This document shows positions 1 through 64,000 of a stretch of 64,000 bases of DNA, in pieces. The translations under genes were made by a program, and so were the position numbers. The notes beneath the pieces were generated by a model. It was not told where the DNA came from, did no database searches, and was given only the letters and a program-made list of their open reading frames with translations. Numbering within the stretch: the first letter of the stretch is position 1; every line of letters begins with the position of its first letter. Location: the NCBI RefSeq assembly GCF_001589285.1, contig NZ_JEMA01000264.1, forward strand, positions 1-64,000, read 5' to 3'. The stretch is from Sorangium cellulosum (lineage in GTDB: Bacteria; Myxococcota_A; Polyangia; Polyangiales; Polyangiaceae).

Positions 1-243
1 CGGGAAGTGGCTGCCCCGCGCGGGGGCCGGCGCGTGCTGCGGGGGCGGGAGCGTGCTGCCGCCGCGGTTCGAAGGCGGCGCCGGCGGCAGGCAGCTGCTG
101 TTGCTGCGCGGCGGGTGCGGCGCCGGCGGCAGGCAGCTGCTGTTGCTGCGCGGCGGGCTCGGATCCGGCGAGCTCCCTCGCGACGGCACGGGGCTCATCG
201 GTGCCTTCTTGTGCGCGTCCTTGTCGGAGGGTGATCGGCTCAT
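1..243 (-). CDS. Partial gene: N-terminus of a Pro/Ser-rich protein (runs off the left edge)
   Basis: An open frame starts at the ATG whose complement is 241-243 and runs without a stop for 81 codons to the window edge. It begins MSRSPSDKDAHKKAPMSPVP and continues as Pro/Ser-rich sequence with a 14-residue unit (core SNSSCLPPAP) present twice. A GGAG lies just upstream of the ATG, a little close for an ideal ribosome-binding site. Codon use is GC3-rich like the neighbours. Such Pro-rich low-complexity N-termini are common linkers in myxobacterial surface or signalling proteins, but no domain is visible in this part, so no function is assigned. The other strand also has short open frames here; I prefer minus because its composition is that of a plausible protein. 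Confidence 0.5.
   Translation of the reverse strand, partial: MSRSPSDKDAHKKAPMSPVPSRGSSPDPSPPRSNSSCLPPAPHPPRSNSSCLPPAPPSNRGGSTLPPPQHAPAPARGSHFP
77..157. repeat. Two-copy 42-bp tandem repeat
   Basis: Positions 77-118 and 119-157 are near-identical (period 42, a multiple of 3). The repeat preserves the minus-strand frame, giving a duplicated 14-residue Pro/Ser segment in the partial gene at the left edge. In-frame periodicity supports coding on the minus strand. Confidence 0.75.
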
Positions 244-1001
244 AGCTCCGGCGATTCTACGCGTCCGGGCGTCCGGGCGACGACGGATGACACCGCTGCT
301 TCACTTTTTATCGCACCCCGACGCCCGATCCACGGCGGGTGGATTTCGTCGGCCGGCGTTCCTGCGACCCCGAGAGCGTCCAGGCCGTCCTGGTGAACGG
401 TTTCAGTGAGCCGGCATCCCGGACGAGAGACTGTATCTCCCGCCAGGAACCAGCCCGTTTGTCGCATCGCGTGATCCGGGGGCGCGCCGGCTACCCGACA
501 TGCGCGGCGAAGCCCCGCTGCCCGAGGGCGATTGTCGAGGACAAATGAAACACATTTTTTGAAGGCGATCGTCACTCGGCCTCCCGAGGGCCTCGCCGGC
601 GGGCGCCTCGCGGCGCTCGTGGTGGTGTCCGAGGCGCCCGTCGTGAGGGGCCGGCTGACGGCGGCCACGAGAGGGACAGCCGCGGCCTCGCCAGGCGACG
701 TGGCCCACATGCGGACCCACTCCAGCGCTCCGGAGCGGCGGCCCGTCGTCGCGCGTGTGGGCAGTCGAGCGCGGCCGTGGCAGCCGCGCGCCGCCCCGGC
801 GAGCTCATCCCACCCGGCGCGCCGGAAGCTGCGGCGGATCGCGCGCCGGGCGCACGACAAGCATGCTTGTCTCCGGCTTCCCCACCTGATCATCGGGCGG
901 CGCACATGCGCGCGCTGGAGGAAAGGCAGCTCGCCAAATTAATCCGATCGCGCCCGCGCTTCGTGGAGTAGCATCGCTCAACTCGTCGACGAAGGGGCAA
1001 C
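244..1001. other. Intergenic region without a recognisable gene
   Basis: About 760 bases between the divergent Pro-rich gene and speD. Several short open frames exist on both strands, but none has a convincing ribosome-binding site or recognisable protein composition. Presumably it holds the two divergent promoters. No RNA gene or clear palindrome was seen. Confidence 0.5.
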
Positions 1002-1901
1002 ATGCACAAGGCGCGCAAGAACCTCACCCATTTCACGATGGACGGCTTTCACGGCTTCCGGAGCCGTTTTGATGACGTGAAGCTGGCTCAAGAGCTTCTG
1101 GAGGAGGTGCCCGGCGTGCTCCGGCTGAAGCCGGTGATGCCTCCGTTCATCCTCCCCTACTACAACGGCGTGGTGGCCGAGGACTGCGGCATCAGCGCCT
1201 TCGTGCTGCTGCTCGGCGGCCACCTCACCATCCACACCTTCAGCTTCCGCGAGTGCTTCTTCGCCGATCTCGTGTACCCGGGGGCGTTCGATTCGCAGCG
1301 CGTCCAGATGATGCTCCAGACGACGCTGCCGTGCCGCAGCGTGTTCACGCAGACGGTCGATCGCGGCGAGGGGGGCGACCTGCAGGAGCGCAGGGGGCAC
1401 GAGGTGGTGAGCCCGGACGCCGACTTCGGCCCTCACCTCTTCCTGCAGTTCAGCCCGTACCGCGGGCCGACCTCGCTCGACACGCTCTTCGACATCTTCG
1501 ACAGCCTGCCCGCGAAGATCGGGATGACCCCGATCATGCGCCCCTTCGTGGTGAAGACGGCGACGCGCGATGGGACCCCGGTGATCAGCGCCATGGTGAT
1601 GATCGCGGAGTCGCACATCACGCTGCACATCTTCCCCGACAGCGAAGAGGCGTTCTTCGATCTCTTCAGCTGCAAGTTCTTCGACGTGGAGCCGGTCGTG
1701 CGCGTGCTCGCGGAGCAGTTCGGCGGCAACGTGACCGACCAGGTGCTCGTCCCGCGCGGCCAGCGCTACCTGCAGCTCCGGACCGAGCGCCCGCACGTGA
1801 TGAGCCACGTGAACCAGTGGCTCGCGGCCTCGCACCCCGGCGTCTACGCGCGCATGCCGGGCGACGGGGGCCCGCTCGGGCCGAAGAGCTCGAAGGGCTG
1901 A
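1002..1901 (+). CDS. speD: S-adenosylmethionine decarboxylase-like protein with duplicated SpeD domain
   Basis: Members of this pyruvoyl-enzyme family decarboxylate S-adenosylmethionine to provide aminopropyl groups for spermidine synthesis. The 299-residue product carries two SpeD-like halves. The C-terminal half (about 157-265) has the canonical self-cleavage motif ESHITLH: Glu203-Ser204 is the predicted processing site, His209 lies at +5 and Cys224 at +20 from the serine, matching the Ser/His/Cys spacing of class 1B bacterial enzymes such as that of Thermotoga. The N-terminal half (about 24-112) aligns to it (GGHLTIH...FFADL), but Gly73 replaces the serine and Pro93 the cysteine, so it cannot be processed. 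Bacterial SpeD is usually one domain of about 120-130 residues acting as a dimer, so this is about twice the normal length. The start follows GAAGGGG. No spermidine synthase gene is adjacent. Some SpeD homologues have changed substrate (arginine or ornithine), so the substrate is inferred. Confidence 0.85.
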   Translation: MHKARKNLTHFTMDGFHGFRSRFDDVKLAQELLEEVPGVLRLKPVMPPFILPYYNGVVAEDCGISAFVLLLGGHLTIHTFSFRECFFADLVYPGAFDSQRVQMMLQTTLPCRSVFTQTVDRGEGGDLQERRGHEVVSPDADFGPHLFLQFSPYRGPTSLDTLFDIFDSLPAKIGMTPIMRPFVVKTATRDGTPVISAMVMIAESHITLHIFPDSEEAFFDLFSCKFFDVEPVVRVLAEQFGGNVTDQVLVPRGQRYLQLRTERPHVMSHVNQWLAASHPGVYARMPGDGGPLGPKSSKG

Positions 1902-1910
1902 GGTCGAGGC

Positions 1911-1993
1911 GCGCCGCCGCCGGCGGCGCGGCCTTCACGAACGCCGAGACAGAAGGGCCGAGCTCGCGCGCGGCGCCGCCGGCGGCGCCGCGC
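1911..1993. terminator. Two GC-rich hairpins between convergent genes
   Basis: Positions 1911-1929 form an 8-bp stem (GCGCCGCC/GGCGGCGC) with a 3-base loop. Positions 1968-1993 are a perfect 26-bp palindrome ending directly at the stop codon of the minus-strand phosphoesterase. The location between convergent stops suggests bidirectional termination, although neither hairpin has a T-tract. Confidence 0.45.
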
Positions 1994-2893
1994 TCACAGG
2001 TACCTGTAGTTCGACCTCGTGTACTCGCCCAGCCACGGGGCGTCGAGGAGCGCAAAGGAGCTCTCCTCGGGCCCGGCCCATCGGAGGATCCCGATGCACC
2101 CTGGGTTGAGCCGGTGCGGCTTCAGAAAGCTGACGGCGTTGAGCTGGTAGCTCTGCGTGTCGCCGGTCGCGGCGAGCGGCTGTCCCGGCTCGTGGTAATG
2201 CCCGGCGAAATGATACCTCGGCCGGAGATCGCGGAGCAGATCGAGCACGTCGCGTGAGCCGCCGTCGTCATAGCGGGGGTGGATGGCGGCGGCGGCGCCG
2301 TGCGGCGGCTCGTGCGAGAGGAGCACGTCGATGCGCTCCCCGCGGGAGCGAAGCTTGCGGACCTCGGCCGCTGTGTAGTGCTCCGAGACGGGATCCCGGC
2401 CGGGCCGCCCGCCGTCGGAGATGCCGCCCAGCCCGCCGATCGTGATCCGGTGCGGGCCGCGGCCGAAGGTGAACCGGCCGCCGTTCGGGAGATAGAGGAT
2501 CTTCTCGCGCGCGTCGACAGGCACCGGCGCGTCGGACCCGGCGCCCGCCTCGTCGAGGAACTCGAAGTCTTCGTGATTGCCCCTGATGAACACCGTATCA
2601 GCGGCTATCCGTCGATCCGCCGGCGCGTCGGGCCCGAAGAACGCGTCGGGCTCCGGGCCGCCCTCGTGATAGACGGCGAACCCCAGCTCGTCGGGGTCGC
2701 TCTCCGCGAACCGCTTCGTGGCGCGGTCGAGCCGGAACGGGGGAGGGAACGCGCCGAGATCGCCGACCTGGAGGATCAGATCGAGCGCGCGGCCGGTCTC
2801 CCGCTGCCAGCGCCCGAGCAGCCGATAGGCGAGCGTGAGGTGGCCGTGAACATCGCCGAGCACGGCGATCTCGAGGGGGGCGTCCGGCGTCAT
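1994..2893 (-). CDS. Calcineurin-like metallophosphoesterase
   Basis: Member of the binuclear-metal phosphoesterase superfamily, which hydrolyses phosphomonoesters or diesters. All signature blocks are visible in order: GDVHGH (residues 13-18, metal ligands D and H), QVGDLG, RGNHEDF, LSHEPPHG and GHYHEPG near residue 230. The product is about 299 residues with no signal peptide or membrane segment, so it is likely cytoplasmic. I chose the ATG at 2893, which gives MTPDAPLEIAVLGDVHGH; an in-frame ATG lies five codons upstream and the frame is open to 2974, and no start has a strong ribosome-binding site. Its substrate cannot be told from sequence; it could be a nucleotidase, a cyclic-nucleotide or dinucleotide phosphatase, or an orphan protein phosphatase. 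Confidence 0.85.
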   Translation of the reverse strand: MTPDAPLEIAVLGDVHGHLTLAYRLLGRWQRETGRALDLILQVGDLGAFPPPFRLDRATKRFAESDPDELGFAVYHEGGPEPDAFFGPDAPADRRIAADTVFIRGNHEDFEFLDEAGAGSDAPVPVDAREKILYLPNGGRFTFGRGPHRITIGGLGGISDGGRPGRDPVSEHYTAAEVRKLRSRGERIDVLLSHEPPHGAAAAIHPRYDDGGSRDVLDLLRDLRPRYHFAGHYHEPGQPLAATGDTQSYQLNAVSFLKPHRLNPGCIGILRWAGPEESSFALLDAPWLGEYTRSNYRYL

Positions 2894-3302
2894 GAGGGCG
2901 CGGAGCATAGCGCCGCGTGCGCCGGCCGGCATCGGGGACTCCCGCATCGAGCCGGTCGAGCAGCAGCACTGCATTGCTGTTCGTCGACGCGCACCGCGAT
3001 TGCCCGCGCGCGGCGGGCGCGGACTCGATGGAGCGATCGGTGCGCTCCTGTGCGCTCATCTGCCGACACGAGCGCCTGTGCGACGTCCGTCCATGTCGCC
3101 AGGAGACCCGGTTGTGATGGCTTGAAATCGACGCGGTCCCGCGCGGTGCGGTCAGCGGCGTCGAGGTGATGGATGAGGGGCGGAAGAGCGCGTGTTCCTC
3201 TTGCGGAGTCAATGGATGAGGCGTACTGATCTATGACGCGAGTTTCGGCTGGAGCTGACAGACACACCGGCTCGGGCCTCTTCAAGAAGGAGTAGCAGAG
3301 GT
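2894..3302. other. Intergenic region, probable divergent promoters
   Basis: About 410 bases between the divergent phosphoesterase and kinase genes. No gene, RNA or strong repeat is visible. A GAAGGAG about 10 bases before the kinase start is its likely ribosome-binding site. Confidence 0.5.
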
Positions 3303-4796
3303 ATGCCCCTGCACACGGGACAGATGGTGACCCCTGCGCTGCGGCTCGTTCGCATCCTGCGGCGGGGCGGGATGGGGAGCATCTGGGTCGCCGATCGCCT
3401 GCCGCTCAAATCGCAGGTGGCCGTCAAGTTCATGTCGCCCGAGCTCGCGGACGACGCGGGGTACGTGGAGCGGTTCCGGCGGGAGGCGGTCGCCGCGGCC
3501 CAGATCACGAGCCCGCACGTCACGCAGGTCCTCGATCATGGGCTGACCGCCGAGGGCATGCCGTACATCGCGATGGAGCTGCTCCGCGGCGAGGACCTCA
3601 GGGCCCGCATCCGGCGCCTTGGGAGGCTGCCGCTCGGCGAGGTGGCCCGCATCGTGGCGCAGACGGCGAAGGCGCTCGGGCAGGCGCACCGGCTCGGCAT
3701 CGTCCACCGGGACATCAAGCCGGACAACCTGTTCCTGACCGAGGTGGACGGCGAGACCTTCGTCAAGGTGCTCGACTTCGGTATCGCCCGGCGAGCCCGG
3801 GACATGCGCGTCACCTCGACGGGGAGCGTCGTCGGGACGCCGCTCTACATGAGCCCGGAGCAGCTCACCTGCTCGAAGGATCTCGATCTCCGCGCGGACC
3901 TCTGGGCGCTCGGCGTCGTCGCCTACCACGCGATCACCGGGCGAGTCCCGTTCTTCGCGGAGACGATCGTCGGGCTCACGCTCACCGTGCACGCCGGCCA
4001 GTTCACGCCGCCGAGCGCGCTCCGGCCCGAGGCGCCGCCGGCGCTCGACGACTGGATGCGGCGGGCGTTGCAGCTCGACCCGAACGCGCGCTTCGGGTCC
4101 GCCAGGGAGATGGCCGAGGCGCTGGAGCGGGCGCTCTCGTCGCGCCGGAGGAGCGCCGGGCCGCAGGGCACGGCGACCCAGGACACGGGCGCGGAGGCCC
4201 CGGTGCAGGCGCCTGTCGCGAGCGCGCAGGACACAGCGGTCACCCTGCGCCACCCCGCGCCGGCGCGGCTGCCGATGCCGCTCGCGGACACCGATCCGTG
4301 CGAGGGCGACGCCCCCGAGCGCACGACGACGGTGATGATGACGACCTCGAGCCGCAAGAAGAAGCGGCCTGCGGCGCGGATCGCCACGGTCGCCGCCCTC
4401 GGCGCCATGCTCGCCGGCGCCGGCGTGTACATGGCGGCCCGGCACGTCGCGACAAGCACCGAAGGCGCCGCGCTCGCCGCCGACAGCGCCGCGCTCGCCG
4501 CCGTCGCCGTCGCCACCCGCAGCGCCGGCTTGCCGGGCACCGCCGAGGCGACGCTCCTCGCCAGCGTCGTGGACGCGCCGCGGCCGCTGCTCGCGCCGGG
4601 GCCCCCGGAGCCGGCCGAGATCCCCGCGACACGGCCCGATCCGGCGCCGTCGACCGAGAAGGCGCGGCCGGCCCCGAAGAAGCCGACAGCGCGCCCCACG
4701 CGCTCCCCCGGGCGGACCAAGCCCGCCCCGTCGGCCGGAAGGGTCACCCGGCGCATCAAGCCCTTTCCTCGTCACGACATCGCCATGCACCGGTGA
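3303..4796 (+). CDS. Membrane-anchored eukaryote-like Ser/Thr protein kinase
   Basis: A Hanks-type kinase domain occupies about residues 14-280: glycine-rich loop GGMGSIW, Lys42 in VAVK, Glu61 in helix C, catalytic loop HRDIKPDN (Asp137), DFG (Asp158-Gly160) and the SPEQ activation-segment end. All catalytic residues are present, so it should be active. A Pro/Ala-rich linker leads to one transmembrane segment (about 358-378). The final 115 residues are Ala/Pro/Lys-rich low complexity, predicted to lie outside the membrane, with no PASTA or other sensor domain. Myxobacteria carry large families of such kinases in developmental and stress signalling. No phosphatase or FHA partner is adjacent. 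The start follows GAAGGAG. Confidence 0.93.
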   Translation: MPLHTGQMVTPALRLVRILRRGGMGSIWVADRLPLKSQVAVKFMSPELADDAGYVERFRREAVAAAQITSPHVTQVLDHGLTAEGMPYIAMELLRGEDLRARIRRLGRLPLGEVARIVAQTAKALGQAHRLGIVHRDIKPDNLFLTEVDGETFVKVLDFGIARRARDMRVTSTGSVVGTPLYMSPEQLTCSKDLDLRADLWALGVVAYHAITGRVPFFAETIVGLTLTVHAGQFTPPSALRPEAPPALDDWMRRALQLDPNARFGSAREMAEALERALSSRRRSAGPQGTATQDTGAEAPVQAPVASAQDTAVTLRHPAPARLPMPLADTDPCEGDAPERTTTVMMTTSSRKKKRPAARIATVAALGAMLAGAGVYMAARHVATSTEGAALAADSAALAAVAVATRSAGLPGTAEATLLASVVDAPRPLLAPGPPEPAEIPATRPDPAPSTEKARPAPKKPTARPTRSPGRTKPAPSAGRVTRRIKPFPRHDIAMHR

Positions 4797-4903
4797 GGCC
4801 GCCTCGGCCTTCTCCGGCGCACGACGTCCGCCTACGGCGGTGATGCGCGCCCCGGCATGGCCGGTATGCCTCTCGCCGACGTCACGCCTCCGCGGCCCAG
4901 CCC

Positions 4904-5713
4904 TCAGCGTTGCGTCGCCGCGCGCAGGGCCTCCGCGGTCGCCTGATCCGCGGGGAAGAACGACTCGACAGCGAGCTCGGACAGGGTGACGTCGACCGGC
5001 GTGCCGAAGACCATCGTCGTGCTGAGGAAGCTCAGGGTGCGGTCCTCCGCCCGGAGCCGGAGCGGCACGGCGATGACAGCGGCGCTGGGCTCGCGCGCGG
5101 GCTCCGGGCGCCGCGCCCCTCCCGGCGCCGGCGACGGATAGCCGCTGAGCTCCTTGAGGAGCTTCACGAGGACGGGGTCGGCGCTCACCTCGATCTGGCG
5201 GCGCAGGCGGGCGAGGAGGTGAGCGCGCCACTCGGGCGCGTTCTCGATGCGCGGCGCGAGGCCGTCGGGGTGGAGGCTCAGGCGCAGCACGTTGATCGGC
5301 GGGCGGAGGAGGGGAGGGGCGGCGCCGACGAGGAGCGGGGCGACGGCTGTGTTCGCGGCGACGAGGGTCCAGTGCCTGTCGATGGCGAGCGCCGGATACG
5401 GCGCGTGGCCGGCGAGCACGAGATCGATCGCCTTGCGCGCCGCCGTGAGCGCGGGATCGTCGAGGCTGCGCTCGGGATAGAGCGGCGCATACCCCGCCGC
5501 CACGAGGAGCTGGTTGCGGTCGCGCAAGGGCACGTCGAGGCGCTCCGCCAGGTGGAGCACCATCTCGCGGCTCGGCTGCGCGCGGCCGGTCTCCAGGAAG
5601 CTCAGGTGGCGCGTCGAGATGTCGGCCTCGCACGCGAGGTCGAGCTGGGTCATGCGGCGTCGCTGGCGCCACTCGCGCAGGAGTCCCCCGACAGGCGGGT
5701 GTGACGTCATCAT
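4904..5713 (-). CDS. XRE-family regulator with MmyB-like ligand-binding domain
   Basis: The N-terminal 65 residues form an HTH_XRE domain (REWRQRRRMTQLDLACEADI, then STRHLSFLETGRAQPS). The remainder (about 100-265) matches the MmyB-like architecture (PPINVLRLSLHPDGL; TLSFLSTTMVFGTPVDVTLS), a PAS-like fold proposed to bind fatty acids or another small ligand. Such regulators usually repress a divergent oxidoreductase or membrane gene. Here the divergent neighbour at 5911 is a small membrane protein, and a perfect inverted repeat lies between them. Length, 269 residues, is normal for the family. Autoregulation through that site is likely but inferred. Confidence 0.88.
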   Translation of the reverse strand: MMTSHPPVGGLLREWRQRRRMTQLDLACEADISTRHLSFLETGRAQPSREMVLHLAERLDVPLRDRNQLLVAAGYAPLYPERSLDDPALTAARKAIDLVLAGHAPYPALAIDRHWTLVAANTAVAPLLVGAAPPLLRPPINVLRLSLHPDGLAPRIENAPEWRAHLLARLRRQIEVSADPVLVKLLKELSGYPSPAPGGARRPEPAREPSAAVIAVPLRLRAEDRTLSFLSTTMVFGTPVDVTLSELAVESFFPADQATAEALRAATQR

Positions 5714-5750
5714 CGCGCGACGACCTTACCACGCCGGGAAGAGCGACCCA

Positions 5751-5767
5751 TTACCTGGGAGGTAATC
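5751..5767. promoter_or_regulatory. Palindromic operator candidate for the XRE/MmyB regulator
   Basis: ATTACCTGGGAGGTAAT: perfect 6-bp arms (ATTACC/GGTAAT) around a 5-base centre. It sits 38 bases upstream of the regulator start and 144 bases upstream of the divergent membrane-protein start. The position and AT-rich arms in a GC-rich background make it a natural binding site for the regulator at 4904-5713. Confidence 0.6.
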
Positions 5768-5910
5768 GACCCCATGCCCGAGGCCACCCAGGATGGGGCA
5801 TGCGTCAGGGGCGCTGCGGACAGCCGGCGCGAACTCCGCGTCGGCCCTCCCGATCAGGCCCAATCCACCCAGGGGCGATGAGCCCCTGAATGCAACGAAA
5901 GGAGCCCACC

Positions 5911-6309
5911 ATGTCGTTCCTGTCCTCTCCTCTCTTCCTTCGCCGCGCCCTCCTCGCCGACGCCATCGTCAGCGGCGCGACGGGCCTCCTGATGCTCGCG
6001 GGCGCGGCGCCCCTCGCCGGCGTCGTCGGCCTGCCGGAGGCGCTGCTCCGGTGGTCCGGAGCGAGCCTGTTGCCGTTCGCGGCGATCGTCGCGTGGCTCG
6101 GCACGCGCGAGCGTCCGGCGCGGGCCGCCGTCCTCGCCGTCGTCGTCGCGAACGCGCTCTGGGTGATCGACAGCGTGCTCCTCCTGGCGCTCGGCTGGGT
6201 CGAGCCGACGGCGCTCGGCTACGCGTTCGTCGCGGCGCAGGCGCTCGTCGTCGCGCTCTTCGCCGAGGCGCAGGCGCTCGGGCTGCGCCGGGCGCGGATG
6301 GCCGCCTGA
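5911..6309 (+). CDS. Small integral membrane protein (about four transmembrane segments)
   Basis: The 132-residue product is almost entirely hydrophobic, with four predicted helices (around 10-30, 42-62, 72-92 and 98-120) and a basic C-terminus. I chose the ATG at 5911, preceded by AAAGGAG at 6-base spacing; an upstream frame extension has no ribosome-binding site. No catalytic motif is visible. Divergent transcription from an MmyB-like regulator and the palindrome at 5751 suggest that it is the regulated target. The function is unknown; it resembles generic small membrane proteins found beside such regulators. Confidence 0.8.
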   Translation: MSFLSSPLFLRRALLADAIVSGATGLLMLAGAAPLAGVVGLPEALLRWSGASLLPFAAIVAWLGTRERPARAAVLAVVVANALWVIDSVLLLALGWVEPTALGYAFVAAQALVVALFAEAQALGLRRARMAA

Positions 6310-6382
6310 GGGGCGACGGGGCGAGCACGTGGGCAAGCTCGTTGTCGCTGTCGGCTGAGGACGCGGGTCGTCCCGCGGCGCA

Positions 6383-6985
6383 CTACCCCTGCTCGGCCGC
6401 CAGGGCGGCCTGGACCGTCGGGCGGGCGCCGACGCGCTCCCTGTACCGGACGAGGGCGGGCCAGCGATCGAGCTCGATGCCCGCGAACTTCGTCCAGGTG
6501 AGCACGGTGAAGAGGTACGCGTCCGCCACCGTGAACTGGTCGCCCATCAGGAACGCCGCGCCCTCGAGGCGCGGAGCAACGTAATCGAGGCGGCGGCTGA
6601 TCGCTTCCCTGGCCGCGCTCTTCTGCTCGTCCGAGGTCCTCGGCTTGAACAGGGGGGCGAACTGCTTGTGCAGCTCGGTGCTGATGAAGCTCAGCCACTC
6701 CTGGAGACGGTAGCGGCCGAGGGTGCCGGCCGGCGGCGCGAGCCCCGACTCGGGCTTCTGGTCGGCGATGTACTGGACGATCACCGGCCCCTCGGTGAGC
6801 ACCTCGCCGCTCTCGAGCTCGAGCGCGGGGACATAGCCCTTCGGGTTGATCTGGTTGAAATCGGCGCCCGACTTCGTCTGCTTCGTGCCGAGGTGGACCT
6901 GCTCGAGGTCGAACTCCAGGCCCGCCTCGCGCAGCACGATGTGGGGAGAGAGCGAACAGGCACCAGGACTGAAATAGAGCTTCAT
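6383..6985 (-). CDS. Glutathione S-transferase (GstA-like)
   Basis: The 200-residue product begins MKLYFSPGACSLSPHIVLRE, the typical N-terminal thioredoxin fold of bacterial beta-class GSTs, with the catalytic-region residues Ser/Cys at 9-10 and the EVLTEGPVIVQYIAD segment containing the cis-Pro/Glu-Ser-type glutathione-binding loop. The C-terminal half is the all-helical domain (FTVADAYLFTVLTWTKF). The start is the second of two tandem ATGs, which gives GGAGG a spacing of 5. It likely conjugates or reduces electrophiles with glutathione in the cytoplasm. It is monocistronic, about 420 bases from the next minus-strand gene. Confidence 0.92.
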   Translation of the reverse strand: MKLYFSPGACSLSPHIVLREAGLEFDLEQVHLGTKQTKSGADFNQINPKGYVPALELESGEVLTEGPVIVQYIADQKPESGLAPPAGTLGRYRLQEWLSFISTELHKQFAPLFKPRTSDEQKSAAREAISRRLDYVAPRLEGAAFLMGDQFTVADAYLFTVLTWTKFAGIELDRWPALVRYRERVGARPTVQAALAAEQG

Positions 6986-7409
6986 CATGACCTCCAGGGA
7001 CGCTCGGGAGGGGACCTTCCCCGAGAGCGCGGCGTCCGTCAAGGCGTGTCCGGTGGCGGCGGGCGCCGCGCCGGCGAGGGGGCCGGCGGGCTCTACGAGG
7101 CGCCCGCGCTCGCCAGCACGCCGGCGCGCACGCTCGAGGGGGCGCCCTGGCGCTCGCCTCGCGCGCGGCGAGCGCGTATTCGGCGCGCGACGCCTCGATG
7201 TGCGTGCGGACCCTCTGCTTCGTCCGCCATGCGCCGGAGACCGAGCGGACGAAGCACCGGTGAGCGGCGCCGAAGTCGATGCGCGGCGCGGCGAGCGGCG
7301 CGTCCGGGGAGCTCCGCAAATCCTCGGCAGCGATGGCCGGTGACGATCCGTCAGGTGATGAGAGAGGGGGCTCAGGAGATCTCTCACGGCGGCGATGATG
7401 CCGCGCGGG
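6986..7409. other. Intergenic region, nothing recognised
   Basis: About 420 bases upstream of the GST and downstream of the GNAT gene, both on the minus strand. It presumably includes the GST promoter. No coding region with a usable start, and no repeat or palindrome, was identified. Confidence 0.45.
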
Positions 7410-7916
7410 TCAGCGGGGCGGCCTTGCGCTGTCGTGCGGGGCCGTGTCGCTCAGCGGGTCGGCGTAGACTCCCGGCGTGGAGTCCGGGATGAGCGTCGCG
7501 CCGACCGCGTGCGCGTAGAAGCCGGCGGGGCCGACGCCGCCGATGATGCCGTACGCATACCCCATCTGCGCGAGCCCGTGCAGGGAGGCGAGCAGCAGGG
7601 CGTGGCCGACGCCCTTGCCCCGCTCGTGATCGGCCACGCCGGTGGGGCCGAAGAAGCCGCGGCGGGTGCACTCGTAGGCGGAGAAGCCGATCACCTCGCC
7701 TCCGCGGATCGCCAGGTACACGCTGACGGGCTTGTTCGTGTATCCGACGCTGATCTCGTCGGCCCACGCCGTCGTGAAGTGCCGCTCGACGAACCGCCGG
7801 ACGGGCGTGATCTCGTACGGCGCCGCCCGCCGCACCACGACGGAGCTCCGCCGCATGGCCTCGATCACGGGGTCGAGCGGCGGCAGCTTGAGCAAATTGA
7901 CGAGCATGTCGGCCAT
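7410..7916 (-). CDS. GNAT-family N-acetyltransferase
   Basis: 168 residues. The acetyl-CoA-binding motif A is visible as RGKGVGHALL followed by the FYAHAVGA region typical of motif B. The preceding strand GGEVIGFSAYECTRRGFFG fits motif D. No membrane or signal segment is present. The N-terminal 30 residues look like an extra helix. The acceptor substrate cannot be predicted from sequence; the neighbours (GST, Uma2-like protein) give no pathway hint. Confidence 0.85.
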   Translation of the reverse strand: MADMLVNLLKLPPLDPVIEAMRRSSVVVRRAAPYEITPVRRFVERHFTTAWADEISVGYTNKPVSVYLAIRGGEVIGFSAYECTRRGFFGPTGVADHERGKGVGHALLLASLHGLAQMGYAYGIIGGVGPAGFYAHAVGATLIPDSTPGVYADPLSDTAPHDSARPPR

Positions 7917-8000
7917 CGGTCCTCCCGGGCAAGGGCTGGCGCGCCCCGGAAGCGGGCCGCGCTCCGAAGGGATGTCGTACCAGGGCGCGGGGACCGGCCG

Positions 8001-8756
8001 CTACTTCAACGTGTCGGGATCGACGCCGAGCTCCCGGAGCTTCTCCGCCAGCCGCGCTGCCCGCTGCTCCGCGGACTCGGCCCGCTGCTCCGCGGACTCG
8101 GCCCGCTGCTCCGCGGACTCGGCCCGCTGCTCCGCGGACTCGGCCCGCTGGGCGAGCTCCAGGCCAGCCGGCACGAGCTCTCCCGCGGGGGTGAAGAAGC
8201 GGAGCTGCCCTTTCTCCACGCCCAGGAAGAGCCCGAGCTGCGCGCTCCAGAGGCGGCCCGAGGCGTCGGGGGAGAGCGGTTGATACTGCCCGTCGACGAG
8301 GTGGAAACCCGAGAGCTCGAGCGTCGCAGGATCGAACCAGAAGTAGTCCGGCGTCCGGAAGACGTCCTGGTAAGTCCGCTTCTTCAGGCCGCGATCGACG
8401 CGGGCGGTGCTCTCCGAGAGCACCTCCACGATCACGTTCGGATACCGGCCGTCCTCCTCCCACACGACCCAGCTCTTGCGCGGTCTCCGCTCGGTGCCGA
8501 GCACGACGAAGAAATCCGGACCCCGGAAATGCTCCGATTTGAGCTGACGAGGGCTGAAGTAGATCGTCAGATTGCCCGCCGCGAAATAGTCAGTCCGCTC
8601 CTTCCAGAAGAGCTCCAGGCTCTCGAGCAGCAGGAGCATCTGGACGAGATGCTGATAGCTCTCCATGGGCGGCTCGTTGCTGTACAGATCGCCCGGCGGG
8701 GCGACGACGCTCGGGTCGACGATCTCCGCCGGCATCGCGAAGGCGAGGGACGTCAT
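8001..8756 (-). CDS. Uma2-family (DUF820) putative nuclease with C-terminal heptad repeats
   Basis: Uma2 proteins have a PD-(D/E)xK-like endonuclease fold and are greatly expanded in cyanobacteria and myxobacteria; their role is poorly defined. The core is clear: LTIYFSPRQL..., then RGPDFFVVLG (Asp) and PNVIVEVLSESTARVDRGLK, which carries the ExK-like acidic/Lys residues, and the Y-W-F/DP block. After residue 205 comes the seven-residue unit RAESAEQ repeated four times, an Ala/Glu-rich coiled coil encoded by perfect 21-bp repeats. I chose the ATG at 8756 (MTSLAFAMPAE); the frame is open to 8813 and the start is not certain. Confidence 0.85.
   Translation of the reverse strand: MTSLAFAMPAEIVDPSVVAPPGDLYSNEPPMESYQHLVQMLLLLESLELFWKERTDYFAAGNLTIYFSPRQLKSEHFRGPDFFVVLGTERRPRKSWVVWEEDGRYPNVIVEVLSESTARVDRGLKKRTYQDVFRTPDYFWFDPATLELSGFHLVDGQYQPLSPDASGRLWSAQLGLFLGVEKGQLRFFTPAGELVPAGLELAQRAESAEQRAESAEQRAESAEQRAESAEQRAARLAEKLRELGVDPDTLK
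8059..8142. repeat. Four perfect 21-bp tandem repeats (coding)
   Basis: Four adjacent identical copies of a 21-bp unit, with the first 8 bases of a fifth at 8143-8150. They lie inside the Uma2-like gene and encode the RAESAEQ heptads. Base-perfect identity implies recent expansion by slippage or unequal exchange, so copy number is probably variable among strains. Confidence 0.9.
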
Positions 8757-8950
8757 GCCTCCAGCTTGCCGGAGGATGCAGGCCGCAGCAAGGTCCGGGG
8801 CGCATCTCGCCATGCCCGATCGGGTTTACGGATCCCGGCAGCGTTCCTTTCGAGATCCGACGTTCGGCCAGGTCCCCGCCAGTCGCCCGACGTTCGTCGC
8901 CAGCCTCGCAGCGTTCGTCGCCGCCGCACGCCGCCGTCCGGACTCGCCGT

Positions 8951-9553
8951 TCAGCGCGGCGGCGCGCCCGGCGCTCCAGTCCCCGTCCACGCCTGCCCGG
9001 CCAGCAGCAGCCTCGCCTCGGGCGCGCTCCAGTCGCGCGCGCCCGTGAACCGGAGCGCCAGGCTGCCGTCCGGGCGCACGAGGAACGTGTCGGGGAGCGT
9101 GGAGACCCCGAGCCGCCGCGCGAGCGCGGGCGAGCCGGCCAGCACGACCTCGGGCGGCACGTCGCCGTCGAAGAAGGCGCGCACGACGTCCCAGCTCTCG
9201 TCGACGCTCACGGCCACGAGCTGGAGCTGCCCGCCCCGCTGGAGCTCCCGGCCCAGATCGAGCAGGGCGGGGAGCTCGGCGCGGCACGGCGCGCACCAGG
9301 TCGCCCAGACGTGGAGCAGCACGGCCCGCCCGCGCAGCGAGCGCAGGCGCAGCGCGCTCCCGTCCGGCCGCGCGAGCGCCTCGTCGGGCGCGGGCTCGGC
9401 GCCGGAGAGCTGCTCGTGCTCGAACGGACGCCCCGGCCGCTCCGCCGCGCGCCCGTGCTCCACGGCCCAGTAGAGGCCCACGGCCAGCGCCTGGAGGAGC
9501 ATCAGGACGCCCGCGGCGCCGCCGAACGCGCGGAGGCGAGGAGGCACGCGCAC
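8951..9553 (-). CDS. Membrane-anchored TlpA/ResA-like thioredoxin
   Basis: The 200-residue product has an N-terminal signal anchor (about 10-32) and then a periplasmic thioredoxin fold with the active site WCAPC in the segment LLHVWATWCAPCRAEL, and the cis-Pro block VSTLPDTFLVRPDG. Family members reduce disulphides in extracytoplasmic proteins. It is the last gene of the heavy-metal efflux operon, starting 3 bases after the RND pump gene, and may keep the Cys-rich metal-binding modules of the upstream proteins reduced; that link is inferred. Confidence 0.88.
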   Translation of the reverse strand: MRVPPRLRAFGGAAGVLMLLQALAVGLYWAVEHGRAAERPGRPFEHEQLSGAEPAPDEALARPDGSALRLRSLRGRAVLLHVWATWCAPCRAELPALLDLGRELQRGGQLQLVAVSVDESWDVVRAFFDGDVPPEVVLAGSPALARRLGVSTLPDTFLVRPDGSLALRFTGARDWSAPEARLLLAGQAWTGTGAPGAPPR

Positions 9554-9556
9554 GGC

Positions 9557-12700
<3,144 letters not shown>

Positions 12701-12709
12701 GGCCGCGCC

Positions 12710-14101
12710 TCAGTCCTCGCCGCAGCAGCCGGCGCCGATGCTCTCCTTGAGGGTCTCTGTCTTCAGCAGGAAGCTCCCCTCGGTCGCGACCTCCTCGCCG
12801 GGGCGCACGCCCTTGACCACCTCGACGAGGTCGCCCTCGGCGGCCCCGATCTCGACGCGCCGCGCCTCGAACTGGTCGTCCGCGAGCCGCACGAACACGA
12901 GCGTCGCCGTCCTCGCGCGCTGGACCGCGGCGCGCGGCACCATGACCGCGGCGCGCGCGGGGGCGAGGATGCGCGCCCGGCCGAACATGTTGGCCCGCAG
13001 CGCGCCGCCCGGGTTCGCGAGCGGCACGCGCGCCCTGGCGGTGCGCGTCGCCGGATCGATGGCCGGCGACACGTAGGTGATCTCCCCCTCGAGCCTCCGC
13101 CCCTCGAGGCCGTCGACCTCGATGACGACCGGCATCTTCGGCGACACGGCCGGGAGCTCGGTCTCGGGGACGTCGAGCTCGGCCCACATGCTCGAGACGT
13201 CGACCACCTCGAACAGGGTCTCCTCGACGCCGACGAGCCTGCCCACCGTCGCGCGCCGCTGGGTCACCACGCCCGCGAGCGGGGTCGCGAGCGTGTAGCC
13301 GCTGCCCCCGCCGGCGCTCGCGCCCACGACGGCGAGCGAGGCGGCGAGCGAGGCGCGCTCGGCGCGCGCTGCGTCGAGCTCCTGCTGCGCGGCGAGGACG
13401 CTCCTGCGCGAGGCGAGCCCTTCCTTCTCGAGCTGCTCCTCGCGCCGCAGGTTCTCCTCGGCGGCCCTCGACCGCGAGAGCGCGCCGGCGAGCCGCGAGC
13501 GATCGGCGCCCACGTCGGCGCTGTCGATGACCGCGAGCGGCGCGCCCTTCTTGACCTCGGAGCCCACGTCCACGAAGAGCTTCTGGACGACGCCCGGGGC
13601 GCGGGCGTTGATCTCGGCGACCTTGAGCGCGTCGTAGACGATCCTGGCTGTCGCGGGGATCCCGCCGCCGCCTTGCCGCTCGACGGCCTTCGCCGTGAGG
13701 ATGCCGGCGAGCCGGGCCGTGTCCCTGGTCCTGAGCTTGACCTTGGTCCCGTCGGCCGGCGCCTCGTCGCGGGTCACGTCTGCGGCCGGCTTGCCGCCGC
13801 GCTCGGGGTGGCAGATCGGGCAGATCGACTCCGGAAGCTCGTGCTCCTTGCACCAGTCGCCCCGGGCCTGGAAGACCGGGGCGAGCCGCGGGTTGCACTT
13901 CGTGCAGAGCGCCTCGAGCACGCCGTGCTCCTTGCACACGGCGCCCTCCGCGCTCGGCCCGGCCGCGGGCCTCGCGCCGGCCTTCTCGTGCTCCTGGTCG
14001 GCCCTGTCGGCCTCGCGGCGCCCGCAGCCCGGGAGGGCGGCGAGGAGCACCAGCACGAGGGCGCGAACGTGGACGGCGTGGACGTGCATGCGGCCGGCCA
14101 T
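12710..14101 (-). CDS. RND membrane fusion protein with N-terminal Cys/His metal-binding modules
   Basis: Periplasmic adaptor (CzcB/CusB-like) of 463 residues. An N-terminal export/lipoprotein-type segment (VLVLLAALPGCGRRE) is followed by two copies of a Cys/His module (CKEHGVLEALCTKCNP and WCKEHELPESICPICHP), then the typical lipoyl/barrel-sandwich, coiled-coil (about 205-255, Arg/Glu/Ala-rich) and beta-barrel domains (VTQRRATVGRLVGVEETLFE). It ends with a Cys-Cys pair (GAGCCGED). The modules match those in the small lipoprotein encoded 1 base upstream and probably bind the exported metal. ATG at 14101. Confidence 0.9.
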   Translation of the reverse strand: MAGRMHVHAVHVRALVLVLLAALPGCGRREADRADQEHEKAGARPAAGPSAEGAVCKEHGVLEALCTKCNPRLAPVFQARGDWCKEHELPESICPICHPERGGKPAADVTRDEAPADGTKVKLRTRDTARLAGILTAKAVERQGGGGIPATARIVYDALKVAEINARAPGVVQKLFVDVGSEVKKGAPLAVIDSADVGADRSRLAGALSRSRAAEENLRREEQLEKEGLASRRSVLAAQQELDAARAERASLAASLAVVGASAGGGSGYTLATPLAGVVTQRRATVGRLVGVEETLFEVVDVSSMWAELDVPETELPAVSPKMPVVIEVDGLEGRRLEGEITYVSPAIDPATRTARARVPLANPGGALRANMFGRARILAPARAAVMVPRAAVQRARTATLVFVRLADDQFEARRVEIGAAEGDLVEVVKGVRPGEEVATEGSFLLKTETLKESIGAGCCGED

Positions 14102-14102
14102 G

Positions 14103-14453
14103 TCAGCTTTCCTTCGGCGGTCTCACGATCTTCAGGTCGGGGTTGCACTTCAGGCACTGCGACTCGGGCAGCCCGTGCTCCGCGCACCAGTCGCCGGTGG
14201 CCTTGAAGGCCGGGACCAGCTCCGGGTTGCAGCGGCTGCACTGCGACTCCGGCACCTGATGCTCGCCGCACCAGTCGTCGTGGGAGCCCGGCTTCACGTC
14301 GCTCGGCGCGTGCGCCGCGTTCGCCGGGGCCTGCGCGGCCGCGGCCGGCTGGGGATCGGGCGCGGCCTTCTCCGCGCTCGGCGCCTCCCTGGAGCACGCC
14401 GCGCCGCCGAGGGCCAGGGCGCCGATCACGAGCGAGATGAGGTGAATCTTCAT
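14103..14453 (-). CDS. Cys/His-rich metal-binding lipoprotein of the efflux operon
   Basis: The 116-residue product starts MKIHLISLVIGALALGGAAC, a lipoprotein signal with lipidated Cys20. An Ala/Pro-rich linker leads to two tandem copies of the module DWCGEHQVPESQCSRCNP / DWCAEHGLPESQCLKCNP (Cys-x-x-His...Cys-x-x-Cys), the same module as in the next gene. It is the first gene of the minus-strand efflux operon and likely acts as a periplasmic metal chaperone or buffer; the metal is unknown. The shorter start at 14453 is chosen because it gives a perfect signal peptide. Confidence 0.85.
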   Translation of the reverse strand: MKIHLISLVIGALALGGAACSREAPSAEKAAPDPQPAAAAQAPANAAHAPSDVKPGSHDDWCGEHQVPESQCSRCNPELVPAFKATGDWCAEHGLPESQCLKCNPDLKIVRPPKES

Positions 14454-14725
14454 GTGTTTCTCCGTCCTTGTCCTTCGTGCTCCCAGGTCGCACCGACCGT
14501 GACGAGCGAGCTGTGCCTTGATGTCTCGCGCGCGGCGCCGTGGGCCATCTCGCCCCGGCTGCGCGTGGTCCGCAGTCCGGGCGTCCGGGGCGCGGTCCCA
14601 CCTCGGGCCGCGCGGCGGCGCTGCCGCGCCTCGCTTTCGACGTCGGACCACGTGCCGGCGGAGCGTACCACGGGCGCTCGAGCGCGCGAGCGCCGCGGGC
14701 CTCGCGCTTCCTGGTAGGTCGGCGC

Positions 14726-15058
14726 ATGCGGGCCGCGCTCCTGTTCCTCGCCGCGGGTCTCCTGGAGATCGGCGGCGGGTACCTCGTCTGGCTCTGGCTG
14801 CGCGACCAGCGCCATGTGCTCCTCGGCGTCGCCGGGTTCGTCGCGCTCGCGGCCTACGGCGTCATCCCCACGATGCAGGCGGCAGAGCACACGTTCGGCC
14901 GCGTCTACGCCGCGTACGGCGCCGTGTTCATCGCGCTCTCCATGCTGTGGGGCTGGGGCATCGACAGGAAGGTCCCCGATCGTCGGGACTGGATCGGGGC
15001 GGCGATCTGCCTTGTCGGCGCGGCCATCATGCTGTGGCCCCGCGCGCCGCAGCGCTAG
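14726..15058 (+). CDS. YnfA/UPF0060 family small membrane protein
   Basis: 110 residues with four transmembrane helices. It matches the YnfA family: start RAALLFLAAGLLEIGGGYLVWLW, central ALAAYGVIPTMQAA and FGRVYAAYGAVFIALSMLWGW, then the WIGAAICLVGAAIMLWPRA C-terminus. YnfA proteins resemble SMR transporters and are linked in some bacteria to export of cationic compounds, but the substrate here is unknown. It is divergent from the metal-efflux operon with about 270 bases between. Confidence 0.9.
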   Translation: MRAALLFLAAGLLEIGGGYLVWLWLRDQRHVLLGVAGFVALAAYGVIPTMQAAEHTFGRVYAAYGAVFIALSMLWGWGIDRKVPDRRDWIGAAICLVGAAIMLWPRAPQR

Positions 15059-15908
15059 CGCGCGAGCTCGGCCCGACTGACCCGTTGCAGCGTACTGCCG
15101 TGATCGCCTCGCTCACGAGCGAGCCGAGCAAAGCCGCGCCGTCGCCCTCGACGACAGGCGCCGTCCCGGTCGCTGATGCGGTGATGGACCGCGGCTCAGG
15201 TCGTCCGCGCTCGACAAGAGCCCGCCGTGGGTGGCAGTGAACCAGGGTAATTCCCTCGAGTGGGCGATTTGATCTCGAGAATCGAAAATTATTTCTGCGA
15301 CCGAGATCTGTCTCCGTCGCCCGTTGCGCCCTGGCACCTTGGCGTTAAATTCTTCTCCAGATGTGCTCCTCGCCCGGCGCCTCGAGCGACGCCCGCCCGG
15401 GACACCGCCACCTGCCTGATAGCCTGGATTTCTGAATGAATTCATGTACATGACGGCCTGGTCAACGGACGATCCAGCGGGCGTTGCGGCGTATCGAATT
15501 CAGGTGAGGCTTAACCAGTTCAGCTCCACGGGCGGACGGCGCGTGCAGGGGCTTGGGTCCATGTCGGATATTGCGCCACCAGCCATCACACGATAACTGC
15601 CGTTGTTGTGAGTTCGTAATAGTCAGGGCATCGCGCAAAATGCACGATTGTCTTGGCCGACAACACGATTGTCTTGACCGGCAAGGCGAGCTGGAACAAG
15701 AATTACCTTCGTCGCGGTGCCTGATCGCGCACCGAACGAGCCTACCCGCTCAGCGCATCTCGTGATTGAGATTCACCGGCACGACGATGGCCACGGGGCC
15801 ATCCCTCCGGGGCAAGCATCGCGCGGCGAGCGCTCCCGGTCGACGCAGGGCCAGCGTAGAGCTGCAGACAGTTAGATTTTTATTAGCTCACTTAACGAGG
15901 AGAATCAC
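15059..15908. other. Long intergenic region before the lectin-cytochrome gene
   Basis: About 850 bases without a convincing gene. The right part (from about 15570) is notably less GC-rich than the surroundings and ends in TTAGATTTTTATTAG followed by CGAGGAG, the ribosome-binding site for the gene at 15909. It contains the paired direct repeat at 15643-15684. Confidence 0.5.
15643..15684. repeat. Two adjacent 21-bp repeats with internal dyad
   Basis: The unit CACGATTGTCTTGRCCGRCAA occurs twice back to back. The first copy contains the inverted pair TTGTC...GACAA. The location about 225 bases upstream of the lectin-cytochrome lipoprotein gene suggests a possible regulator-binding array; this is not established. 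Confidence 0.6.
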
Positions 15909-18602
15909 ATGGGATTCGCATCCAGGCGTGTCTTGCTTGCCGCCGGGACGGGCCTTCTCGCCGTCTCCTGCGTCGGCGTCGCGGACGAGTACGAGAGCGA
16001 AGAGGGCGGCGTGCTCGAGAGCGCCGTCATGATCGATCCGGGCGCGACCTACACGCTCGTCGGCCGGCAGAGCAACAAGTGCGTGGAGATCCGGGGCGGG
16101 AACGCGGTGATCGCCGCCTGCACCAGCGGCGCGAGGCAACAGCAGTTCCGCGCCGAGGACGCCGGCGGCGGATACTTCCGGATCAAGAGCGTGGACGGCA
16201 ACACCTGCCTCGGGGTCAGCGGCTCGTCGACAGCGAACGGCGCCGCCATCGTCCCGTCCGCCTGCACCTCCGGCGCGAACCAGCAGTTCCAGTTCGTCGA
16301 TGTCGCCTCCGGCGTCCAGCGGATCAACGTCCGGAGCAGCGGCAAGGTGCTCGACGTCACGGGCCGGTCGACGGCGGACGGCGCCCGCCTCCAGCAGTGG
16401 GGCTGGGCGAACGGCGACAACCAGAAGTTCTCGCTCAGGGCCGTGAGCGGCGGCTCGAGCAGCAGCACCACGACCACCACGACCACCACGACCACCACCA
16501 CCACGGCAACGACAACGACGAGCAGCTCCAGCAGCGGCACGGGCGGTGCGGGGGGCGCCGGCGGCGCGGGCGGCGCGGGCGGCGGCGGCGGCTCCGGGGG
16601 CTTCACCGGCGAGGGCGAGGTGGGGGTCGCCCCGCCTGGAGGGTGCGGGCTCGGCTACAGCCAGCTCCCGGACGGCAAGGGGGGCCTGAACGTCGAGGCC
16701 GTCTGCCTCCCGAGCGACTTCAACATGGCCACGTCGCTCGAGGCCTTCAAGACGACTGTCTACCCGATCCTGACCGCCAACTGCTCGGGCTGCCACGGCT
16801 CGGCGGGCAAGGCCCAGTCGCCCATGCACGCCGACGCCGATCCGGCGCTGGCGCACCAGTACGCGCTCACGCGCGTGAACTTCAGGAAGCCCGCGGACTC
16901 GAAGCTCGTCGTTCGGATGGGCATCGACCGGCACAACTGCTTCGGGTCGAGCTGCAGGGACGCGAACACGCAGATGCTCAACGCCGTCACGGCGTGGGCC
17001 AACGCCGTCGCGCCGACCCTGCCGGCGACCCCGCGCCCCGTCGCGGCGGCCGAGAAGGTCACCGAGGACCAGGTCAGGGCGTGGATCGCGACGGACAAGG
17101 CCACCGTCGCCGCGGCCGACGCGGAGTTCATCAAGTACGCCTCGCTGCACGAGCTCCACAACAAGGGCGTCAGCGCGGAGGAGATGAACGTTGCCCGCGT
17201 GGGGCTGTCGAAGGCCCTGAACTCGGTCGCGCGCTGGGCCCCGCGGGTCGTGAACCCGGTGGACATCAACGGCAAGGGCATTGTCTACCGCTTCGATACC
17301 CGCGATTACTGGGGCTACAACAAGGGCGTCACGAAGCTCCACTTCGGCGGGTCGGACGACGACGTCTTCTTCGGGAGGACGACGGTCAACTACCTCGGTG
17401 AGCCGGTCGGCTCCGACGTGACCTTCAGGGAGCGGTACCGGTACACAGCCGAGGTCCAGCGGGACCCGAGCTTCGCGAAGCTTGTCTGGGGGCGCGTCCT
17501 CGCCGGCAACGTGGAGGGCGCCACGGACAGCGCGGTGCTGCCGAAGAACACCAACGGCTTCAAGGCGGACTACATCGAGGCGAGCCAGCTCGTTTACACG
17601 CTGACCCGCCCGGACGTGTACAACGCCATCATGGCGATCCCGTGGTACGCGCAGGACCTCGAGGCCGAGATCGGCGTCATCCGGGATCAGGGGATGAAGT
17701 CGTACGAGTACATGCTCACGAAGCAGGCCATCACGGTCGATTCCCGCATGTACTACCGGGCGCGGACGAAGACCGGCGGGTTCTACTGGAAGACGTGGGA
17801 CGTCTTCACCGGTCAGCTCGACGGTGGCGTGAACACGATCGAGCAGGCGTACGAGACCGGTCAGATCCGGTTCCCCTTCTGGGCGCACCCCGTCCCGAAG
17901 TTCATCAGCGGGACGGGCCTCGGCGGCTCGGCGAACAACTACAGCTTCATCGCGACCCTGGCGCAGCCCCAGGGCACGGAGCCGGAGGGGTGCGATGGGC
18001 AGCCGAGCTACGGCGGCAGCGGCTTCCTGAACTGCCGCTACTACACCGGGACCGACGGGCTCCAGCAGTCGGCGGAGGAGGCCATCTGGAACCTGCCGAA
18101 CGGCCTGCAGGGGTACGCCCTGTGGGGCGGCTTCAACCAGCGCCGCGTCGACGCCTTCGTCAACATCGTGCGTGATCCGCGCATCGCCCGGGACGCCTCG
18201 GACGCGGCGATCAACAGCCTGGTGGGCTTCGCCAGCCCGGACCGCCGCCTGAACGTCGGCAGCTCGTGCATCGGTTGCCACGCGGACGGCATGAACCGCG
18301 GCACCAACGATCTGCGCGACTGGCTGGACGCCGGCGGCTCGCGCCTGCCGAAGGGCGAGCACGGGGTCGACGGGTGGATCGACGACCCGGCGGTCGTGGC
18401 GCAGGTCAAGGAGCTGTACCCGCCCTCGACCGTGATGCGGCCGCGGATGGAGGACGACCGCAGGATCTTCCTGTCGGCGATGGCGCAGATCAAGCAGGGG
18501 ATGATCCTCGGCACGGACAAGAACGTGTACGTGGAGCCGACGATCTGGACCATCGAGTGGGCGCAGAGCTTCTACAGGTACCCGACGACCCGCTCGAACT
18601 AG
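15909..18602 (+). CDS. Lipoprotein with ricin-type lectin domain and c-type haem motifs
   Basis: 897 residues. The signal (LLAVSC) gives a lipidated Cys20. Residues about 45-178 form a ricin-B lectin domain with three QxW-like repeats (ARQQQFR, ANQQFQF, GDNQKFS), predicted to bind carbohydrate. A Ser/Thr linker with a run of thirteen Thr and then a Gly/Ala-rich stretch (about 180-230) leads to a large domain with haem-binding motifs CSGCH (about 291) and CIGCH (about 786). The long middle part resembles uncharacterised deltaproteobacterial cytochrome-associated proteins and is rich in aromatic residues. It is a likely surface redox lipoprotein tethered to polysaccharide. Monocistronic, with its own strong terminator. 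AGGAG precedes the ATG. Confidence 0.85.
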   Translation: MGFASRRVLLAAGTGLLAVSCVGVADEYESEEGGVLESAVMIDPGATYTLVGRQSNKCVEIRGGNAVIAACTSGARQQQFRAEDAGGGYFRIKSVDGNTCLGVSGSSTANGAAIVPSACTSGANQQFQFVDVASGVQRINVRSSGKVLDVTGRSTADGARLQQWGWANGDNQKFSLRAVSGGSSSSTTTTTTTTTTTTTATTTTSSSSSGTGGAGGAGGAGGAGGGGGSGGFTGEGEVGVAPPGGCGLGYSQLPDGKGGLNVEAVCLPSDFNMATSLEAFKTTVYPILTANCSGCHGSAGKAQSPMHADADPALAHQYALTRVNFRKPADSKLVVRMGIDRHNCFGSSCRDANTQMLNAVTAWANAVAPTLPATPRPVAAAEKVTEDQVRAWIATDKATVAAADAEFIKYASLHELHNKGVSAEEMNVARVGLSKALNSVARWAPRVVNPVDINGKGIVYRFDTRDYWGYNKGVTKLHFGGSDDDVFFGRTTVNYLGEPVGSDVTFRERYRYTAEVQRDPSFAKLVWGRVLAGNVEGATDSAVLPKNTNGFKADYIEASQLVYTLTRPDVYNAIMAIPWYAQDLEAEIGVIRDQGMKSYEYMLTKQAITVDSRMYYRARTKTGGFYWKTWDVFTGQLDGGVNTIEQAYETGQIRFPFWAHPVPKFISGTGLGGSANNYSFIATLAQPQGTEPEGCDGQPSYGGSGFLNCRYYTGTDGLQQSAEEAIWNLPNGLQGYALWGGFNQRRVDAFVNIVRDPRIARDASDAAINSLVGFASPDRRLNVGSSCIGCHADGMNRGTNDLRDWLDAGGSRLPKGEHGVDGWIDDPAVVAQVKELYPPSTVMRPRMEDDRRIFLSAMAQIKQGMILGTDKNVYVEPTIWTIEWAQSFYRYPTTRSN

Positions 18603-18625
18603 CCTCCACCTGACGAACGTCGCGC

Positions 18626-18677
18626 GCCCGAGCCCAGGGACCGCGAGCGCCCCCCGCGCTCGGCCCTGGGCTCGGGC
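18626..18677. terminator. Long hairpin terminator between convergent genes
   Basis: A perfect 14-bp stem (GCCCGAGCCCAGGG paired with its complement at 18664-18677) encloses a second perfect 7-bp stem (CGAGCGC/GCGCTCG, 18644-18662). A short T run (CGTTTCC) follows. It sits between the stop at 18602 and the convergent amidase stop at 18720, so it may serve both strands. Confidence 0.8.
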
Positions 18678-18719
18678 CGTTTCCTGGCCCGCCACGCCGC
18701 GCTGCGCGCCGCGCGCCCG

Positions 18720-20351
18720 CTACAGCGTCAGCACAGCCTCGATCCTGTGGCGCGTCGCTTGCTCGTAATCGTAAGCAAAGCCGAGCAGGCGGGCCTCGCT
18801 CCACAGCGGGCCGACGAAGATCAGGCCGAAGGGGGCGCCGCTGCTGTACTGACCGGCGGGCACGACGACCCCGGGCAACCCGGCGATGTTGATCGCCGAC
18901 TCCGTTGTCGCGGCGTAGGTCGCGCTGCTGAACAGCTCGGGGACCTCCTCGTACGTCTGCGGAAACGCGAGGCCATCCAGGTCGTGCGCCGTCATCACGG
19001 CGTCGAAGAGGCTCAGGTACTGGCCTCGCAAGGCCCAGAAGGCGGACAGATCGGGCAGAACCTCGGGGTGCAGCAGCGAGTCCGCCAGCACGGGGAGCGC
19101 GCCGGCGTACCAGGACAGCGGACCGCCGTCCGGCTGGAACGGCGAGATCCCTGTGATGAGCGTCAGCTCATCGATCGTGCCGACAACGTCTCCGTTGAAC
19201 GTCAGCCCCTCGAGGTAGCTCTGGAAGTCGTGGGCAGCGGACTCGGTGCCTCGGAAATCGTAGGGCTCGCCGGGCAAGGCCAGCTCGGCGAAGCCGCTCC
19301 CGGCGAACGGATCCTCGACGACTGTCGCGCCCTGGATCTCGAGCTCCTCGATGGTCCTCTCGTAGAGAGCCTGCGTCTCCGGCGACAGGTCGCTGAGGCG
19401 CCACCCCGGGCCATACAGCCCGATCCGCTTGCCGCGGAGGGCGTTCCGGCTCAGCTCGCTCGTGTATCCATGGCGGGGCAGGTGCCCGTTGGAAGCGCTC
19501 GTCTTGGGATCTTCCGGGCTGTACCCGGCGAGGACGTCCATCACGAGGGCGGCGTCGAGGACTGTCCTCGCGATGGGCCCTGCCACGTCCCTCGTGCTGC
19601 CCGCGAGCGGCACGATGCCCGTCGTCGGGACGAGGGCGAACGTCGGCTTGACGCCGACGAGGCTCTGCGCGCCCGCCGGGTTCTGGATGGAGCCCCCCGT
19701 CTCCTCCGCGAGGCCCAGCACCGCGAAGTTCGCGGCCACCGCCGTCGCCGTCCCGCTGCTGCTCGCCCCCGGCGCCAGGTCCCTGTCCACGGCGTTGTAG
19801 GTGGGGCCTGCCCAGCTGCTGTTCGCGCGGGTGCCGTCGTCGCTGAACGCCGGGATATTGGTCTTCCCGAGGATGATGGCGCCCGCTTCGATCAGCCGCT
19901 CGACGACGACGGCGTTCTTGATCGGGAACAGATCGACGCCGCCCGCCGCGGAGCTGAGGGGCGCCCAGCCCGACGTCGACGGCGATCCGACGAAGTCCAT
20001 CGACTCCTTGATGACCACGGGGATCCCCGCCAGCGGGCCGAGCCGCTCGCCCCTCCTTCGCCGCCTGTCGATCGAGCGCGCCTCTTCGAGCGCATCGGGG
20101 GTCAGGAACGTGAAGGCGTTGTAGGACGCCTCGTACTGGTCGATCCTGTCGAGGTACGCCTGCGTCAACGCCTCTGCGGTGTAACGCCTGGTCATGTAAG
20201 CCCACCTGATCTCCGCGATCGTGAGCTCTGTGACGTCGATGTCGGAAGCGTCGATAGGGCCAGCCGCAGCATGGCTCGTCCCGGGGAGCCCCAGGGCAGC
20301 TCCAAGGCAGATTGCCGCGGCCCATTCGATGAATGGACGGGTGCTCTTCAT
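18720..20351 (-). CDS. Secreted amidase-signature enzyme
   Basis: 543 residues with an N-terminal signal peptide (WAAAICLGAALGLPGTSHAA), so periplasmic or secreted. The amidase-signature fold is clear: Lys of the catalytic triad in IPVVIKESMDFVG, the cis-Ser/Ser loop in LAPGASSSGTATAVAANFAV, and the nucleophile region EETGGSIQNPAG. The family hydrolyses C-N bonds in diverse amides. The closest architecture is that of bacterial secreted amidases with the substrate unknown. It is monocistronic and convergent with the lectin-cytochrome gene. The gap at GLAEETGGSI where some family members read GSDTGGSIR indicates a divergent subgroup, but the key Ser residues are present. Confidence 0.9.
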   Translation of the reverse strand: MKSTRPFIEWAAAICLGAALGLPGTSHAAAGPIDASDIDVTELTIAEIRWAYMTRRYTAEALTQAYLDRIDQYEASYNAFTFLTPDALEEARSIDRRRRRGERLGPLAGIPVVIKESMDFVGSPSTSGWAPLSSAAGGVDLFPIKNAVVVERLIEAGAIILGKTNIPAFSDDGTRANSSWAGPTYNAVDRDLAPGASSSGTATAVAANFAVLGLAEETGGSIQNPAGAQSLVGVKPTFALVPTTGIVPLAGSTRDVAGPIARTVLDAALVMDVLAGYSPEDPKTSASNGHLPRHGYTSELSRNALRGKRIGLYGPGWRLSDLSPETQALYERTIEELEIQGATVVEDPFAGSGFAELALPGEPYDFRGTESAAHDFQSYLEGLTFNGDVVGTIDELTLITGISPFQPDGGPLSWYAGALPVLADSLLHPEVLPDLSAFWALRGQYLSLFDAVMTAHDLDGLAFPQTYEEVPELFSSATYAATTESAINIAGLPGVVVPAGQYSSGAPFGLIFVGPLWSEARLLGFAYDYEQATRHRIEAVLTL

Positions 20352-20987
20352 GATGGATCACTCCCTCTTGCGTCACGCTCACGCCAGGACGCAAGTCGTG
20401 TGTCGATGGATGGACTCTGCGCCACGATCGGGCCGATCGGCGATCGGCGATCGGATGGGGAGGTGGCGCGCGGGCAGCGTCGTCTCCCCCGTGGAGGCGA
20501 CGCGGCGGGCACAGGGCCCGAATACCCGGGGCCGGCAGCTCGGTCAAGGAGGCGCCACTCCGCCTCGGCGCGCCAAGCAGCTTTCAGGCGCCAGCGTTCT
20601 GGCGACGCAGATCGGATGTCCTGGAACGCGGTATCGGTATGCCGCGATCGTGTCGTCGCCGTGAACCCACCGTGGCGTGTCCCCGGGGCGTCACACGAGG
20701 CTCACCGTGCCTGGAGAGGCCTCATCGCGGCAGGCGCGACGACCGCCATGCCCCTGAGCATCGCTCTCGGTGCTGGAAGGGCGGTCGAACCGCTCCCTGA
20801 GCATCGCTCTCGACCTGGAAGGGCGGTCGAACCGCCCCCGGAGCGCCGATCTCGGCCCTGGCGAGGCGGCCGGACCGCCTCCGGAGCGCCGGGCGCGCCG
20901 GAGCGCCCGGGAAGGCCAGGCGCCGTCGCCAGGGGCAGGGTGAGTGAAGGGGCGCGTTTCGAGGCGAAGTAGGTTAGAGTGCGCGCC
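20352..20987. other. Intergenic region with hairpin-bearing repeats
   Basis: About 640 bases between the divergent amidase and transketolase genes. No gene is supported. It contains the tandem repeat array at 20752-20880; the remainder is ordinary GC-rich DNA with presumed promoters. Confidence 0.5.
20752..20880. repeat. Three tandem repeats of about 43 bp, each with a stem-loop
   Basis: Units start near 20752, 20795 and 20837. The first two (CCCTGAGCATCGCTCTCG...) are nearly identical and the third is degenerate. Each ends in an inverted repeat: GGGCGGT-CGA-ACCGCCC in copy 2, a one-mismatch version in copy 1, and GAGGCGG/CCGCCTC in copy 3. Paired changes that keep the stems suggest selection on structure. 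It lies 110 bases upstream of transketolase. Confidence 0.8.
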
Positions 20988-22976
20988 ATGCCTGATTTTG
21001 CCAAGCTCGCCGCCGCGTGCACGATGGCCCGCGGCCTCGCCATGGACGCCGTCCACGCCTGCTCGTCCGGTCACCTCGGCCTGCCGCTCGGGGCCGCCGA
21101 GATCGGGGCCGTCCTCTATGGCGACCTCCTCCGCCACGATCCGAGCGAACCGCACTGGCTGAACCGCGACCGCTTCGTCCTGTCCGCCGGCCACGGCAGC
21201 ATGTTCCTGTACGGCTGGCTGCACCTCGCGGGGTACCCGGTGTCCATCGACGACATCCGCCGCTTCCGGCAATGGGAGTCGAAGACGCCCGGCCACCCCG
21301 AGTACCACTACACCGAGGGCGTGGAGGCGACGACGGGCCCGCTCGGGCAGGGCGTGGGCAACGCGGTGGGGCACGCGGTGGCCGCCAAGATGCTGGCCGC
21401 CCGCTACAACACCAAGGAGCACACGATCTTCGACCTCAAGGTCTACTGCCTCGCCGGCGACGGCTGCCTCCAGGAGGGCGTGGCCGCCGAGGCGGCCTCG
21501 TTCGCCGGGCACTTCAAGCTCGACAACCTGATCGTCATCTACGACGCCAACGACGTCACCCTCGACGCGATGGCCGCGAAGACCCAGAGCGAGGACACCG
21601 GCAAGCGCTTCGAGGCCTACGGCTTCGAGGTGCTCCGCGTCGAGCAGGGCAACGACCTCGAGGCCGTGCACAAGGTGCTCAGCCAGGCGCGCGCGTCGAA
21701 GAGCGGCAAGCCCAAGTTCGTCATCGTCCACACCCTGATCGGCAAGGGGATCCCCGAGGTCGCCGGCACCCAGAAGGCGCACGGCGAGGGCGGCGCGAAG
21801 TTCGTGGACCAGGCGCGCAAGGCCCTGGGGCTGCCCCCGGAGCACTTCTACGTGAGCGAGGAGGTCAAGCAGTTCTTCGCGAAGCGCAAGGAGGAGCTCG
21901 GCAAGGCGCGCGGGGCGTGGGAGTCGACCTTCCAGGCGTGGCGCGAGAAGAACCCGGAGCTCGCCCGGCAGCTCGAGGACGGCACCTCGAGGAAGGTGCC
22001 CGCGGACCTCGACGCGCGCGTCCCCGCCTTCGCGGAAGGCACCAAGGTCGCGACGCGCAAGGCCGGCGAGACCGTGCTGCAGGCCGTCGCCGAGGCGGTG
22101 CCCGCGCTCATCGGGTCGAGCGCCGATCTCTACGGCTCGACGTTCAACTACATCGCGTCGAGCACCGACTTCGATCCGGAGCACTGGGGCGGCCGCAACA
22201 TCCGCGCCGGCATCCGCGAGCACGGTATGGGCGCGATCATGAACGGCATCGCCTACCACGGCGGCCTGCGCCCGAGCGGCGCGACGTTCCTCGTGTTCGC
22301 CGACTACCTGAGGCCGAGCATCCGCCTGGCCGCGCTGTCGCACCTGCCGGTGATCTACGTCTTCACGCACGACTCGGTGGGCGTGGGCGAGGACGGTCCG
22401 ACGCACCAGCCCGTCGAGACCGTGACCGGGCTGCGCGCCATCATCGATCTCGACGTCATCCGGCCGGCCGACGCCGAGGAGACGGCCGGCGCGTGGATCG
22501 CCGCGCTGGAGCGCACCGACGGGCCGACCGTCCTCGCGCTCACGCGGCAGGCCGTGCCGTTCCTGCCGGGCGACGCCGCCGTCAAGCGCGAGGGCGTCCG
22601 GCGCGGCGCCTACGTGCTGGTCAAGGAGACGGCGGCGCTCGAGACCATCCTGATCGCGACGGGCAGCGAGGTGCAGCACGCGGTCGCGGCCGCGAAGCAG
22701 CTCGGCGGCGGAGTCCGCGTCGTCTCGATGCCCTGCGTCGAGCGGTTCCTGCGCCAGGACCGAGGCTACCGCGAGGCCGTGCTGCCCGCCGCCTGTACCC
22801 GCCGCGTGTCCATCGAGGCCGGCGTCACCCTCGGCTGGCACCAGTGGGTGGGGTCGAAGGGGATCGCGCTCGGGATCGATCGGTACGGGACGAGCGCGCC
22901 CGGCGACATGGTGATGGACCGGCTGGGCATGAATCCTCAGGCGGTCATCCAGGCCGTGCAGGACCTCGTGCCGTGA
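20988..22976 (+). CDS. tkt: Transketolase
   Basis: Thiamine-diphosphate enzyme that transfers two-carbon units between ketoses and aldoses in the pentose phosphate pathway. 662 residues, the normal length. The N-terminal TPP domain shows [27 protein letters not shown] and the Mg/TPP motif [20 protein letters not shown]...NDVTLDA. The pyrimidine-binding domain has [18 protein letters not shown] and [17 protein letters not shown]. The C-terminal domain follows ([35 protein letters not shown]-like end). I use the ATG at 20988; a GTG three codons upstream is less likely. The neighbours do not suggest a pathway-specific role, so it may be a housekeeping copy or a paralogue. Confidence 0.95.
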
Positions 22977-23038
22977 GGGGGTGAAGGGGGACGGCTTCGC
23001 GAGCGCGCCTCGGAGCTCGTCAATCCGTCCCCCGTCGC

Positions 23039-23272
23039 CCGTCTTTCGTCCCCCGTCTTTCGTCTTTCGTCTTTCGTCTTTCGTCTTTCGTCTCCCGTGC
23101 GCCTCTTCGTGCGCGTGCGCGTGCTCGTGCTCGTGCTCGGTCGTGCCGTCCGCGACACTCTCCCGATGACGGGAGATCGGGATGGATCGAGAACGCGCAC
23201 GCGCACGAGCACGCCAGACGAGGACGTGGGCCGGGGGACGGGAGACGGGAGACGGGAGACGGGAGACGGGGG
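23039..23272. repeat. Nested short-repeat array with inverted symmetry
   Basis: From left to right: CGTCTTT heptads (seven near-copies in 23039-23095, the last changing to CGTCTCCC), GTGCGC/GTGCTC hexamers (23109-23139), a perfect stem-loop TCTCCCG-ATGA-CGGGAGA (23159-23176), hexamers in inverted sense (23194-23213) and GGGAGAC heptads (23234-23272). The whole is a roughly symmetrical imperfect palindrome of about 230 bp between transketolase and the small zinc-protein gene. Confidence 0.85.
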
Positions 23273-23334
23273 GGGGCGGCGAACGACGCGAGACAAACAA
23301 CGCGAGATACCCAATAAGCTCCCCCTCGGCCCCC

Positions 23335-23532
23335 ATGCGCTGCCCCCTCTGCACCTCCCCCCTCGCCTACCTCCACGGCCACGCCGCCTGCGTGAACAGC
23401 CGCTGCCCCATGTTCGGCGCCAACCAGGCCGAGTGCTGCAGCGGCGAAACCGCGGAGAGCTGTCCTGCCGCGGCCGACGACGGCCCCGCGCCGCGGTCAC
23501 CCGGCGGGATCCCGGGACGACGCGCTCAGTGA
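23335..23532 (+). CDS. Small Cys-rich zinc-ribbon-like protein
   Basis: 65 residues, starting MRCPLCTSPLAYLHGHAACV. Two Cys pairs (CPLC at 3-6; CVNSRC near 19-24) plus a His and a following CC pair (AECCSG) suggest a zinc-ribbon or zinc-finger. The C-terminal 25 residues are disordered. The frame is open upstream through the repeat array, but the ATG at 23335 begins the conserved-looking part. No function can be assigned; similar small proteins with this Cys spacing seem common in myxobacteria, from memory only. It ends about 60 bases before the AEC transporter gene on the same strand. Confidence 0.65.
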   Translation: MRCPLCTSPLAYLHGHAACVNSRCPMFGANQAECCSGETAESCPAAADDGPAPRSPGGIPGRRAQ

Positions 23533-23593
23533 CGCGCGCCCCCTGCCCAACGAGACCGCTGGACGCCGCTCCCCGCGGAGCTACAAGCCGCCC

Positions 23594-24544
23594 GTGCCGT
23601 CGGGCGACCTGATCTCTCAGCTCCTGGCCCTCTTCGCTGTGCTCGGGGTCGGCGTGCTGCTGAGGGCGCTCGGCCGCGGAGGCCAGGCCGACGCGGCCGC
23701 GCTGAACCGGCTCGTCATCGACGTCACCACGCCGGCGCTGATCGTCTCCGTGCTGCGCCGCTCCGGCATCGGCCACGGCGCGTGGGGCGCCGTCGCCGCC
23801 TCGACCCTCGCGCTCTTCACGTGCGCCCTCGCGGGCATCGCCGTCGCGCGCGCGCTCGGGCTCCCGCGCGCCGCGCAGGGCGCCGCCGGGCTCGTCGGCA
23901 GCTTCTCCAACACCGGGTTCCTCGGCGTCCCCGTCGTGCTCGCCCTCTACGGGCCCGCGGGCGGCGCGGCGGGGACGGCGATCCTCGTCGACAGCATCGT
24001 CACGACGCTGATGCTCTGGACCTTCGGCGTCGCGCTCGCCGCGCGCATGGGCGCGGACGGCGACGCGCGCGGCGACGCGGGCGCGCGCGGCCTGCTCAGG
24101 GTGCTCCTGCACCCCAACGTGCTCTCGATCGCCGCCGGCCTCGCGCTCCACGCCCTGCCGATCCCCCTGCCGACGTGGGTGGAACGCGCCATCGACGCGC
24201 TCGGGAGCGCGACCCCGACGCTCGTCTTCCTCGCCCTCGGCCTGAGCCTCGACCTGCGCTCGCTTCGCGGCCGCGTGCGCCCGCTCGCCGCCGTCGCCTC
24301 GGTGAAGCTGCTCCTCGCCCCCGCTGTCGCGCTCGTCGCCGGGGTCGCGCTCGGCCTCGAGCGGCCCGTGTCCGAGGTGGCGGTGCTGCAGTCCGCCATG
24401 CCGACGTCGATGGTGTCCGTGATCGTCGCCGCGCGGTACGGCTGCGACGGCCAGTTCGCCGCGGCCACCGCTGTCGTCACGACGCTCGGCGCGCTGGCGA
24501 CGCTCCCGATGGTGGTCGAGGTGCTGCGCCGGATCGTCCCCTAA
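23594..24544 (+). CDS. AEC-family (auxin efflux carrier-like) transporter
   Basis: 316 residues with about ten transmembrane helices in two five-helix halves. The first half carries the family signature SFSNTGFLGVPVVLALYG; the second half carries LSLDLRSLRGR and QSAMPTSMVSVIVAARYG. Bacterial AEC proteins export or exchange malate, malonate and other carboxylates or amino acids. A GTG at 23594 is taken as start since no ATG precedes the first helix. The substrate is unknown. The next gene, encoding a SnoaL-like protein, may be co-transcribed (136-base gap). Confidence 0.88.
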   Translation: MPSGDLISQLLALFAVLGVGVLLRALGRGGQADAAALNRLVIDVTTPALIVSVLRRSGIGHGAWGAVAASTLALFTCALAGIAVARALGLPRAAQGAAGLVGSFSNTGFLGVPVVLALYGPAGGAAGTAILVDSIVTTLMLWTFGVALAARMGADGDARGDAGARGLLRVLLHPNVLSIAAGLALHALPIPLPTWVERAIDALGSATPTLVFLALGLSLDLRSLRGRVRPLAAVASVKLLLAPAVALVAGVALGLERPVSEVAVLQSAMPTSMVSVIVAARYGCDGQFAAATAVVTTLGALATLPMVVEVLRRIVP

Positions 24545-24680
24545 CGGCCCGCGGCGCGCGGGCGGCCCGACCCAGGTCGCGGTGATCCGGATGGCGAGCG
24601 CGAGGAGGGGGGAGAGCGCGGCCGGTGAACCGAGCGTCCAGGCCCTTGCGTCGGCGCTGGCCGGCGCGCATGGTCGATGA

Positions 24681-25100
24681 ATGAGCGTCGAAGCGAAGCG
24701 GCTCGTCCTGGCCGCGAACGAGGCGTTTTACGAGGCGTTCCGCGCCGGGGATCACCAGGCGATGTGCCGGCTGTGGGCCGAGCAGGCGCCCGTGGCCTGC
24801 GCTCATCCCGGCATGCAGGCGATCTCGGGGCGCGCCAGCGTGCTCGAGAGCTGGAGCCAGATCCTGCGCAGCGCCCCGTCCGCGCGCATGCGCTGCGAGG
24901 GCGCCGTGGCGCGCCTGTTCGGCGACTTCGCCTTCGTCACGTGCCTCGAGGCCAACGGCGACGCGCCTGCTCACCTGTGCGCGACGAACATCTTCGTCCT
25001 CGAGGACGGGCAATGGAAGATGGTCCACCACCATGCGGGTCCGCTCGCCGCGCCGCCGCCGGGGCGGCGGCCCCCGGGTGGCTCACGGCTGATGAACTGA
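24681..25100 (+). CDS. SnoaL/NTF2-like protein
   Basis: 139 residues. The fold is indicated by the start ANEAFYEAFRAGDHQAMCRLWAEQAP, the central GRASVLESW and the end LEDGQWKMVHHHAGP, typical of the DUF4440/SnoaL_3 cone-shaped alpha+beta barrel used for ligand binding or isomerase chemistry. No signal peptide. The Pro/Arg-rich last 18 residues look unstructured. The function is unknown; many relatives are annotated as ketosteroid-isomerase-like. Downstream it converges with the Hsp70-like gene with only about 50 bases between. Confidence 0.85.
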   Translation: MSVEAKRLVLAANEAFYEAFRAGDHQAMCRLWAEQAPVACAHPGMQAISGRASVLESWSQILRSAPSARMRCEGAVARLFGDFAFVTCLEANGDAPAHLCATNIFVLEDGQWKMVHHHAGPLAAPPPGRRPPGGSRLMN

Positions 25101-25150
25101 CGGCCCGGCGCCCCCGGCCACGCGACGAGCGGCGCCGGCCAGCGCCGCGC

Positions 25151-26701
25151 TCACGCCCCTACCTGATAGACGCGCTGGTACCCCGCCTCGACGTCCGTGA
25201 TCGTGACCTCGACGATCCCGTGCGGCGTGATCGCGTACTGCTCCTCGATCAGCGGCCCCTCGCCGCCCATGCGCTCCACGGTCACGGCGGCGAGCTCGGC
25301 GGCGCGGTCCCGGAGCTTCCTGTCGAAGGGGAACACGACCTCGCTGAAGGCCGTGATGTCGCCGTGGGGCACGCCGAGCCGGTCGAGCGAGGCGCACTCG
25401 ACGAAGCGGTAGCGGCCCACGTTGTGCGCCGCCCGGTACACGCGGCGCGAGACCACCGGCGCCTCCTGGCTCGAGGGGACGCGCGCCTCGCGGTCGAAGA
25501 TCGGATCGAAGACAACCTCGTCGCCGCCGCTGCTCTCCCGGAACACCCCGAAGTGGCGCGACAGCCGGTCGGAGAGCTCGAAGCCCGCGTCCTCGTCGAC
25601 GGCGATGGCGAGGCCCATCGCGATCGCCGCCGAGGGGTAGGGGGACCGATGCACGCGCCGCCCGAAGCGCTCGCGCAGCGTCCGCGCGACGACGGGCAGC
25701 GAGCTCGCGCCGCCGACGACGTAGATCCCCGCGATGTCGGCGAGCGCCTCGCCTGCGCCGGCGTCGAGGCGCGCGATCACCGGCTGCATCGCGGTGATCG
25801 TCGCCTCCACGAGCGGCACGCACCGGTCGTAGAAGTCGGACGCCGAGATCGTCACCTCGTGGGCGGGCGCCAGCTCGCCGAGGCACGCCTCCAGGTCGAT
25901 CACGATCCGCCGGGAGTTCGGGTTGAGGCGCTCCTTGGCCTCGCGGCACTGGTCGGCGAGCGCCGCGAGCGCGCGCGCCGGCAGGTCCTCGCGCTCCAGC
26001 TTGGCCGCCTCGAGCGCCCTCGCGACGAGCGCGTCGTCGAAGTCGTCGCCGCCGAGGTGGTTCAGCCCGGCCGTCGCGACGGCGTCGTGGCTGCGCCCGG
26101 TCATGTGGACCAGCGACGCGTCGAACGTCCCGCCCCCGAGGTCGTACACGATGATGTGCTCGCGCTTCGAGGTGATCGTGCTGCGGTGGCGGTGCGTGTA
26201 CTCGAAGCCGGCGGCCGAGGGCTCGTTCAGGAGCGCGATGACCTCGAAGCCGGCGCGGCGGAAGGCGTCGAGCGTCACGAAGCGCTGCGTCCCGTGGGCG
26301 TTCGCCGGGGTCGCCACCACGCAGATGAGCCGCCCGTCGTCGTCCGTCTTCTTCGGCCGGTTCGACCTTTGCAGCACGGCGTCGCGGAGCGACCGCAGGA
26401 ACAGCGTCAGGAGGTCGAGCACGCGGAGCTTCGTGCTGCCGATCTCGACCTCGAAGTCGGGCGACGCGCGGGGGCCCGAGAGCACGCGCTTGAACGACCG
26501 GAGCACGGTCCACTCCGGGTCCGAGGCGACAGCGAGCGCGTCGAAGCCGAACCGGAGCTCCCCCTGCCGCTCGGCCGCCACGGAGGGGTAGAAGTCCACG
26601 GTGTCCCCCGCCGCGTCCTGGAAGCTGATGACGGGGTAGTTCCCGCGGTCGCAGCACGCGACAACGGTCCGCGTGGTTCCGAAATCGATCCCGAGGCGCA
26701 C
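25151..26701 (-). CDS. Hsp70-family (DnaK-like) protein
   Basis: 516 residues, shorter than DnaK (about 640). The actin-like ATPase domain is complete: phosphate-1 loop LGIDFGTTRTVVAC, connect/phosphate-2 region YDLGGGTFDASLVH, adenosine loop GIYVVGGASSLPVVARTL, plus ALLNEPSAAGFEYT. The C-terminal part (about 380-516) is a short beta-rich segment with no helical lid or EEVD end. I chose GTG at 26701 because GGAGGA lies about 8 bases upstream and the first residues then match DnaK starts; an ATG at 26734 is an alternative. It is a non-canonical Hsp70 without a nearby DnaJ or GrpE gene and possibly acts on a dedicated client. Confidence 0.88.
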   Translation of the reverse strand: MRLGIDFGTTRTVVACCDRGNYPVISFQDAAGDTVDFYPSVAAERQGELRFGFDALAVASDPEWTVLRSFKRVLSGPRASPDFEVEIGSTKLRVLDLLTLFLRSLRDAVLQRSNRPKKTDDDGRLICVVATPANAHGTQRFVTLDAFRRAGFEVIALLNEPSAAGFEYTHRHRSTITSKREHIIVYDLGGGTFDASLVHMTGRSHDAVATAGLNHLGGDDFDDALVARALEAAKLEREDLPARALAALADQCREAKERLNPNSRRIVIDLEACLGELAPAHEVTISASDFYDRCVPLVEATITAMQPVIARLDAGAGEALADIAGIYVVGGASSLPVVARTLRERFGRRVHRSPYPSAAIAMGLAIAVDEDAGFELSDRLSRHFGVFRESSGGDEVVFDPIFDREARVPSSQEAPVVSRRVYRAAHNVGRYRFVECASLDRLGVPHGDITAFSEVVFPFDRKLRDRAAELAAVTVERMGGEGPLIEEQYAITPHGIVEVTITDVEAGYQRVYQVGA

Positions 26702-26827
26702 GGTGGGGTTCCTCCGGCGCGCATGCTGCCACATCCGGCCGCCCGCGGTGAAACTCCGCGGCCGGGCGCAGGGCCGGCGCGCTTTTCCGAGCGCCCACCC
26801 GCTGCGCCCTCGATCAGCGAGGGGCGC

Positions 26828-27340
26828 TCATCTCCGCGCCCGCGGCCTCTTCGCCGCGTTCGAGCCCGCCGCGATCTTCTCCGGCGCCGAGCTCGCGCCG
26901 GCGCGCGGCGCGTCACGCTTCTTCCGCTTCTCGCCCGGCACCTTCCCGATGCGCGGGTCGCCCGCCTCGATGAGCGCGCAGGCCCTCAGCGCGGCCTCCT
27001 CGAAGTCGGGCGCGTCGGCCGGGAGCACCTGCCAGCCCGTCACGGCCTTCCCGAGCACCTCGATGCTCCGCATGCTCGGGAGGTCCCGGCGCAGGGCAGC
27101 GTGGTGCTCCTCGGTCGTGGCCAGCCAGACGCCGTTGTCGGGTCCGGGCTTGTCGCGCAGGGCGAGGACGATCTTCTCTCCCACGTAGACGGCCAGGCAG
27201 CCGAACAGCGGCCGCGTCTCGGGGCCGAGCGGCGCGAGCGCCTCGAGCACGAACTCGTGCGGGACCGGCTTTCGCTTCCTGGCGGCGAACACCTCGTCCG
27301 CCGGCGGCGCGAGGCGCCCGCTCCTGCTGCGCGTTGTCAT
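26828..27340 (-). CDS. TfoX/YjbR-like small protein
   Basis: 170 residues. The central part (about 28-130: HEFVLEALAPLGPETRPLFG, CLAVYVGEKIVLALRD, GVWLATTEEHHAALRRDLP) looks like the TfoX N-terminal or MmcQ/YjbR-type fold. It lacks the C-terminal TfoX helix-hairpin domain and instead ends in a Lys/Arg/Ala-rich disordered tail that could bind nucleic acid. Assignment is tentative. It starts 17 bases from the end of the oxidoreductase gene upstream on the same strand, so the two are probably co-transcribed. Confidence 0.6.
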   Translation of the reverse strand: MTTRSRSGRLAPPADEVFAARKRKPVPHEFVLEALAPLGPETRPLFGCLAVYVGEKIVLALRDKPGPDNGVWLATTEEHHAALRRDLPSMRSIEVLGKAVTGWQVLPADAPDFEEAALRACALIEAGDPRIGKVPGEKRKKRDAPRAGASSAPEKIAAGSNAAKRPRARR

Positions 27341-27357
27341 GGCGCGGGCCGCTCTCC

Positions 27358-28440
27358 TCAGCGCTTGAGCCAGTGGCCGTACGGCGGCGGGAGCACGCCT
27401 GTCGGCTGCTCCACGCCGAGCTTCTTCGCCGCGTGGTAGGCCCAGTGCGGGTCGTCCAGCATGGCGTGCCCCAGCACGATGAGGTCCGCCTGGCCCTCCT
27501 TCAGCGCCGCCTCGGCCTGCTCGGGCTCGTTGATGAACCACCCGCCGGCGACAGGCACGCCCGCCTCCTTGCGGACGCGCCCGGCGTACGGGAGCAGGAA
27601 GCCAGGGCCCCACGGGATCTTCGAGACATCGGGGACGACGAACCCGTGGCTCGCGTCGAGGAGGTCGAGGCCGGAGGCCTTGAGCCGCCTCGTCAGCTCG
27701 ATCGACGCGTCGACAGTGATGCCGCCGTCCACCCAGTCCGTGATCGACAGGCGGACGGTCAGCGGCAGGCGCTCCGGCCATACATCGCGCACGGCCTCGA
27801 ACGTCTCGACGAGGAAGCGGATCCGGTTCTCGAACGATCCGCCGTACTCGTCGGTGCGCGCGTTCGAGAGCGGCGAGTAGAAGCTGTGCGCCAGGTAGCC
27901 GTGCGCGTAGTGCAGCTCGAGCCACTCGTAGCCTGCCTCGAGGGCCCGCCGCGCGGCGGCGACGAAATTGCCCTTCACGCGCGCGATATCGGCCTTCGTC
28001 ATCTCCCTCGGCACCTGAGGGAGCTTGTCGCCGAAGGCCTTCGCCGAGGGAGCCAGCGTCTCCCACGCGCCCTCCTGCGGCGTCAGGTGATCATCGCCCT
28101 CCCACGGCCGGTTGGCGCTCGCCTTTCTCCCCGCGTGCGCGAGCTGGATCCCCGGGACCGCGCCCTGCTCCTTGACGAACGCGACGATCCGCCGGAGCGG
28201 CTCGATCTGCCCGTCCTCCCAGAGGCCGGCGTCCCGTGGGCTGATGCGCCCCTCCGGGGAGACAGCCGTCGCCTCGGCGATGACGAGCCCGGCTCCGCCC
28301 CGCGCCATCGAGCCCAGGTGAACAATGTGCCAGTCGGTGGCATGCCCGTTCACGGAGGAATACTGGCACATGGGAGAGACGACAACGCGGTTGCGCAGCG
28401 TCACGTCCTTCAAGCGAAAGGGCTCGAACAACCTTGCCAC
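27358..28440 (-). CDS. NADH:flavin oxidoreductase, old yellow enzyme family (YqjM type)
   Basis: FMN-dependent ene-reductase acting on alpha,beta-unsaturated carbonyls. 360 residues with a TIM barrel. Seen: start LFEPFRLKDVTLRNRVVVSP, MCQYSS with the Cys that is characteristic of the thermophilic-like/YqjM subgroup, QLAHAGRKAS with active-site His, ELHYAHGYLAHSFYSPLSNA, RLSITDWVDGG, and the FMN-phosphate segment ADLIVLGHAMLDDPHW. GTG at 28440 is chosen because AAGGAGG lies 5 bases upstream; an ATG further up has no such site. It was likely acquired for detoxification or secondary metabolism; the physiological substrate is unknown. Confidence 0.92.
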   Translation of the reverse strand: MARLFEPFRLKDVTLRNRVVVSPMCQYSSVNGHATDWHIVHLGSMARGGAGLVIAEATAVSPEGRISPRDAGLWEDGQIEPLRRIVAFVKEQGAVPGIQLAHAGRKASANRPWEGDDHLTPQEGAWETLAPSAKAFGDKLPQVPREMTKADIARVKGNFVAAARRALEAGYEWLELHYAHGYLAHSFYSPLSNARTDEYGGSFENRIRFLVETFEAVRDVWPERLPLTVRLSITDWVDGGITVDASIELTRRLKASGLDLLDASHGFVVPDVSKIPWGPGFLLPYAGRVRKEAGVPVAGGWFINEPEQAEAALKEGQADLIVLGHAMLDDPHWAYHAAKKLGVEQPTGVLPPPYGHWLKR

Positions 28441-28674
28441 GAAGACCTCCTTGCGGATGCGGGCGCAGCTTCGCACGCCCGGGCGCGCGGGGGCAAGCGG
28501 AGGCGCCCTCCGCCGGCCCCCTCCGGGCATGTTCGCCCCTCGCCCGTCCTCGGTCTTGCAAGCGGTCTTGCGAGGGTCTTGCAGCCTCCCCGGCGCTGCC
28601 GGGCCGGACCCGGGATCCTCGCGCGTCGAGCGCCCGCCGGCGCCGCGCGAGGTCTCCCTCGAGCGGCGATCCCG

Positions 28675-29802
28675 CTACTGAACTGCGCCGATCTCGTCGA
28701 GGAACGTGTTGTAAGCGTCGAGCTTGCCCGACGGAACCACGTCGAGGCCGATGTCGACCCGGCTATCGCCGTCCATCAGCGGGGCAAGGACCTCCCTTGT
28801 CGCGTCGAGGCCGATGGTCTTGATGCTATAGAGGATGTAGGGCACGAGGTAACCCTCGTAGTACTGCCGCTGTGTGTGTGTGGCCTTGATGCGCCCCTCG
28901 CGCATGTAGGCGACGGTCTTTGGATCGAAGTCGAACGCGACGATGGGGACGCCCGGTATGCCTGCGGCGTCTGCGCCCATCACGCACCGGTACGAGATGT
29001 TGAACAGGCCGACCATACCGACGACGGGCGGGTCCGCGGCCTCGATCTGGCCCTTCATCGCGTCGACGTCGTAGGCCTCGTCGGCGAAGAAGGCGGCCTG
29101 GCTCACCAGGGGCGTGTAACCGGCTGCCTCGATCTCCTGCAGGGCTCCCTGCGTCCGAGCATACCCGTCGACCCAGTCTTCCGCGGTGGTGCCGTGGATC
29201 ACCACCGTGCCTGGAGGCGGGGGCAGCATCGCGAGCAGGGTCTTCCCCGCCGTGGCTCCCGCAGACGTGTTGAGCAATCCGACGTAGAGCGAGCGCTTCG
29301 AGGTCGCCACGTCGGTGTCGAGCGTCACCACGTGGACCCCCTCGGCGACAGCATCGTCGACGGCGGCCGCGTTGACGTCGCCGTACGGCGAGACGCCGAT
29401 CCCCTCGGCGCCACCCGCTACTGCCTGCGCGAGCTGCTGATTCTGGAGGTCCTGCGATGTCGTGGAATCGCCCGACTGGTCGGTGGGCCCGAGCACGTTC
29501 CCCGTCACATCGAGCTCCCCCATGGCCCGGCTCGCCCCCGTGGCGATCGGCTCGAAGAAGGTGTCGAGGTTCTTCAGCAGGACCACCATCTGCATCGGCT
29601 CGATCGTGCTCTCGTTGATCACGGCGATGAGACGATCGATCGTCGCCTCGAGCTCCACCGGAGTGAACTCGCTCTCCGGCGTCGGCGGCCGATCGATGCG
29701 TCCGACCTCCGTGCCCTCGTCGATGCTATCGCTCGACCCGCACGCCGCCGTCGTCAGCAGGAGCCCGAAGACCGCTGTCCGATATCGTCCAATCATCGTC
29801 AT
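28675..29802 (-). CDS. Sugar-binding lipoprotein (periplasmic binding protein type 1)
   Basis: 375 residues with a lipoprotein signal (LLLTTAACGSS, lipid-Cys near residue 21). The body resembles ribose/xylose-type ABC solute-binding proteins: QNQQLAQAVAGGAEGIGVSP, AVDDAVAEGVHVVTLDTDV, and VPIVAFDFDPKTVAYMREG. An Asp/Glu-rich linker of about 90 residues precedes the fold. GGAGG lies 6 bases before the ATG. No ABC permease or ATPase gene lies in the window, so it is an orphan component or a sensor. It lies beside the GH31 glycosidase on the same strand (about 500 bases apart), suggesting a role in oligosaccharide uptake or sensing. Confidence 0.82.
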   Translation of the reverse strand: MTMIGRYRTAVFGLLLTTAACGSSDSIDEGTEVGRIDRPPTPESEFTPVELEATIDRLIAVINESTIEPMQMVVLLKNLDTFFEPIATGASRAMGELDVTGNVLGPTDQSGDSTTSQDLQNQQLAQAVAGGAEGIGVSPYGDVNAAAVDDAVAEGVHVVTLDTDVATSKRSLYVGLLNTSAGATAGKTLLAMLPPPPGTVVIHGTTAEDWVDGYARTQGALQEIEAAGYTPLVSQAAFFADEAYDVDAMKGQIEAADPPVVGMVGLFNISYRCVMGADAAGIPGVPIVAFDFDPKTVAYMREGRIKATHTQRQYYEGYLVPYILYSIKTIGLDATREVLAPLMDGDSRVDIGLDVVPSGKLDAYNTFLDEIGAVQ

Positions 29803-30308
29803 GAGAGCCCTCCTCGTCCGTGGTTCGCTCGATCGCGCGCGGCACCCCTCCGTCAGAGTCCCTCCTCCCGCGACATCGTTTTCGGGTGTGGCATGTGACG
29901 GACACCGAGGACAGGGCGCCGCGGGCGAGCGCGACGCCGAGCGCCGGGACGCAGCTCCCACGCGCAGCCCGGCTTCCCTACAGCACAGGCGTCGTCCACC
30001 ATGCGCGAGCCAGGCATCATCCAACGGAAGCGATACAGAGCGCCAGGCGTCCCGGAGTCCATGCTCGATCCATCGTGTTACGAGGTCGAGGATCGAGCTG
30101 TCAAGAGGTAGGGGGCAATCGACGAGGAGCGGCAACGGGCCGAGAAGGAAATCAGGCTGTTGATGTGGTTCGTCACACGGCGGCCGGCGTTCGCTCCTGG
30201 GGAGCGCGCTCTCTCGCCGTGGATCGCGGTCTTCCAGCAGCCGAGCCGGGGGCGGGCCTGGGCGGCGTCGCGCCAGGGTGCGTCGGCGAGGGCGCCAGCA
30301 GCCGTTGC
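29803..30308. other. Intergenic region, nothing recognised
   Basis: About 500 bases upstream of the binding-protein gene and downstream of GH31. It presumably holds the binding-protein promoter. No gene or clear dyad was found. Confidence 0.45.
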
Positions 30309-32822
30309 TCAGTTTGCGGTCACGACAACCTCTGAGCCATCATACGCGACCACTTGATCTGCAGCGGCGGTGACATCGACGCCGGCGCCATGGTCGGATC
30401 CTACCCATACGATCCTGAACGTTCTGCTGGCCGGCATTCCGCGATAGCTTCCCGTCCTTGCGCCGATGGTCAACTTCTTGGCAGACTCGTCCCACGTGAG
30501 TGGAATGGTCGAGTATTGACCGTCCTCGTAGCTATAGCTGTCGCCCTCGTCCTCGTACATGGTGAAGGACCCGTCTTGACCTGCGTAGATCCGGATCTCC
30601 ACCGGGTCGATGCTCTGCGTCGCATACTGAATCCCGGGACCCATGGGGACGATCGAGCCCGCCTTGACGAAGAGCGGGATCTCGCTCAGCGGCGCGGGCA
30701 CCGAAGCCGTACGCCCGCCGTCTGTCGTCGAGCCTGTCCAGAAATCGTACCAGGTCCCCGCGGGGAGATAGACGGAGCGGCTGGTGGCGCCCGCGGTGGT
30801 CACCGGATTGACAAGGAAGGCAGGGCCGAACAGGAACTGGTCCTTGATGTTGAACACCTTCTCGTCGACGGGGTAGTCGAACACCAGATGCCGCATCATG
30901 GTGTATCCTTCGCTGGTCACCTTCCACGCCAATGAGTAGATGTACGGCATCAGCCGGTAGCGCAGGTTGTCGATCTTGAGGAGATTGGCCTTGGTGGCGG
31001 CGCTCCAGCTGTTGCTGTACAGCTCCCTCGAGCCGCCTCCGTGGATCCGGAAGATCGGGGAGAAGGCGCCATACTGAAACCAGCGGGTAAAGAGCTCATT
31101 GTTCGCGCTGGTGGTCCAGTCCACGTTGTGGCCCCAGTACCCGCCGATATCCGTGGTCCAGTAGGGCATCCCCGCGAGCGAGAAATTGAGCCCCGCGGGG
31201 ATCTGCCTGGTATAGGTGGGAAAGTCGCTGTTGATGTCCCCCGACCAGCACGTCGTGGCATACCGCTGTTGCCCGGCGAAGGCGCTGCGGCTGAGGACGT
31301 AGACTCGCTTCTCCTTCGGGCCGGTCGTACGCCAGTGCTCGTACAACCCCTGGGCGTGTCCCAGGGGATAAGCGTTCACGTACAGCGCCCCCTTGCCGAG
31401 CGCGGTGTCAGCCGACCGCACGTCGACGCGGTCCGGATAGCCTTGAGGTTCGGTATTGTCGGCCCAGATGCCGTCCCAGCCGTGCGCCCCCAGAAGGCGA
31501 TCGTGGATCTGCTGGTACACCAGAGCTCTGGCGGCGGGGTTGAGCGTGTCATAGAAATGGTGCGTGCCGCCGCTGGCGAACAGCGCTCCGATCTCGTCGA
31601 GCGCTTTGTAGTTGTCCATCTCTCCCGCCTTCCTCTCCGTGTTCACGCGCTGGTACAACGGCCAGATCGATATCATCGTGTGAACGTTGGCCTTGTGCAT
31701 CTCGTCGATGAGGGCTGCTGGATCTGGATAGCGGCCTTGATCCATGAAGTGGGAGCCCCACGCGTGGGGAGTCCAGTAGTCCCAGTCTTGAACGATGCAG
31801 TCGACCGGGATGTTGTTGTTGCGGTAGCCGTCCTTGACCCTCAGCAGCTCGGCCTGGCTGCCGTACTTGTCCTTCGACTGGAAGAGCCCGTAGGCCCACT
31901 TCGGGAACAACGGGGCCGCGCCGGTCGCGGTGCGATACTGGGCCACGACCTGGTCGATGCTCGGGCCATAGAAGAAGTAATAATCCACCATCTCGCCGGC
32001 TTCGGACGCGTAGCTGTACTTGGTGTCGTTGGACTCGGTCCCGTCGAAGTTGGAGGCGGAATAGTTGTCCCAGAAGACGCCGTAGCCCCTGTTGGATACC
32101 AGCATCGGGACGTTGATCTCGGTGTTGGCGTTGAGGATGCGCCGGGTCGTCCCTTTTCGATTCATCACGCCGTCCTGGTGCTGGCCGAGACCAAACAACG
32201 CTTCGTCGGCGGGTGAGTTGAAGACCGTCTCGACGCGGTTCGTGCTGACCCCCTCGACGGTCACGGGGGTCAAGGTCTTGCTGTCCTCCGACAGGATGAC
32301 GTCATCGTTCAAGTCGGCGTAGGTGACCAGGCCGCTGGTCGTGTCGACGCTGGCCTTCAAGCGTGAGGTGGTGATGGTCACGGTCCCCGAGCTCTCCGTC
32401 ACGCAAAAGCTCGGTGTGCCCCACTTGTTGTTGACAGACAGAGACGTCTTGTCAGGGAGCGAAGGACCAGCGGCGTACTGGACCCTGATGATGCTCTCGT
32501 TGCAGACCTCCAGCTTCAGAAGGCCGGCTTCCAGGTTGAAGGTGACGCCGGTGGCGTCGGCAGCATAGAGCCCGGTCTCTGGAGGCGCAGGCGGGCACTC
32601 CAGCTGGTCGCCGCCTCCCTGGCCTCCCGTACCGCCGCCGCCGCCGCCGCCGCCGGCCGCGCCGGATCCATCGCCTCCCACCCCGGTCGTGCCAACGGCG
32701 CTGGTCGCCGTGTCGCTGTCGCTGGCACCCGGACCGGGGTCGGACCCGCCCGAGCATGCGCCGCCCAGCGGCAAGAGGCCGACCATGGCCGCGTAAAGTG
32801 TACGTTTGATTGATGTTTGCAT
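30309..32822 (-). CDS. Glycoside hydrolase family 31 lipoprotein (alpha-xylosidase/alpha-glucosidase type)
   Basis: 837 residues. Lipobox PLGGAC gives lipid-Cys23, followed by a Gly/Ser linker (about 25-72). An N-terminal beta-sandwich precedes the (beta/alpha)8 barrel with the GH31 nucleophile motif GWDGIWADNTEP (Asp near residue 454) and the acid/base region WSGDINSDF (Asp near 528). The end (YEDEGDSYSYEDG) is the C-terminal beta domain. The nucleophile is preceded by Ala rather than the Met of many alpha-glucosidases; specificity (xylosidase, glucosidase or other alpha-glycoside) is not decided by sequence. It likely acts at the cell surface. A perfect palindrome lies 345 bases upstream. 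GAGGAA precedes the ATG. Confidence 0.9.
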   Translation of the reverse strand: MQTSIKRTLYAAMVGLLPLGGACSGGSDPGPGASDSDTATSAVGTTGVGGDGSGAAGGGGGGGGTGGQGGGDQLECPPAPPETGLYAADATGVTFNLEAGLLKLEVCNESIIRVQYAAGPSLPDKTSLSVNNKWGTPSFCVTESSGTVTITTSRLKASVDTTSGLVTYADLNDDVILSEDSKTLTPVTVEGVSTNRVETVFNSPADEALFGLGQHQDGVMNRKGTTRRILNANTEINVPMLVSNRGYGVFWDNYSASNFDGTESNDTKYSYASEAGEMVDYYFFYGPSIDQVVAQYRTATGAAPLFPKWAYGLFQSKDKYGSQAELLRVKDGYRNNNIPVDCIVQDWDYWTPHAWGSHFMDQGRYPDPAALIDEMHKANVHTMISIWPLYQRVNTERKAGEMDNYKALDEIGALFASGGTHHFYDTLNPAARALVYQQIHDRLLGAHGWDGIWADNTEPQGYPDRVDVRSADTALGKGALYVNAYPLGHAQGLYEHWRTTGPKEKRVYVLSRSAFAGQQRYATTCWSGDINSDFPTYTRQIPAGLNFSLAGMPYWTTDIGGYWGHNVDWTTSANNELFTRWFQYGAFSPIFRIHGGGSRELYSNSWSAATKANLLKIDNLRYRLMPYIYSLAWKVTSEGYTMMRHLVFDYPVDEKVFNIKDQFLFGPAFLVNPVTTAGATSRSVYLPAGTWYDFWTGSTTDGGRTASVPAPLSEIPLFVKAGSIVPMGPGIQYATQSIDPVEIRIYAGQDGSFTMYEDEGDSYSYEDGQYSTIPLTWDESAKKLTIGARTGSYRGMPASRTFRIVWVGSDHGAGVDVTAAADQVVAYDGSEVVVTAN

Positions 32823-33166
32823 GATTCCTCGCGGGCAACGGAGTTCAGAGCAGCTCTCACGAAATTCAACAACTTGCGCCAACGACGGGAGCGCGGGCAT
32901 GGCTCCATGCGATCGGGCAGGGGGCTGTTTCAGCCTGAATACGGCGTGGGCAGGCCACGCCATTCGGCGAACAAGCGTCGTTTGTCGTGTCCTCTGGCGG
33001 ATCACCCTGCCAGAACGCCGAGCAACGTCGATCAGGCGTCGCCCCCGCGACGACCGAGCGATGGGAGCCGGTGCCGGGATCGACAAAAACCGATCCGATG
33101 ACGAGGGCCTCGGTGCGCATGCCGCGACCCGAACGTGGCGAGATAGGCGGATACTTTCGGCCGAAT

Positions 33167-33180
33167 TGTGAACGTTCACA
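33167..33180. promoter_or_regulatory. LacI-type operator candidate, copy 1
   Basis: TGTGAACGTTCACA, a perfect 14-bp palindrome with the central CG typical of LacI/GalR-family operators. It lies 345 bases upstream of the GH31 start. An identical core occurs at 33684-33697. Confidence 0.7.
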
Positions 33181-33249
33181 TTGTCAACGTCAACGCCAAT
33201 CGACCGGCCCGCGGGTATCCTCGATCCCGAGGGGTGACAAGGCTGGCGG

Positions 33250-33490
33250 GGCTCCTCCAGAGCGCCGCATCGAACAGGTCGCGCAGGTACGCCTCGGGAT
33301 CGAGCTGGTGGAGTCGACACGAGGCTCGGGCGGATCGCTCCGGCAGGTGGAGGCGGTTCCGCGTGGCCTGGAACAATGTGTCGCGTGCGTGCGTGAGAGC
33401 TGGTTCGACGGCGAGCCGTTCACGAGCCTTCTGGTGTGTCCTTATATCTCCCCGAGCAGCATTCAGAACGGGTGCAACTTTTCGATGAAT
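33250..33490 (-). pseudogene. Transposase relic, IS66-like C-terminus
   Basis: On the minus strand one frame reads CRLHQLDPEAYLRDLF, which I recognise as the conserved C-terminal segment of IS66-type transposases (usual form CRLHGLDPEAYLRD). The surrounding frame is broken, has no recognisable DDE core and no start, and no terminal inverted repeats were found. It appears to be a short decayed fragment sitting between the two palindromes. Confidence 0.4.
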
Positions 33491-33681
33491 GCCGACACGG
33501 TAGCGGGGGAGGACCATCCGCCCCCTGCGCCGACCGCTTCCGAGCCGACTGCGTCGCCGCGCCGCGCGTCTTCGATGGCCCAGTGACGAGCGCCTCCACG
33601 ATCGAGCTGGGCCCCTGGTCGAGCCGCCGGAACGCGTCAATCGCGTCAAAACACGTGGAGTCGATCCAGCTTGACATGAGT

Positions 33682-33699
33682 AATGTGAACGTTCACATT
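33682..33699. promoter_or_regulatory. LacI-type operator candidate, copy 2
   Basis: AATGTGAACGTTCACATT, a perfect 18-bp palindrome sharing the 14-bp core of the site at 33167. It lies 195 bases upstream of the plus-strand lipoprotein start at 33894. Two exact cores 517 bases apart between divergent carbohydrate genes suggest co-repression, possibly with DNA looping. Confidence 0.75.
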
Positions 33700-33720
33700 C
33701 GGTCGTGACGGGGGCGCTTC

Positions 33721-33808
33721 GTGCGTCCGTGCGCTTGTGCGGCTGTGCGTCCGTGCGCTTGTGCGGCTGTGCGTCCGTGCGGCTGTGCGGCTGTGCGGCT
33801 GTGCGTTC
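33721..33808. repeat. Octamer tandem repeat array
   Basis: Eleven consecutive 8-bp units of the form GTGCGNNN (variants GTGCGTCC, GTGCGCTT, GTGCGGCT). The order of the first nine also shows a 24-bp higher-order period. It lies in the leader of the carbohydrate operon. Confidence 0.9.
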
Positions 33809-33851
33809 GTAGGATCACGGTGGATACCGTCGGCTCCAGGTCCCCGCAAAT

Positions 33852-33864
33852 TGACCATTGGTCA
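33852..33864. promoter_or_regulatory. Short dyad near the start of the lipoprotein gene
   Basis: TGACCATTGGTCA: perfect 6-bp arms around one base, centred 36 bases before the chosen ATG at 33894. Possibly an operator or part of the promoter; no regulator is assigned. Confidence 0.4.
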
Positions 33865-33893
33865 TGACTCACGCGCCAGAGAAGAGGTCAGGG

Positions 33894-35615
33894 ATGCGTT
33901 CGAAGAGGATAGGGATGCGTTGGCTCGGCTGTCCTGCGTTCGCCGCCCTGATCGCGGCGTGCTCCGGCGGCGGTCCCGGCGCGACGCCGGAAGGGAATGA
34001 CGGCGGCGGCTCCGGCGACACCTCGACCGTTGTGACGGGCAGCGGCGGCGCAGCGCCGATGCCGGTGACAGGAGCCACGAGCAGCAGCTCCACGGCCAGC
34101 AGCTCCACGGCCAGCAGCTCCACGAGCGGCTCGGGCGGAGACGCCACGGCCGGCAGCGGCGGCTCGGGCGAGGTCGATCCGGACATGATCACCGCCCCGG
34201 AAGGCAAGATCCCGAACATGCCGATGCCGGCGAGCAAGGTCAACCTGCCGCGTCAGAGCTGGCGAGACGGCCTTGTGTCGCCGACGCTCGAGAAGGACCA
34301 CCACCAGAACCAGCCGATCGTCGTCAACGGCTATGTTCAAGGCGCCGGCAACGCCGAGATCGTCTTCTACGACATCGCCGATCCGGCCAATCCCAGGATG
34401 CTCTCGCGCATCCAGAGCCCTGGCTTCGATCCCAGGGGAGGGCCCAAGGGCGTTGGCGAGGCGGAGTCGCACCAGACCTCGCTCGCGCGCTACGGCAACA
34501 AGTTCTACCAGGTCACCACCTCGGGCACCGGCGTCGACATCTGGGACGTCACCGACGCCCGCGCGCCTCGTCACGTGACGCTCGTCCGGCTCCAGGGCAT
34601 CAACTATGGCGACTTCACCGACTCCGTGTGGGGCATGTACTGGCAGGGCAGCGTCATCTACATCGGCGGCACCAACACGGGCCTGCACATCCTGGACGCA
34701 ACGGATCCCGAGGACGTGCGGTTCGTAAAGAAGATCCCGATCTCGCAGTTCGGCGGCGTGAGCGCCGGTCCGCTGTGGGCCGTCGGCAATACGCTCGTCA
34801 TCACGACGCCCAAGGACAACGGCGGCATCGCGACGATGGACATCAGCGACCCGATGAACCCTGTCGCGCTCGACTTCATCACCCCGAGCAAGAGCTACAT
34901 CTGTGGGCTGTACGGCAAGCACGTCTACGTGCAGTCGCCGCTGCGCGTGTGGGACGTGCTGACCGATCCCACCGACATCGGCTCGGCCAATTCACCCCTC
35001 GCCACGCTGCCCGACTCGGCGTTCAGGGCCAAGGGCTACCCCGCCGGGTCCGAGTACGTGAGCTTCTCCGACGGCTACCTGTTCCTGGGTCACCTGCGGC
35101 CAGACGCCGGCGTCTCCAAGATCGACGTGCACGACATCCAGCGGATGTCGATCAAGAATCGAATCTGGGGCCGGCTGGAGTTCGAGAACGGCGACGACCA
35201 GTTCTCGATCGCTGTCGGCAGCCTGCTGGTGCTGGCCGACGACGAGCTGCCCTACCGCGGCATGGTCATCGCCGCGCACTCCACGGATCCGGACACAACG
35301 CCCCCGGCGGTGGACACTGTGTTGCCGAAGAACGGGGCGACGGGCGTGAGCAGGAAGTCGCGCGTCGGTCTCAGCCTCACCGACAACATCGAGCTCGCCA
35401 CGATCCACCCGGGCAGCTTCATCGTCCGGCCGGTGGGCGGCGCGCCCTTGAAGGGCACGTTCGGCCTGTACATGGGCATCGTGAACTTCGACCCCGACGA
35501 GGACCTGACGCCGAACACAACCTACGAGGTCATCCTGCCGAAGGACGGCATGAAAGATCTCGTCGGCAACGGCATGGCGGCCGAGTTCAAGTCAACGTTC
35601 ACGACCGGTCCCTGA
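33894..35615 (+). CDS. LVIVD-type beta-propeller lipoprotein with C-terminal Ig-like domain
   Basis: 573 residues. The lipobox ALIAAC gives lipid-Cys23, then a Gly/Ser/Thr linker with three SSSTAS-like repeats. Residues about 135-450 contain LVIVD-like propeller repeats (IVVNGYVQGAGNAEIVFYDI, VTTSGTGVDIWDVTD, IYIGGTNTGLHILDATDPED). The last 110 residues are a bacterial Ig-like (Big_5/SwmB) domain (DTTPPAVDTVLPKNGATGVS). I chose the ATG at 33894 with AGAGG upstream; a TTG/ATG start about 12 codons earlier is possible. It is the first gene of a run of seven on the plus strand and ends 3 bases before the next. A probable outer-membrane or surface scaffold for the redox proteins that follow. Confidence 0.85.
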   Translation: MRSKRIGMRWLGCPAFAALIAACSGGGPGATPEGNDGGGSGDTSTVVTGSGGAAPMPVTGATSSSSTASSSTASSSTSGSGGDATAGSGGSGEVDPDMITAPEGKIPNMPMPASKVNLPRQSWRDGLVSPTLEKDHHQNQPIVVNGYVQGAGNAEIVFYDIADPANPRMLSRIQSPGFDPRGGPKGVGEAESHQTSLARYGNKFYQVTTSGTGVDIWDVTDARAPRHVTLVRLQGINYGDFTDSVWGMYWQGSVIYIGGTNTGLHILDATDPEDVRFVKKIPISQFGGVSAGPLWAVGNTLVITTPKDNGGIATMDISDPMNPVALDFITPSKSYICGLYGKHVYVQSPLRVWDVLTDPTDIGSANSPLATLPDSAFRAKGYPAGSEYVSFSDGYLFLGHLRPDAGVSKIDVHDIQRMSIKNRIWGRLEFENGDDQFSIAVGSLLVLADDELPYRGMVIAAHSTDPDTTPPAVDTVLPKNGATGVSRKSRVGLSLTDNIELATIHPGSFIVRPVGGAPLKGTFGLYMGIVNFDPDEDLTPNTTYEVILPKDGMKDLVGNGMAAEFKSTFTTGP

Positions 35616-35618
35616 GCC

Positions 35619-37967
35619 ATGCGCTCGCTGCCGAAGCTCCTCGGCCTGCTCGGAGGCGTCTGCTGGGCGGCGGCCTGGCCGGCCGAGGCGCGCGCCGTCA
35701 CGGCCAGCATCCCCGAGCGCGCGCCCTCGCTCACGGGCGAGGCCGTCACGTTCGACCTGACGATCGGCGACCCAGTCGGCCCCGTGCAGGTGCGCTGGGA
35801 CATGGGGGACGAGACACGCACCGAGTTCACTGTCGGCGACGTGCAGCAGGTCCACACCTACGCCGCGCCGGGCCACTACCCGGTGCTGGCGACGGTCAAG
35901 GACGATGTCGGGTTCACCAGCGTCGCGTTCGTGCACACGGTGCACAGGCCGCTCGTCACGGGCAGCGCGGCGGGCTCGACCGATCTCGTCTACGACCAGC
36001 CGAACGCGAAGCTCTACACGGCCAACTACGAGAACGACAGCGTGAGCGTGCTCGACACGGGCACGCTGACAAGGCTCGCGGAGGTGCCGGTGGCGCGCGG
36101 CCCTGTCGGGCTCGCGCTCACGGCGCAAGGCAAGCTGTGGGTGCTGCACCGCGACGCGCACGCGCTCTCCATCATCGACACCGCGTCGCTGGCGGTGGAG
36201 CGCGAGGTCGCGCTGCCGTACGCGTCGCAGCCGATGGGCCTCGCGATCAGCCCGACAGGGGACGCCGCGTACGTGACGCTCATGGCCGTCGGCAAGCTGC
36301 TGAAGCTGGACGTGGCGAGCGGCGCCGTCGTGGCCGAGCTCGCGCTCGGCGGTACGCCGCGGGGCGTCTCGGTGTCGCACGACGGCGCGCAGGTCTACGT
36401 CACGCGCTTCATCTCCGAGGACAGCCATGGCGAGGTGACGCGCGTCGACGCGGCGACCTTCCAGGTGAGCACGCGCTTCGAGCTCGCTGCGGACACAACG
36501 ACGGAGGACACGGATCAACAGGGGCGCGGCCTGCCGAACTACCTGTTCTCGGTGGGGCTCTCGCCCGACGGCTTGTTCGCGTGGGTGCCGGGCAAGAAGG
36601 ACAACATCTTCCGTGGTCCGTTTCGCGATCAGCTCGCGCTCACCGACGACAACACGGTGCGGCCGCTCGTGGCGCTGCTGAACCTCGCGGAGGGCGCCGA
36701 GGACGTCGCGCGGCGCATCGATCTGGACGATCGCAACCTGCCCAACCAGGTCGTGTTCACGCCGCTCGGCGACTATGCGTTCGTCAGCGTGGCCGGCTCG
36801 GCCCTGGTGGAGGTCCGAGACGCCTACACGGGCGAGTTCGTGACAGCGCTGAAAGAGACGGGCTTTGCTCCGCGCGGCCTGGCTCTGACCGAGACCGACA
36901 AGCTGTTCGTGCACGCGTCGCTCAGCCGTACGGTGGCGGTCTATGACGTCGCCGACGTCGTCAGCTCGCACGACCTCATCACCAGGAAGCTGGCCGACAT
37001 TCCGACCGTCGCCGCGGAGAAGCTCGACGCGGAGGTCCTGCGCGGAAAACAGCTGTTCTTCAACTCGGCGGACGTGCGCATGAGCGATCAGGGCTACATC
37101 AGCTGCGCTTCGTGTCACTTCGACGGCGCGGAGGACGGGCGAGTCTGGGACTTCGGCAGCGTGGGGGAGGGGCTCCGCAACACCGTCTCGCTTGTCGGAC
37201 GGCGCGGCGCGGGCCACGGCAACGTCAACTGGAGCGGCAGCTTCGACGAGATCCAGGACTCCGACGACAACATCCGCGACCTGTTCGGCGGCAAGGGCTT
37301 CCTCGGCGCCGAGCAGCTCGCCACGGGGACCGTGGCCACGCCGCGCGGCGACAAGAAGGCCGGGCTGAGCCCGGAGCTCGATGCGCTGGCGGCGTTCCTC
37401 GGCTCGCTCGACACCTACAGCCCGAGCCCCTTCCGCAACGCCGACGGCTCGCTCACCGAGGACGGCGTCGCGGGCCGCGCCCTCTTCGAGCGCCTGGGTT
37501 GTAACTTCTGCCACACGGGTCCCGACGGGACCGACAGCGCGCGTGGGAAGCTGCACGACGTCGGCACAGTGAAGCCGTCCTCCGGGGCGCGCGCCGGTGA
37601 GCCGCTGTTCGGCATCGACACGCCGACGTTGAACGGCGTGTGGGAGACCGCGCCGTACTTGCACGACGGCTCCGCGCCGACGCTGCGTGACGTCCTCGTC
37701 ACGGCCAATCCCGACGATCGCCACGCCTTCACCAGCGCGCTCAGCGAAGCCGAGCTCGGGCAGCTCATCGCCTACGTGCAGCAGCTGGACGGCTCCATCG
37801 ACGCGGAGCCGAGCGAGGGAGACGGCGCGGTTCAGGAGCCGGACGACATCTCTGGCCTTCACTGCGGCGTGACGGGCGGGCCTCTCGACCGTCGCGCGCC
37901 GCTCCTGGCCTTCGCGCTCGTGGCCGGCTCGATGGCGCTCGGCGCGCGCCGCAGGAGGCCGTCGTGA
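35619..37967 (+). CDS. Secreted PKD/beta-propeller protein with di-haem peroxidase-like domain and MYXO-CTERM-like tail
   Basis: 782 residues. After the signal peptide comes a PKD-like domain (about 30-105: VQVRWDMGDETRTEF), a YncE-like seven-bladed propeller (about 115-455: NAKLYTANYENDSVSVLDTG), then a MauG/CcpA-like di-haem domain with CASCH near 496 and CNFCH near 628. The C-terminus has a Cys, a hydrophobic helix and an Arg cluster (APLLAFALVAGSMALGARRR), resembling the MYXO-CTERM surface-sorting signal of myxobacteria. A surface-exposed redox enzyme is likely; the electron partner is unknown. Its end overlaps the next start by 4 bases. Confidence 0.87.
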   Translation: MRSLPKLLGLLGGVCWAAAWPAEARAVTASIPERAPSLTGEAVTFDLTIGDPVGPVQVRWDMGDETRTEFTVGDVQQVHTYAAPGHYPVLATVKDDVGFTSVAFVHTVHRPLVTGSAAGSTDLVYDQPNAKLYTANYENDSVSVLDTGTLTRLAEVPVARGPVGLALTAQGKLWVLHRDAHALSIIDTASLAVEREVALPYASQPMGLAISPTGDAAYVTLMAVGKLLKLDVASGAVVAELALGGTPRGVSVSHDGAQVYVTRFISEDSHGEVTRVDAATFQVSTRFELAADTTTEDTDQQGRGLPNYLFSVGLSPDGLFAWVPGKKDNIFRGPFRDQLALTDDNTVRPLVALLNLAEGAEDVARRIDLDDRNLPNQVVFTPLGDYAFVSVAGSALVEVRDAYTGEFVTALKETGFAPRGLALTETDKLFVHASLSRTVAVYDVADVVSSHDLITRKLADIPTVAAEKLDAEVLRGKQLFFNSADVRMSDQGYISCASCHFDGAEDGRVWDFGSVGEGLRNTVSLVGRRGAGHGNVNWSGSFDEIQDSDDNIRDLFGGKGFLGAEQLATGTVATPRGDKKAGLSPELDALAAFLGSLDTYSPSPFRNADGSLTEDGVAGRALFERLGCNFCHTGPDGTDSARGKLHDVGTVKPSSGARAGEPLFGIDTPTLNGVWETAPYLHDGSAPTLRDVLVTANPDDRHAFTSALSEAELGQLIAYVQQLDGSIDAEPSEGDGAVQEPDDISGLHCGVTGGPLDRRAPLLAFALVAGSMALGARRRRPS

Positions 37968-39373
37968 GGCGCCTGCCGAGCCTGTGCCTGGCTTCGCTGC
38001 TGCTGGCGGCGTGCGTCGGCGAGATCGGCGAGAACGCCGCCACGGACGAGGCGGTGGTCGACTGGGACGCGCTGCCGCCCGTGAGCGCTCCCGACCCGGA
38101 GCTGTCGGCCCTGCCCAGGCGCGAGGCGCAGCACCGCGCGCTCTGCGCGACGCCGCGCGGCGACAGCTTCTGGCAGGCGGTGTGCGCCGCGCCGCGGCCG
38201 AACATCACCGACTTCGCCAGCTTGCTCCGGGTCGCGAAGCTCGACGAAGATCGCGCCTTCGCGCTCACAGGCAACTCCACGTCGCTGGTGAAGAGGGCCG
38301 TCTCCGCCGTCAATCCACGCCTCATCGTCTTCCCGCGTGTCACGGAGATGCGCGAAAAGCCGGCGGAGATGACAGCGGTCGGCTTCGTTCGCGGTGAGCC
38401 CTTCGTCGAGGTCGTGAGCCGCGACCTATCGACAGGTGACTACAACTTCTACCTGTTCACCTTCGAGCGGCAATGTGACTACGACGACAGCTGCGACCTC
38501 GCGAGCCTGCTCACCGAAGAGATAGAGCACGGCTGGACGGCGTTCAGCATTTACAGCGAGGATGACGTCGAGAATACGTCGCTCGACTGCCGCTCGTGCC
38601 ACCAGCCCGACGGCCACGGCACGAAGAAGATCTTGCGCATGCAGGAGCTGGAGTTCCCCTGGCTGCACTGGTTCCCGCAGCGCTTCGTGCAGCGCACGGA
38701 GTCCGATCGGGTGCTCACGCCGCAGTTCCTGGAGGCCCACGCGCTCGACGCGCAGTACGGCGGTATCCCCATCGCGACGATCCAGAACGCCATCGACGAG
38801 GGCAGCGGCGCGCAGCTCGAGGCGCTGCTCGTCGCCGAGGGCCAGGCGGCGCAGCCGAACGCGTTCGACCCGCGCATCGAGGCAGAGGCCAGGGCCGGCT
38901 CGTCGAGCCCGACGTGGGAGCAGCAGTTCGCCGTGTCGCTGGCGGGTGATTCGATCCCTGTGCCTTACCCGTTCGTGGACGTGACGGATCCTGCGCTCCG
39001 CGCGGCGCGGACCACGTCCTACCTCGACGTGGTGAGGGGCGCGGCCCCGCGACAATCCCTTCTCGATCTGCGCGACATCTTCTCCGCAGACGCGAAGGTG
39101 AAGGTCGGCCTGGTGCCGCCGCCGGGGGCGAGCGGGCGCGCCGTGCTCACGCAGCTCTGCTCGCGCTGCCACGACGGCCGCGGGAACCCGGCGCTGAGCC
39201 GCGCCGCGTTCAACGTGAAGGACCTGGACGGCATGCCGCGCGACGTGAAGGACCGGGCCATCGCTCGCTTGCAGGAGCCCGCGACATCGCCGCTGCGCAT
39301 GCCGCCCTGGCGCGCCGCGGACGCGCTGCCCCCCGCGGAGCTCGCCGCGGTCATCGAAGAGCTGAGCAAGTAG
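37964..39373 (+). CDS. Di-haem cytochrome lipoprotein
   Basis: 469 residues, GTG start overlapping the previous gene as GTGA. The signal LLLAACVGE gives lipid-Cys near residue 17. Two haem motifs: CRSCH (near 209) and CSRCH (near 399), the second followed by a typical mono-haem cytochrome end (MPRDVKDRAIARL...MPPWRAADALPPAELAAVIE). The middle is unrecognised. Translational coupling to the di-haem propeller protein suggests that the two form an electron-transfer pair at the cell surface. Confidence 0.83.
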   Translation: MRRLPSLCLASLLLAACVGEIGENAATDEAVVDWDALPPVSAPDPELSALPRREAQHRALCATPRGDSFWQAVCAAPRPNITDFASLLRVAKLDEDRAFALTGNSTSLVKRAVSAVNPRLIVFPRVTEMREKPAEMTAVGFVRGEPFVEVVSRDLSTGDYNFYLFTFERQCDYDDSCDLASLLTEEIEHGWTAFSIYSEDDVENTSLDCRSCHQPDGHGTKKILRMQELEFPWLHWFPQRFVQRTESDRVLTPQFLEAHALDAQYGGIPIATIQNAIDEGSGAQLEALLVAEGQAAQPNAFDPRIEAEARAGSSSPTWEQQFAVSLAGDSIPVPYPFVDVTDPALRAARTTSYLDVVRGAAPRQSLLDLRDIFSADAKVKVGLVPPPGASGRAVLTQLCSRCHDGRGNPALSRAAFNVKDLDGMPRDVKDRAIARLQEPATSPLRMPPWRAADALPPAELAAVIEELSK

Positions 39374-39427
39374 CGCTGTCATCCTGCGGTTGACTCCGGC
39401 ACCGACTCCGAAAGGCTCCACCTGACA

Positions 39428-40453
39428 ATGCTCACGAGCATCAAGACGAACTTCGCCACGTTGTGCCTGACGATGGCGCTCTCGCCGCTCGCGGCGTGCG
39501 CGTCGTCCTCCTCGACCACCGCGCCGTCGCCGGAGACGGCGGACGACACGAGCAAGGCGGCGGCCCCGCTGGCCGTGCCGGCGGTGCAGCGCGGCCCGAT
39601 CCTCGACACGCACATCCATCTCTACCAGGTCACGCGGCCAGGCGGCGTCGTCTGGCCGGAGGCCAAGCAGAAGCCGATTTACCGCGACGTGCTGCCCGCG
39701 GAGTACGAGGCGATCGCGAAGCAGCATGGCATCATCGGCACCGGCGTCGTCGAGGCCAGCCCCGTCGTCGAGGACAACGTCAAGGTCCTCGAGATGACGA
39801 AGGGCAACGGCTTCTTCAAGTTCCTTGTCGCGCAGCTCGAGATCGGCTCGCCGAGCTTCAGCGCCGATCTGGCGCGCCTCGCCGCGGACCCGCGCGTGGT
39901 CGGCATCCGCGGGTTCCTCTGGAGCCCGGAGCTGACGCTCGACAAGAAGCAGCTCGCCTCGCTGGAGGAGCTCGCGGCCAAGGGCATGACGCTCGACATC
40001 ATCAGCCGCGGCACCTTGAACCCGAAGGACAAGGTCGAGGCGCTCGCGACCGCGGTGCCCAGGCTCCGTATCATCATCGACCACCTGGCGGGCGCAAAAG
40101 GGGCGACGCCGGATCCGGCCTGGGTCGATGCGATGGATCGGCTGGGCAAGCACCCGAACCTCTACATCAAGTTCTCGTCCTTCTTCGACATGTACAACCC
40201 GGCCGCCACCGAGGACGATCCCTGGAAGGCGCCGACCGACGTCGCGGCGTACAAGCCGCACTTCGACGTGCTGATGAGAGCCTTCGGCGAAGACCGGCTG
40301 ATCTGGGGCAGCAACTGGCCCGTTGTCGACATGGGTGGCAGCCTCGCTTCGGAGATCGAGATTGCCGAGCTCTACCTCAAGGAGTTCGGTCAGGAGGCGC
40401 GTGACAAGGTGATGTTCAAGAACGCACAGAAGTTCTATGCGCGTCATCCCTGA
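39428..40453 (+). CDS. Lactonase-like amidohydrolase (COG3618 type), exported lipoprotein
   Basis: 341 residues. The start MLTSIKTNFATLCLTMALSP followed by LAAC is a lipoprotein signal. The body is a metal-dependent TIM-barrel hydrolase of the amidohydrolase-2 family: LDTHIHLYQ (metal ligands), RIIIDHLAG and LIWGSNWPVVD. The pattern matches L-fucono-/L-galactono-/L-rhamnono-lactonases, which open sugar lactones. Context supports this: the next genes encode a sugar-acid dehydrogenase and reductase. An exported lactonase is unusual because most relatives are cytoplasmic, and implies that sugar oxidation to a lactone happens outside the inner membrane. Confidence 0.82.
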   Translation: MLTSIKTNFATLCLTMALSPLAACASSSSTTAPSPETADDTSKAAAPLAVPAVQRGPILDTHIHLYQVTRPGGVVWPEAKQKPIYRDVLPAEYEAIAKQHGIIGTGVVEASPVVEDNVKVLEMTKGNGFFKFLVAQLEIGSPSFSADLARLAADPRVVGIRGFLWSPELTLDKKQLASLEELAAKGMTLDIISRGTLNPKDKVEALATAVPRLRIIIDHLAGAKGATPDPAWVDAMDRLGKHPNLYIKFSSFFDMYNPAATEDDPWKAPTDVAAYKPHFDVLMRAFGEDRLIWGSNWPVVDMGGSLASEIEIAELYLKEFGQEARDKVMFKNAQKFYARHP

Positions 40454-40649
40454 ACAGGGGTGTCCCGAACGCCACGGCGGGGGCGGCTGCCGCCCCGCGC
40501 ACGGCTCGTGAAGCAACGCCACGTCGCCTCGGCTCCTGCCAGTCGACGTGGCGCTGTGTCTTCTTGGTTGCAGGACGAAGCGGCCCCGGCTGCGGAGCGC
40601 GCCGTGGAAGCCGTGAGTGAACGAAGTCGCTCGGTGAGGCAATGAAACA

Positions 40650-41663
40650 ATGAAAGCCCTGACGATCACGGGTCCGTCGGCTGCGCAGGTGACCCAGATC
40701 CGCGAGCCTGAGCCGGCGCACGACGAGGTGTTGATCCGCGTGCGACGGGTCGGTCTGTGCGGCTCCGACCTGAACACGTTCCTCGGCAAGAACCCGATGG
40801 TGACGTACCCTCGGGTGCTGGGTCACGAGGTGGCCGGCACGATCGTGGAGCTCGGCTCCGGCGTCGAGGCGGACTGGCGCGTCGGGACCGACGTCACGTT
40901 CACGCCGTACACGGCGTGCGGCGTGTGCCCCTCGTGCCGCGCGGGACGGCGCAACGCCTGCCGCGACAACAAGACCATGGGCGTGCAGCGCGACGGCGCG
41001 CTGACCGAGCTCGTGGCCGTGCCGTACCAGAAGCTCTTCACGTCACGGAAGTTGAGCCTCACCGAGCTCGCGCTTGTCGAGCCGTTCTCGGTCGGCTTTC
41101 ACGCGGCGGCGCGGGGGCGCGTCGAGGCCGAGGAGACAGTCCTTGTGATGGGCTGCGGCGGCGTCGGGCTCGGGGCCATCGCCGGCGCGGTGAGCCGCGG
41201 CGCGCGCGTGATCGCGCTCGACACGCAGGACGAGAAGCTCGCGCTCGCCAGGGCGCTCGGCGCGCGCGAGGCGGTGCTCGCGAGCGCCGATGCACGCCAG
41301 CGCGTGATGGACATGACGAACGGCGACGGGCCGGACGTCGTGATCGAGGCCGTGGGCGCGACAGCGACGTACCGCAACGCCGTGGAGTGGGTGAAGTTCT
41401 GCGGTCGCGTCGTGTACATCGGGTACGGCAAAGAGCCGGTGAGCTACGAGACCAAGCTGTTCGTGATGAAGGAGCTCGACATCCTCGGCTCGCGCAACTG
41501 CCTGAGCGAGTTCTCGGACGTGATCGCCTTCTTCGAGCGGCGCACGTTCGACCCGAACATCCTGATTTCGAGCTCGATCCCCATCGAAGGCGTGCCCGAC
41601 GCGCTCGCCGCCTGGGCTGGGTGCCCCGGTCGAACGTCCAAGATCATGGTCGGCGTGTCGTGA
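40650..41663 (+). CDS. Zn-dependent alcohol dehydrogenase, L-galactonate 5-dehydrogenase-like
   Basis: 337 residues, medium-chain dehydrogenase. Catalytic Zn ligands are seen in GLCGSDLNTF and GHEVAG, and the structural Zn site has four Cys (CGVCPSCRAGRRNAC). The NAD site is GCGGVGLGAIAGA. Similarity to the LgoD/YjjN-type dehydrogenase is inferred from general sequence resemblance and from the downstream tagaturonate reductase and altronate dehydratase homologues. LgoD oxidises L-galactonate to D-tagaturonate. Other sugar-acid or polyol dehydrogenases cannot be excluded. Confidence 0.75.
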   Translation: MKALTITGPSAAQVTQIREPEPAHDEVLIRVRRVGLCGSDLNTFLGKNPMVTYPRVLGHEVAGTIVELGSGVEADWRVGTDVTFTPYTACGVCPSCRAGRRNACRDNKTMGVQRDGALTELVAVPYQKLFTSRKLSLTELALVEPFSVGFHAAARGRVEAEETVLVMGCGGVGLGAIAGAVSRGARVIALDTQDEKLALARALGAREAVLASADARQRVMDMTNGDGPDVVIEAVGATATYRNAVEWVKFCGRVVYIGYGKEPVSYETKLFVMKELDILGSRNCLSEFSDVIAFFERRTFDPNILISSSIPIEGVPDALAAWAGCPGRTSKIMVGVS

Positions 41664-41695
41664 GCGCGCGCCCGCCGATCCGCCGGAGCACTGAC

Positions 41696-42844
41696 ATGGG
41701 CAATCCGATTCTCCAGTTCGGCACGAGCCGGTTCCTGCAGGCTCACGCGGACTTTTTCATCTCGGAGGCGCTTCAGGCCGGCGACGCGCTCGGGACGGTC
41801 ACCGTGGTGCAGACCACGTCGAACCCCGAGAGCCGCGCCCGCATCGACGCGCTGCGCGTACAGGGGCGTTACCCCGTGCGGATCCGCGGGCTGCGCCGCC
41901 AGGAGGTCGTCGACACGACGATCGAATGCAGATCGATCACGGAAGCGCTCGACGCGAACACCGACTGGCCGCTCGTGCGCGAGCGCTTCGCGCGGGACGC
42001 GCGCGTCGTGCTCTCGAACACGAGCGACAGCGGGTACGCCTGTTTTCCCGAGGACACGGCGGCGTTGCTCGCGCCCGGCGCGGGCGTGCCGCGCGGGTTC
42101 GTCGCGAAGCTCGTCGTCCTGCTGCGCGCGCGCTTCGAGGCGGGCGCCGCGCCGCTCACGCTGCTGCCTTGCGAGCTCGTGTCGAACAACGGCGACACGC
42201 TGCGCGCGCTCGTCGCCGGCGTCGCGCGCCAGTGGGGCGCCGATGCGGCCTTCCTGCGCTACATCGAGCGCACCTGCGTCTGGGTGAACTCGCTCGTCGA
42301 CAGGATCGTCTCCGAGCCGATCCGTCCCGTCGGCGCGATCGCCGAGCCCTACGCGCTCTGGGCGATCGAGCGGCGCGAGGGCATGGTGCTGCCGTGCCGG
42401 CATGAAGCGATGATCGTGACGGACGACCTGCCCCACCACGAGCGCTTGAAGCTGCTGCTCTTGAACCTCGGGCACACCTACCTCGCCGAGCGCTGGCAGA
42501 CGGACGGGCGCCCCGCCGACGAGAACACGCGGCAGGCGATGCGCGATCCGGCCTTGCGCCCCGAGCTCGAAGCGCTCTGGAGCGACGAGGTGGTGCCCGT
42601 CTTCGACGCGCTCGGCAAGGGCGCTGCCGCGCGCGCCTACCTCGACGAGGTGCGCGAGCGCTTCGAGAACCCGTTCCTCGATCACCGGATCTCCGACATC
42701 GCGCGCAACCACGCCGAGAAGAAGCGACGCCGCTTCGGGCCGGTGATCGAGCTCGCGCGCGAGCTCGGCCTGAACCTCGAGCAGCCCCGGCTGCGCGCGT
42801 CGCTTCGCACGACCGATACGCCATCCAGGGAGACATGTAGATGA
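41696..42844 (+). CDS. Tagaturonate reductase-like enzyme (mannitol dehydrogenase family)
   Basis: 382 residues. The start MGNPILQFGTSRFLQAHADF is the nucleotide-binding beginning of the UxaB/UxuB/MtlD long-chain dehydrogenases, and the C-terminal domain contains LLLLNLGHTYLAE and the conserved Lys-containing DEVVPVFDALGKG. UxaB reduces D-tagaturonate to D-altronate with NADH. It is shorter than E. coli UxaB (483), lacking part of the N-terminal and C-terminal extensions. GGAG lies 8 bases before the ATG. Its stop overlaps the MFS start as ATGA. The gene symbol is withheld because fructuronate or other sugar acids are possible substrates. Confidence 0.78.
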   Translation: MGNPILQFGTSRFLQAHADFFISEALQAGDALGTVTVVQTTSNPESRARIDALRVQGRYPVRIRGLRRQEVVDTTIECRSITEALDANTDWPLVRERFARDARVVLSNTSDSGYACFPEDTAALLAPGAGVPRGFVAKLVVLLRARFEAGAAPLTLLPCELVSNNGDTLRALVAGVARQWGADAAFLRYIERTCVWVNSLVDRIVSEPIRPVGAIAEPYALWAIERREGMVLPCRHEAMIVTDDLPHHERLKLLLLNLGHTYLAERWQTDGRPADENTRQAMRDPALRPELEALWSDEVVPVFDALGKGAAARAYLDEVRERFENPFLDHRISDIARNHAEKKRRRFGPVIELARELGLNLEQPRLRASLRTTDTPSRETCR

Positions 42845-44121
42845 GAAAGATGCGTTGGGTCGTGCTTTTCCTGTGCTTTCTCGCCGTCGCCCTCAACTAC
42901 ATCGATCGCGCCAATCTGGCGGTCGCGGCGCCCGAGATAGAGAAGTCGCTCGGCATCGGCCCTGCGCAGATGGGCCTCATCATGAGCGGCTTCTTCTGGA
43001 CCTACGCGCTCATGCAGATGCCGTTCGGCTGGTTCATCGACCGCGTCGGGGGGCGCATCGCGCTGCCGGTCGCCGTCGGCTGGTGGTCGCTCTTCACCGT
43101 GGCGACGGCCGGCGCGTCGAGCGTCGCGTCCATGTTCGGCTGCCGATTGCTGCTCGGCGCGGGCGAGGCCGGCGCCTACCCGGCCTGCGCCAAGCTGGTG
43201 AGCCAGTGGTTCAAGCCGCGCGAGCGCGCGCTCGCGACGGGGATCTTCGATAGCGGCGCGCGCGTCGGTTCGGCGCTGTCGATCCCCCTCGTCGCCCTCA
43301 TCGTCGATACGTTCGGATGGCGGGCGGCCTTCATCATCACGGGCTTGCTCGGCGCGGTGTGGATCCTCGGCTGGGTCGTCATCTACCGCAGCCCCTCCCA
43401 CGGCGACATGACGGGCGAGGTCGACGTCGTCCACGCAGCGCCCGCAAGGGACGCGGAGAGCGACGTGACGTGGGCGTCGCTCTTCCGCCATCGCACGCTC
43501 TGGGGCATGATGCTCGGCTTCTTCTGCCTCAACTTCACCAACTACTTCTTCATCACGTGGTTCCCGAGCTACCTCGTGCAGACGCGCGGCTTCTCGCTCA
43601 AGTCGCTCGGCACGCTCGGCATGGTCCCCGCGCTGATGGCGATCCCGGGCGGCTGGATCGGCGGGTTCGTCTCCGATTCGCTCTATCGTCGCGGCTGGAG
43701 CCTCACCGCCGCACGCAAGACGTGCATGGTCGGCGGCATGCTTGTGTCGTCGGTGATCACGTTGTCGTCACTGACGTCCAACGTGACCCTGATGCTCATC
43801 CTCTTCGGCATCTCGTACTCGAGCCTCGCGTTCGCCGGCGCCAGCGTCTGGTCCCTTCCTGGCGACGTCGCGCCCACGCCGCGCCACGTGGCCTCGATCG
43901 GCGGCATCCAGAACTTCGCGTCGAACCTGGCCGGCATCGTCATCACCACGTTCACCGGCGTGATGGTCTCGGTGACCAAGGGCTCGTTCACGATCCCGCT
44001 CGTCGTGGCGGGCGGCTTCTGCCTGCTCGGCGCGTTCAGCTACCTCTTCCTCGTCGGCAAGATCGAGCCGCTCCGGATCGAGCCGCTCCGGATCGAGACC
44101 GCTCGCCGCGAGGTGATCTAG
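42841..44121 (+). CDS. MFS transporter, sugar-acid (ExuT/LgoT-like) type
   Basis: 426 residues, twelve transmembrane helices. The start RWVVLFLCFLAVALNYIDRA followed by NLAVAAPEI is typical of the anion:cation symporter (ACS) subfamily that imports hexuronates, glucarate and galactonate. The loop 2-3 signature appears as GWFIDRVGGR. Operon position behind sugar-acid dehydrogenases supports uptake of L-galactonate or a hexuronate. It is the last gene of the plus-strand series, convergent with altronate dehydratase. Confidence 0.9.
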   Translation: MRKMRWVVLFLCFLAVALNYIDRANLAVAAPEIEKSLGIGPAQMGLIMSGFFWTYALMQMPFGWFIDRVGGRIALPVAVGWWSLFTVATAGASSVASMFGCRLLLGAGEAGAYPACAKLVSQWFKPRERALATGIFDSGARVGSALSIPLVALIVDTFGWRAAFIITGLLGAVWILGWVVIYRSPSHGDMTGEVDVVHAAPARDAESDVTWASLFRHRTLWGMMLGFFCLNFTNYFFITWFPSYLVQTRGFSLKSLGTLGMVPALMAIPGGWIGGFVSDSLYRRGWSLTAARKTCMVGGMLVSSVITLSSLTSNVTLMLILFGISYSSLAFAGASVWSLPGDVAPTPRHVASIGGIQNFASNLAGIVITTFTGVMVSVTKGSFTIPLVVAGGFCLLGAFSYLFLVGKIEPLRIEPLRIETARREVI

Positions 44122-44132
44122 CGGTCCCTGGC

Positions 44133-44173
44133 GGGCCGCTCGGCCTGCGGCGGAGCGAGGCCGAGCGCGGCCC
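44133..44173. terminator. Hairpin between convergent MFS and uxaA genes
   Basis: GGGCCGCTCGGCCT (44133-44146) pairs with AGGCCGAGCGCGGCCC (44158-44173) with two unpaired bases. It lies in the 70-base gap between convergent stops and likely ends transcription in both directions. No T-tract. Confidence 0.6.
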
Positions 44174-44191
44174 CCGGGAGGCGCTCCAGGC

Positions 44192-45679
44192 TCAGAGGGT
44201 GACGCCGCGCTTCCAGAGCGCGATCTCGCGCTCGTCGTTCTCCTCGGCGCGGGTCGGGCGGCCCGAGGCGGTGGCCAGCACCAGGTCCATCAGGGCGTCG
44301 GCTGTCGCGTCCATGGATTCGCCCGTGGCGACGCGGCCGGCGTCGAAGTCGATCCAGCGCTTCTTGCGCTGGGCGAGGCCGGAGTTGGTGGCGAGCTTGA
44401 GGGTCGGCACGGGGAAGCCAAGCGGCGTGCCCCGCCCGGTGGTGAAGAGGATCACCGTCGCGCCGGAGGCGGCGAGCGCCGTGGACGAGACAGCGTCGTT
44501 GCCGGGGGCCTCCAGCAGCGCCACGCCCGGCTTGCCGCGGATCTGCCCGCCGTAGCGGACCACCTCGGTCACCGGGGCGCGGCCGGCCTTCTGCACAGCG
44601 CCCAGGGACTTCTCCTCCAGCGTTGTGATGCCGCCAGCGATGTTGCCGGGCGAGGGGTTCTCCGACACCGGCTCGCCGTGGGCGATGAAGTAGCCCTTGA
44701 AGTCGTTCACCACGCCGACGACGTCCGCATAGACAGCCTCGCTCTCGGCGCGGGCCATGAGGAGGCGCTCGGCGCCGAAGATCTCCGGGATCTCGGTCAG
44801 GATGGCCGAACCGCCGGCGGCGCAGACCTTGTCAGCGATGCGGCCCACGAGCGGGTTGGCGGTCAGCCCCGAGAAGCCGTCCGAGCCGCCGCATTTGAGG
44901 CCGATCACCAGGTCGGAGGCGGGGCAGGGCTCGCGGCGGTCCCGCTCGGCGATCCTGACCAGCGCTTCGACGGCCTCGAGGCCCGCCTCGATCTCATCCT
45001 CGGCCGTCTGGGCGGTGAAGGACCGCAGGCGCTCGCGATCGAGGTGCGGGGCGCTCTCGAGGAGCAGGCCGAGCTGGTTGTTCTCGCAGCCAAGGCCGAT
45101 GATCAGCGCGCCGCCTGCGTTCGGGTGGCCGGCCAGGGCCGCTGTCATCCGGCGGGTGGCCTCGAGGTCGCCCCCGAGCTGGGAGCAGCCGAAGGGGTGG
45201 GTGAGCGCGTAGACCCCGTCCACCCGGCCCTTGAAGCGCCTGTCCGCCTCGGCGGCCACCTTCTGGGCTGTGCGCGAGACGCAGCCCACCGTCGACAGGA
45301 TCCAGATCTCGTTGCGGGTGCCCACCCGCCCGTTCTTCCGCCGGTACCCCATGAAGGTGCTGTCTTCGGTGGCGGAGAGGGGCTCCGGGGTCGTGGGCTC
45401 GTAGGCGTAGGTGTCGAGGCCGGAGAGCGCGGTGGCCAGGTTGTGCGTGTGCACGTGGTCGCCCGGCTGGATGTCCACCGTCGCCCGCCCGATCGGCCAA
45501 CCGTACTTCCGCACCGGCTCGCCGGCGGCCACCGCGCGCAGCGCCACCTTGTGTCCGGCGGGGATCTCGACACGGGCGGTGATCGCGTCGGCCACCGGAT
45601 CGCCGGTGGCCAGGCCCCTCACGGCGACGGCCACATCGTCTCGTGGATCGATCCGCAACAGGGAGGCTGCCAGGGTCAT
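44192..45679 (-). CDS. uxaA: Altronate dehydratase
   Basis: 495 residues, the same length as the E. coli enzyme. The N-terminal SAF-like domain (ATGDPVADAIT...HTHNLATAL) is followed by the large UxaA domain: FMGYRRKNGRVGTRNEIWIL, the THPFGCSQLGGD and IGLGCENNQ Cys-containing blocks, GLKCGGSDGFSGLTANPLVG and EAPGNDAVSSTALAASGAT. It dehydrates D-altronate to 2-keto-3-deoxygluconate. Relatives act on galactarate or L-galactonate-type acids, so the substrate is inferred from the neighbours, which provide the preceding tagaturonate reduction. No KDG kinase or aldolase is in the window. Confidence 0.9.
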   Translation of the reverse strand: MTLAASLLRIDPRDDVAVAVRGLATGDPVADAITARVEIPAGHKVALRAVAAGEPVRKYGWPIGRATVDIQPGDHVHTHNLATALSGLDTYAYEPTTPEPLSATEDSTFMGYRRKNGRVGTRNEIWILSTVGCVSRTAQKVAAEADRRFKGRVDGVYALTHPFGCSQLGGDLEATRRMTAALAGHPNAGGALIIGLGCENNQLGLLLESAPHLDRERLRSFTAQTAEDEIEAGLEAVEALVRIAERDRREPCPASDLVIGLKCGGSDGFSGLTANPLVGRIADKVCAAGGSAILTEIPEIFGAERLLMARAESEAVYADVVGVVNDFKGYFIAHGEPVSENPSPGNIAGGITTLEEKSLGAVQKAGRAPVTEVVRYGGQIRGKPGVALLEAPGNDAVSSTALAASGATVILFTTGRGTPLGFPVPTLKLATNSGLAQRKKRWIDFDAGRVATGESMDATADALMDLVLATASGRPTRAEENDEREIALWKRGVTL

Positions 45680-46094
45680 CTCACCCAGGGTAACCTGTGT
45701 GTCATTGGCGCGGCAAGCCTGCGAGGCGCCTCAAGGTCCAGAGTCCATCACGGGGCCACACACACCGAGGTGACCATGGCCCTCCTTCAGGCCGCTTCGA
45801 CTTGCCCGGGCACGGCGCGGGGAGATGTTGTCTCGAGAGGCCGTGGGGCCTCCCTCCGCGGAGGCCCTCGCCCGCGCAGGGAAGGCGCTCCGGCGGCGGA
45901 GGGGTCGCGCTCGTGGCGCGCCGGGCTCCCCAGCCGACGCGCTTCGCGGCGAGCTCTCCATGGTTCGGTGCAAAATTCATCCGAAGGCGGAATTTTTGCT
46001 TGGCGAGCCCGCGTGTCGGCCAGGCGTCACAGACGGGAAGGCTGGATCGTCATCAGGGGGAAGGGCCGAACGGCCCATGACAAGGAGAATCACG
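45680..46094. other. Divergent intergenic region
   Basis: About 415 bases between uxaA and the AhpD-like gene. It contains a stem-loop at 45846-45867 (GGGCCTCC/GGAGGCCC, 6-base loop) of unknown role. No gene is supported. AAGGAG at 46082 serves the AhpD-like gene. Confidence 0.5.
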
Positions 46095-46526
46095 ATGAGC
46101 GAGCAATCCGCCGTGAAGTACGAGCAGGAGATCCCGGACGTGCTGCAGGCGCTGGCCGGCGTGCACAAGGTGGTGGACGGGTACGGCCTCGACAGGAAGC
46201 TCATCCACCTGGTGCAGCTCCGCGCGTCGCAGATCAACCAGTGCGCGTTCTGCGTGAAGATGCACACGAGGGAGGCGCGGCAGGACGGCGAGACGAACGA
46301 CCGGCTCGACCGGGTGGTCGTCTGGGAGCACGTCCGCGATTTCAGCGAGCGCGAGCGGGCCGCGCTCGCCTGGACCGAGGCGCTGACCGTCCTCGACCGG
46401 CGGACCGACTACGCGGCGCTCCGCGCGCGGCTCAGGGAACACTTCTCCGACCGGGAGATCGGCGCGCTGACCGCCGCCGTGGCGATGATCAACCTGTGGA
46501 ACCGCATCCAGGTGTCGGGGCACTGA
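46095..46526 (+). CDS. AhpD/carboxymuconolactone decarboxylase-family protein
   Basis: 143 residues. The family motif is visible: QLRASQINQCAFCVKMH, with the CxxC pair and His used for peroxidase-type redox chemistry, then TREARQDGE and ALAWTEALTVL. Such genes are the characteristic neighbours of ECF41-type sigma factors (such as SigJ relatives), where they are the regulated target. Here a sigma-factor remnant starts 2 bases after the stop, confirming that arrangement. ATG preceded by AAGGAG at about 8 bases. Confidence 0.9.
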   Translation: MSEQSAVKYEQEIPDVLQALAGVHKVVDGYGLDRKLIHLVQLRASQINQCAFCVKMHTREARQDGETNDRLDRVVVWEHVRDFSERERAALAWTEALTVLDRRTDYAALRARLREHFSDREIGALTAAVAMINLWNRIQVSGH

Positions 46527-46527
46527 G

Positions 46528-46689
46528 ATGGATCCCCGCGACGACGCCTCCGCGTTCGAGGCCGCGAGGCCGATGCTCCTCGGCCTCGCGTACCGCATCC
46601 TCGGCTCGCGCGCGGAGGCCGAGGACGCGGTGGCCCGCCTGGGCGAGGAGGGCGCTGGCGCGCTCGACGGCGCGCGACGGGCGCGGTGA
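46528..46689 (+). pseudogene. Truncated ECF41-type sigma factor
   Basis: A 53-codon frame reads MDPRDDASAFEAARPMLLGL and AYRILGSRAEAEDAV, the N-terminal part of the sigma-70 region 2 of ECF41/SigJ-like factors, then diverges into LGEEGAGALDGARRAR and stops. Regions 2.3-2.4, sigma 4 and the SnoaL-like C-terminal domain are missing (normal length about 290-330). A deletion appears to have removed the rest of the gene and joined it to an AraC relic. The AhpD-like gene has therefore lost its usual local regulator. Confidence 0.75.
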
Positions 46690-46697
46690 AGCGGCGA

Positions 46698-46900
46698 TCA
46701 GCGGGCGGGCGAGCGGCCAGCCAGCGCGGTCGGGGTCACGCCGAGGACGCGGCGCATGCACCGCGCCATGTGGCTCTGGTGCGCGAACCCCGCCTCGATC
46801 GCCACCTGGCTTGCCGGCAGGTCGCCGCGCAAGAGCAGCGCCCTGGCGCGCTCGACCCGGCGCTGGACGACGTACTCGTGCACCGGCAGGCCTGTCGATT
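46698..46900 (-). pseudogene. Truncated AraC-family regulator (C-terminal HTH only)
   Basis: The minus-strand frame ends with TGLPVHEYVVQRRVERARAL, then GDLPASQVAIEAGFAHQSHM and ARCMRRVLGVTPTAL, the second helix-turn-helix of AraC/XylS regulators. The first HTH and the ligand-binding domain are absent; the preceding sequence (DALTQAAVDGQLDARREG) does not fit the family. It lies 8 bases from the sigma remnant, tail to tail, consistent with a deletion that fused two partial genes. Confidence 0.7.
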
Positions 46901-47001
46901 CGACGCGACCTTCACGACGGGCGTCGAGCTGCCCGTCGACGGCGGCCTGGGTCAGGGCATCACCGCGCCCCACGCGTGACGATCCGCGCGCGGCCGAGGG
47001 C

Positions 47002-47616
47002 TCAATCGACGCACGACAGGACGGCGTGGCCGGCGCTGTCCGTCTCGCACGAGGTCTGCGGGCACGGGGTGTCGATGCCCTCGACGCACGCGCACGTGTC
47101 GTTGCCGTCGCACGAGGCGGGGAGCTGCATGCAGACGAAGCGCACGAGACCCGGGTGGGTGGTCGCATGGTCGATGCGCTCACAGTACTCGGTCCCCGTC
47201 TGGCAGAACGTGTACCCGCACGCGAACGTGCCCTCCGGCGGCGTACAGGCCCCGTTCGCCGAGATGTCGACGCGCCGGAGCTCGGGGCAGTCCTGGCGCT
47301 CGACCTGGCCATCGCAGGCGCAGACAAGCTCCGGCACGTAGCCGCATTCGAGGGGGAGCCCGGTGCAGGTGCCCGAGGCCTGGCCCTGCCCGCACCCGTG
47401 ATCGGCGAAACGGCAGAACGCGCCGGCGTCGCAGTCGTCGCTTGTCTCGCAGGCCACGGCGGCACCGCCGCCGCTCCCGCCGCCGCCGCTGTTCGTCTCG
47501 TCCGCCCCGCCGCCAGCGCCCGTGCTGTCGACGCTCCCCGAACAGCCGGCGAGGCCAACGGCTGCTCCGGCGAGGACGAGGAGGAGAAGCGTTGATCGAG
47601 AAGAGAGGATGGTCAT
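47002..47616 (-). CDS. Cys-rich secreted lipoprotein
   Basis: 204 residues. The signal LAGAAVGLAGCSGS gives lipid-Cys near residue 25. A Gly/Ser linker leads to a domain with about twenty Cys (CETSDDCDAGAFCRF, CGQGQASGTC, CACDGQ, CGYTFCQTGTEYC, CVEGIDTPC), a pattern of small disulphide-rich modules common in myxobacterial lipoproteins. Presumably disulphide-bonded at the surface; the function is unknown. An ATG four codons upstream is an alternative start. Confidence 0.8.
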   Translation of the reverse strand: MTILSSRSTLLLLVLAGAAVGLAGCSGSVDSTGAGGGADETNSGGGGSGGGAAVACETSDDCDAGAFCRFADHGCGQGQASGTCTGLPLECGYVPELVCACDGQVERQDCPELRRVDISANGACTPPEGTFACGYTFCQTGTEYCERIDHATTHPGLVRFVCMQLPASCDGNDTCACVEGIDTPCPQTSCETDSAGHAVLSCVD

Positions 47617-47723
47617 GAGCCGCAACAAGCAGCTACTGTGCCGTTGTCGTATGTTTTGTATTCATTCAGTTTTCTTTCGATGAGCCAACCCTGTGTGTCA
47701 CGCCGGATGGCGCAGGTAGGCGC

Positions 47724-48575
47724 ATGCACGCGGCGGCGCGCTCGACCGACGCCCGGGACCGCGTGCTGCTGAAGCTCGCGCTCGTGGGCGCGGCCGTGCT
47801 CGCGTCGTCGCTGGCGGCGCGCCGCTTCGGCCACGCGGTGGGCGGCACGCTCGCCGGGATGCCGATGATCGCGGGCTCGATCACGGGCTTCGTGCTGCTG
47901 CAGGAGCCGCCGGCGCAGGTGAGCGCGATCGCGCTCGCGACGCTGGCGTGCCTGCCGGCCACGATCGCCCACGGGCTGTGCTTCGCCTGGTGCGCGACGC
48001 GCTTCCGCTGGGGCGCGGCGCTGCTCGCGGCCAACGCGGCGTTCCTGTCGCTCGGGGCGGCGCTGCTCGCGCTGCGGCTCCCCGCGCCGGCGGTCTGCGC
48101 CGCGGCGCTCCTGTCGCCCGTCCTGGGCGCGCTCGCCATGCCGCGCCTGCCGCTGGCTGCGGCCGCGGTGACCATCCCGCGCGTCGAGCTCGCGTGCCGC
48201 GCCGTCGCCGCGATGGCCATAGCCTGGCTCATCCTGCGCACCGCCGGCGTCGCGCCGGCCGGCCTCAGCGGCCTGCTGCTCGCCGTCCCGATCGCCGGCA
48301 ACGTCCTGCCGAGCTTCACCCTGCCCCGGTACGGCGCGGCCGCGACAGCGGCGCTGCTGGCGGGCTTCGCGCGCGGCCTGCTCGGCTTCGCCGCGTTCTT
48401 CGTCGCCCTGCGCGTCGGGCTCGGGCGGATGTCCCCCGCGGCCGCCTACGGCCTCGCGTGGGCTGTCGCGCTGCTCGCGGCGCTGGCGCTGCGCACGACA
48501 GGCGACGCCGCGCGGGCCGGCGCTACTTCTTCTCCTCGGGCTTCTCGCCTCTGGCGTCGCCGGCGTTCTCCCTGA
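47724..48575 (+). CDS. Polytopic membrane protein
   Basis: 283 residues with about eight transmembrane helices (first AALVGAAVLASSLAA region; others ending VGLGRMSPAAAYGLAWAVAL). A GxPMIAGSITGF motif in the second helix recalls small permease families, but I cannot assign it. The C-terminal 30 residues are Arg/Ser-rich and overlap by 53 bases the 3' end of the convergent lipoprotein gene, so the true end of one of these proteins may be non-functional tail. Weak ribosome-binding site. Confidence 0.7.
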   Translation: MHAAARSTDARDRVLLKLALVGAAVLASSLAARRFGHAVGGTLAGMPMIAGSITGFVLLQEPPAQVSAIALATLACLPATIAHGLCFAWCATRFRWGAALLAANAAFLSLGAALLALRLPAPAVCAAALLSPVLGALAMPRLPLAAAAVTIPRVELACRAVAAMAIAWLILRTAGVAPAGLSGLLLAVPIAGNVLPSFTLPRYGAAATAALLAGFARGLLGFAAFFVALRVGLGRMSPAAAYGLAWAVALLAALALRTTGDAARAGATSSPRASRLWRRRRSP

Positions 48576-48924
48576 GGGAGGGCGGCGGGTCCGACTGGAC
48601 CGTCTTCGCGTCGCCGGGCTCGAGCGTCACCATCATCGTGCGGTTGCCGCGCTCCGGATCCACGAAGGTGACCTCGTGCGTGCCGGGCGCGACCTTGCGC
48701 CCCGAGATCGGCGTCGTCCCGATCGGCTTGCCGTCGAGCAGGATCTCGGTGGGCTGCGCCGAGACGACATCGAGCATCGGCGCGTCGTCCAGCGGCGGCT
48801 CGGGCTCGGGCTCGGGCGTGGTGACGACAGGCGGCGGCGTGGGCTCGACAGGCGGCGGCGGGCTCGCGGACCCGCCGCAGCCGGCGAGCGCGATGACGAG
48901 GAGGGGAGCGGCGACTCGGAGCAT
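48523..48924 (-). CDS. PEGA-domain lipoprotein
   Basis: 133 residues. Lipobox IALAGC gives lipid-Cys near residue 16, followed by a Pro/Glu-rich linker and one PEGA-like domain (about 55-112: QPTEILLDGKPIGTTPISGR, KVAPGTHEVTFVDPERGN). Tail rich in Lys/Glu. PEGA domains are surface or periplasmic protein-interaction modules. It is divergent from the radical SAM operon (130-base gap), sharing the promoter region, but no functional link is evident. Confidence 0.8.
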   Translation of the reverse strand: MLRVAAPLLVIALAGCGGSASPPPPVEPTPPPVVTTPEPEPEPPLDDAPMLDVVSAQPTEILLDGKPIGTTPISGRKVAPGTHEVTFVDPERGNRTMMVTLEPGDAKTVQSDPPPSLRENAGDARGEKPEEKK

Positions 48925-49054
48925 GCGGCGGAGGCTAGACACGAAACCACGCGCGGGGGAATGGCCCCGCGACGCCGCGCGAGCGCGGCGCGCGCGGTGT
49001 CGCCGGGAGGCCGAGCGTTGCGTTGCCCGACCAGCCCAGGTACTTCTGGTCGCC

Positions 49055-50620
49055 ATGTCGACCGTGGTGACCTGCGGAACGGGGACGGCGAGCCAGCGAC
49101 AGCCGACGGAGCACGTCTACTACTCGTCGACGAAGAGCCTCTGCAAGACGTGCAAGCAGGCCGTCGATGCCAAGATCCAGTTTTCTGGTGGGGCCGTATA
49201 TTTCGACAAGTTCTGCCGAGATCACGGCCACCAGCGCGTGCTCGTCGCCTCCAGCGTGGAGTGGTACCTCGACGCGCTCTCGTTCATCGCGCCGCACACG
49301 CCGCCGCGCGGCGAGATCCACGCGGTGCGGAGCGGCTGTCCGTTCGACTGCGGCCCGTGCGCCTCGCACCAGCAGAAGGTGTACATGCCGGTCGTCCCGA
49401 TCACGTCGGCGTGCAACCTCGATTGCCCCATCTGCTACACGGTCAACAAGAACGAGGGGGCGCACCAGCTCAGCGAGCGCGAGTTCGCGGCGATCCTCGG
49501 CCACCTGCGCGCCCAGAACGACGAGCTCGACATCATCAACTTCACGGGCGGCGAGCCCACGATGCACCCGGAGCTCCCGAAGCTGCTCCGGATGGCGTCC
49601 GAGGCGGGCATCCGGCGACTCACCGTCTCGACCAACGGGCTCAAGCTGCGGAGCGAGGCCTACGTCCGCGAGCTCGCCGCCGTGGACGCGCGCATCGTGC
49701 TGTCGCTCGACACCTTCGATCCCGAGGTCGACCAGCGGATGCTCGGGGCCAACACCGTGCGCGCCAAGCTCGAGGCGCTCGAGCTGCTGGAGAAGCACGA
49801 CGTCACGACGACGCTCCTGCCCGCCATCGCCGCCGGCCTGAACGACAAGGACCTCGGCAAGCTCTTCGACCTGATGATGCGAAAGCCGAACATCGTGTCG
49901 CTCGAGCTCCACACGCTCACGTTCACGGGCCAGGGGGGCGCGGGGTTCGACCGCACGGCCCGCATCACAACGCCCGATCTCCACCGGCTCCTCGAGGAGC
50001 ACACAGGCGGCGCGATCGCCGCGCGCGACTTCGTCCCTTCGCCGCTCGCCCACCCGCACTGCTACTCGATCTGCTACCTGCTCGCGCTCGACGGCGGCGG
50101 GGTCGTCCCGTTCGCGCGCTTCATGGGCCGGGAGAAGCTCTTCGAGCTGCTCGGCGACTCGCTCTACATCCAGCCCCGGGAGCCCGTGGAAGAGGCGCTC
50201 CGGACCGCCATGGACGAGCTCTGGGCCGACCCGGACAGGCTGCCCGAGAGCGAGGCGCTGCTCCGGACGCTGAAGCGCCTGCTCCGGGAGATGTTCCCCC
50301 CGGGCAAGCCGCTGCCCATGGCGCAGCGGCAGAAGATCGCCGAGCGCGCGACCAAGGCGATCTACATCCACTCTCACATGGACGAGGAGAGCTTCGACGT
50401 CGCCCGCGTCATGAAGTGCAGTATCGGCGTCCCCGAGGTCGACGGCAGCAACATCCCGACCTGCTCGTACAACGTGCTTTACCGCGAGAACGACGCGCGC
50501 TTCGCCGATCCGGACATGCTCGAGCGCATGGGCCGGACCGAGCCGCACCCGCTCCTCGCGCCGGCGCCCGCGCCGCCGGCGAACCGTCGCTCCCTCCCGA
50601 TCCTCAAGGTGCCGTCATGA
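49055..50620 (+). CDS. Radical SAM enzyme, Tes-like (COG1964 type), first of pair
   Basis: 521 residues. The N-terminal zinc/Fe-S-like module has Cys30, Cys33 (LCKTC), Cys54 and His57 (CRDHG). Then GCPFDCGPCASHQ (Cys95, 99, 102) and the radical SAM CxxxCxxC motif in CNLDCPICY (Cys120, 124, 127), followed by GGEP in FTGGEPTMHPELPKLL. The C-terminal half has Cys-containing blocks (HPHCYSICYL, KCSIGVP, PTCSYN) that could bind auxiliary clusters. The layout matches the family that includes archaeal tetraether synthase (Tes, Mj0619), which joins lipid tails through sp3 C-C bonds. Compared with the next gene it has Tyr110 where its partner has a Cys. First gene of an eleven-gene coupled operon; its end overlaps the next by ATGA. 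ATG chosen as the first Met before the Cys module. Confidence 0.88.
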   Translation: MSTVVTCGTGTASQRQPTEHVYYSSTKSLCKTCKQAVDAKIQFSGGAVYFDKFCRDHGHQRVLVASSVEWYLDALSFIAPHTPPRGEIHAVRSGCPFDCGPCASHQQKVYMPVVPITSACNLDCPICYTVNKNEGAHQLSEREFAAILGHLRAQNDELDIINFTGGEPTMHPELPKLLRMASEAGIRRLTVSTNGLKLRSEAYVRELAAVDARIVLSLDTFDPEVDQRMLGANTVRAKLEALELLEKHDVTTTLLPAIAAGLNDKDLGKLFDLMMRKPNIVSLELHTLTFTGQGGAGFDRTARITTPDLHRLLEEHTGGAIAARDFVPSPLAHPHCYSICYLLALDGGGVVPFARFMGREKLFELLGDSLYIQPREPVEEALRTAMDELWADPDRLPESEALLRTLKRLLREMFPPGKPLPMAQRQKIAERATKAIYIHSHMDEESFDVARVMKCSIGVPEVDGSNIPTCSYNVLYRENDARFADPDMLERMGRTEPHPLLAPAPAPPANRRSLPILKVPS

Positions 50621-52119
50621 CAACCAGGCTCCCGCTGGTCGATCGCAAGTTCACGTTCACCCCGAACGCGAAGGATCGCGAGGTCTTTCACTCCTTCTCG
50701 CGGGGGCTGTGCCCCCAGTGCAAGAAGGCCGTCGACGGCGTGAGGATCCTCCGCGACGGCAAGGTGTACCTGCGCAAGCAGTGCCCGGCGCACGGGCAGA
50801 GCGAGGCGCTGATCTCCGGCGACGCCGACTGGTTCCTGAGGTCGCTCACGTACGTGAAGGAGGGATCCCGGCCGCTCGAGTACGCGACCCCTGTCGAGCG
50901 CGGCTGTCCGGACGACTGCGGCCTTTGTCCGGATCACGAGCAGCACTCGTGCCTGCCGATCATCGAGATCACGAACCATTGCAACCTCGAGTGCCCGATC
51001 TGCATCGTGCAGAACCGGCACAACTACAACATGACGCGCGAGGAGTTCGGGCGCGTGCTCGACGGCATCGTGGCGAAGGAGGGGACGCTCGAGACGATCA
51101 ACCTCTCCGGCGGCGAGCCGACGCTCCACCCGCAGTTCCTGGAGCTGCTCGACATGGCGCGCGCGCGGACCGAGATCGCGCGCGTCTCGATCTCGACGAA
51201 CGGGCTCCGCTGCGCGAGCGACTACGCCTTCTGCGAGGAGCTCGCCCGGCGCAAGGTGTACGTCAGCCTGCAGCTCGACGCGCTCAGCAACCCGGCGCTC
51301 CGGGTGCTGCGCGGGGCAGGGGACCAGGCCGCCGCGCGGGAGAAGGCGCTCGCCAACCTGAAGCGGGCCGGCGTGCGCACCACCCTCGTCTCGACAGTGG
51401 CCCGCGGCGTGAACGACGACCGCATCGGCGAGTGCCTCCGGCTGCTCTACGACAACGATTTCATCCTGTCGCTCACGTTCCAGCCGGCGGCGTACACAGG
51501 GTACGGCGGCGCCCACTTCGCGCCGCACGACCCGCTGAATGTGATGACGATCCCCGATGTCGTCCGCGCGGCCGAGGAGCAGACAGGGCTCCTGAAGAAG
51601 AGCGATTTCCTGCCGCTGCCGTGCTCGCACCCGAGCTGCTTCGCGCTCACCTACCTGCTCAAGGTCGACGGCGAGTTCATCCCGTTCCCCAGGTTCCTCG
51701 AGCTCGACAGGTACCTCGAGCTCCTGTCGAACCGCGGCACCATCCGCCCCGACGAGGAGTTCGAGGGCGCGCTGCGCGACGCCATCGACCAGATGTGGAC
51801 GAGCTCGGGCCAGGTCCCCGACTGCGACCGGATCCTGAAGGTCCTGCGCCGGGCGATCTTCCTCATGTACCCGGAGGAGCGCGCCCTCGCGCTCGAGGAG
51901 CGGCTCCACATCGGCGAGGGGCTCGTGAAGACAGTGTTCATCCACGCCTTCATGGACGTGCACAACTTCGAGGTCGACCGCATCAAGAAGTGCTGCACCC
52001 ACTACGCGCTCCCCGACGGGCGGCTCATGCCCGGCTGCGCGTACAACAACCTCTACCGCGACAGGGACCCGCGGTACGCCGGACCCATCGGCGAGCCGCA
52101 GATCTGGGGCAAGACGTGA
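50617..52119 (+). CDS. Radical SAM enzyme, Tes-like (COG1964 type), second of pair
   Basis: 500 residues, paralogue of the preceding product. It has the complete family set: LCPQC...CPAHG (Cys32, 35, 56, His59), GCPDDCGLCPDHEQHSC (Cys97, 101, 104, 112), the radical SAM motif CNLECPIC (Cys122, 126, 129), LSGGEPTLHPQFLELL, and C-terminal HPSCFAL, KKCCTHYALPDG and PGCAYNNLYRDRD blocks. It uses S-adenosylmethionine and a [4Fe-4S] cluster to make a 5'-deoxyadenosyl radical. The full Cys complement suggests that this copy has all auxiliary clusters of the Tes family. Acyl-chain substrate inferred from the fatty-acid-synthesis genes that follow. Its end overlaps the next start as GTGA. Confidence 0.9.
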   Translation: MTTRLPLVDRKFTFTPNAKDREVFHSFSRGLCPQCKKAVDGVRILRDGKVYLRKQCPAHGQSEALISGDADWFLRSLTYVKEGSRPLEYATPVERGCPDDCGLCPDHEQHSCLPIIEITNHCNLECPICIVQNRHNYNMTREEFGRVLDGIVAKEGTLETINLSGGEPTLHPQFLELLDMARARTEIARVSISTNGLRCASDYAFCEELARRKVYVSLQLDALSNPALRVLRGAGDQAAAREKALANLKRAGVRTTLVSTVARGVNDDRIGECLRLLYDNDFILSLTFQPAAYTGYGGAHFAPHDPLNVMTIPDVVRAAEEQTGLLKKSDFLPLPCSHPSCFALTYLLKVDGEFIPFPRFLELDRYLELLSNRGTIRPDEEFEGALRDAIDQMWTSSGQVPDCDRILKVLRRAIFLMYPEERALALEERLHIGEGLVKTVFIHAFMDVHNFEVDRIKKCCTHYALPDGRLMPGCAYNNLYRDRDPRYAGPIGEPQIWGKT

Positions 52120-52859
52120 CAGGCCTGCTCGCCGGCAAGCGCGCGATCGTCACCGGCGGCGGGCGCGGGCTCGGGCGGGAGATCTGCGCGACGTTCGCGC
52201 GGCACGGCGCCCGGGTGGCGTTCACGTACGCGAAGAGCGAGGAGGGCGCCCGGCGCCTCTGCGAGGAGATCGCGGCCGGCGGCGCGGAGGCGCGCGCGTT
52301 CCGGGCGAGCGTGCTCGACGCGGACGCGACGCGCGCGACGGTGCGCGCCGTCGAGGAGGCGTGGGGCGGGGTCGACGTGCTTGTCAACAACGCCGGCGTG
52401 TCGCAGAACCTGCCGATGGCGCTGCTCGAGGAGCAGGACTTCGATCACGTCGTCGACCTGAACCTCAAGGGCGCGTACCTGACAGCGCGCGAGGCGCTGC
52501 GGTCGATGATCCGGAAGAAGCGCGGCGTGGTGCTGAACATCGGGTCGCTCGCTGGCGTGAGGATGATCGACGCGCCGATCCACTACTGCGCGAGCAAGGC
52601 CGGGCTCAAGGGGATGACCGAGGCGATGGCCAAGGAGGTCGCGCGCCACGGCGTCCGCGTGCTGTGCGTCGCGCCCGGGCTGCTCGAGGACGGCGTGGGC
52701 CGCAACCTGCCCGAGCACCGCCTCGCCGATTACCTGAAGCACTGCGCGCTCGGCCGCGTCGGCACCTTCCGCGAGGTGGCCGAGCTCGCGGCGTTCCTCG
52801 TTTCCGATCGCAACGGCTACATGACGGGCGCCACCGTGGTGGTGGACGGGGGCGTGTGA
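52116..52859 (+). CDS. FabG-like short-chain dehydrogenase 1
   Basis: 247 residues, GTG start overlapping the radical SAM stop. Classical SDR: cofactor loop TGGGRGLGRE, NNAG, active-site Ser in LNIGSLAGV, and YCASK (Tyr/Lys). The C-terminal MTGATVVVDGGV is typical of FabG (3-oxoacyl-ACP reductase). Probably reduces the beta-keto group on an acyl-ACP; it could instead be one of three SDRs with divided roles. TGATG junction with the next gene. Confidence 0.9.
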   Translation: MTGLLAGKRAIVTGGGRGLGREICATFARHGARVAFTYAKSEEGARRLCEEIAAGGAEARAFRASVLDADATRATVRAVEEAWGGVDVLVNNAGVSQNLPMALLEEQDFDHVVDLNLKGAYLTAREALRSMIRKKRGVVLNIGSLAGVRMIDAPIHYCASKAGLKGMTEAMAKEVARHGVRVLCVAPGLLEDGVGRNLPEHRLADYLKHCALGRVGTFREVAELAAFLVSDRNGYMTGATVVVDGGV

Positions 52860-53623
52860 TGGCCGGCGCGACGCCGGCGCCGGCGGAGAGGGCGGAGGGG
52901 CCGCGCCGCTGCGTCGTCTTCGGCGGCTCGGGCACTGTCGGCCGCGCGCTCGTCGCCGAGCTCGCGCGGGCGGGGGCGCGCGTGGGGTTCACGTACAGGC
53001 AAGGGCGCGAAATTGCTGAGGATTTGCTGCGCGCGTTCCCGGGGACGACGGCGCTCCAGGTCGACCTCGGCGACCCGCGCGGGGCGGCGGAGGCGGCGGA
53101 CGCGCTCGCGCGGCGGCTCGGGGGCGTGGACGCGTTCGCGCACTGCGCGGTGCGCGCGTCGTCGGTCGAGCCGCCGGCGTTCGACGCGATCGAGGATGTC
53201 ACGTTCGAGGGGTTCGCCGACGTCTTCGCCGTCAACGTGACGAGCGCCTTCGCGGCCGCGCGGGGCCTGCTCCCGCACTTCGACGGCGGCGGGAACATCG
53301 TCCTTTTCGGCTCGGTCGACGGCATCAAGCCGGTGCCTTCGCCGGTGCCCTACGCCGCGTCGAAGGCGGCGCTGTCCGGCCTCACGCTCAGCCTCGCGAA
53401 GTCGCTCGGGAAGCGCGGGATCCGCGTGAACCTCGTCGCGCCCGGCGTGCTCGAGGCGGGCGCCTCGCGCATGCTGCCGGACGACCTGCGCGCGGAGTAC
53501 CTCAAGCACTGCGGGCTCCGCCGCCTCGGCAAGGTCGAGGAGGTCGCGGCGCTCGCCGCGTGGCTCGCGCTCGAGAACACCTACGTCACCGGCCAGACGG
53601 TGATGGTCGACGGGGGGCTCTGA
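52859..53623 (+). CDS. FabG-like short-chain dehydrogenase 2
   Basis: 254 residues. An N-terminal extension (APAERAEGPRR) precedes the SDR fold: FGGSGTVGRALVAEL is a Gly-rich loop with altered spacing, the NNAG position reads HCAVRA, the catalytic Ser is in VLFGSVDG and YAASK is intact. The end VTGQTVMVDGGL is FabG-like. The replaced NNAG motif sets it apart from its two relatives, and it may act as an enoyl- or chain-specific reductase. Coupled by TGATG on both sides. Confidence 0.87.
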   Translation: MAGATPAPAERAEGPRRCVVFGGSGTVGRALVAELARAGARVGFTYRQGREIAEDLLRAFPGTTALQVDLGDPRGAAEAADALARRLGGVDAFAHCAVRASSVEPPAFDAIEDVTFEGFADVFAVNVTSAFAAARGLLPHFDGGGNIVLFGSVDGIKPVPSPVPYAASKAALSGLTLSLAKSLGKRGIRVNLVAPGVLEAGASRMLPDDLRAEYLKHCGLRRLGKVEEVAALAAWLALENTYVTGQTVMVDGGL

Positions 53624-54225
53624 TGGCGGCGGCACCCTCGTCGTCCTCGTCGCGCCTGCGGGTGATGGGCGGCCTCGCCGCGATGGCGTTCGTCGTCCAC
53701 GGCGGCAACCACGTGCGGCGGGGCTCGCCGTACGACCTGCTCTGGATGTGCAACGTCGCGCCGATCCTGCTCGCGGCCGGCTGCTTCTTCGCGAAGCCGG
53801 ACCTCGCGGCGATCGCGGCGCTGTGGCTCGCGTTCGGGACGCCGATGTGGCTCCTCGACATCGCGACGGGGAGCGGGATCATCCTGACCAGCTTCCTGCC
53901 GCACGTGCTCTGCCCGGTCGTCGCCGTGCTCGCGGTGCGGGAGATGGGGCTCGCGCGGCGCGCCTGGCTCAAGGCGACGGCGGCGCTGCTCGCCCTCGTG
54001 GGGCTGACGCGCGCGCTCACGCCCCCCGGGCCGAACGTGAACCTCTCGCACCGCGTCTGGGCGGGCTGGGAGGCGGCGTTCCCACGGTACGATCGGTACT
54101 TCGCGCTTGTCGCTGCCGCGGCGGCGCTCACGTTCTTCGTCCTCGATCGCGCGCTCGCGGCGTGGCTCGGGCGCTCGCGCCCTGGCGCCGCGGACGGCAT
54201 GACCCCCGGGGCCAGCACCACCTGA
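53623..54225 (+). CDS. Polytopic membrane protein of the lipid operon
   Basis: 200 residues with five or six transmembrane helices (LRVMGGLAAMAFVVHGGNHV; WMCNVAPILLAAGCF; IAALWLAFGTPMWLL; LTSFLPHVLCPVVAVLAV; ATAALLALVGL; YFALVAAAAALTFFVLD). Notable polar/aromatic residues (HGGNHVRR, FLPHVLCP, PPGPNVNLSHRVW) could form an active site at the membrane face. I do not recognise the family. Position in the middle of the coupled operon implies a role in the same pathway, perhaps transfer of or action on a membrane-bound acyl chain. Confidence 0.8.
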   Translation: MAAAPSSSSSRLRVMGGLAAMAFVVHGGNHVRRGSPYDLLWMCNVAPILLAAGCFFAKPDLAAIAALWLAFGTPMWLLDIATGSGIILTSFLPHVLCPVVAVLAVREMGLARRAWLKATAALLALVGLTRALTPPGPNVNLSHRVWAGWEAAFPRYDRYFALVAAAAALTFFVLDRALAAWLGRSRPGAADGMTPGASTT

Positions 54226-54701
54226 TGCGTTACATCCTCCTCGACCGGATCACCGCCGTCGAACCTGGCCGCAGCGCGCGCGGGCTGAAGGCGGTGACCC
54301 TGACCGACGAGGTCCTGCACGACCACTTCCCCGACTACCCGATCTACCCCGGGGCGCTGCTCGTCGAGGCGGCGGCGCAGCTCGCCGGCTTCCTCGTCGA
54401 GGTGACGGAGAACAGGCCGTCGGCGGCGCCGCGCCGGGCGCTCCTCGCGCAGATCGACAGGGCGAAGTTCTACCGGCCCGCGCAGCCGGGGGACAGCGTC
54501 GAGCTCTTCGCCGAGCTGGCGCAGTCGCTGGACGCCGCGGCCAAGCTCTCGGTCGGCGCGGACGTGCGCGGGGAGAAGTGCATGCGGGCGACGCTCACCT
54601 TCGTGCTGAGGGCTGTCGACTCGGAGCGGGTGCACGCGCAGCGCCGCTACCTCTACGCGCTGTGGACGCGCGAGCTCCCGGACAAGGTGTGGCTGCCATG
54701 A
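54225..54701 (+). CDS. FabZ/FabA-like hotdog dehydratase
   Basis: 158 residues. The FabZ active-site block is visible: DHFPDYPIYPGALLVEAAAQ, with the catalytic His before FP and the Glu of PGALLVEAAAQLAG. Then FYRPAQPGDSVEL matches the FabZ strand KFRRPVRPGD. It dehydrates 3-hydroxyacyl-ACP to the 2-enoyl form. The C-terminal 30 residues (ERVHAQRRYLYALWTRELPD) extend beyond FabZ. Its end overlaps the short ketosynthase gene as ATGA. Confidence 0.88.
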   Translation: MRYILLDRITAVEPGRSARGLKAVTLTDEVLHDHFPDYPIYPGALLVEAAAQLAGFLVEVTENRPSAAPRRALLAQIDRAKFYRPAQPGDSVELFAELAQSLDAAAKLSVGADVRGEKCMRATLTFVLRAVDSERVHAQRRYLYALWTRELPDKVWLP

Positions 54702-55588
54702 CGCTCGTGACAGGCCTCGCGTCCGTCGTGCTGTCGCCCGGCGAGCCGTGCGATCCGTCGCCGTTCCTGCGCGAGAAGAAGAGCAAGAAGTACCTCGGGC
54801 TCCAGGACGCGCTCGCTGTTGTGAGCGCAGGGCGGGCGCTCGCGGCGGCGGGGCTCGCCGCGTCGCCGCCGGGCGAGCGCACCGGGCTCTACCTCGCTGT
54901 CGGCTACATCCCGTTCCTGGAGCGCGACATCGCGCCCGTGCTCGAGGGCTCGCTCGACGAGCGCGGGGACTTCAGCCCGGCGCGCTTCGGCGCCGAGGGG
55001 TACACGCGCGCGCACCCGCTGCTCGCGTTCCGCTGCCTGCCCAACATGCCCGCCTACCACGTCGCCGCGAACTTCGGGATCGAGGGGCCGTACGCCGTGC
55101 TGTACCCGAGCGCGGGGCAGCTCTACGTCGCGCTCGAGGAGGCGGCGCTGGCGCTGGATCGCGGGGAGGTCGACGTGGCGCTCGTCGTCGGGGTGGCGCA
55201 CCAGCGCAACTACCTCGTGGAGCACCACATGCGGCGCATCGACGACCCGGTGCCGGCGGACCGGCTGCTCGACGCGTCGGCCACGGTCGTCCTGGAGCGC
55301 GCGGACCACGCGGCGCGGCGGGGCGCGCGGGCCCTCGGCGAGCTCGCGTCGGTCGAGGTCGCGTACGCGCCGTTCGATCCGCTCGCCCGCGCGCCCGCGA
55401 AGCGCGAGACGGTCGCGGTCGCGGGCGCGTCGGCCGCGCCGGTCGAGGGCGGCGCGGAGCTCGGGCCCGCGTCGCCGCTCGTCGCGCTCGCGCGCGCGTG
55501 GGAGGGCGGCGCCGTCGAGGTCGTGCACCGCCTCGAGGGGCGCGACGGGATCACCGCGGAGAGCCGCTGGATCCGGAGGGCGTCGTGA
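54698..55588 (+). CDS. Short, apparently inactive beta-ketoacyl synthase (CLF-like)
   Basis: 296 residues, about 110 fewer than FabF. Resembles the N-terminal thiolase half: ANFGIEGPYAVLYPSAGQLY aligns with the FabF segment GISGPSISIATACTSG, placing Ala139 at the catalytic Cys. The two His-containing motifs of the C-terminal half are missing; the end is an unrelated short tail (LEGRDGITAESRWIR). It directly precedes a complete ketosynthase, the order and pairing seen for ketosynthase/chain-length-factor pairs, so a non-catalytic partner that sets chain length or substrate is a reasonable inference. GTGA overlap with the next gene. Confidence 0.75.
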   Translation: MTLVTGLASVVLSPGEPCDPSPFLREKKSKKYLGLQDALAVVSAGRALAAAGLAASPPGERTGLYLAVGYIPFLERDIAPVLEGSLDERGDFSPARFGAEGYTRAHPLLAFRCLPNMPAYHVAANFGIEGPYAVLYPSAGQLYVALEEAALALDRGEVDVALVVGVAHQRNYLVEHHMRRIDDPVPADRLLDASATVVLERADHAARRGARALGELASVEVAYAPFDPLARAPAKRETVAVAGASAAPVEGGAELGPASPLVALARAWEGGAVEVVHRLEGRDGITAESRWIRRAS

Positions 55589-56838
55589 CGGCGCGCCACG
55601 CCGTTGTCGTGACCGGGATGGGCGTCGTGTCGCCGCTCGGCGATCGCGTGGACGCGTTCGCGGACGCGCTCCTCGCCGGGAGGAGCGGGATCGGCCCCAT
55701 CACCGTCTTCGACGCGTCCACCCTGCCCACGCGCATCGCCGGGCAGGCCCCGCTGCCAGCCGAGGTGCCGCTCGGCGACCGCAAGGTCGCGTTCGCGCTC
55801 GCGGCGGCGAGGAGCGCCCTCGAGGCGTCCGGGCTCGCGCCCGGCGCCGGCGCGGACGGCCGCGCGCCGCGCGCCGACGCGGGTGTGAGCCTGGGCGTGG
55901 GGCTCGAGCTCTTCAACATGGATCACCTCGCGATGGCCCGGCGCCCGGGCTTCGCGCTGCCCGAGGGCCTCGCCGCGCGGCTCGGCTTCCTGCAGACGCC
56001 CTCGGAGGTGTGCGTCCACGCGCTCGGCCATCGCTTCGGCCTCGCCGCGCCGCCGCTCGTGCACGTGTCGGCCTGCGCCGCGGGCACCGACGCCATCGGC
56101 GCGGCGTACCGGCTCATCGCCGCGGGCCGCCGCCGCTTCATGCTCGCGGGCGGCACCGACTCGATGATCAACCCCCTCGGCGTCGCGGGCTTCTGCGCGC
56201 TGCAGGCGACGAGCCTCCGCAACGACAGGCCCGAGACAGCGTCGCGGCCGTTCGACAGGACGCGGGACGGGTTCGTGATGGGCGAGGGGGCGGCCGTCCT
56301 CGTCCTGGAGCGGCTCGACGACGCGAGGGCGCGCGGCGCGCGCATCCTCGCCGAGGTCGCGGGGTACGGGAGCAGCTTCGACGCGTACAAGATCAGCGAT
56401 CCGCACCCCGAGGGGCGCGGCGCCTTCCTGGCCATGGCGCGCGCGCTCGCCGACGCGGGGATCGGCCCGGACGATGTCGACGCGATCAACGCCCACGGGA
56501 CGGGCACGCCGAAGAACGATCCCGCCGAGACGCTCGCGCTGAAGCGGCTGCTCGGGGCGCGCGCGCGCGGCGTCCCGGTCTCCGCGACGAAGTCGATGAT
56601 CGGCCACCTGATCTCGGCGTCCGGCGCGGTCGAGGCGGTGGCCGCGATCGCGTGCATGCTGCGCGGCGCTGTGCACCCGACGATCAACCTCCACGAGCCG
56701 GACCCGGAGTGCGACCTCGACTACGTGCCGAACGAGGCGCGCGCGCACAGCCAGCGCCACGTGCTCTCGAGCTCGTACGGGTTCGGCGGGCACAACGCGG
56801 CGATCGTCCTGCGCCACCCGGAGGCGATCCGGCCGTGA
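55585..56838 (+). CDS. Beta-ketoacyl-ACP synthase (FabF-like)
   Basis: 417 residues, GTG start with GGAGG 5 bases upstream. All catalytic residues are seen: Cys164 in HVSACAAGTDAIG, His in INAHGTGTPKNDPAE, Lys-containing SATKSMIGHLISASGA with the second His, and YGFGGHNAAIV at the end. It condenses malonyl-ACP with an acyl-ACP. Together with the upstream Cys-less homologue it probably forms a heterodimer. No acyltransferase is encoded, so malonyl-ACP must come from primary metabolism. Confidence 0.93.
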   Translation: MTARHAVVVTGMGVVSPLGDRVDAFADALLAGRSGIGPITVFDASTLPTRIAGQAPLPAEVPLGDRKVAFALAAARSALEASGLAPGAGADGRAPRADAGVSLGVGLELFNMDHLAMARRPGFALPEGLAARLGFLQTPSEVCVHALGHRFGLAAPPLVHVSACAAGTDAIGAAYRLIAAGRRRFMLAGGTDSMINPLGVAGFCALQATSLRNDRPETASRPFDRTRDGFVMGEGAAVLVLERLDDARARGARILAEVAGYGSSFDAYKISDPHPEGRGAFLAMARALADAGIGPDDVDAINAHGTGTPKNDPAETLALKRLLGARARGVPVSATKSMIGHLISASGAVEAVAAIACMLRGAVHPTINLHEPDPECDLDYVPNEARAHSQRHVLSSSYGFGGHNAAIVLRHPEAIRP

Positions 56839-57593
56839 GCCTCCTGCTCGAGGGCAAGCGCGTGGTGGTGACGGGCGCGAGCCGCGGCCTCGGCCGGGCG
56901 ATCGCGCTGGCGTGCGCGCGGGAGGGCGCGGCCGGCGTCGGGATCGGCTACCGCGAGCGGGCGGCCGAGGCAGCGGAGGTCGCGCGCGCTGTCGAGGCGG
57001 CGCGCGGGGGGCGCGCGCTCGCCCTGGGGTTCGACGTCGCGGACGCGGCGGCGGCGGCGGCGGCGATCGAGCGGTTCGAGGCCGAGATCGGGCCGATCGA
57101 CGGCTGGGTCAACGGCGCCGGGGCGGTCGCGCCGGGGCTGCTCGTGGCGAGCGACGTGGCGCAGCTCCGGGCGCAGATCGAGACGAACCTGCTCGGCCCG
57201 CTCCTGTGCGCGCGCGCGGTGCTGCCGCTCATGATGCGGCGCAGGCGGGGCGTCGTGCTCAACGTGAGCTCCGTCGCGGCGGTCCGCCCCGCGCGGGGTC
57301 AAGCCGCCTACGCGGCCGCGAAGGGCGGGATCGAGGCGCTCACGCGCGCGCTCGCTGTCGAGTACGCGCGGAAGGGCGTCCGCGTCGTCTGCCTGCGGCC
57401 CGGGCCGATCGACACGGACATGCTGGGCGGGACGCGCGCGCTCGCCGGCGAGGAGATCGCCGCCCGCGTGCCGCAGCAGCGGATCGCCGCGCCGGACGAG
57501 GTCGCCGGCTACGCGGCGTTCCTGCTGAGCGACAGGGCCGCGTACGTCACCGGCGCGGTGGCGTCGGTGGACGGGGGCTACGCTGTCGGATGA
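56835..57593 (+). CDS. FabG-like short-chain dehydrogenase 3
   Basis: 252 residues, GTG start in a GTGA overlap. Canonical SDR: TGASRGLGRAIALA, VNGAG, Ser in LNVSSVAAV, YAAAK, and VTGAVASVDGGY at the end. Third reductase of the operon and the closest to standard FabG. Three SDRs suggests that different reductions are needed in the pathway. ATGA overlap with the nitroreductase-like gene. Confidence 0.92.
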   Translation: MSLLLEGKRVVVTGASRGLGRAIALACAREGAAGVGIGYRERAAEAAEVARAVEAARGGRALALGFDVADAAAAAAAIERFEAEIGPIDGWVNGAGAVAPGLLVASDVAQLRAQIETNLLGPLLCARAVLPLMMRRRRGVVLNVSSVAAVRPARGQAAYAAAKGGIEALTRALAVEYARKGVRVVCLRPGPIDTDMLGGTRALAGEEIAARVPQQRIAAPDEVAGYAAFLLSDRAAYVTGAVASVDGGYAVG

Positions 57594-58219
57594 CGCTCGA
57601 GGAGCTCCTGCGATCCCGCCGCAGCGTGCGGAGCTTCCTCCCGGAGCCGCCGCCGGACGCCGTGATCGAGCGGCTGATCGAGCTCGCCGTCACGGCGCCG
57701 TCGGCGAGCAACAAGCAGCCGTGGCGCTTCGTCGTCGTGAAGCGCCCGGAGGCGATCGCGGCGATGGCGGGCGCCGTGCGCGAGGCGGTGGCCACCGTGG
57801 CGGAGCACGTGGCGGCGGACGGGCGGGCGGGCTTCGTGGCGTACGGCGACTACTTCACGCGGTTCGAGGGCGCGCCTGTCGTGATCGCGCCGATCTTTCG
57901 CGGGCACACGGTCCTGTCGGGGCTCGTCGCGCCCTCGCTGCCGGCGGAGCTCCACGAGGCGATCGCCGCGATGGAGCGCGACTCGGGCCTTGTCGGCGCG
58001 TCGCTCGCGCTGATGAGCCTGCTGCTCGCGGCGCACGGCGCGGGGCTCGGCGCGTCGGCGATGACGGGGCCGCTGCTCGCGGCGGGACGGCTGAAGGAGA
58101 TCCTCGGCGTGCCCGCGAGCTGGGGTATCGTCGCGCTCGTGGCGGTCGGGTACGCGGCCGGCGAGCCGGCGCCGACCGATCGCAAGGCCGGGAGCAAGGT
58201 CACGAGGTGGATCCGATGA
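57590..58219 (+). CDS. Nitroreductase-family flavoprotein
   Basis: 209 residues. FMN-binding motifs: LLRSRRSVRSFLPEP at the start, TAPSASNKQPWRFVVV and the C-terminal block WGIVALVAVGYAAGEP. The family uses FMN for two-electron reduction or desaturation (for example flavin oxidases of tailoring pathways). In an operon with no FabI/FabK, it could serve as the enoyl reductase or as a desaturase for the acyl chain; both are inference. ATGA overlap with the ACP gene. Confidence 0.9.
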   Translation: MTLEELLRSRRSVRSFLPEPPPDAVIERLIELAVTAPSASNKQPWRFVVVKRPEAIAAMAGAVREAVATVAEHVAADGRAGFVAYGDYFTRFEGAPVVIAPIFRGHTVLSGLVAPSLPAELHEAIAAMERDSGLVGASLALMSLLLAAHGAGLGASAMTGPLLAAGRLKEILGVPASWGIVALVAVGYAAGEPAPTDRKAGSKVTRWIR

Positions 58220-58668
58220 CGGACGCGGGCGCAGCGAGCGTGGACATCCCTCCGCATGTGATTGACACGGTGAAGCGCTGCATCGTGGAGAGCCTCGCCG
58301 TGGAGGCCGAGGCGGTCGAGCTCGGGAGCCGGCTCACCGACGATCTAGGCGCCGACTCGCTCGACTTCGTGGACATCGTGTTCATGGTCGATCACGAGCT
58401 CCAGATCCGCGCGCGAGAGAGCGAGTTCAACTTCATCACCCGGCTCGATTTCTCGTCGCCCGAGGTGATGAAGGAGGGGTTCCTCACCGAGCCGGTGGTG
58501 ACCCGGCTGGAGACGTGGCTCCCGGCGCTCGCGGCGGTGGAGGACAAGACGCGGGTGACGCCGCGGCAGCTCTTCTCGCTGATCACGGTCGAGGCGATCT
58601 GCATCGTGGCCGCGCGCCGGCTGGCGGCGCCCGCGGGCGGCGCGGGATCGACGGCGGCGCCGGGATAG
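58216..58668 (+). CDS. Acyl carrier protein with a large internal insertion
   Basis: 150 residues against the usual 75-90. The ACP core is present: IVESLAVEAEAVELGSRLTD, then the phosphopantetheine motif DLGADSLDFVDIVFMV (Ser in GADSLD). After helix II an insertion of about 50 residues (EFNFITRLDFSSPEVMKEGF, and LTEPVVTRLETWLPAL) precedes RVTPRQLFSLITVEAICIV, which resembles the last ACP helix. Final Ala/Gly tail. It is the last gene of the operon and the likely carrier of the growing chain; the insertion may dock the radical SAM or membrane partners. Confidence 0.85.
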   Translation: MTDAGAASVDIPPHVIDTVKRCIVESLAVEAEAVELGSRLTDDLGADSLDFVDIVFMVDHELQIRARESEFNFITRLDFSSPEVMKEGFLTEPVVTRLETWLPALAAVEDKTRVTPRQLFSLITVEAICIVAARRLAAPAGGAGSTAAPG

Positions 58669-58816
58669 CCGGATCTCCTGCGAGGGCGCCTTCCGACGCT
58701 GGACCGGCCACAGCCTTGCCGCGTGTACCGCCGCTCCGCCTGACGCGCCCATCGACGGGCGCGGCGTAGTACCCTGAGAAGGACCCAGCGCGTTGGGCGA
58801 TGGCCGGAGGGGACCC

Positions 58817-60268
58817 ATGGGCGACAACGGGAACACGGGGCTCGGCGCCCCCGAGCTCGCGTCGAGCGAGGCGCTGAGAACGGTCGCGGCGGGCGCGGCG
58901 ACGCTCGCGCAGGGGGCGCAAGGCGACGGCGTTCGCGCCTTGCAAGAGGCGCTCGGCGCGATCGGCGACCCGATGAAGGCCGACGGCTCGTTCGGGCCGA
59001 AGACGCACGCCGCCATCGTCGCGCTGCAAGCCGCGGAGGACCTGCCGCAGACGGGCATCGTCGACGCCGCGACGATCGCCGCCCTCGACAGGCGCCTGGC
59101 GGCCCGGCGCGCGCCGCCGCTCGACGAGGCCCTGGCGAGGGCCGCGGGGCTCAGCCCCGATCAGGTGGCGGCGCTCGGCCGCAAGTCGTCCGCGACCCAG
59201 GCGTCCGCGGCGCCCTCGCGCCACGATCAGGACCATTTCACGGACGCGAACAAGCTCCCGCAGGTCGTGCCCGGGGCCGAGCCGGACCCAGACTCGCCGC
59301 CGCCCGCCGTGGACTCCGTCGGCGACAGGGCCGCGGCCGCCGTCTCCGGCGCGCTCGCCGCCGATCGGAGCGCGCGCCTCGACCAGGTCCGGCGCGCGCT
59401 CGGGGGCGACGCGCCAGCGCTGGCCGCGCTCGACAGGCTGCTCGCGGCGGGCCGGCTGCACACGGGGGCGCTCCTGCCGAACCTCGCGACAATGGCCGGC
59501 GTCCGGCGCGATCCAAGGCTCGTGCTCGAGGGCGGCATCGATCCGCACCTCGTGCTCGCGCAGGCGATCCGGCACGTGGACAACCCGCTGCGCGTCAAGC
59601 AGGGCGCGTGTCACGGCACGTGCGGCGCGGGAACGATGGAATACGTCCTGCTGCGCGTCGATCCGGCCGAGTTCGTCCGGATCGTCGATGGAATCACGCG
59701 GGAGGCGGGCGAGGTGACGCTCCGCTCGGGACGCGCGATCAGGATGCCGCGCAGCGCGATCGAGCGCGACGCCTCGGGCCGCGTCGACATCGATCGGCTG
59801 TTCCAGTCCGCGCTCATGAACCACGCGACCGCGATGAGCTGGATCTTCGATTACGACAACGCCGAGGACAACGACTCGTTCTGGGCCGCCCTGGGGGGCG
59901 ACTCGCGCGTCCCGCTCGGCAATTTCACGAGCCTGTTCCAGGACATCATGGGCGGCAGCTACACGAGCGTCTCGTCTCTCCTGCGCAGCGGCGCGTCCGT
60001 CGCCGGCGAGGTCGCCGGGGCGATGGGGCGCGGCGAGCGGGTGCCCGTTCTGCTGAAATGGGAAGGGGGCTACCACTGGGTCGCGGCCGAGAAGATCGAG
60101 CGCGGCGCCGACGGCGCGCCCGCCGCGGTCGTCCTGCGCAACCCCGTGGGATCGGATAGCTGCAAGGGCACCCCGCCCCGCGCGCCGCTCCCCGAGGGCT
60201 GCGGCCGGTTTCGCATGAAGTACGCCGATCTCGCCGCGCACATCGACGGCGCCACCATCAAGGGCTGA
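58817..60268 (+). CDS. Peptidoglycan-binding protein with a putative cysteine-peptidase domain
   Basis: 483 residues, no signal peptide. Residues about 28-95 form a PG_binding_1 domain (LAQGAQGDGVRALQEALGAI, DGSFGPKTHAAIVALQ). A Pro-rich hinge follows. The C-terminal domain (about 190-483) carries NPLRVKQGACHGTCGAGTMEY (Cys near 263 and 267), WEGGYHWVAAEKIE (His near 420) and LRNPVGSD (Asn/Asp near 442), an order consistent with a papain/C39-like Cys-His-Asn triad. Such a combination recalls cell-wall-directed or toxin-like effectors; the activity is not proven. ATG at 58817 follows GGAGGGG. Separate from the upstream operon by about 150 bases. Confidence 0.7.
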   Translation: MGDNGNTGLGAPELASSEALRTVAAGAATLAQGAQGDGVRALQEALGAIGDPMKADGSFGPKTHAAIVALQAAEDLPQTGIVDAATIAALDRRLAARRAPPLDEALARAAGLSPDQVAALGRKSSATQASAAPSRHDQDHFTDANKLPQVVPGAEPDPDSPPPAVDSVGDRAAAAVSGALAADRSARLDQVRRALGGDAPALAALDRLLAAGRLHTGALLPNLATMAGVRRDPRLVLEGGIDPHLVLAQAIRHVDNPLRVKQGACHGTCGAGTMEYVLLRVDPAEFVRIVDGITREAGEVTLRSGRAIRMPRSAIERDASGRVDIDRLFQSALMNHATAMSWIFDYDNAEDNDSFWAALGGDSRVPLGNFTSLFQDIMGGSYTSVSSLLRSGASVAGEVAGAMGRGERVPVLLKWEGGYHWVAAEKIERGADGAPAAVVLRNPVGSDSCKGTPPRAPLPEGCGRFRMKYADLAAHIDGATIKG

Positions 60269-60381
60269 GCCTCGCGGGGAGGGCCGCGGCCCGGCGGCTC
60301 GCCGTGCGCGCCGCGCCGCCCGGTGCTGCCGTTCCCGCCGCCGCCTCCCTGGGCTGTTGCCGCTCGCCCGTGTTTCCTTTA

Positions 60382-60397
60382 CGTAATGCGCATTACG
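60382..60397. promoter_or_regulatory. Palindromic operator candidate upstream of GH3
   Basis: CGTAATGCGCATTACG, a perfect 16-bp palindrome with a central GC, of LacI/TetR-like form. It lies 64 bases before the GH3 start in a less GC-rich promoter-like stretch (TTTCCTTTA just upstream). Different sequence from the palindromes near GH31, so a different regulator is likely. Confidence 0.65.
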
Positions 60398-60460
60398 CCG
60401 CACAGAGGATCAGGCAGCAAGCCTGTCCACCGTCTCGCCACCACGGAAAGAGCCCAAGGC

Positions 60461-63301
60461 ATGACCATCAAGCATTTAGCTTTCACAAGAGCGCTCTCGG
60501 CGCTCCGCGGCGCGCTCGCGCTGACCGCTGTCGCGGCATGTTCGTCCGACCATGCCCCGCCCGACGTTGTCGGGCCCGCGTCGGGCCTCGATCCGGCGAG
60601 CGCCGGCCCGCGGCGCCTCGACCCGGCCGAGATCGGGAGGGACCCGGCGGTCAAGCTGCCCATTTACCGGAACCGCCGCTTCTCCCCCGAGGAGCGCGCC
60701 GCGGACCTTGTCTCGCGCATGACGCTCGCCGAGAAGGCCAGCCAGATGATCAGCAGCCGGGCGCCGGCCATCCCGTCGCTCGGCATCCCCGCCTATGGCT
60801 GGTGGAACGAGGCCGCGCACGGCGTCGCGCGCGAGCAGGTCAACGACCGCGGCAACCCGCCCAACACCATCAACACCACGTCGTATCCCGTCGATCTCTC
60901 CCTGGGCTCGACCTGGAACCCCGAGCTCATGTACCGCGAGGCGCTCCTGATCTCCGACGAGGCGCGCGAGGTCTTCCGCGACAACAAGCTCAACCTCAAC
61001 TTCTACGCCCCCACGATCAACCTGGCGCGGGATCCCCGCTGGGGCCGCAACGACGAGGCGTTCAGCGAGGACCCGGTGCTCACCGCCGCCATCTCCGCGC
61101 AGTTCGTGAACGGCATGGAGGGCAAGGACCAGCAGGGGCGCCTCTTGCCGGAGAGCGGCGGTTACCTGAAGGTGAACACAACGCTCAAGCACTACGCCGC
61201 GAACAACAGCGAGTTCAACCGCCGCAAAGGCAGCTCGGACATGGATGAGCGGACGCTGCGCGAGTACTACACGGCGCAGTTCCGCGACGTCATCCGCTCG
61301 TCGGATCCGGCGTCGATCATGAGCGCCTACAACCGCGTCAACGGCGAGCCCGTGGCCGCCAGCATCCAGCTCAAGGAGGTGCTGGCGCGCTCGATCTTCG
61401 GCTTCCAGGGCTTCTTCACCTCGGACTGCGACGCGATCCGCGAGATCCAGTCCGGCCACAAGTGGCAGCCGCCCGGGTATCCCCACCCGCTCGACGCCGT
61501 CGAGCGCCACGCCTTCGCCGCCGTCGCCGGCGAGGATCTCAACTGCAACTGGGGCTACCACGACAACTACAGCTACGCGAACACCCTCGTCGACGCTGTC
61601 GCGCGCGCCATCCCCACGCCGACGGGCATCTTCAACGAGAACGACGTCGATCCGCTGGTCACCCGGCTCTTCGCCGCGCGCATGCGCCTCGGCGAGTTCG
61701 ACGACGACGCCCGCGTCCCCTGGGTCACCCAGGCGAGGGCGCGCCTCGCGCCGGGGACCTGGACGAACAGCGACGACAACGGCGCGATCACCCAGACGCC
61801 CGAGCGGCTCGCGATGGCGCGCGAGGTCGGGGCAGAGGCGATCGTGCTCCTCAAGAACAGCGAGACCCGGCGCAAGGACGGCTCGACCGGCAAGCTCCTG
61901 CCGCTCCAGGTCCCGCGCGCGGGCGCGTTCCGCCTCGCCGTGATCGGCACCTACGCGAGCCCTGCCGAGGTCTTCCTTGGCGGCTACTCCAGCGACCAGG
62001 GCCCCGCGGGCAACGCCAACGCGGTGAACGGCTACAGCGGCATCAAGGCCGCCGTTCAGGCCATCAACCCCGCGGCCGTCGTCGACTTCTACCCCGGCGT
62101 GACGCCGGAGACCCTCACCGACGTCGACGCGGCCTCCGTCGCCGCCGCGGCCGAGTACGACGTCGTCGTCGTCTACGTGGGCACCGACGGGCGCCACTCG
62201 CGCGAGGACGTGGATCGCGTGACGATCGCGCTGCCCGGCGCGCAGGCCGAGCTCATCCGCCAGGTGGCGGCGCAGAACCCGAGCACCGTTGTCTACATGG
62301 AGACCGTCGGCCAGGTGGATGTCGGCGCCTTCGAGCCCGGCGTGGCGGCGCTGCTCTGGAGCTCGTACAACGGCCAGCGCAAGGGCGAGGCGCTCGCCGA
62401 CGTCCTGCTCGGCGCCCACAACCCGAGCGGCCGGCTGCCCTTCACCTGGTACACGAACCTCTCCGACGTGCCGCCGATCGACGACTACGCCATCCGGCCG
62501 ACGGAGAGCAGCCTCGGGCGCACGTACATGTACTTCCAGGGCCCTGTCACCTATCCGTTCGGTCACGGGCTGAGCTACACCCGCTTCCGGTACTGGAGCT
62601 TGAGCACGGACAAGCCGAGCGTCGACGCGAACGGCACGCTGCGGGTGAGCGTGAACGTCAGCAACGTCGGCCGCGTCGCCGGCGACGAGGTGGTGCAGCT
62701 CTACGTGAGCACGCCCGACGCCCCCGCCGCGCTCGAGCGCCCCCGGAAGCGGCTGCGCGCGTTCCAGAAGATCTCGCTGGGCCCGCTGGAGAGCCGGAGC
62801 GTGACCTTCGACCTGCGCATCGCCGACCTGGCCTTCTTCGACGAGGCGCAGGGGCGCTACACGGTCGACGCGGGGACCTACGGGATCCAGATCGCGCGCT
62901 CCGCCGCCGACCCTGACATCGCGGCGCAGACCTCCGTCACGGTGACGGGCGCGCTCCAGCCGGCGCCCGCGGTGGTGACGGCGAGGCCGCAGATCGTGGG
63001 CGATCACGACCTGGGCATCCAGCAGCGGGTCTTCTTCCCCGTCGGCGCGGAGATCGATCCGCAGCTCACTGTCTCGCTGAGCGACGAGTCCGTTTACGGT
63101 TACATCACCAAGGGCGCCAGCCGTCCGCTCCCCGAGGGCATGCGGGTGAGCTTCGAGAGCAACCGGCCCCGGGTGGTCTCCGTGGACGGCACCGGCGCGA
63201 TCCGCGCTGCCGCGCCCGGGGTGGCCACGGTGACCGCGTCCGTGGAGCAGAACGGGGTCACCGCCAGGGTCGATTTCGTCATCTACGTGCGATCGACGTG
63301 A
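60461..63301 (+). CDS. Glycoside hydrolase family 3 lipoprotein (beta-xylosidase/beta-glucosidase type)
   Basis: 946 residues. Signal LALTAVAAC gives lipid-Cys near residue 26. GH3 N-terminal barrel: IPAYGWWNEAAHGVA, KHYAANNSEFNR and nucleophile motif FFTSDCDAI (Asp near 322), the form found in the xylosidase-like subgroup. The C-terminal (alpha/beta)6 sandwich, a fibronectin-III-like domain (YPFGHGLSYTRFRY; LRVSVNVSNVGRVAGDEVVQ) and a final Big_2-like Ig domain (VSLSDESVYGYI...GVATVTASVEQNG) follow. It probably degrades plant oligosaccharides at the cell surface. I chose ATG at 60461 because it begins the signal peptide; an earlier ATG adds a poor N-terminus and spans the palindrome. Confidence 0.93.
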   Translation: MTIKHLAFTRALSALRGALALTAVAACSSDHAPPDVVGPASGLDPASAGPRRLDPAEIGRDPAVKLPIYRNRRFSPEERAADLVSRMTLAEKASQMISSRAPAIPSLGIPAYGWWNEAAHGVAREQVNDRGNPPNTINTTSYPVDLSLGSTWNPELMYREALLISDEAREVFRDNKLNLNFYAPTINLARDPRWGRNDEAFSEDPVLTAAISAQFVNGMEGKDQQGRLLPESGGYLKVNTTLKHYAANNSEFNRRKGSSDMDERTLREYYTAQFRDVIRSSDPASIMSAYNRVNGEPVAASIQLKEVLARSIFGFQGFFTSDCDAIREIQSGHKWQPPGYPHPLDAVERHAFAAVAGEDLNCNWGYHDNYSYANTLVDAVARAIPTPTGIFNENDVDPLVTRLFAARMRLGEFDDDARVPWVTQARARLAPGTWTNSDDNGAITQTPERLAMAREVGAEAIVLLKNSETRRKDGSTGKLLPLQVPRAGAFRLAVIGTYASPAEVFLGGYSSDQGPAGNANAVNGYSGIKAAVQAINPAAVVDFYPGVTPETLTDVDAASVAAAAEYDVVVVYVGTDGRHSREDVDRVTIALPGAQAELIRQVAAQNPSTVVYMETVGQVDVGAFEPGVAALLWSSYNGQRKGEALADVLLGAHNPSGRLPFTWYTNLSDVPPIDDYAIRPTESSLGRTYMYFQGPVTYPFGHGLSYTRFRYWSLSTDKPSVDANGTLRVSVNVSNVGRVAGDEVVQLYVSTPDAPAALERPRKRLRAFQKISLGPLESRSVTFDLRIADLAFFDEAQGRYTVDAGTYGIQIARSAADPDIAAQTSVTVTGALQPAPAVVTARPQIVGDHDLGIQQRVFFPVGAEIDPQLTVSLSDESVYGYITKGASRPLPEGMRVSFESNRPRVVSVDGTGAIRAAAPGVATVTASVEQNGVTARVDFVIYVRST

Positions 63302-63542
63302 TCGGCGTGAGCTGATGGGCTCGCTGGCCCCGGTGCCGGGCGCGGTGTTTGCCGCCCGCGGCCAGCGTCGCCCCTGATCTCCGGACTACCTACCTGCACG
63401 GCGTCGCGTCGGCGGCTTGCCCGCGCGGATCCGGCTCGCCATCCTTCGAGCTCCGATCTCGACAGCGGCGTGTGCGGATGAGCCCGCATAACGCCATGCC
63501 CTGCAGTGAACTCCTCGATCGGGGACCAACAGGAGCCACCGA

Positions 63543-64000
63543 ATGAAGAAGAGCCTACCTGACGACACGCTCCGGCTGCCGGTAAAGCTCGACGCCACGA
63601 GCAATGGTGAGTACTGGCCGCGGCCTCCGGACGCGGCGCTGCGCGAGGCGCAGCGGAGCGCGATGGAGAGCGCGCTCGAGAACGCGGGCAAGCTCGGGAT
63701 GAGCCGGCGCGACTACCTGGCCAGCACGTGCGGCGCCGCGACTGTCTTCCTCGCGCTCAACCAGCTCGGCTGCGGCGGCGGGCGCTACCAGGTCACGAAG
63801 GCGTCGACGCTCGACCCCGGCGCCGCCGACGAGGTGCTGACCGGCAAGGAGTTCATCTTCGACGTGCAGACGCACCAGGTGACAGCGGAGCGCGTCTGGT
63901 GGAAGGAGGGGCAGCCGTCGCTCGCGGATTTCCTCAAGACGACGCCGCAGGCCGACTGCGGCGCGGCGCCCTGGGCGCGGTGCTTCACCGATGACGTGCT
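63543..64000 (+). CDS. Tat-exported amidohydrolase, N-terminal part (cut by window edge)
   Basis: Open from ATG 63543 to the window edge (152 codons). An N-terminal leader of about 50 residues precedes a Tat-like signal (MSRRDYLASTCGAATVFLAL) ending in a Cys/Gly stretch. Then EFIFDVQTHQV resembles the first metal-binding strand (D-x-x-T/H-x-H variant) of amidohydrolase-2 family enzymes. Only the beginning is visible, so the catalytic residues cannot be checked. AGGAGCC lies about 9 bases before the ATG. The folded-export route suggests a metal-loaded periplasmic enzyme. Confidence 0.7.
   Translation, partial: MKKSLPDDTLRLPVKLDATSNGEYWPRPPDAALREAQRSAMESALENAGKLGMSRRDYLASTCGAATVFLALNQLGCGGGRYQVTKASTLDPGAADEVLTGKEFIFDVQTHQVTAERVWWKEGQPSLADFLKTTPQADCGAAPWARCFTDDV

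Follow-up and report, generated by a model that had tools for sequence, protein, structure and literature searches.

Near one end of the Sorangium cellulosum DNA analyzed here (the window, i.e., the whole stretch of 64,000 nucleotides), one reading frame appears to contain the SpeD fold twice, with a complete set of catalytic residues in only one copy. The question is whether this is a real duplication, what its incomplete half does, and whether the protein is an intermediate on the way to eukaryotic AdoMet decarboxylase (AdoMetDC), as the preliminary description of this DNA had suggested, or something else.

A SpeD domain duplicated within one polypeptide

The gene occupies positions 1002..1901 of the plus strand (stop included), starts with an ATG that has a purine-rich GAAGGGG close upstream, and encodes a tandem SpeD-fold protein of 299 aa. 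The host genome is an 11.9 Mb, Sorangium-like Myxococcota genome, with S. cellulosum So0157-2 (97% identity) and So ceGT47 (94%) as named relatives. An Rfam scan of window positions 1-4000 found no RNA element upstream of the gene. A 285-aa open frame lying antisense to it (window 978..1835, minus strand) is probably a high-GC shadow frame.

PF02675 (AdoMet_dc) was the only Pfam family matched by the protein up to an E-value of 1, and no class 2 AdoMetDC profile of Pfam was matched up to the same value. The match of the whole protein (1.5e-22; 80.4 bits, cut-off 25) falls in two stretches, and each half also matches separately above the curated cut-off: the N-terminal half (N-half; residues 8-125, 1023..1376, plus strand) with 6.8e-7 and the pyruvoyl-type C-terminal half (C-half; residues 140-259, 1419..1778, plus strand) with 8.5e-13. 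In NCBIfam, the AdoMetDC model TIGR03330 was the sole match, at 55.6 bits and thus under its equivalog cut-off of 75.65. Local alignment of the two halves gave a score of 79 (shuffled mean 28 ± 5), which was reached by none of 2000 shuffles, and hhalign aligned the N-half family to the C-half family with an E-value of 8.6e-14 and a probability of 98%. The proposed duplication of SpeD within one polypeptide is therefore well founded. The profile matches in both halves, the shuffles and the 27 homologous sequences rule out an artefact or chance similarity, and two separate genes are ruled out by a single open frame that spans both halves in all aligned homologues (L008 being cut by a contig end).

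Distribution and conservation of the tandem family

Besides the window protein, 26 further homologues with the same two-domain layout were found, giving 27 sequences. The carriers include a Bacillota MAG (L007) and two further Sorangium; the other Myxococcota are mainly of family f23, and f50, f53 and f54 contribute one member each. Of the 377 genomes in the phylum sample, 24 carry the protein. No plasmid-borne tandem homologue was found in PLSDB, and a profile scan of viral contigs together with a phage search found single-domain relatives only and no tandem form. The order of the halves is constant across the family, an N-half devoid of the pyruvoyl Ser being followed by a C-half that bears it.

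Invariant residues in all 27 sequences are S65, G72, G73, H74, H78, T79, F80, S81, R83 and E84 in the N-half, and S196, E203, S204, H205, H209 and C224 in the C-half. The invariant N-half loop has the form HTFSxRE, where canonical SpeD has HTWPE. Among Sorangium, dN/dS (simple Nei-Gojobori counts with few substitutions) was far below 1 for both halves and lowest for the N-half, with 0.015-0.043 compared to 0.15-0.21 for the C-half, which rules out a pseudogene or decaying N-half. The N-half is the more conserved half, under the strongest purifying selection, and is not dead weight.

Active-site residues of the two halves

The C-half has all residues expected of a pyruvoyl-forming SpeD, each present in 27 of 27 sequences: Ser196 (1587..1589) at the position of Thermotoga maritima Ser55, Glu203-Ser204 (1608..1613) as the predicted self-cleavage site and pyruvoyl precursor, His209 (1626..1628) at the position of His68, and Cys224 (1671..1673) at that of Cys83, all on the plus strand. 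Motif spacings are the same as in T. maritima SpeD (8 residues for Ser55-Ser63, 5 for Ser63-His68 and 20 for Ser63-Cys83), so the canonical spacing described for Ser204, His209 and Cys224 is confirmed. The T. maritima reference sequence used for these spacings agrees in its core with PDB 1tlu.

The N-half lacks the pyruvoyl-forming set. As had been described, Gly73 (1218..1220; Gly in 27/27) stands at the position of the pyruvoyl serine and Pro93 (1278..1280; Pro in 25, Arg in one and Cys in one of the 27) at that of the catalytic cysteine. Two further residues, which the preliminary description did not mention, are retained in every sequence: Ser65 (1194..1196), placed by spacing at the position of T. 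maritima Ser55 and human Ser229, and His78 (1233..1235), at the position of T. maritima His68 and human His243; all four codons are on the plus strand. In human AdoMetDC, Ser229 and His243 are required for pyruvoyl formation at Ser68; the counterpart of Ser229 in T. maritima is Ser55 (PMC3975893). Judged by residue numbers, Ser68 of the human enzyme belongs to the N-terminal half, and Ser229 and His243 belong to the C-terminal one. A study of Trypanosoma brucei AdoMetDC names the corresponding sheets pyruvoyl and scaffolding (PMC5201418). Ser65 and His78 are thus the two residues of the scaffolding half that have been kept, and, by analogy, the single site at Ser204 probably uses them in trans.

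A conserved Pro after the catalytic His marks bona fide AdoMetDC (Li 2023, PMC10407285). According to our own alignment of the tandem halves to a figure of that study, the N-half has Ser81 at this position in all 27 sequences, and the C-half has Pro in only six of 27, Sorangium included (HIFPD). Judged by this Pro across the family and by a TIGR03330 score under 75.65 bits, the protein is probably not a bona fide class 1b AdoMetDC. Its membership in class 1a (E. coli type) was ruled out, since the layout differs and the relatives have separate class 1a SpeDs.

Predicted structure

Two AlphaFold2 models were obtained, from seven sequences (pLDDT 60.0, pTM 0.62) and from six (pLDDT 65.5, pTM 0.67); their confidence is modest and the two alignments have sequences in common. 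In both, the N-half shows the same order of elements as the C-half. The top VIA-align match was unprocessed human AdoMetDC (1msv/1jl0), with Z 13.2-14.2 over 208-212 residues (Z 13.2, rmsd 4.0-4.1 and 210-212 residues for one model; Z 14.2, rmsd 3.6 and 209 residues for the other). T. maritima SpeD matched the C-half of the models (Z 12.3-12.8), and the T. brucei AdoMetDC/prozyme heterodimer was matched as well. Since the match to the human enzyme spans both halves and recurs in two models, folding as a class-2-like pseudo-dimer is supported at the level of prediction.

Origin and single-domain relatives

In the trees, the N-halves form one clade (100/100) and the C-halves another (99/98) with broadly matching internal branching, which fits a single fusion before the tandem family radiated. 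Canonical SpeDs group together beyond a 100/100 branch, apart from the tandem halves, and the sister grouping of N-half and C-half has support of 84/74, with an AU p of about 0.3 for two alternatives. The final tree was built without long single rows, which had given long-branch warnings. Both halves are more like a non-canonical lineage of single-domain SpeDs than like bona fide SpeD. The Sorangium tandem gene groups with that of G147 and of the Bacillota MAG, and G000 is the only one of the sampled genomes of its family (f1) to have it, which points to horizontal acquisition in Sorangium as likely.

Single-domain relatives occur in Microcystis phage MaAM05 (speH_1), an uncultured 735-kb phage and IMG/VR contigs, and follow the pattern FGPHL..MTPITQPY..FPY.G.VPED.GIT..IIAESHIS.H[ST]F..DIFSCKxFD..RG. 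PYxGxVPEDxGI is common to them and the N-half; with the C-half they have FGPHL, MTPI and DxFSCKxFD in common. MaAM05 speH_1 (WMU93428.1) is the closest single-domain relative of the C-half that was found (39.8% identity) and combines features of both halves, but, unlike the tandem protein, it is a single domain with its own Ser, His and Cys. It lies in a four-gene polyamine cluster, speD-speH_1-speE-speB, within one phage (L176:1986-4764), and this non-canonical SpeD is a good candidate for a single-domain arginine decarboxylase (ADC).

Other SpeD homologues were noted as well. Two single-domain proteins of Myxococcota (L035 in G146 and L036 in G111) seem to stand between the C-half type and canonical SpeD (AESHISVHIFPSDRVVHVDVFSCGAFD). 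Viral contigs (L157, L160-L171) encode a group of phage SpeD homologues of ~155-190 aa with motifs like HTFPE / DVYSCKDFD and with extra residues inserted ahead of the pyruvoyl site; they are possibly substrate-shifted.

Polyamine gene context and candidate substrate

A separate SpeD of class 1a or 1b type was present in 14 of the 19 carriers examined and a SpeE-family gene in all 19; among the five without a second SpeD, four genomes are 58-89% complete and the fifth 90%. Following the reasoning of Li 2023, an additional SpeD in a genome is a candidate for a changed substrate (PMC10407285). The tandem gene occurs in one of 235 SpeA-positive but 23 of 142 SpeA-negative Myxococcota genomes, and, among AguA-family-positive genomes, in 0 of 133 with SpeA and 14 of 42 without it; these are raw genome counts, uncorrected for phylogeny, and, because 20 of the 24 carriers belong to family f23, the avoidance of SpeA rests on about four independent lineages.

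With regard to other decarboxylases, the best PF02784 hits tested in eight carriers were LysA-type (diaminopimelate decarboxylases), and weaker second hits are present in G015, G074, G105 and G118. Of the 18 Myxococcota carriers searched for PF01276, 17 lack it; an aspartate-aminotransferase-fold decarboxylase of this family is present in G219 and in the Bacillota MAG. PvlArgDC was absent from all 24 sampled carriers and present in two named Sorangium genomes. In these two (L153, G377:C1:10361195-10361698; L154, G378:C1:9727842-9728345), the gene for the PvlArgDC-type protein and an agmatinase-family gene lie ~400 bp apart on opposite strands, and SpeA is also present, so that the ADCs appear to be redundant.

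An AguA-family or agmatinase-family match was found in 18 of the 19 carriers examined; among those matches that were checked further, the agmatine deiminases scored below the NCBIfam equivalog cut-off and the agmatinases above it. Neighbors of the tandem gene include argC-argB (L052, G219), argG (L041, G147) and speE-speB (L007, Bacillota MAG). Vampirovibrio SpeD2, a proven ADC, is encoded in a cluster of the same layout as the phage speD-speH_1-speE-speB cluster (PMC10407285). In G118 (L053:5121-7865), the tandem gene is followed by genes for LolA-like, small Cys-containing and membrane spermidine-synthase-like (fused MFS/SpdSyn) proteins.

The combination of a second SpeD with agmatine-using genes and no canonical ADC holds in most relatives, but Sorangium has SpeA, together with agmatinase and a SpeD of its own; the tandem protein there is therefore either redundant or has another role, and the gap-filling argument does not apply to it. 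On another contig of the window's own genome, a short canonical-type SpeD of ~120 aa with an HSWPE motif (L001:1435-2211) adjoins a transporter-like frame. Across the family, co-occurrence and neighbors together favor an arginine decarboxylase, and AdoMet is probably not the substrate. The C-half may thus be called active-type, as it had been, in respect of its pyruvoyl-forming residues, though probably not in the sense of acting on AdoMet.

Comparison with known systems

Eukaryotic class 2 AdoMetDC (human AMD1, potato) also has two SpeD-like halves and one pyruvoyl site, with a fold alignment of ~210 residues. However, its pyruvoyl half is N-terminal and its scaffolding half C-terminal, whereas Ser204 lies in the C-terminal half in 27 of 27 tandem sequences, and the tandem substrate is probably not AdoMet. 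Since both the defining half order and the profile fail, the tandem protein is not a member of class 2.

Fusions of SpeD and SpeDC have been described in bacteria (Desulfotignum phosphitoxidans and Ca. Omnitrophica OLB16); Victivallis vadensis and Desulfobacter latus have versions in which one half is degraded, and the Victivallis one was tested (Li 2023, PMC10407285). These proteins likewise have two SpeD-fold domains in a chain of ~270-320 aa, one of them degraded in some, but their N-terminal half is a working bona fide AdoMetDC and their C-terminal half is SpeDC or degraded. In the tandem protein, the N-terminal half is the dead one, without the pyruvoyl Ser and Cys of a bona fide SpeD that processes itself, and both halves fall outside the canonical SpeD group. 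Dead-half fusions as such were hence already characterized in bacteria, with the C-terminal half dead. Polarity and the lineage of the halves, and probably the substrate too, set the tandem family apart from the known fusions.

SpeDA arginine decarboxylases (Vampirovibrio SpeD2, Ca. Marinimicrobia; PMC10407285) resemble the tandem protein in the SpeD fold, a second genomic SpeD, agmatine-using genes and a non-conserved AdoMetDC proline; the assayed ones are single-domain, whereas here the domain is duplicated in one chain with one site lost. The trypanosome AdoMetDC/prozyme pair shares a dead SpeD-fold partner needed by the active one, but consists of separate chains with allosteric activation. 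Neither Myxococcota nor Sorangium is mentioned in the main text of PMC10407285, Myxococcota are mentioned in the main text of neither of the two closest papers, and a literature search found no relevant paper linking Sorangium to AdoMetDC.

A proposed mechanism and its alternatives

The explanation to which we give somewhat better than even weight is a one-site pyruvoyl arginine decarboxylase of SpeDA type, built as an intramolecular pseudo-dimer in which the N-half donates Ser65 and His78 in trans. It would go back to one duplication and fusion within a non-canonical lineage of single-domain SpeDs, and the N-half would have lost its own pyruvoyl Ser and Cys. The C-half is predicted to self-cleave between Glu203 and Ser204, yielding the pyruvoyl group and two chains (beta, residues 1-203; alpha, residues 204-299). 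The N-half would pack on the C-half in the manner of the C-terminal half of human AdoMetDC, and the one active site may receive from it Ser65, His78 and the invariant HTFSxRE loop. Self-processing, donation in trans and the arginine substrate are what we infer from the conserved residues, the models and the gene context.

An ornithine decarboxylase with SpeDC function, making putrescine directly, is rather unlikely: argC-argB neighbors represent a route to ornithine and SpeDC is the partner in known SpeD fusions, its ornithine decarboxylases having four diagnostic residues, Gln, Thr, Phe and Tyr (PMC10407285), but 18 of the 19 carriers examined also have agmatine-using genes (AguA or agmatinase family), and both in L007 and in the phage cluster speB lies alongside. 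Slightly less credit is given to the idea that, besides donating its Ser and His in trans, the N-half has evolved HTFSxRE as a specificity loop, perhaps suited to a substrate that is neither AdoMet nor arginine nor ornithine, in an independent replay, with reversed order, of the origin of eukaryotic AdoMetDC. It is also unlikely, a little more so, that the protein is a bona fide AdoMet decarboxylase, class-2-like with reversed halves, whose C-half pyruvoyl serves spermidine synthesis. The best fold match to human AdoMetDC, the Pro retained in the Sorangium C-half (HIFPD) and the adjoining speE in L007 speak for it; against it are another SpeD in 14 of 19 carriers, the lack of the marker proline in the N-half (27/27) and in most C-halves (21/27), the TIGR03330 score below cut-off (55.6 < 75.65), and a tree that sets the halves apart from canonical SpeDs.

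A decarboxylase for a different amino acid, with a new substrate specified by the N-half loop, is doubtful to a greater degree; that HTFSxRE is invariant and differs from canonical HTWPE, and that Sorangium has no evident need for another ADC, would agree with it, but neighborhoods and co-occurrence point to polyamine and arginine metabolism. The most improbable reading makes the N-half an allosteric regulator only, prozyme-like and outside the active site. The T. brucei prozyme is indeed a dead AdoMetDC paralogue that activates its partner (PMC5201418), and the models also match that heterodimer, but Ser65 and His78, the active-site contributions of the scaffolding half, are kept in 27 of 27 sequences.

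Significance

The comparison with eukaryotes holds as a parallel, with a real duplication and fusion, one pyruvoyl site lost and a class-2-like pseudo-dimer model. An intermediate is not supported: the dead half is N-terminal here and C-terminal in eukaryotes, the halves resemble a non-canonical SpeD lineage instead of bona fide SpeD, and bacterial SpeD fusions with a dead C-terminal half are already known, one of them tested (PMC10407285). A convergent parallel is the best explanation. The term "dead half" fits only the missing pyruvoyl Ser and Cys, as this more conserved half probably supplies part of the active site.

If the preferred reading is true, the family would add another independent instance in which a duplicated SpeD was reduced to one active site; the inactive half would be the opposite one, and the enzyme would probably decarboxylate arginine and not AdoMet. 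A standing question could then be put to the test, namely why a symmetric homodimer with two sites turns into a fused enzyme with one, and whether giving up one pyruvoyl group leaves the other half free to adjust the active site that both share. A group of Myxococcota that seems to possess agmatine-using genes and to lack any known ADC would, moreover, gain its missing arginine decarboxylase.
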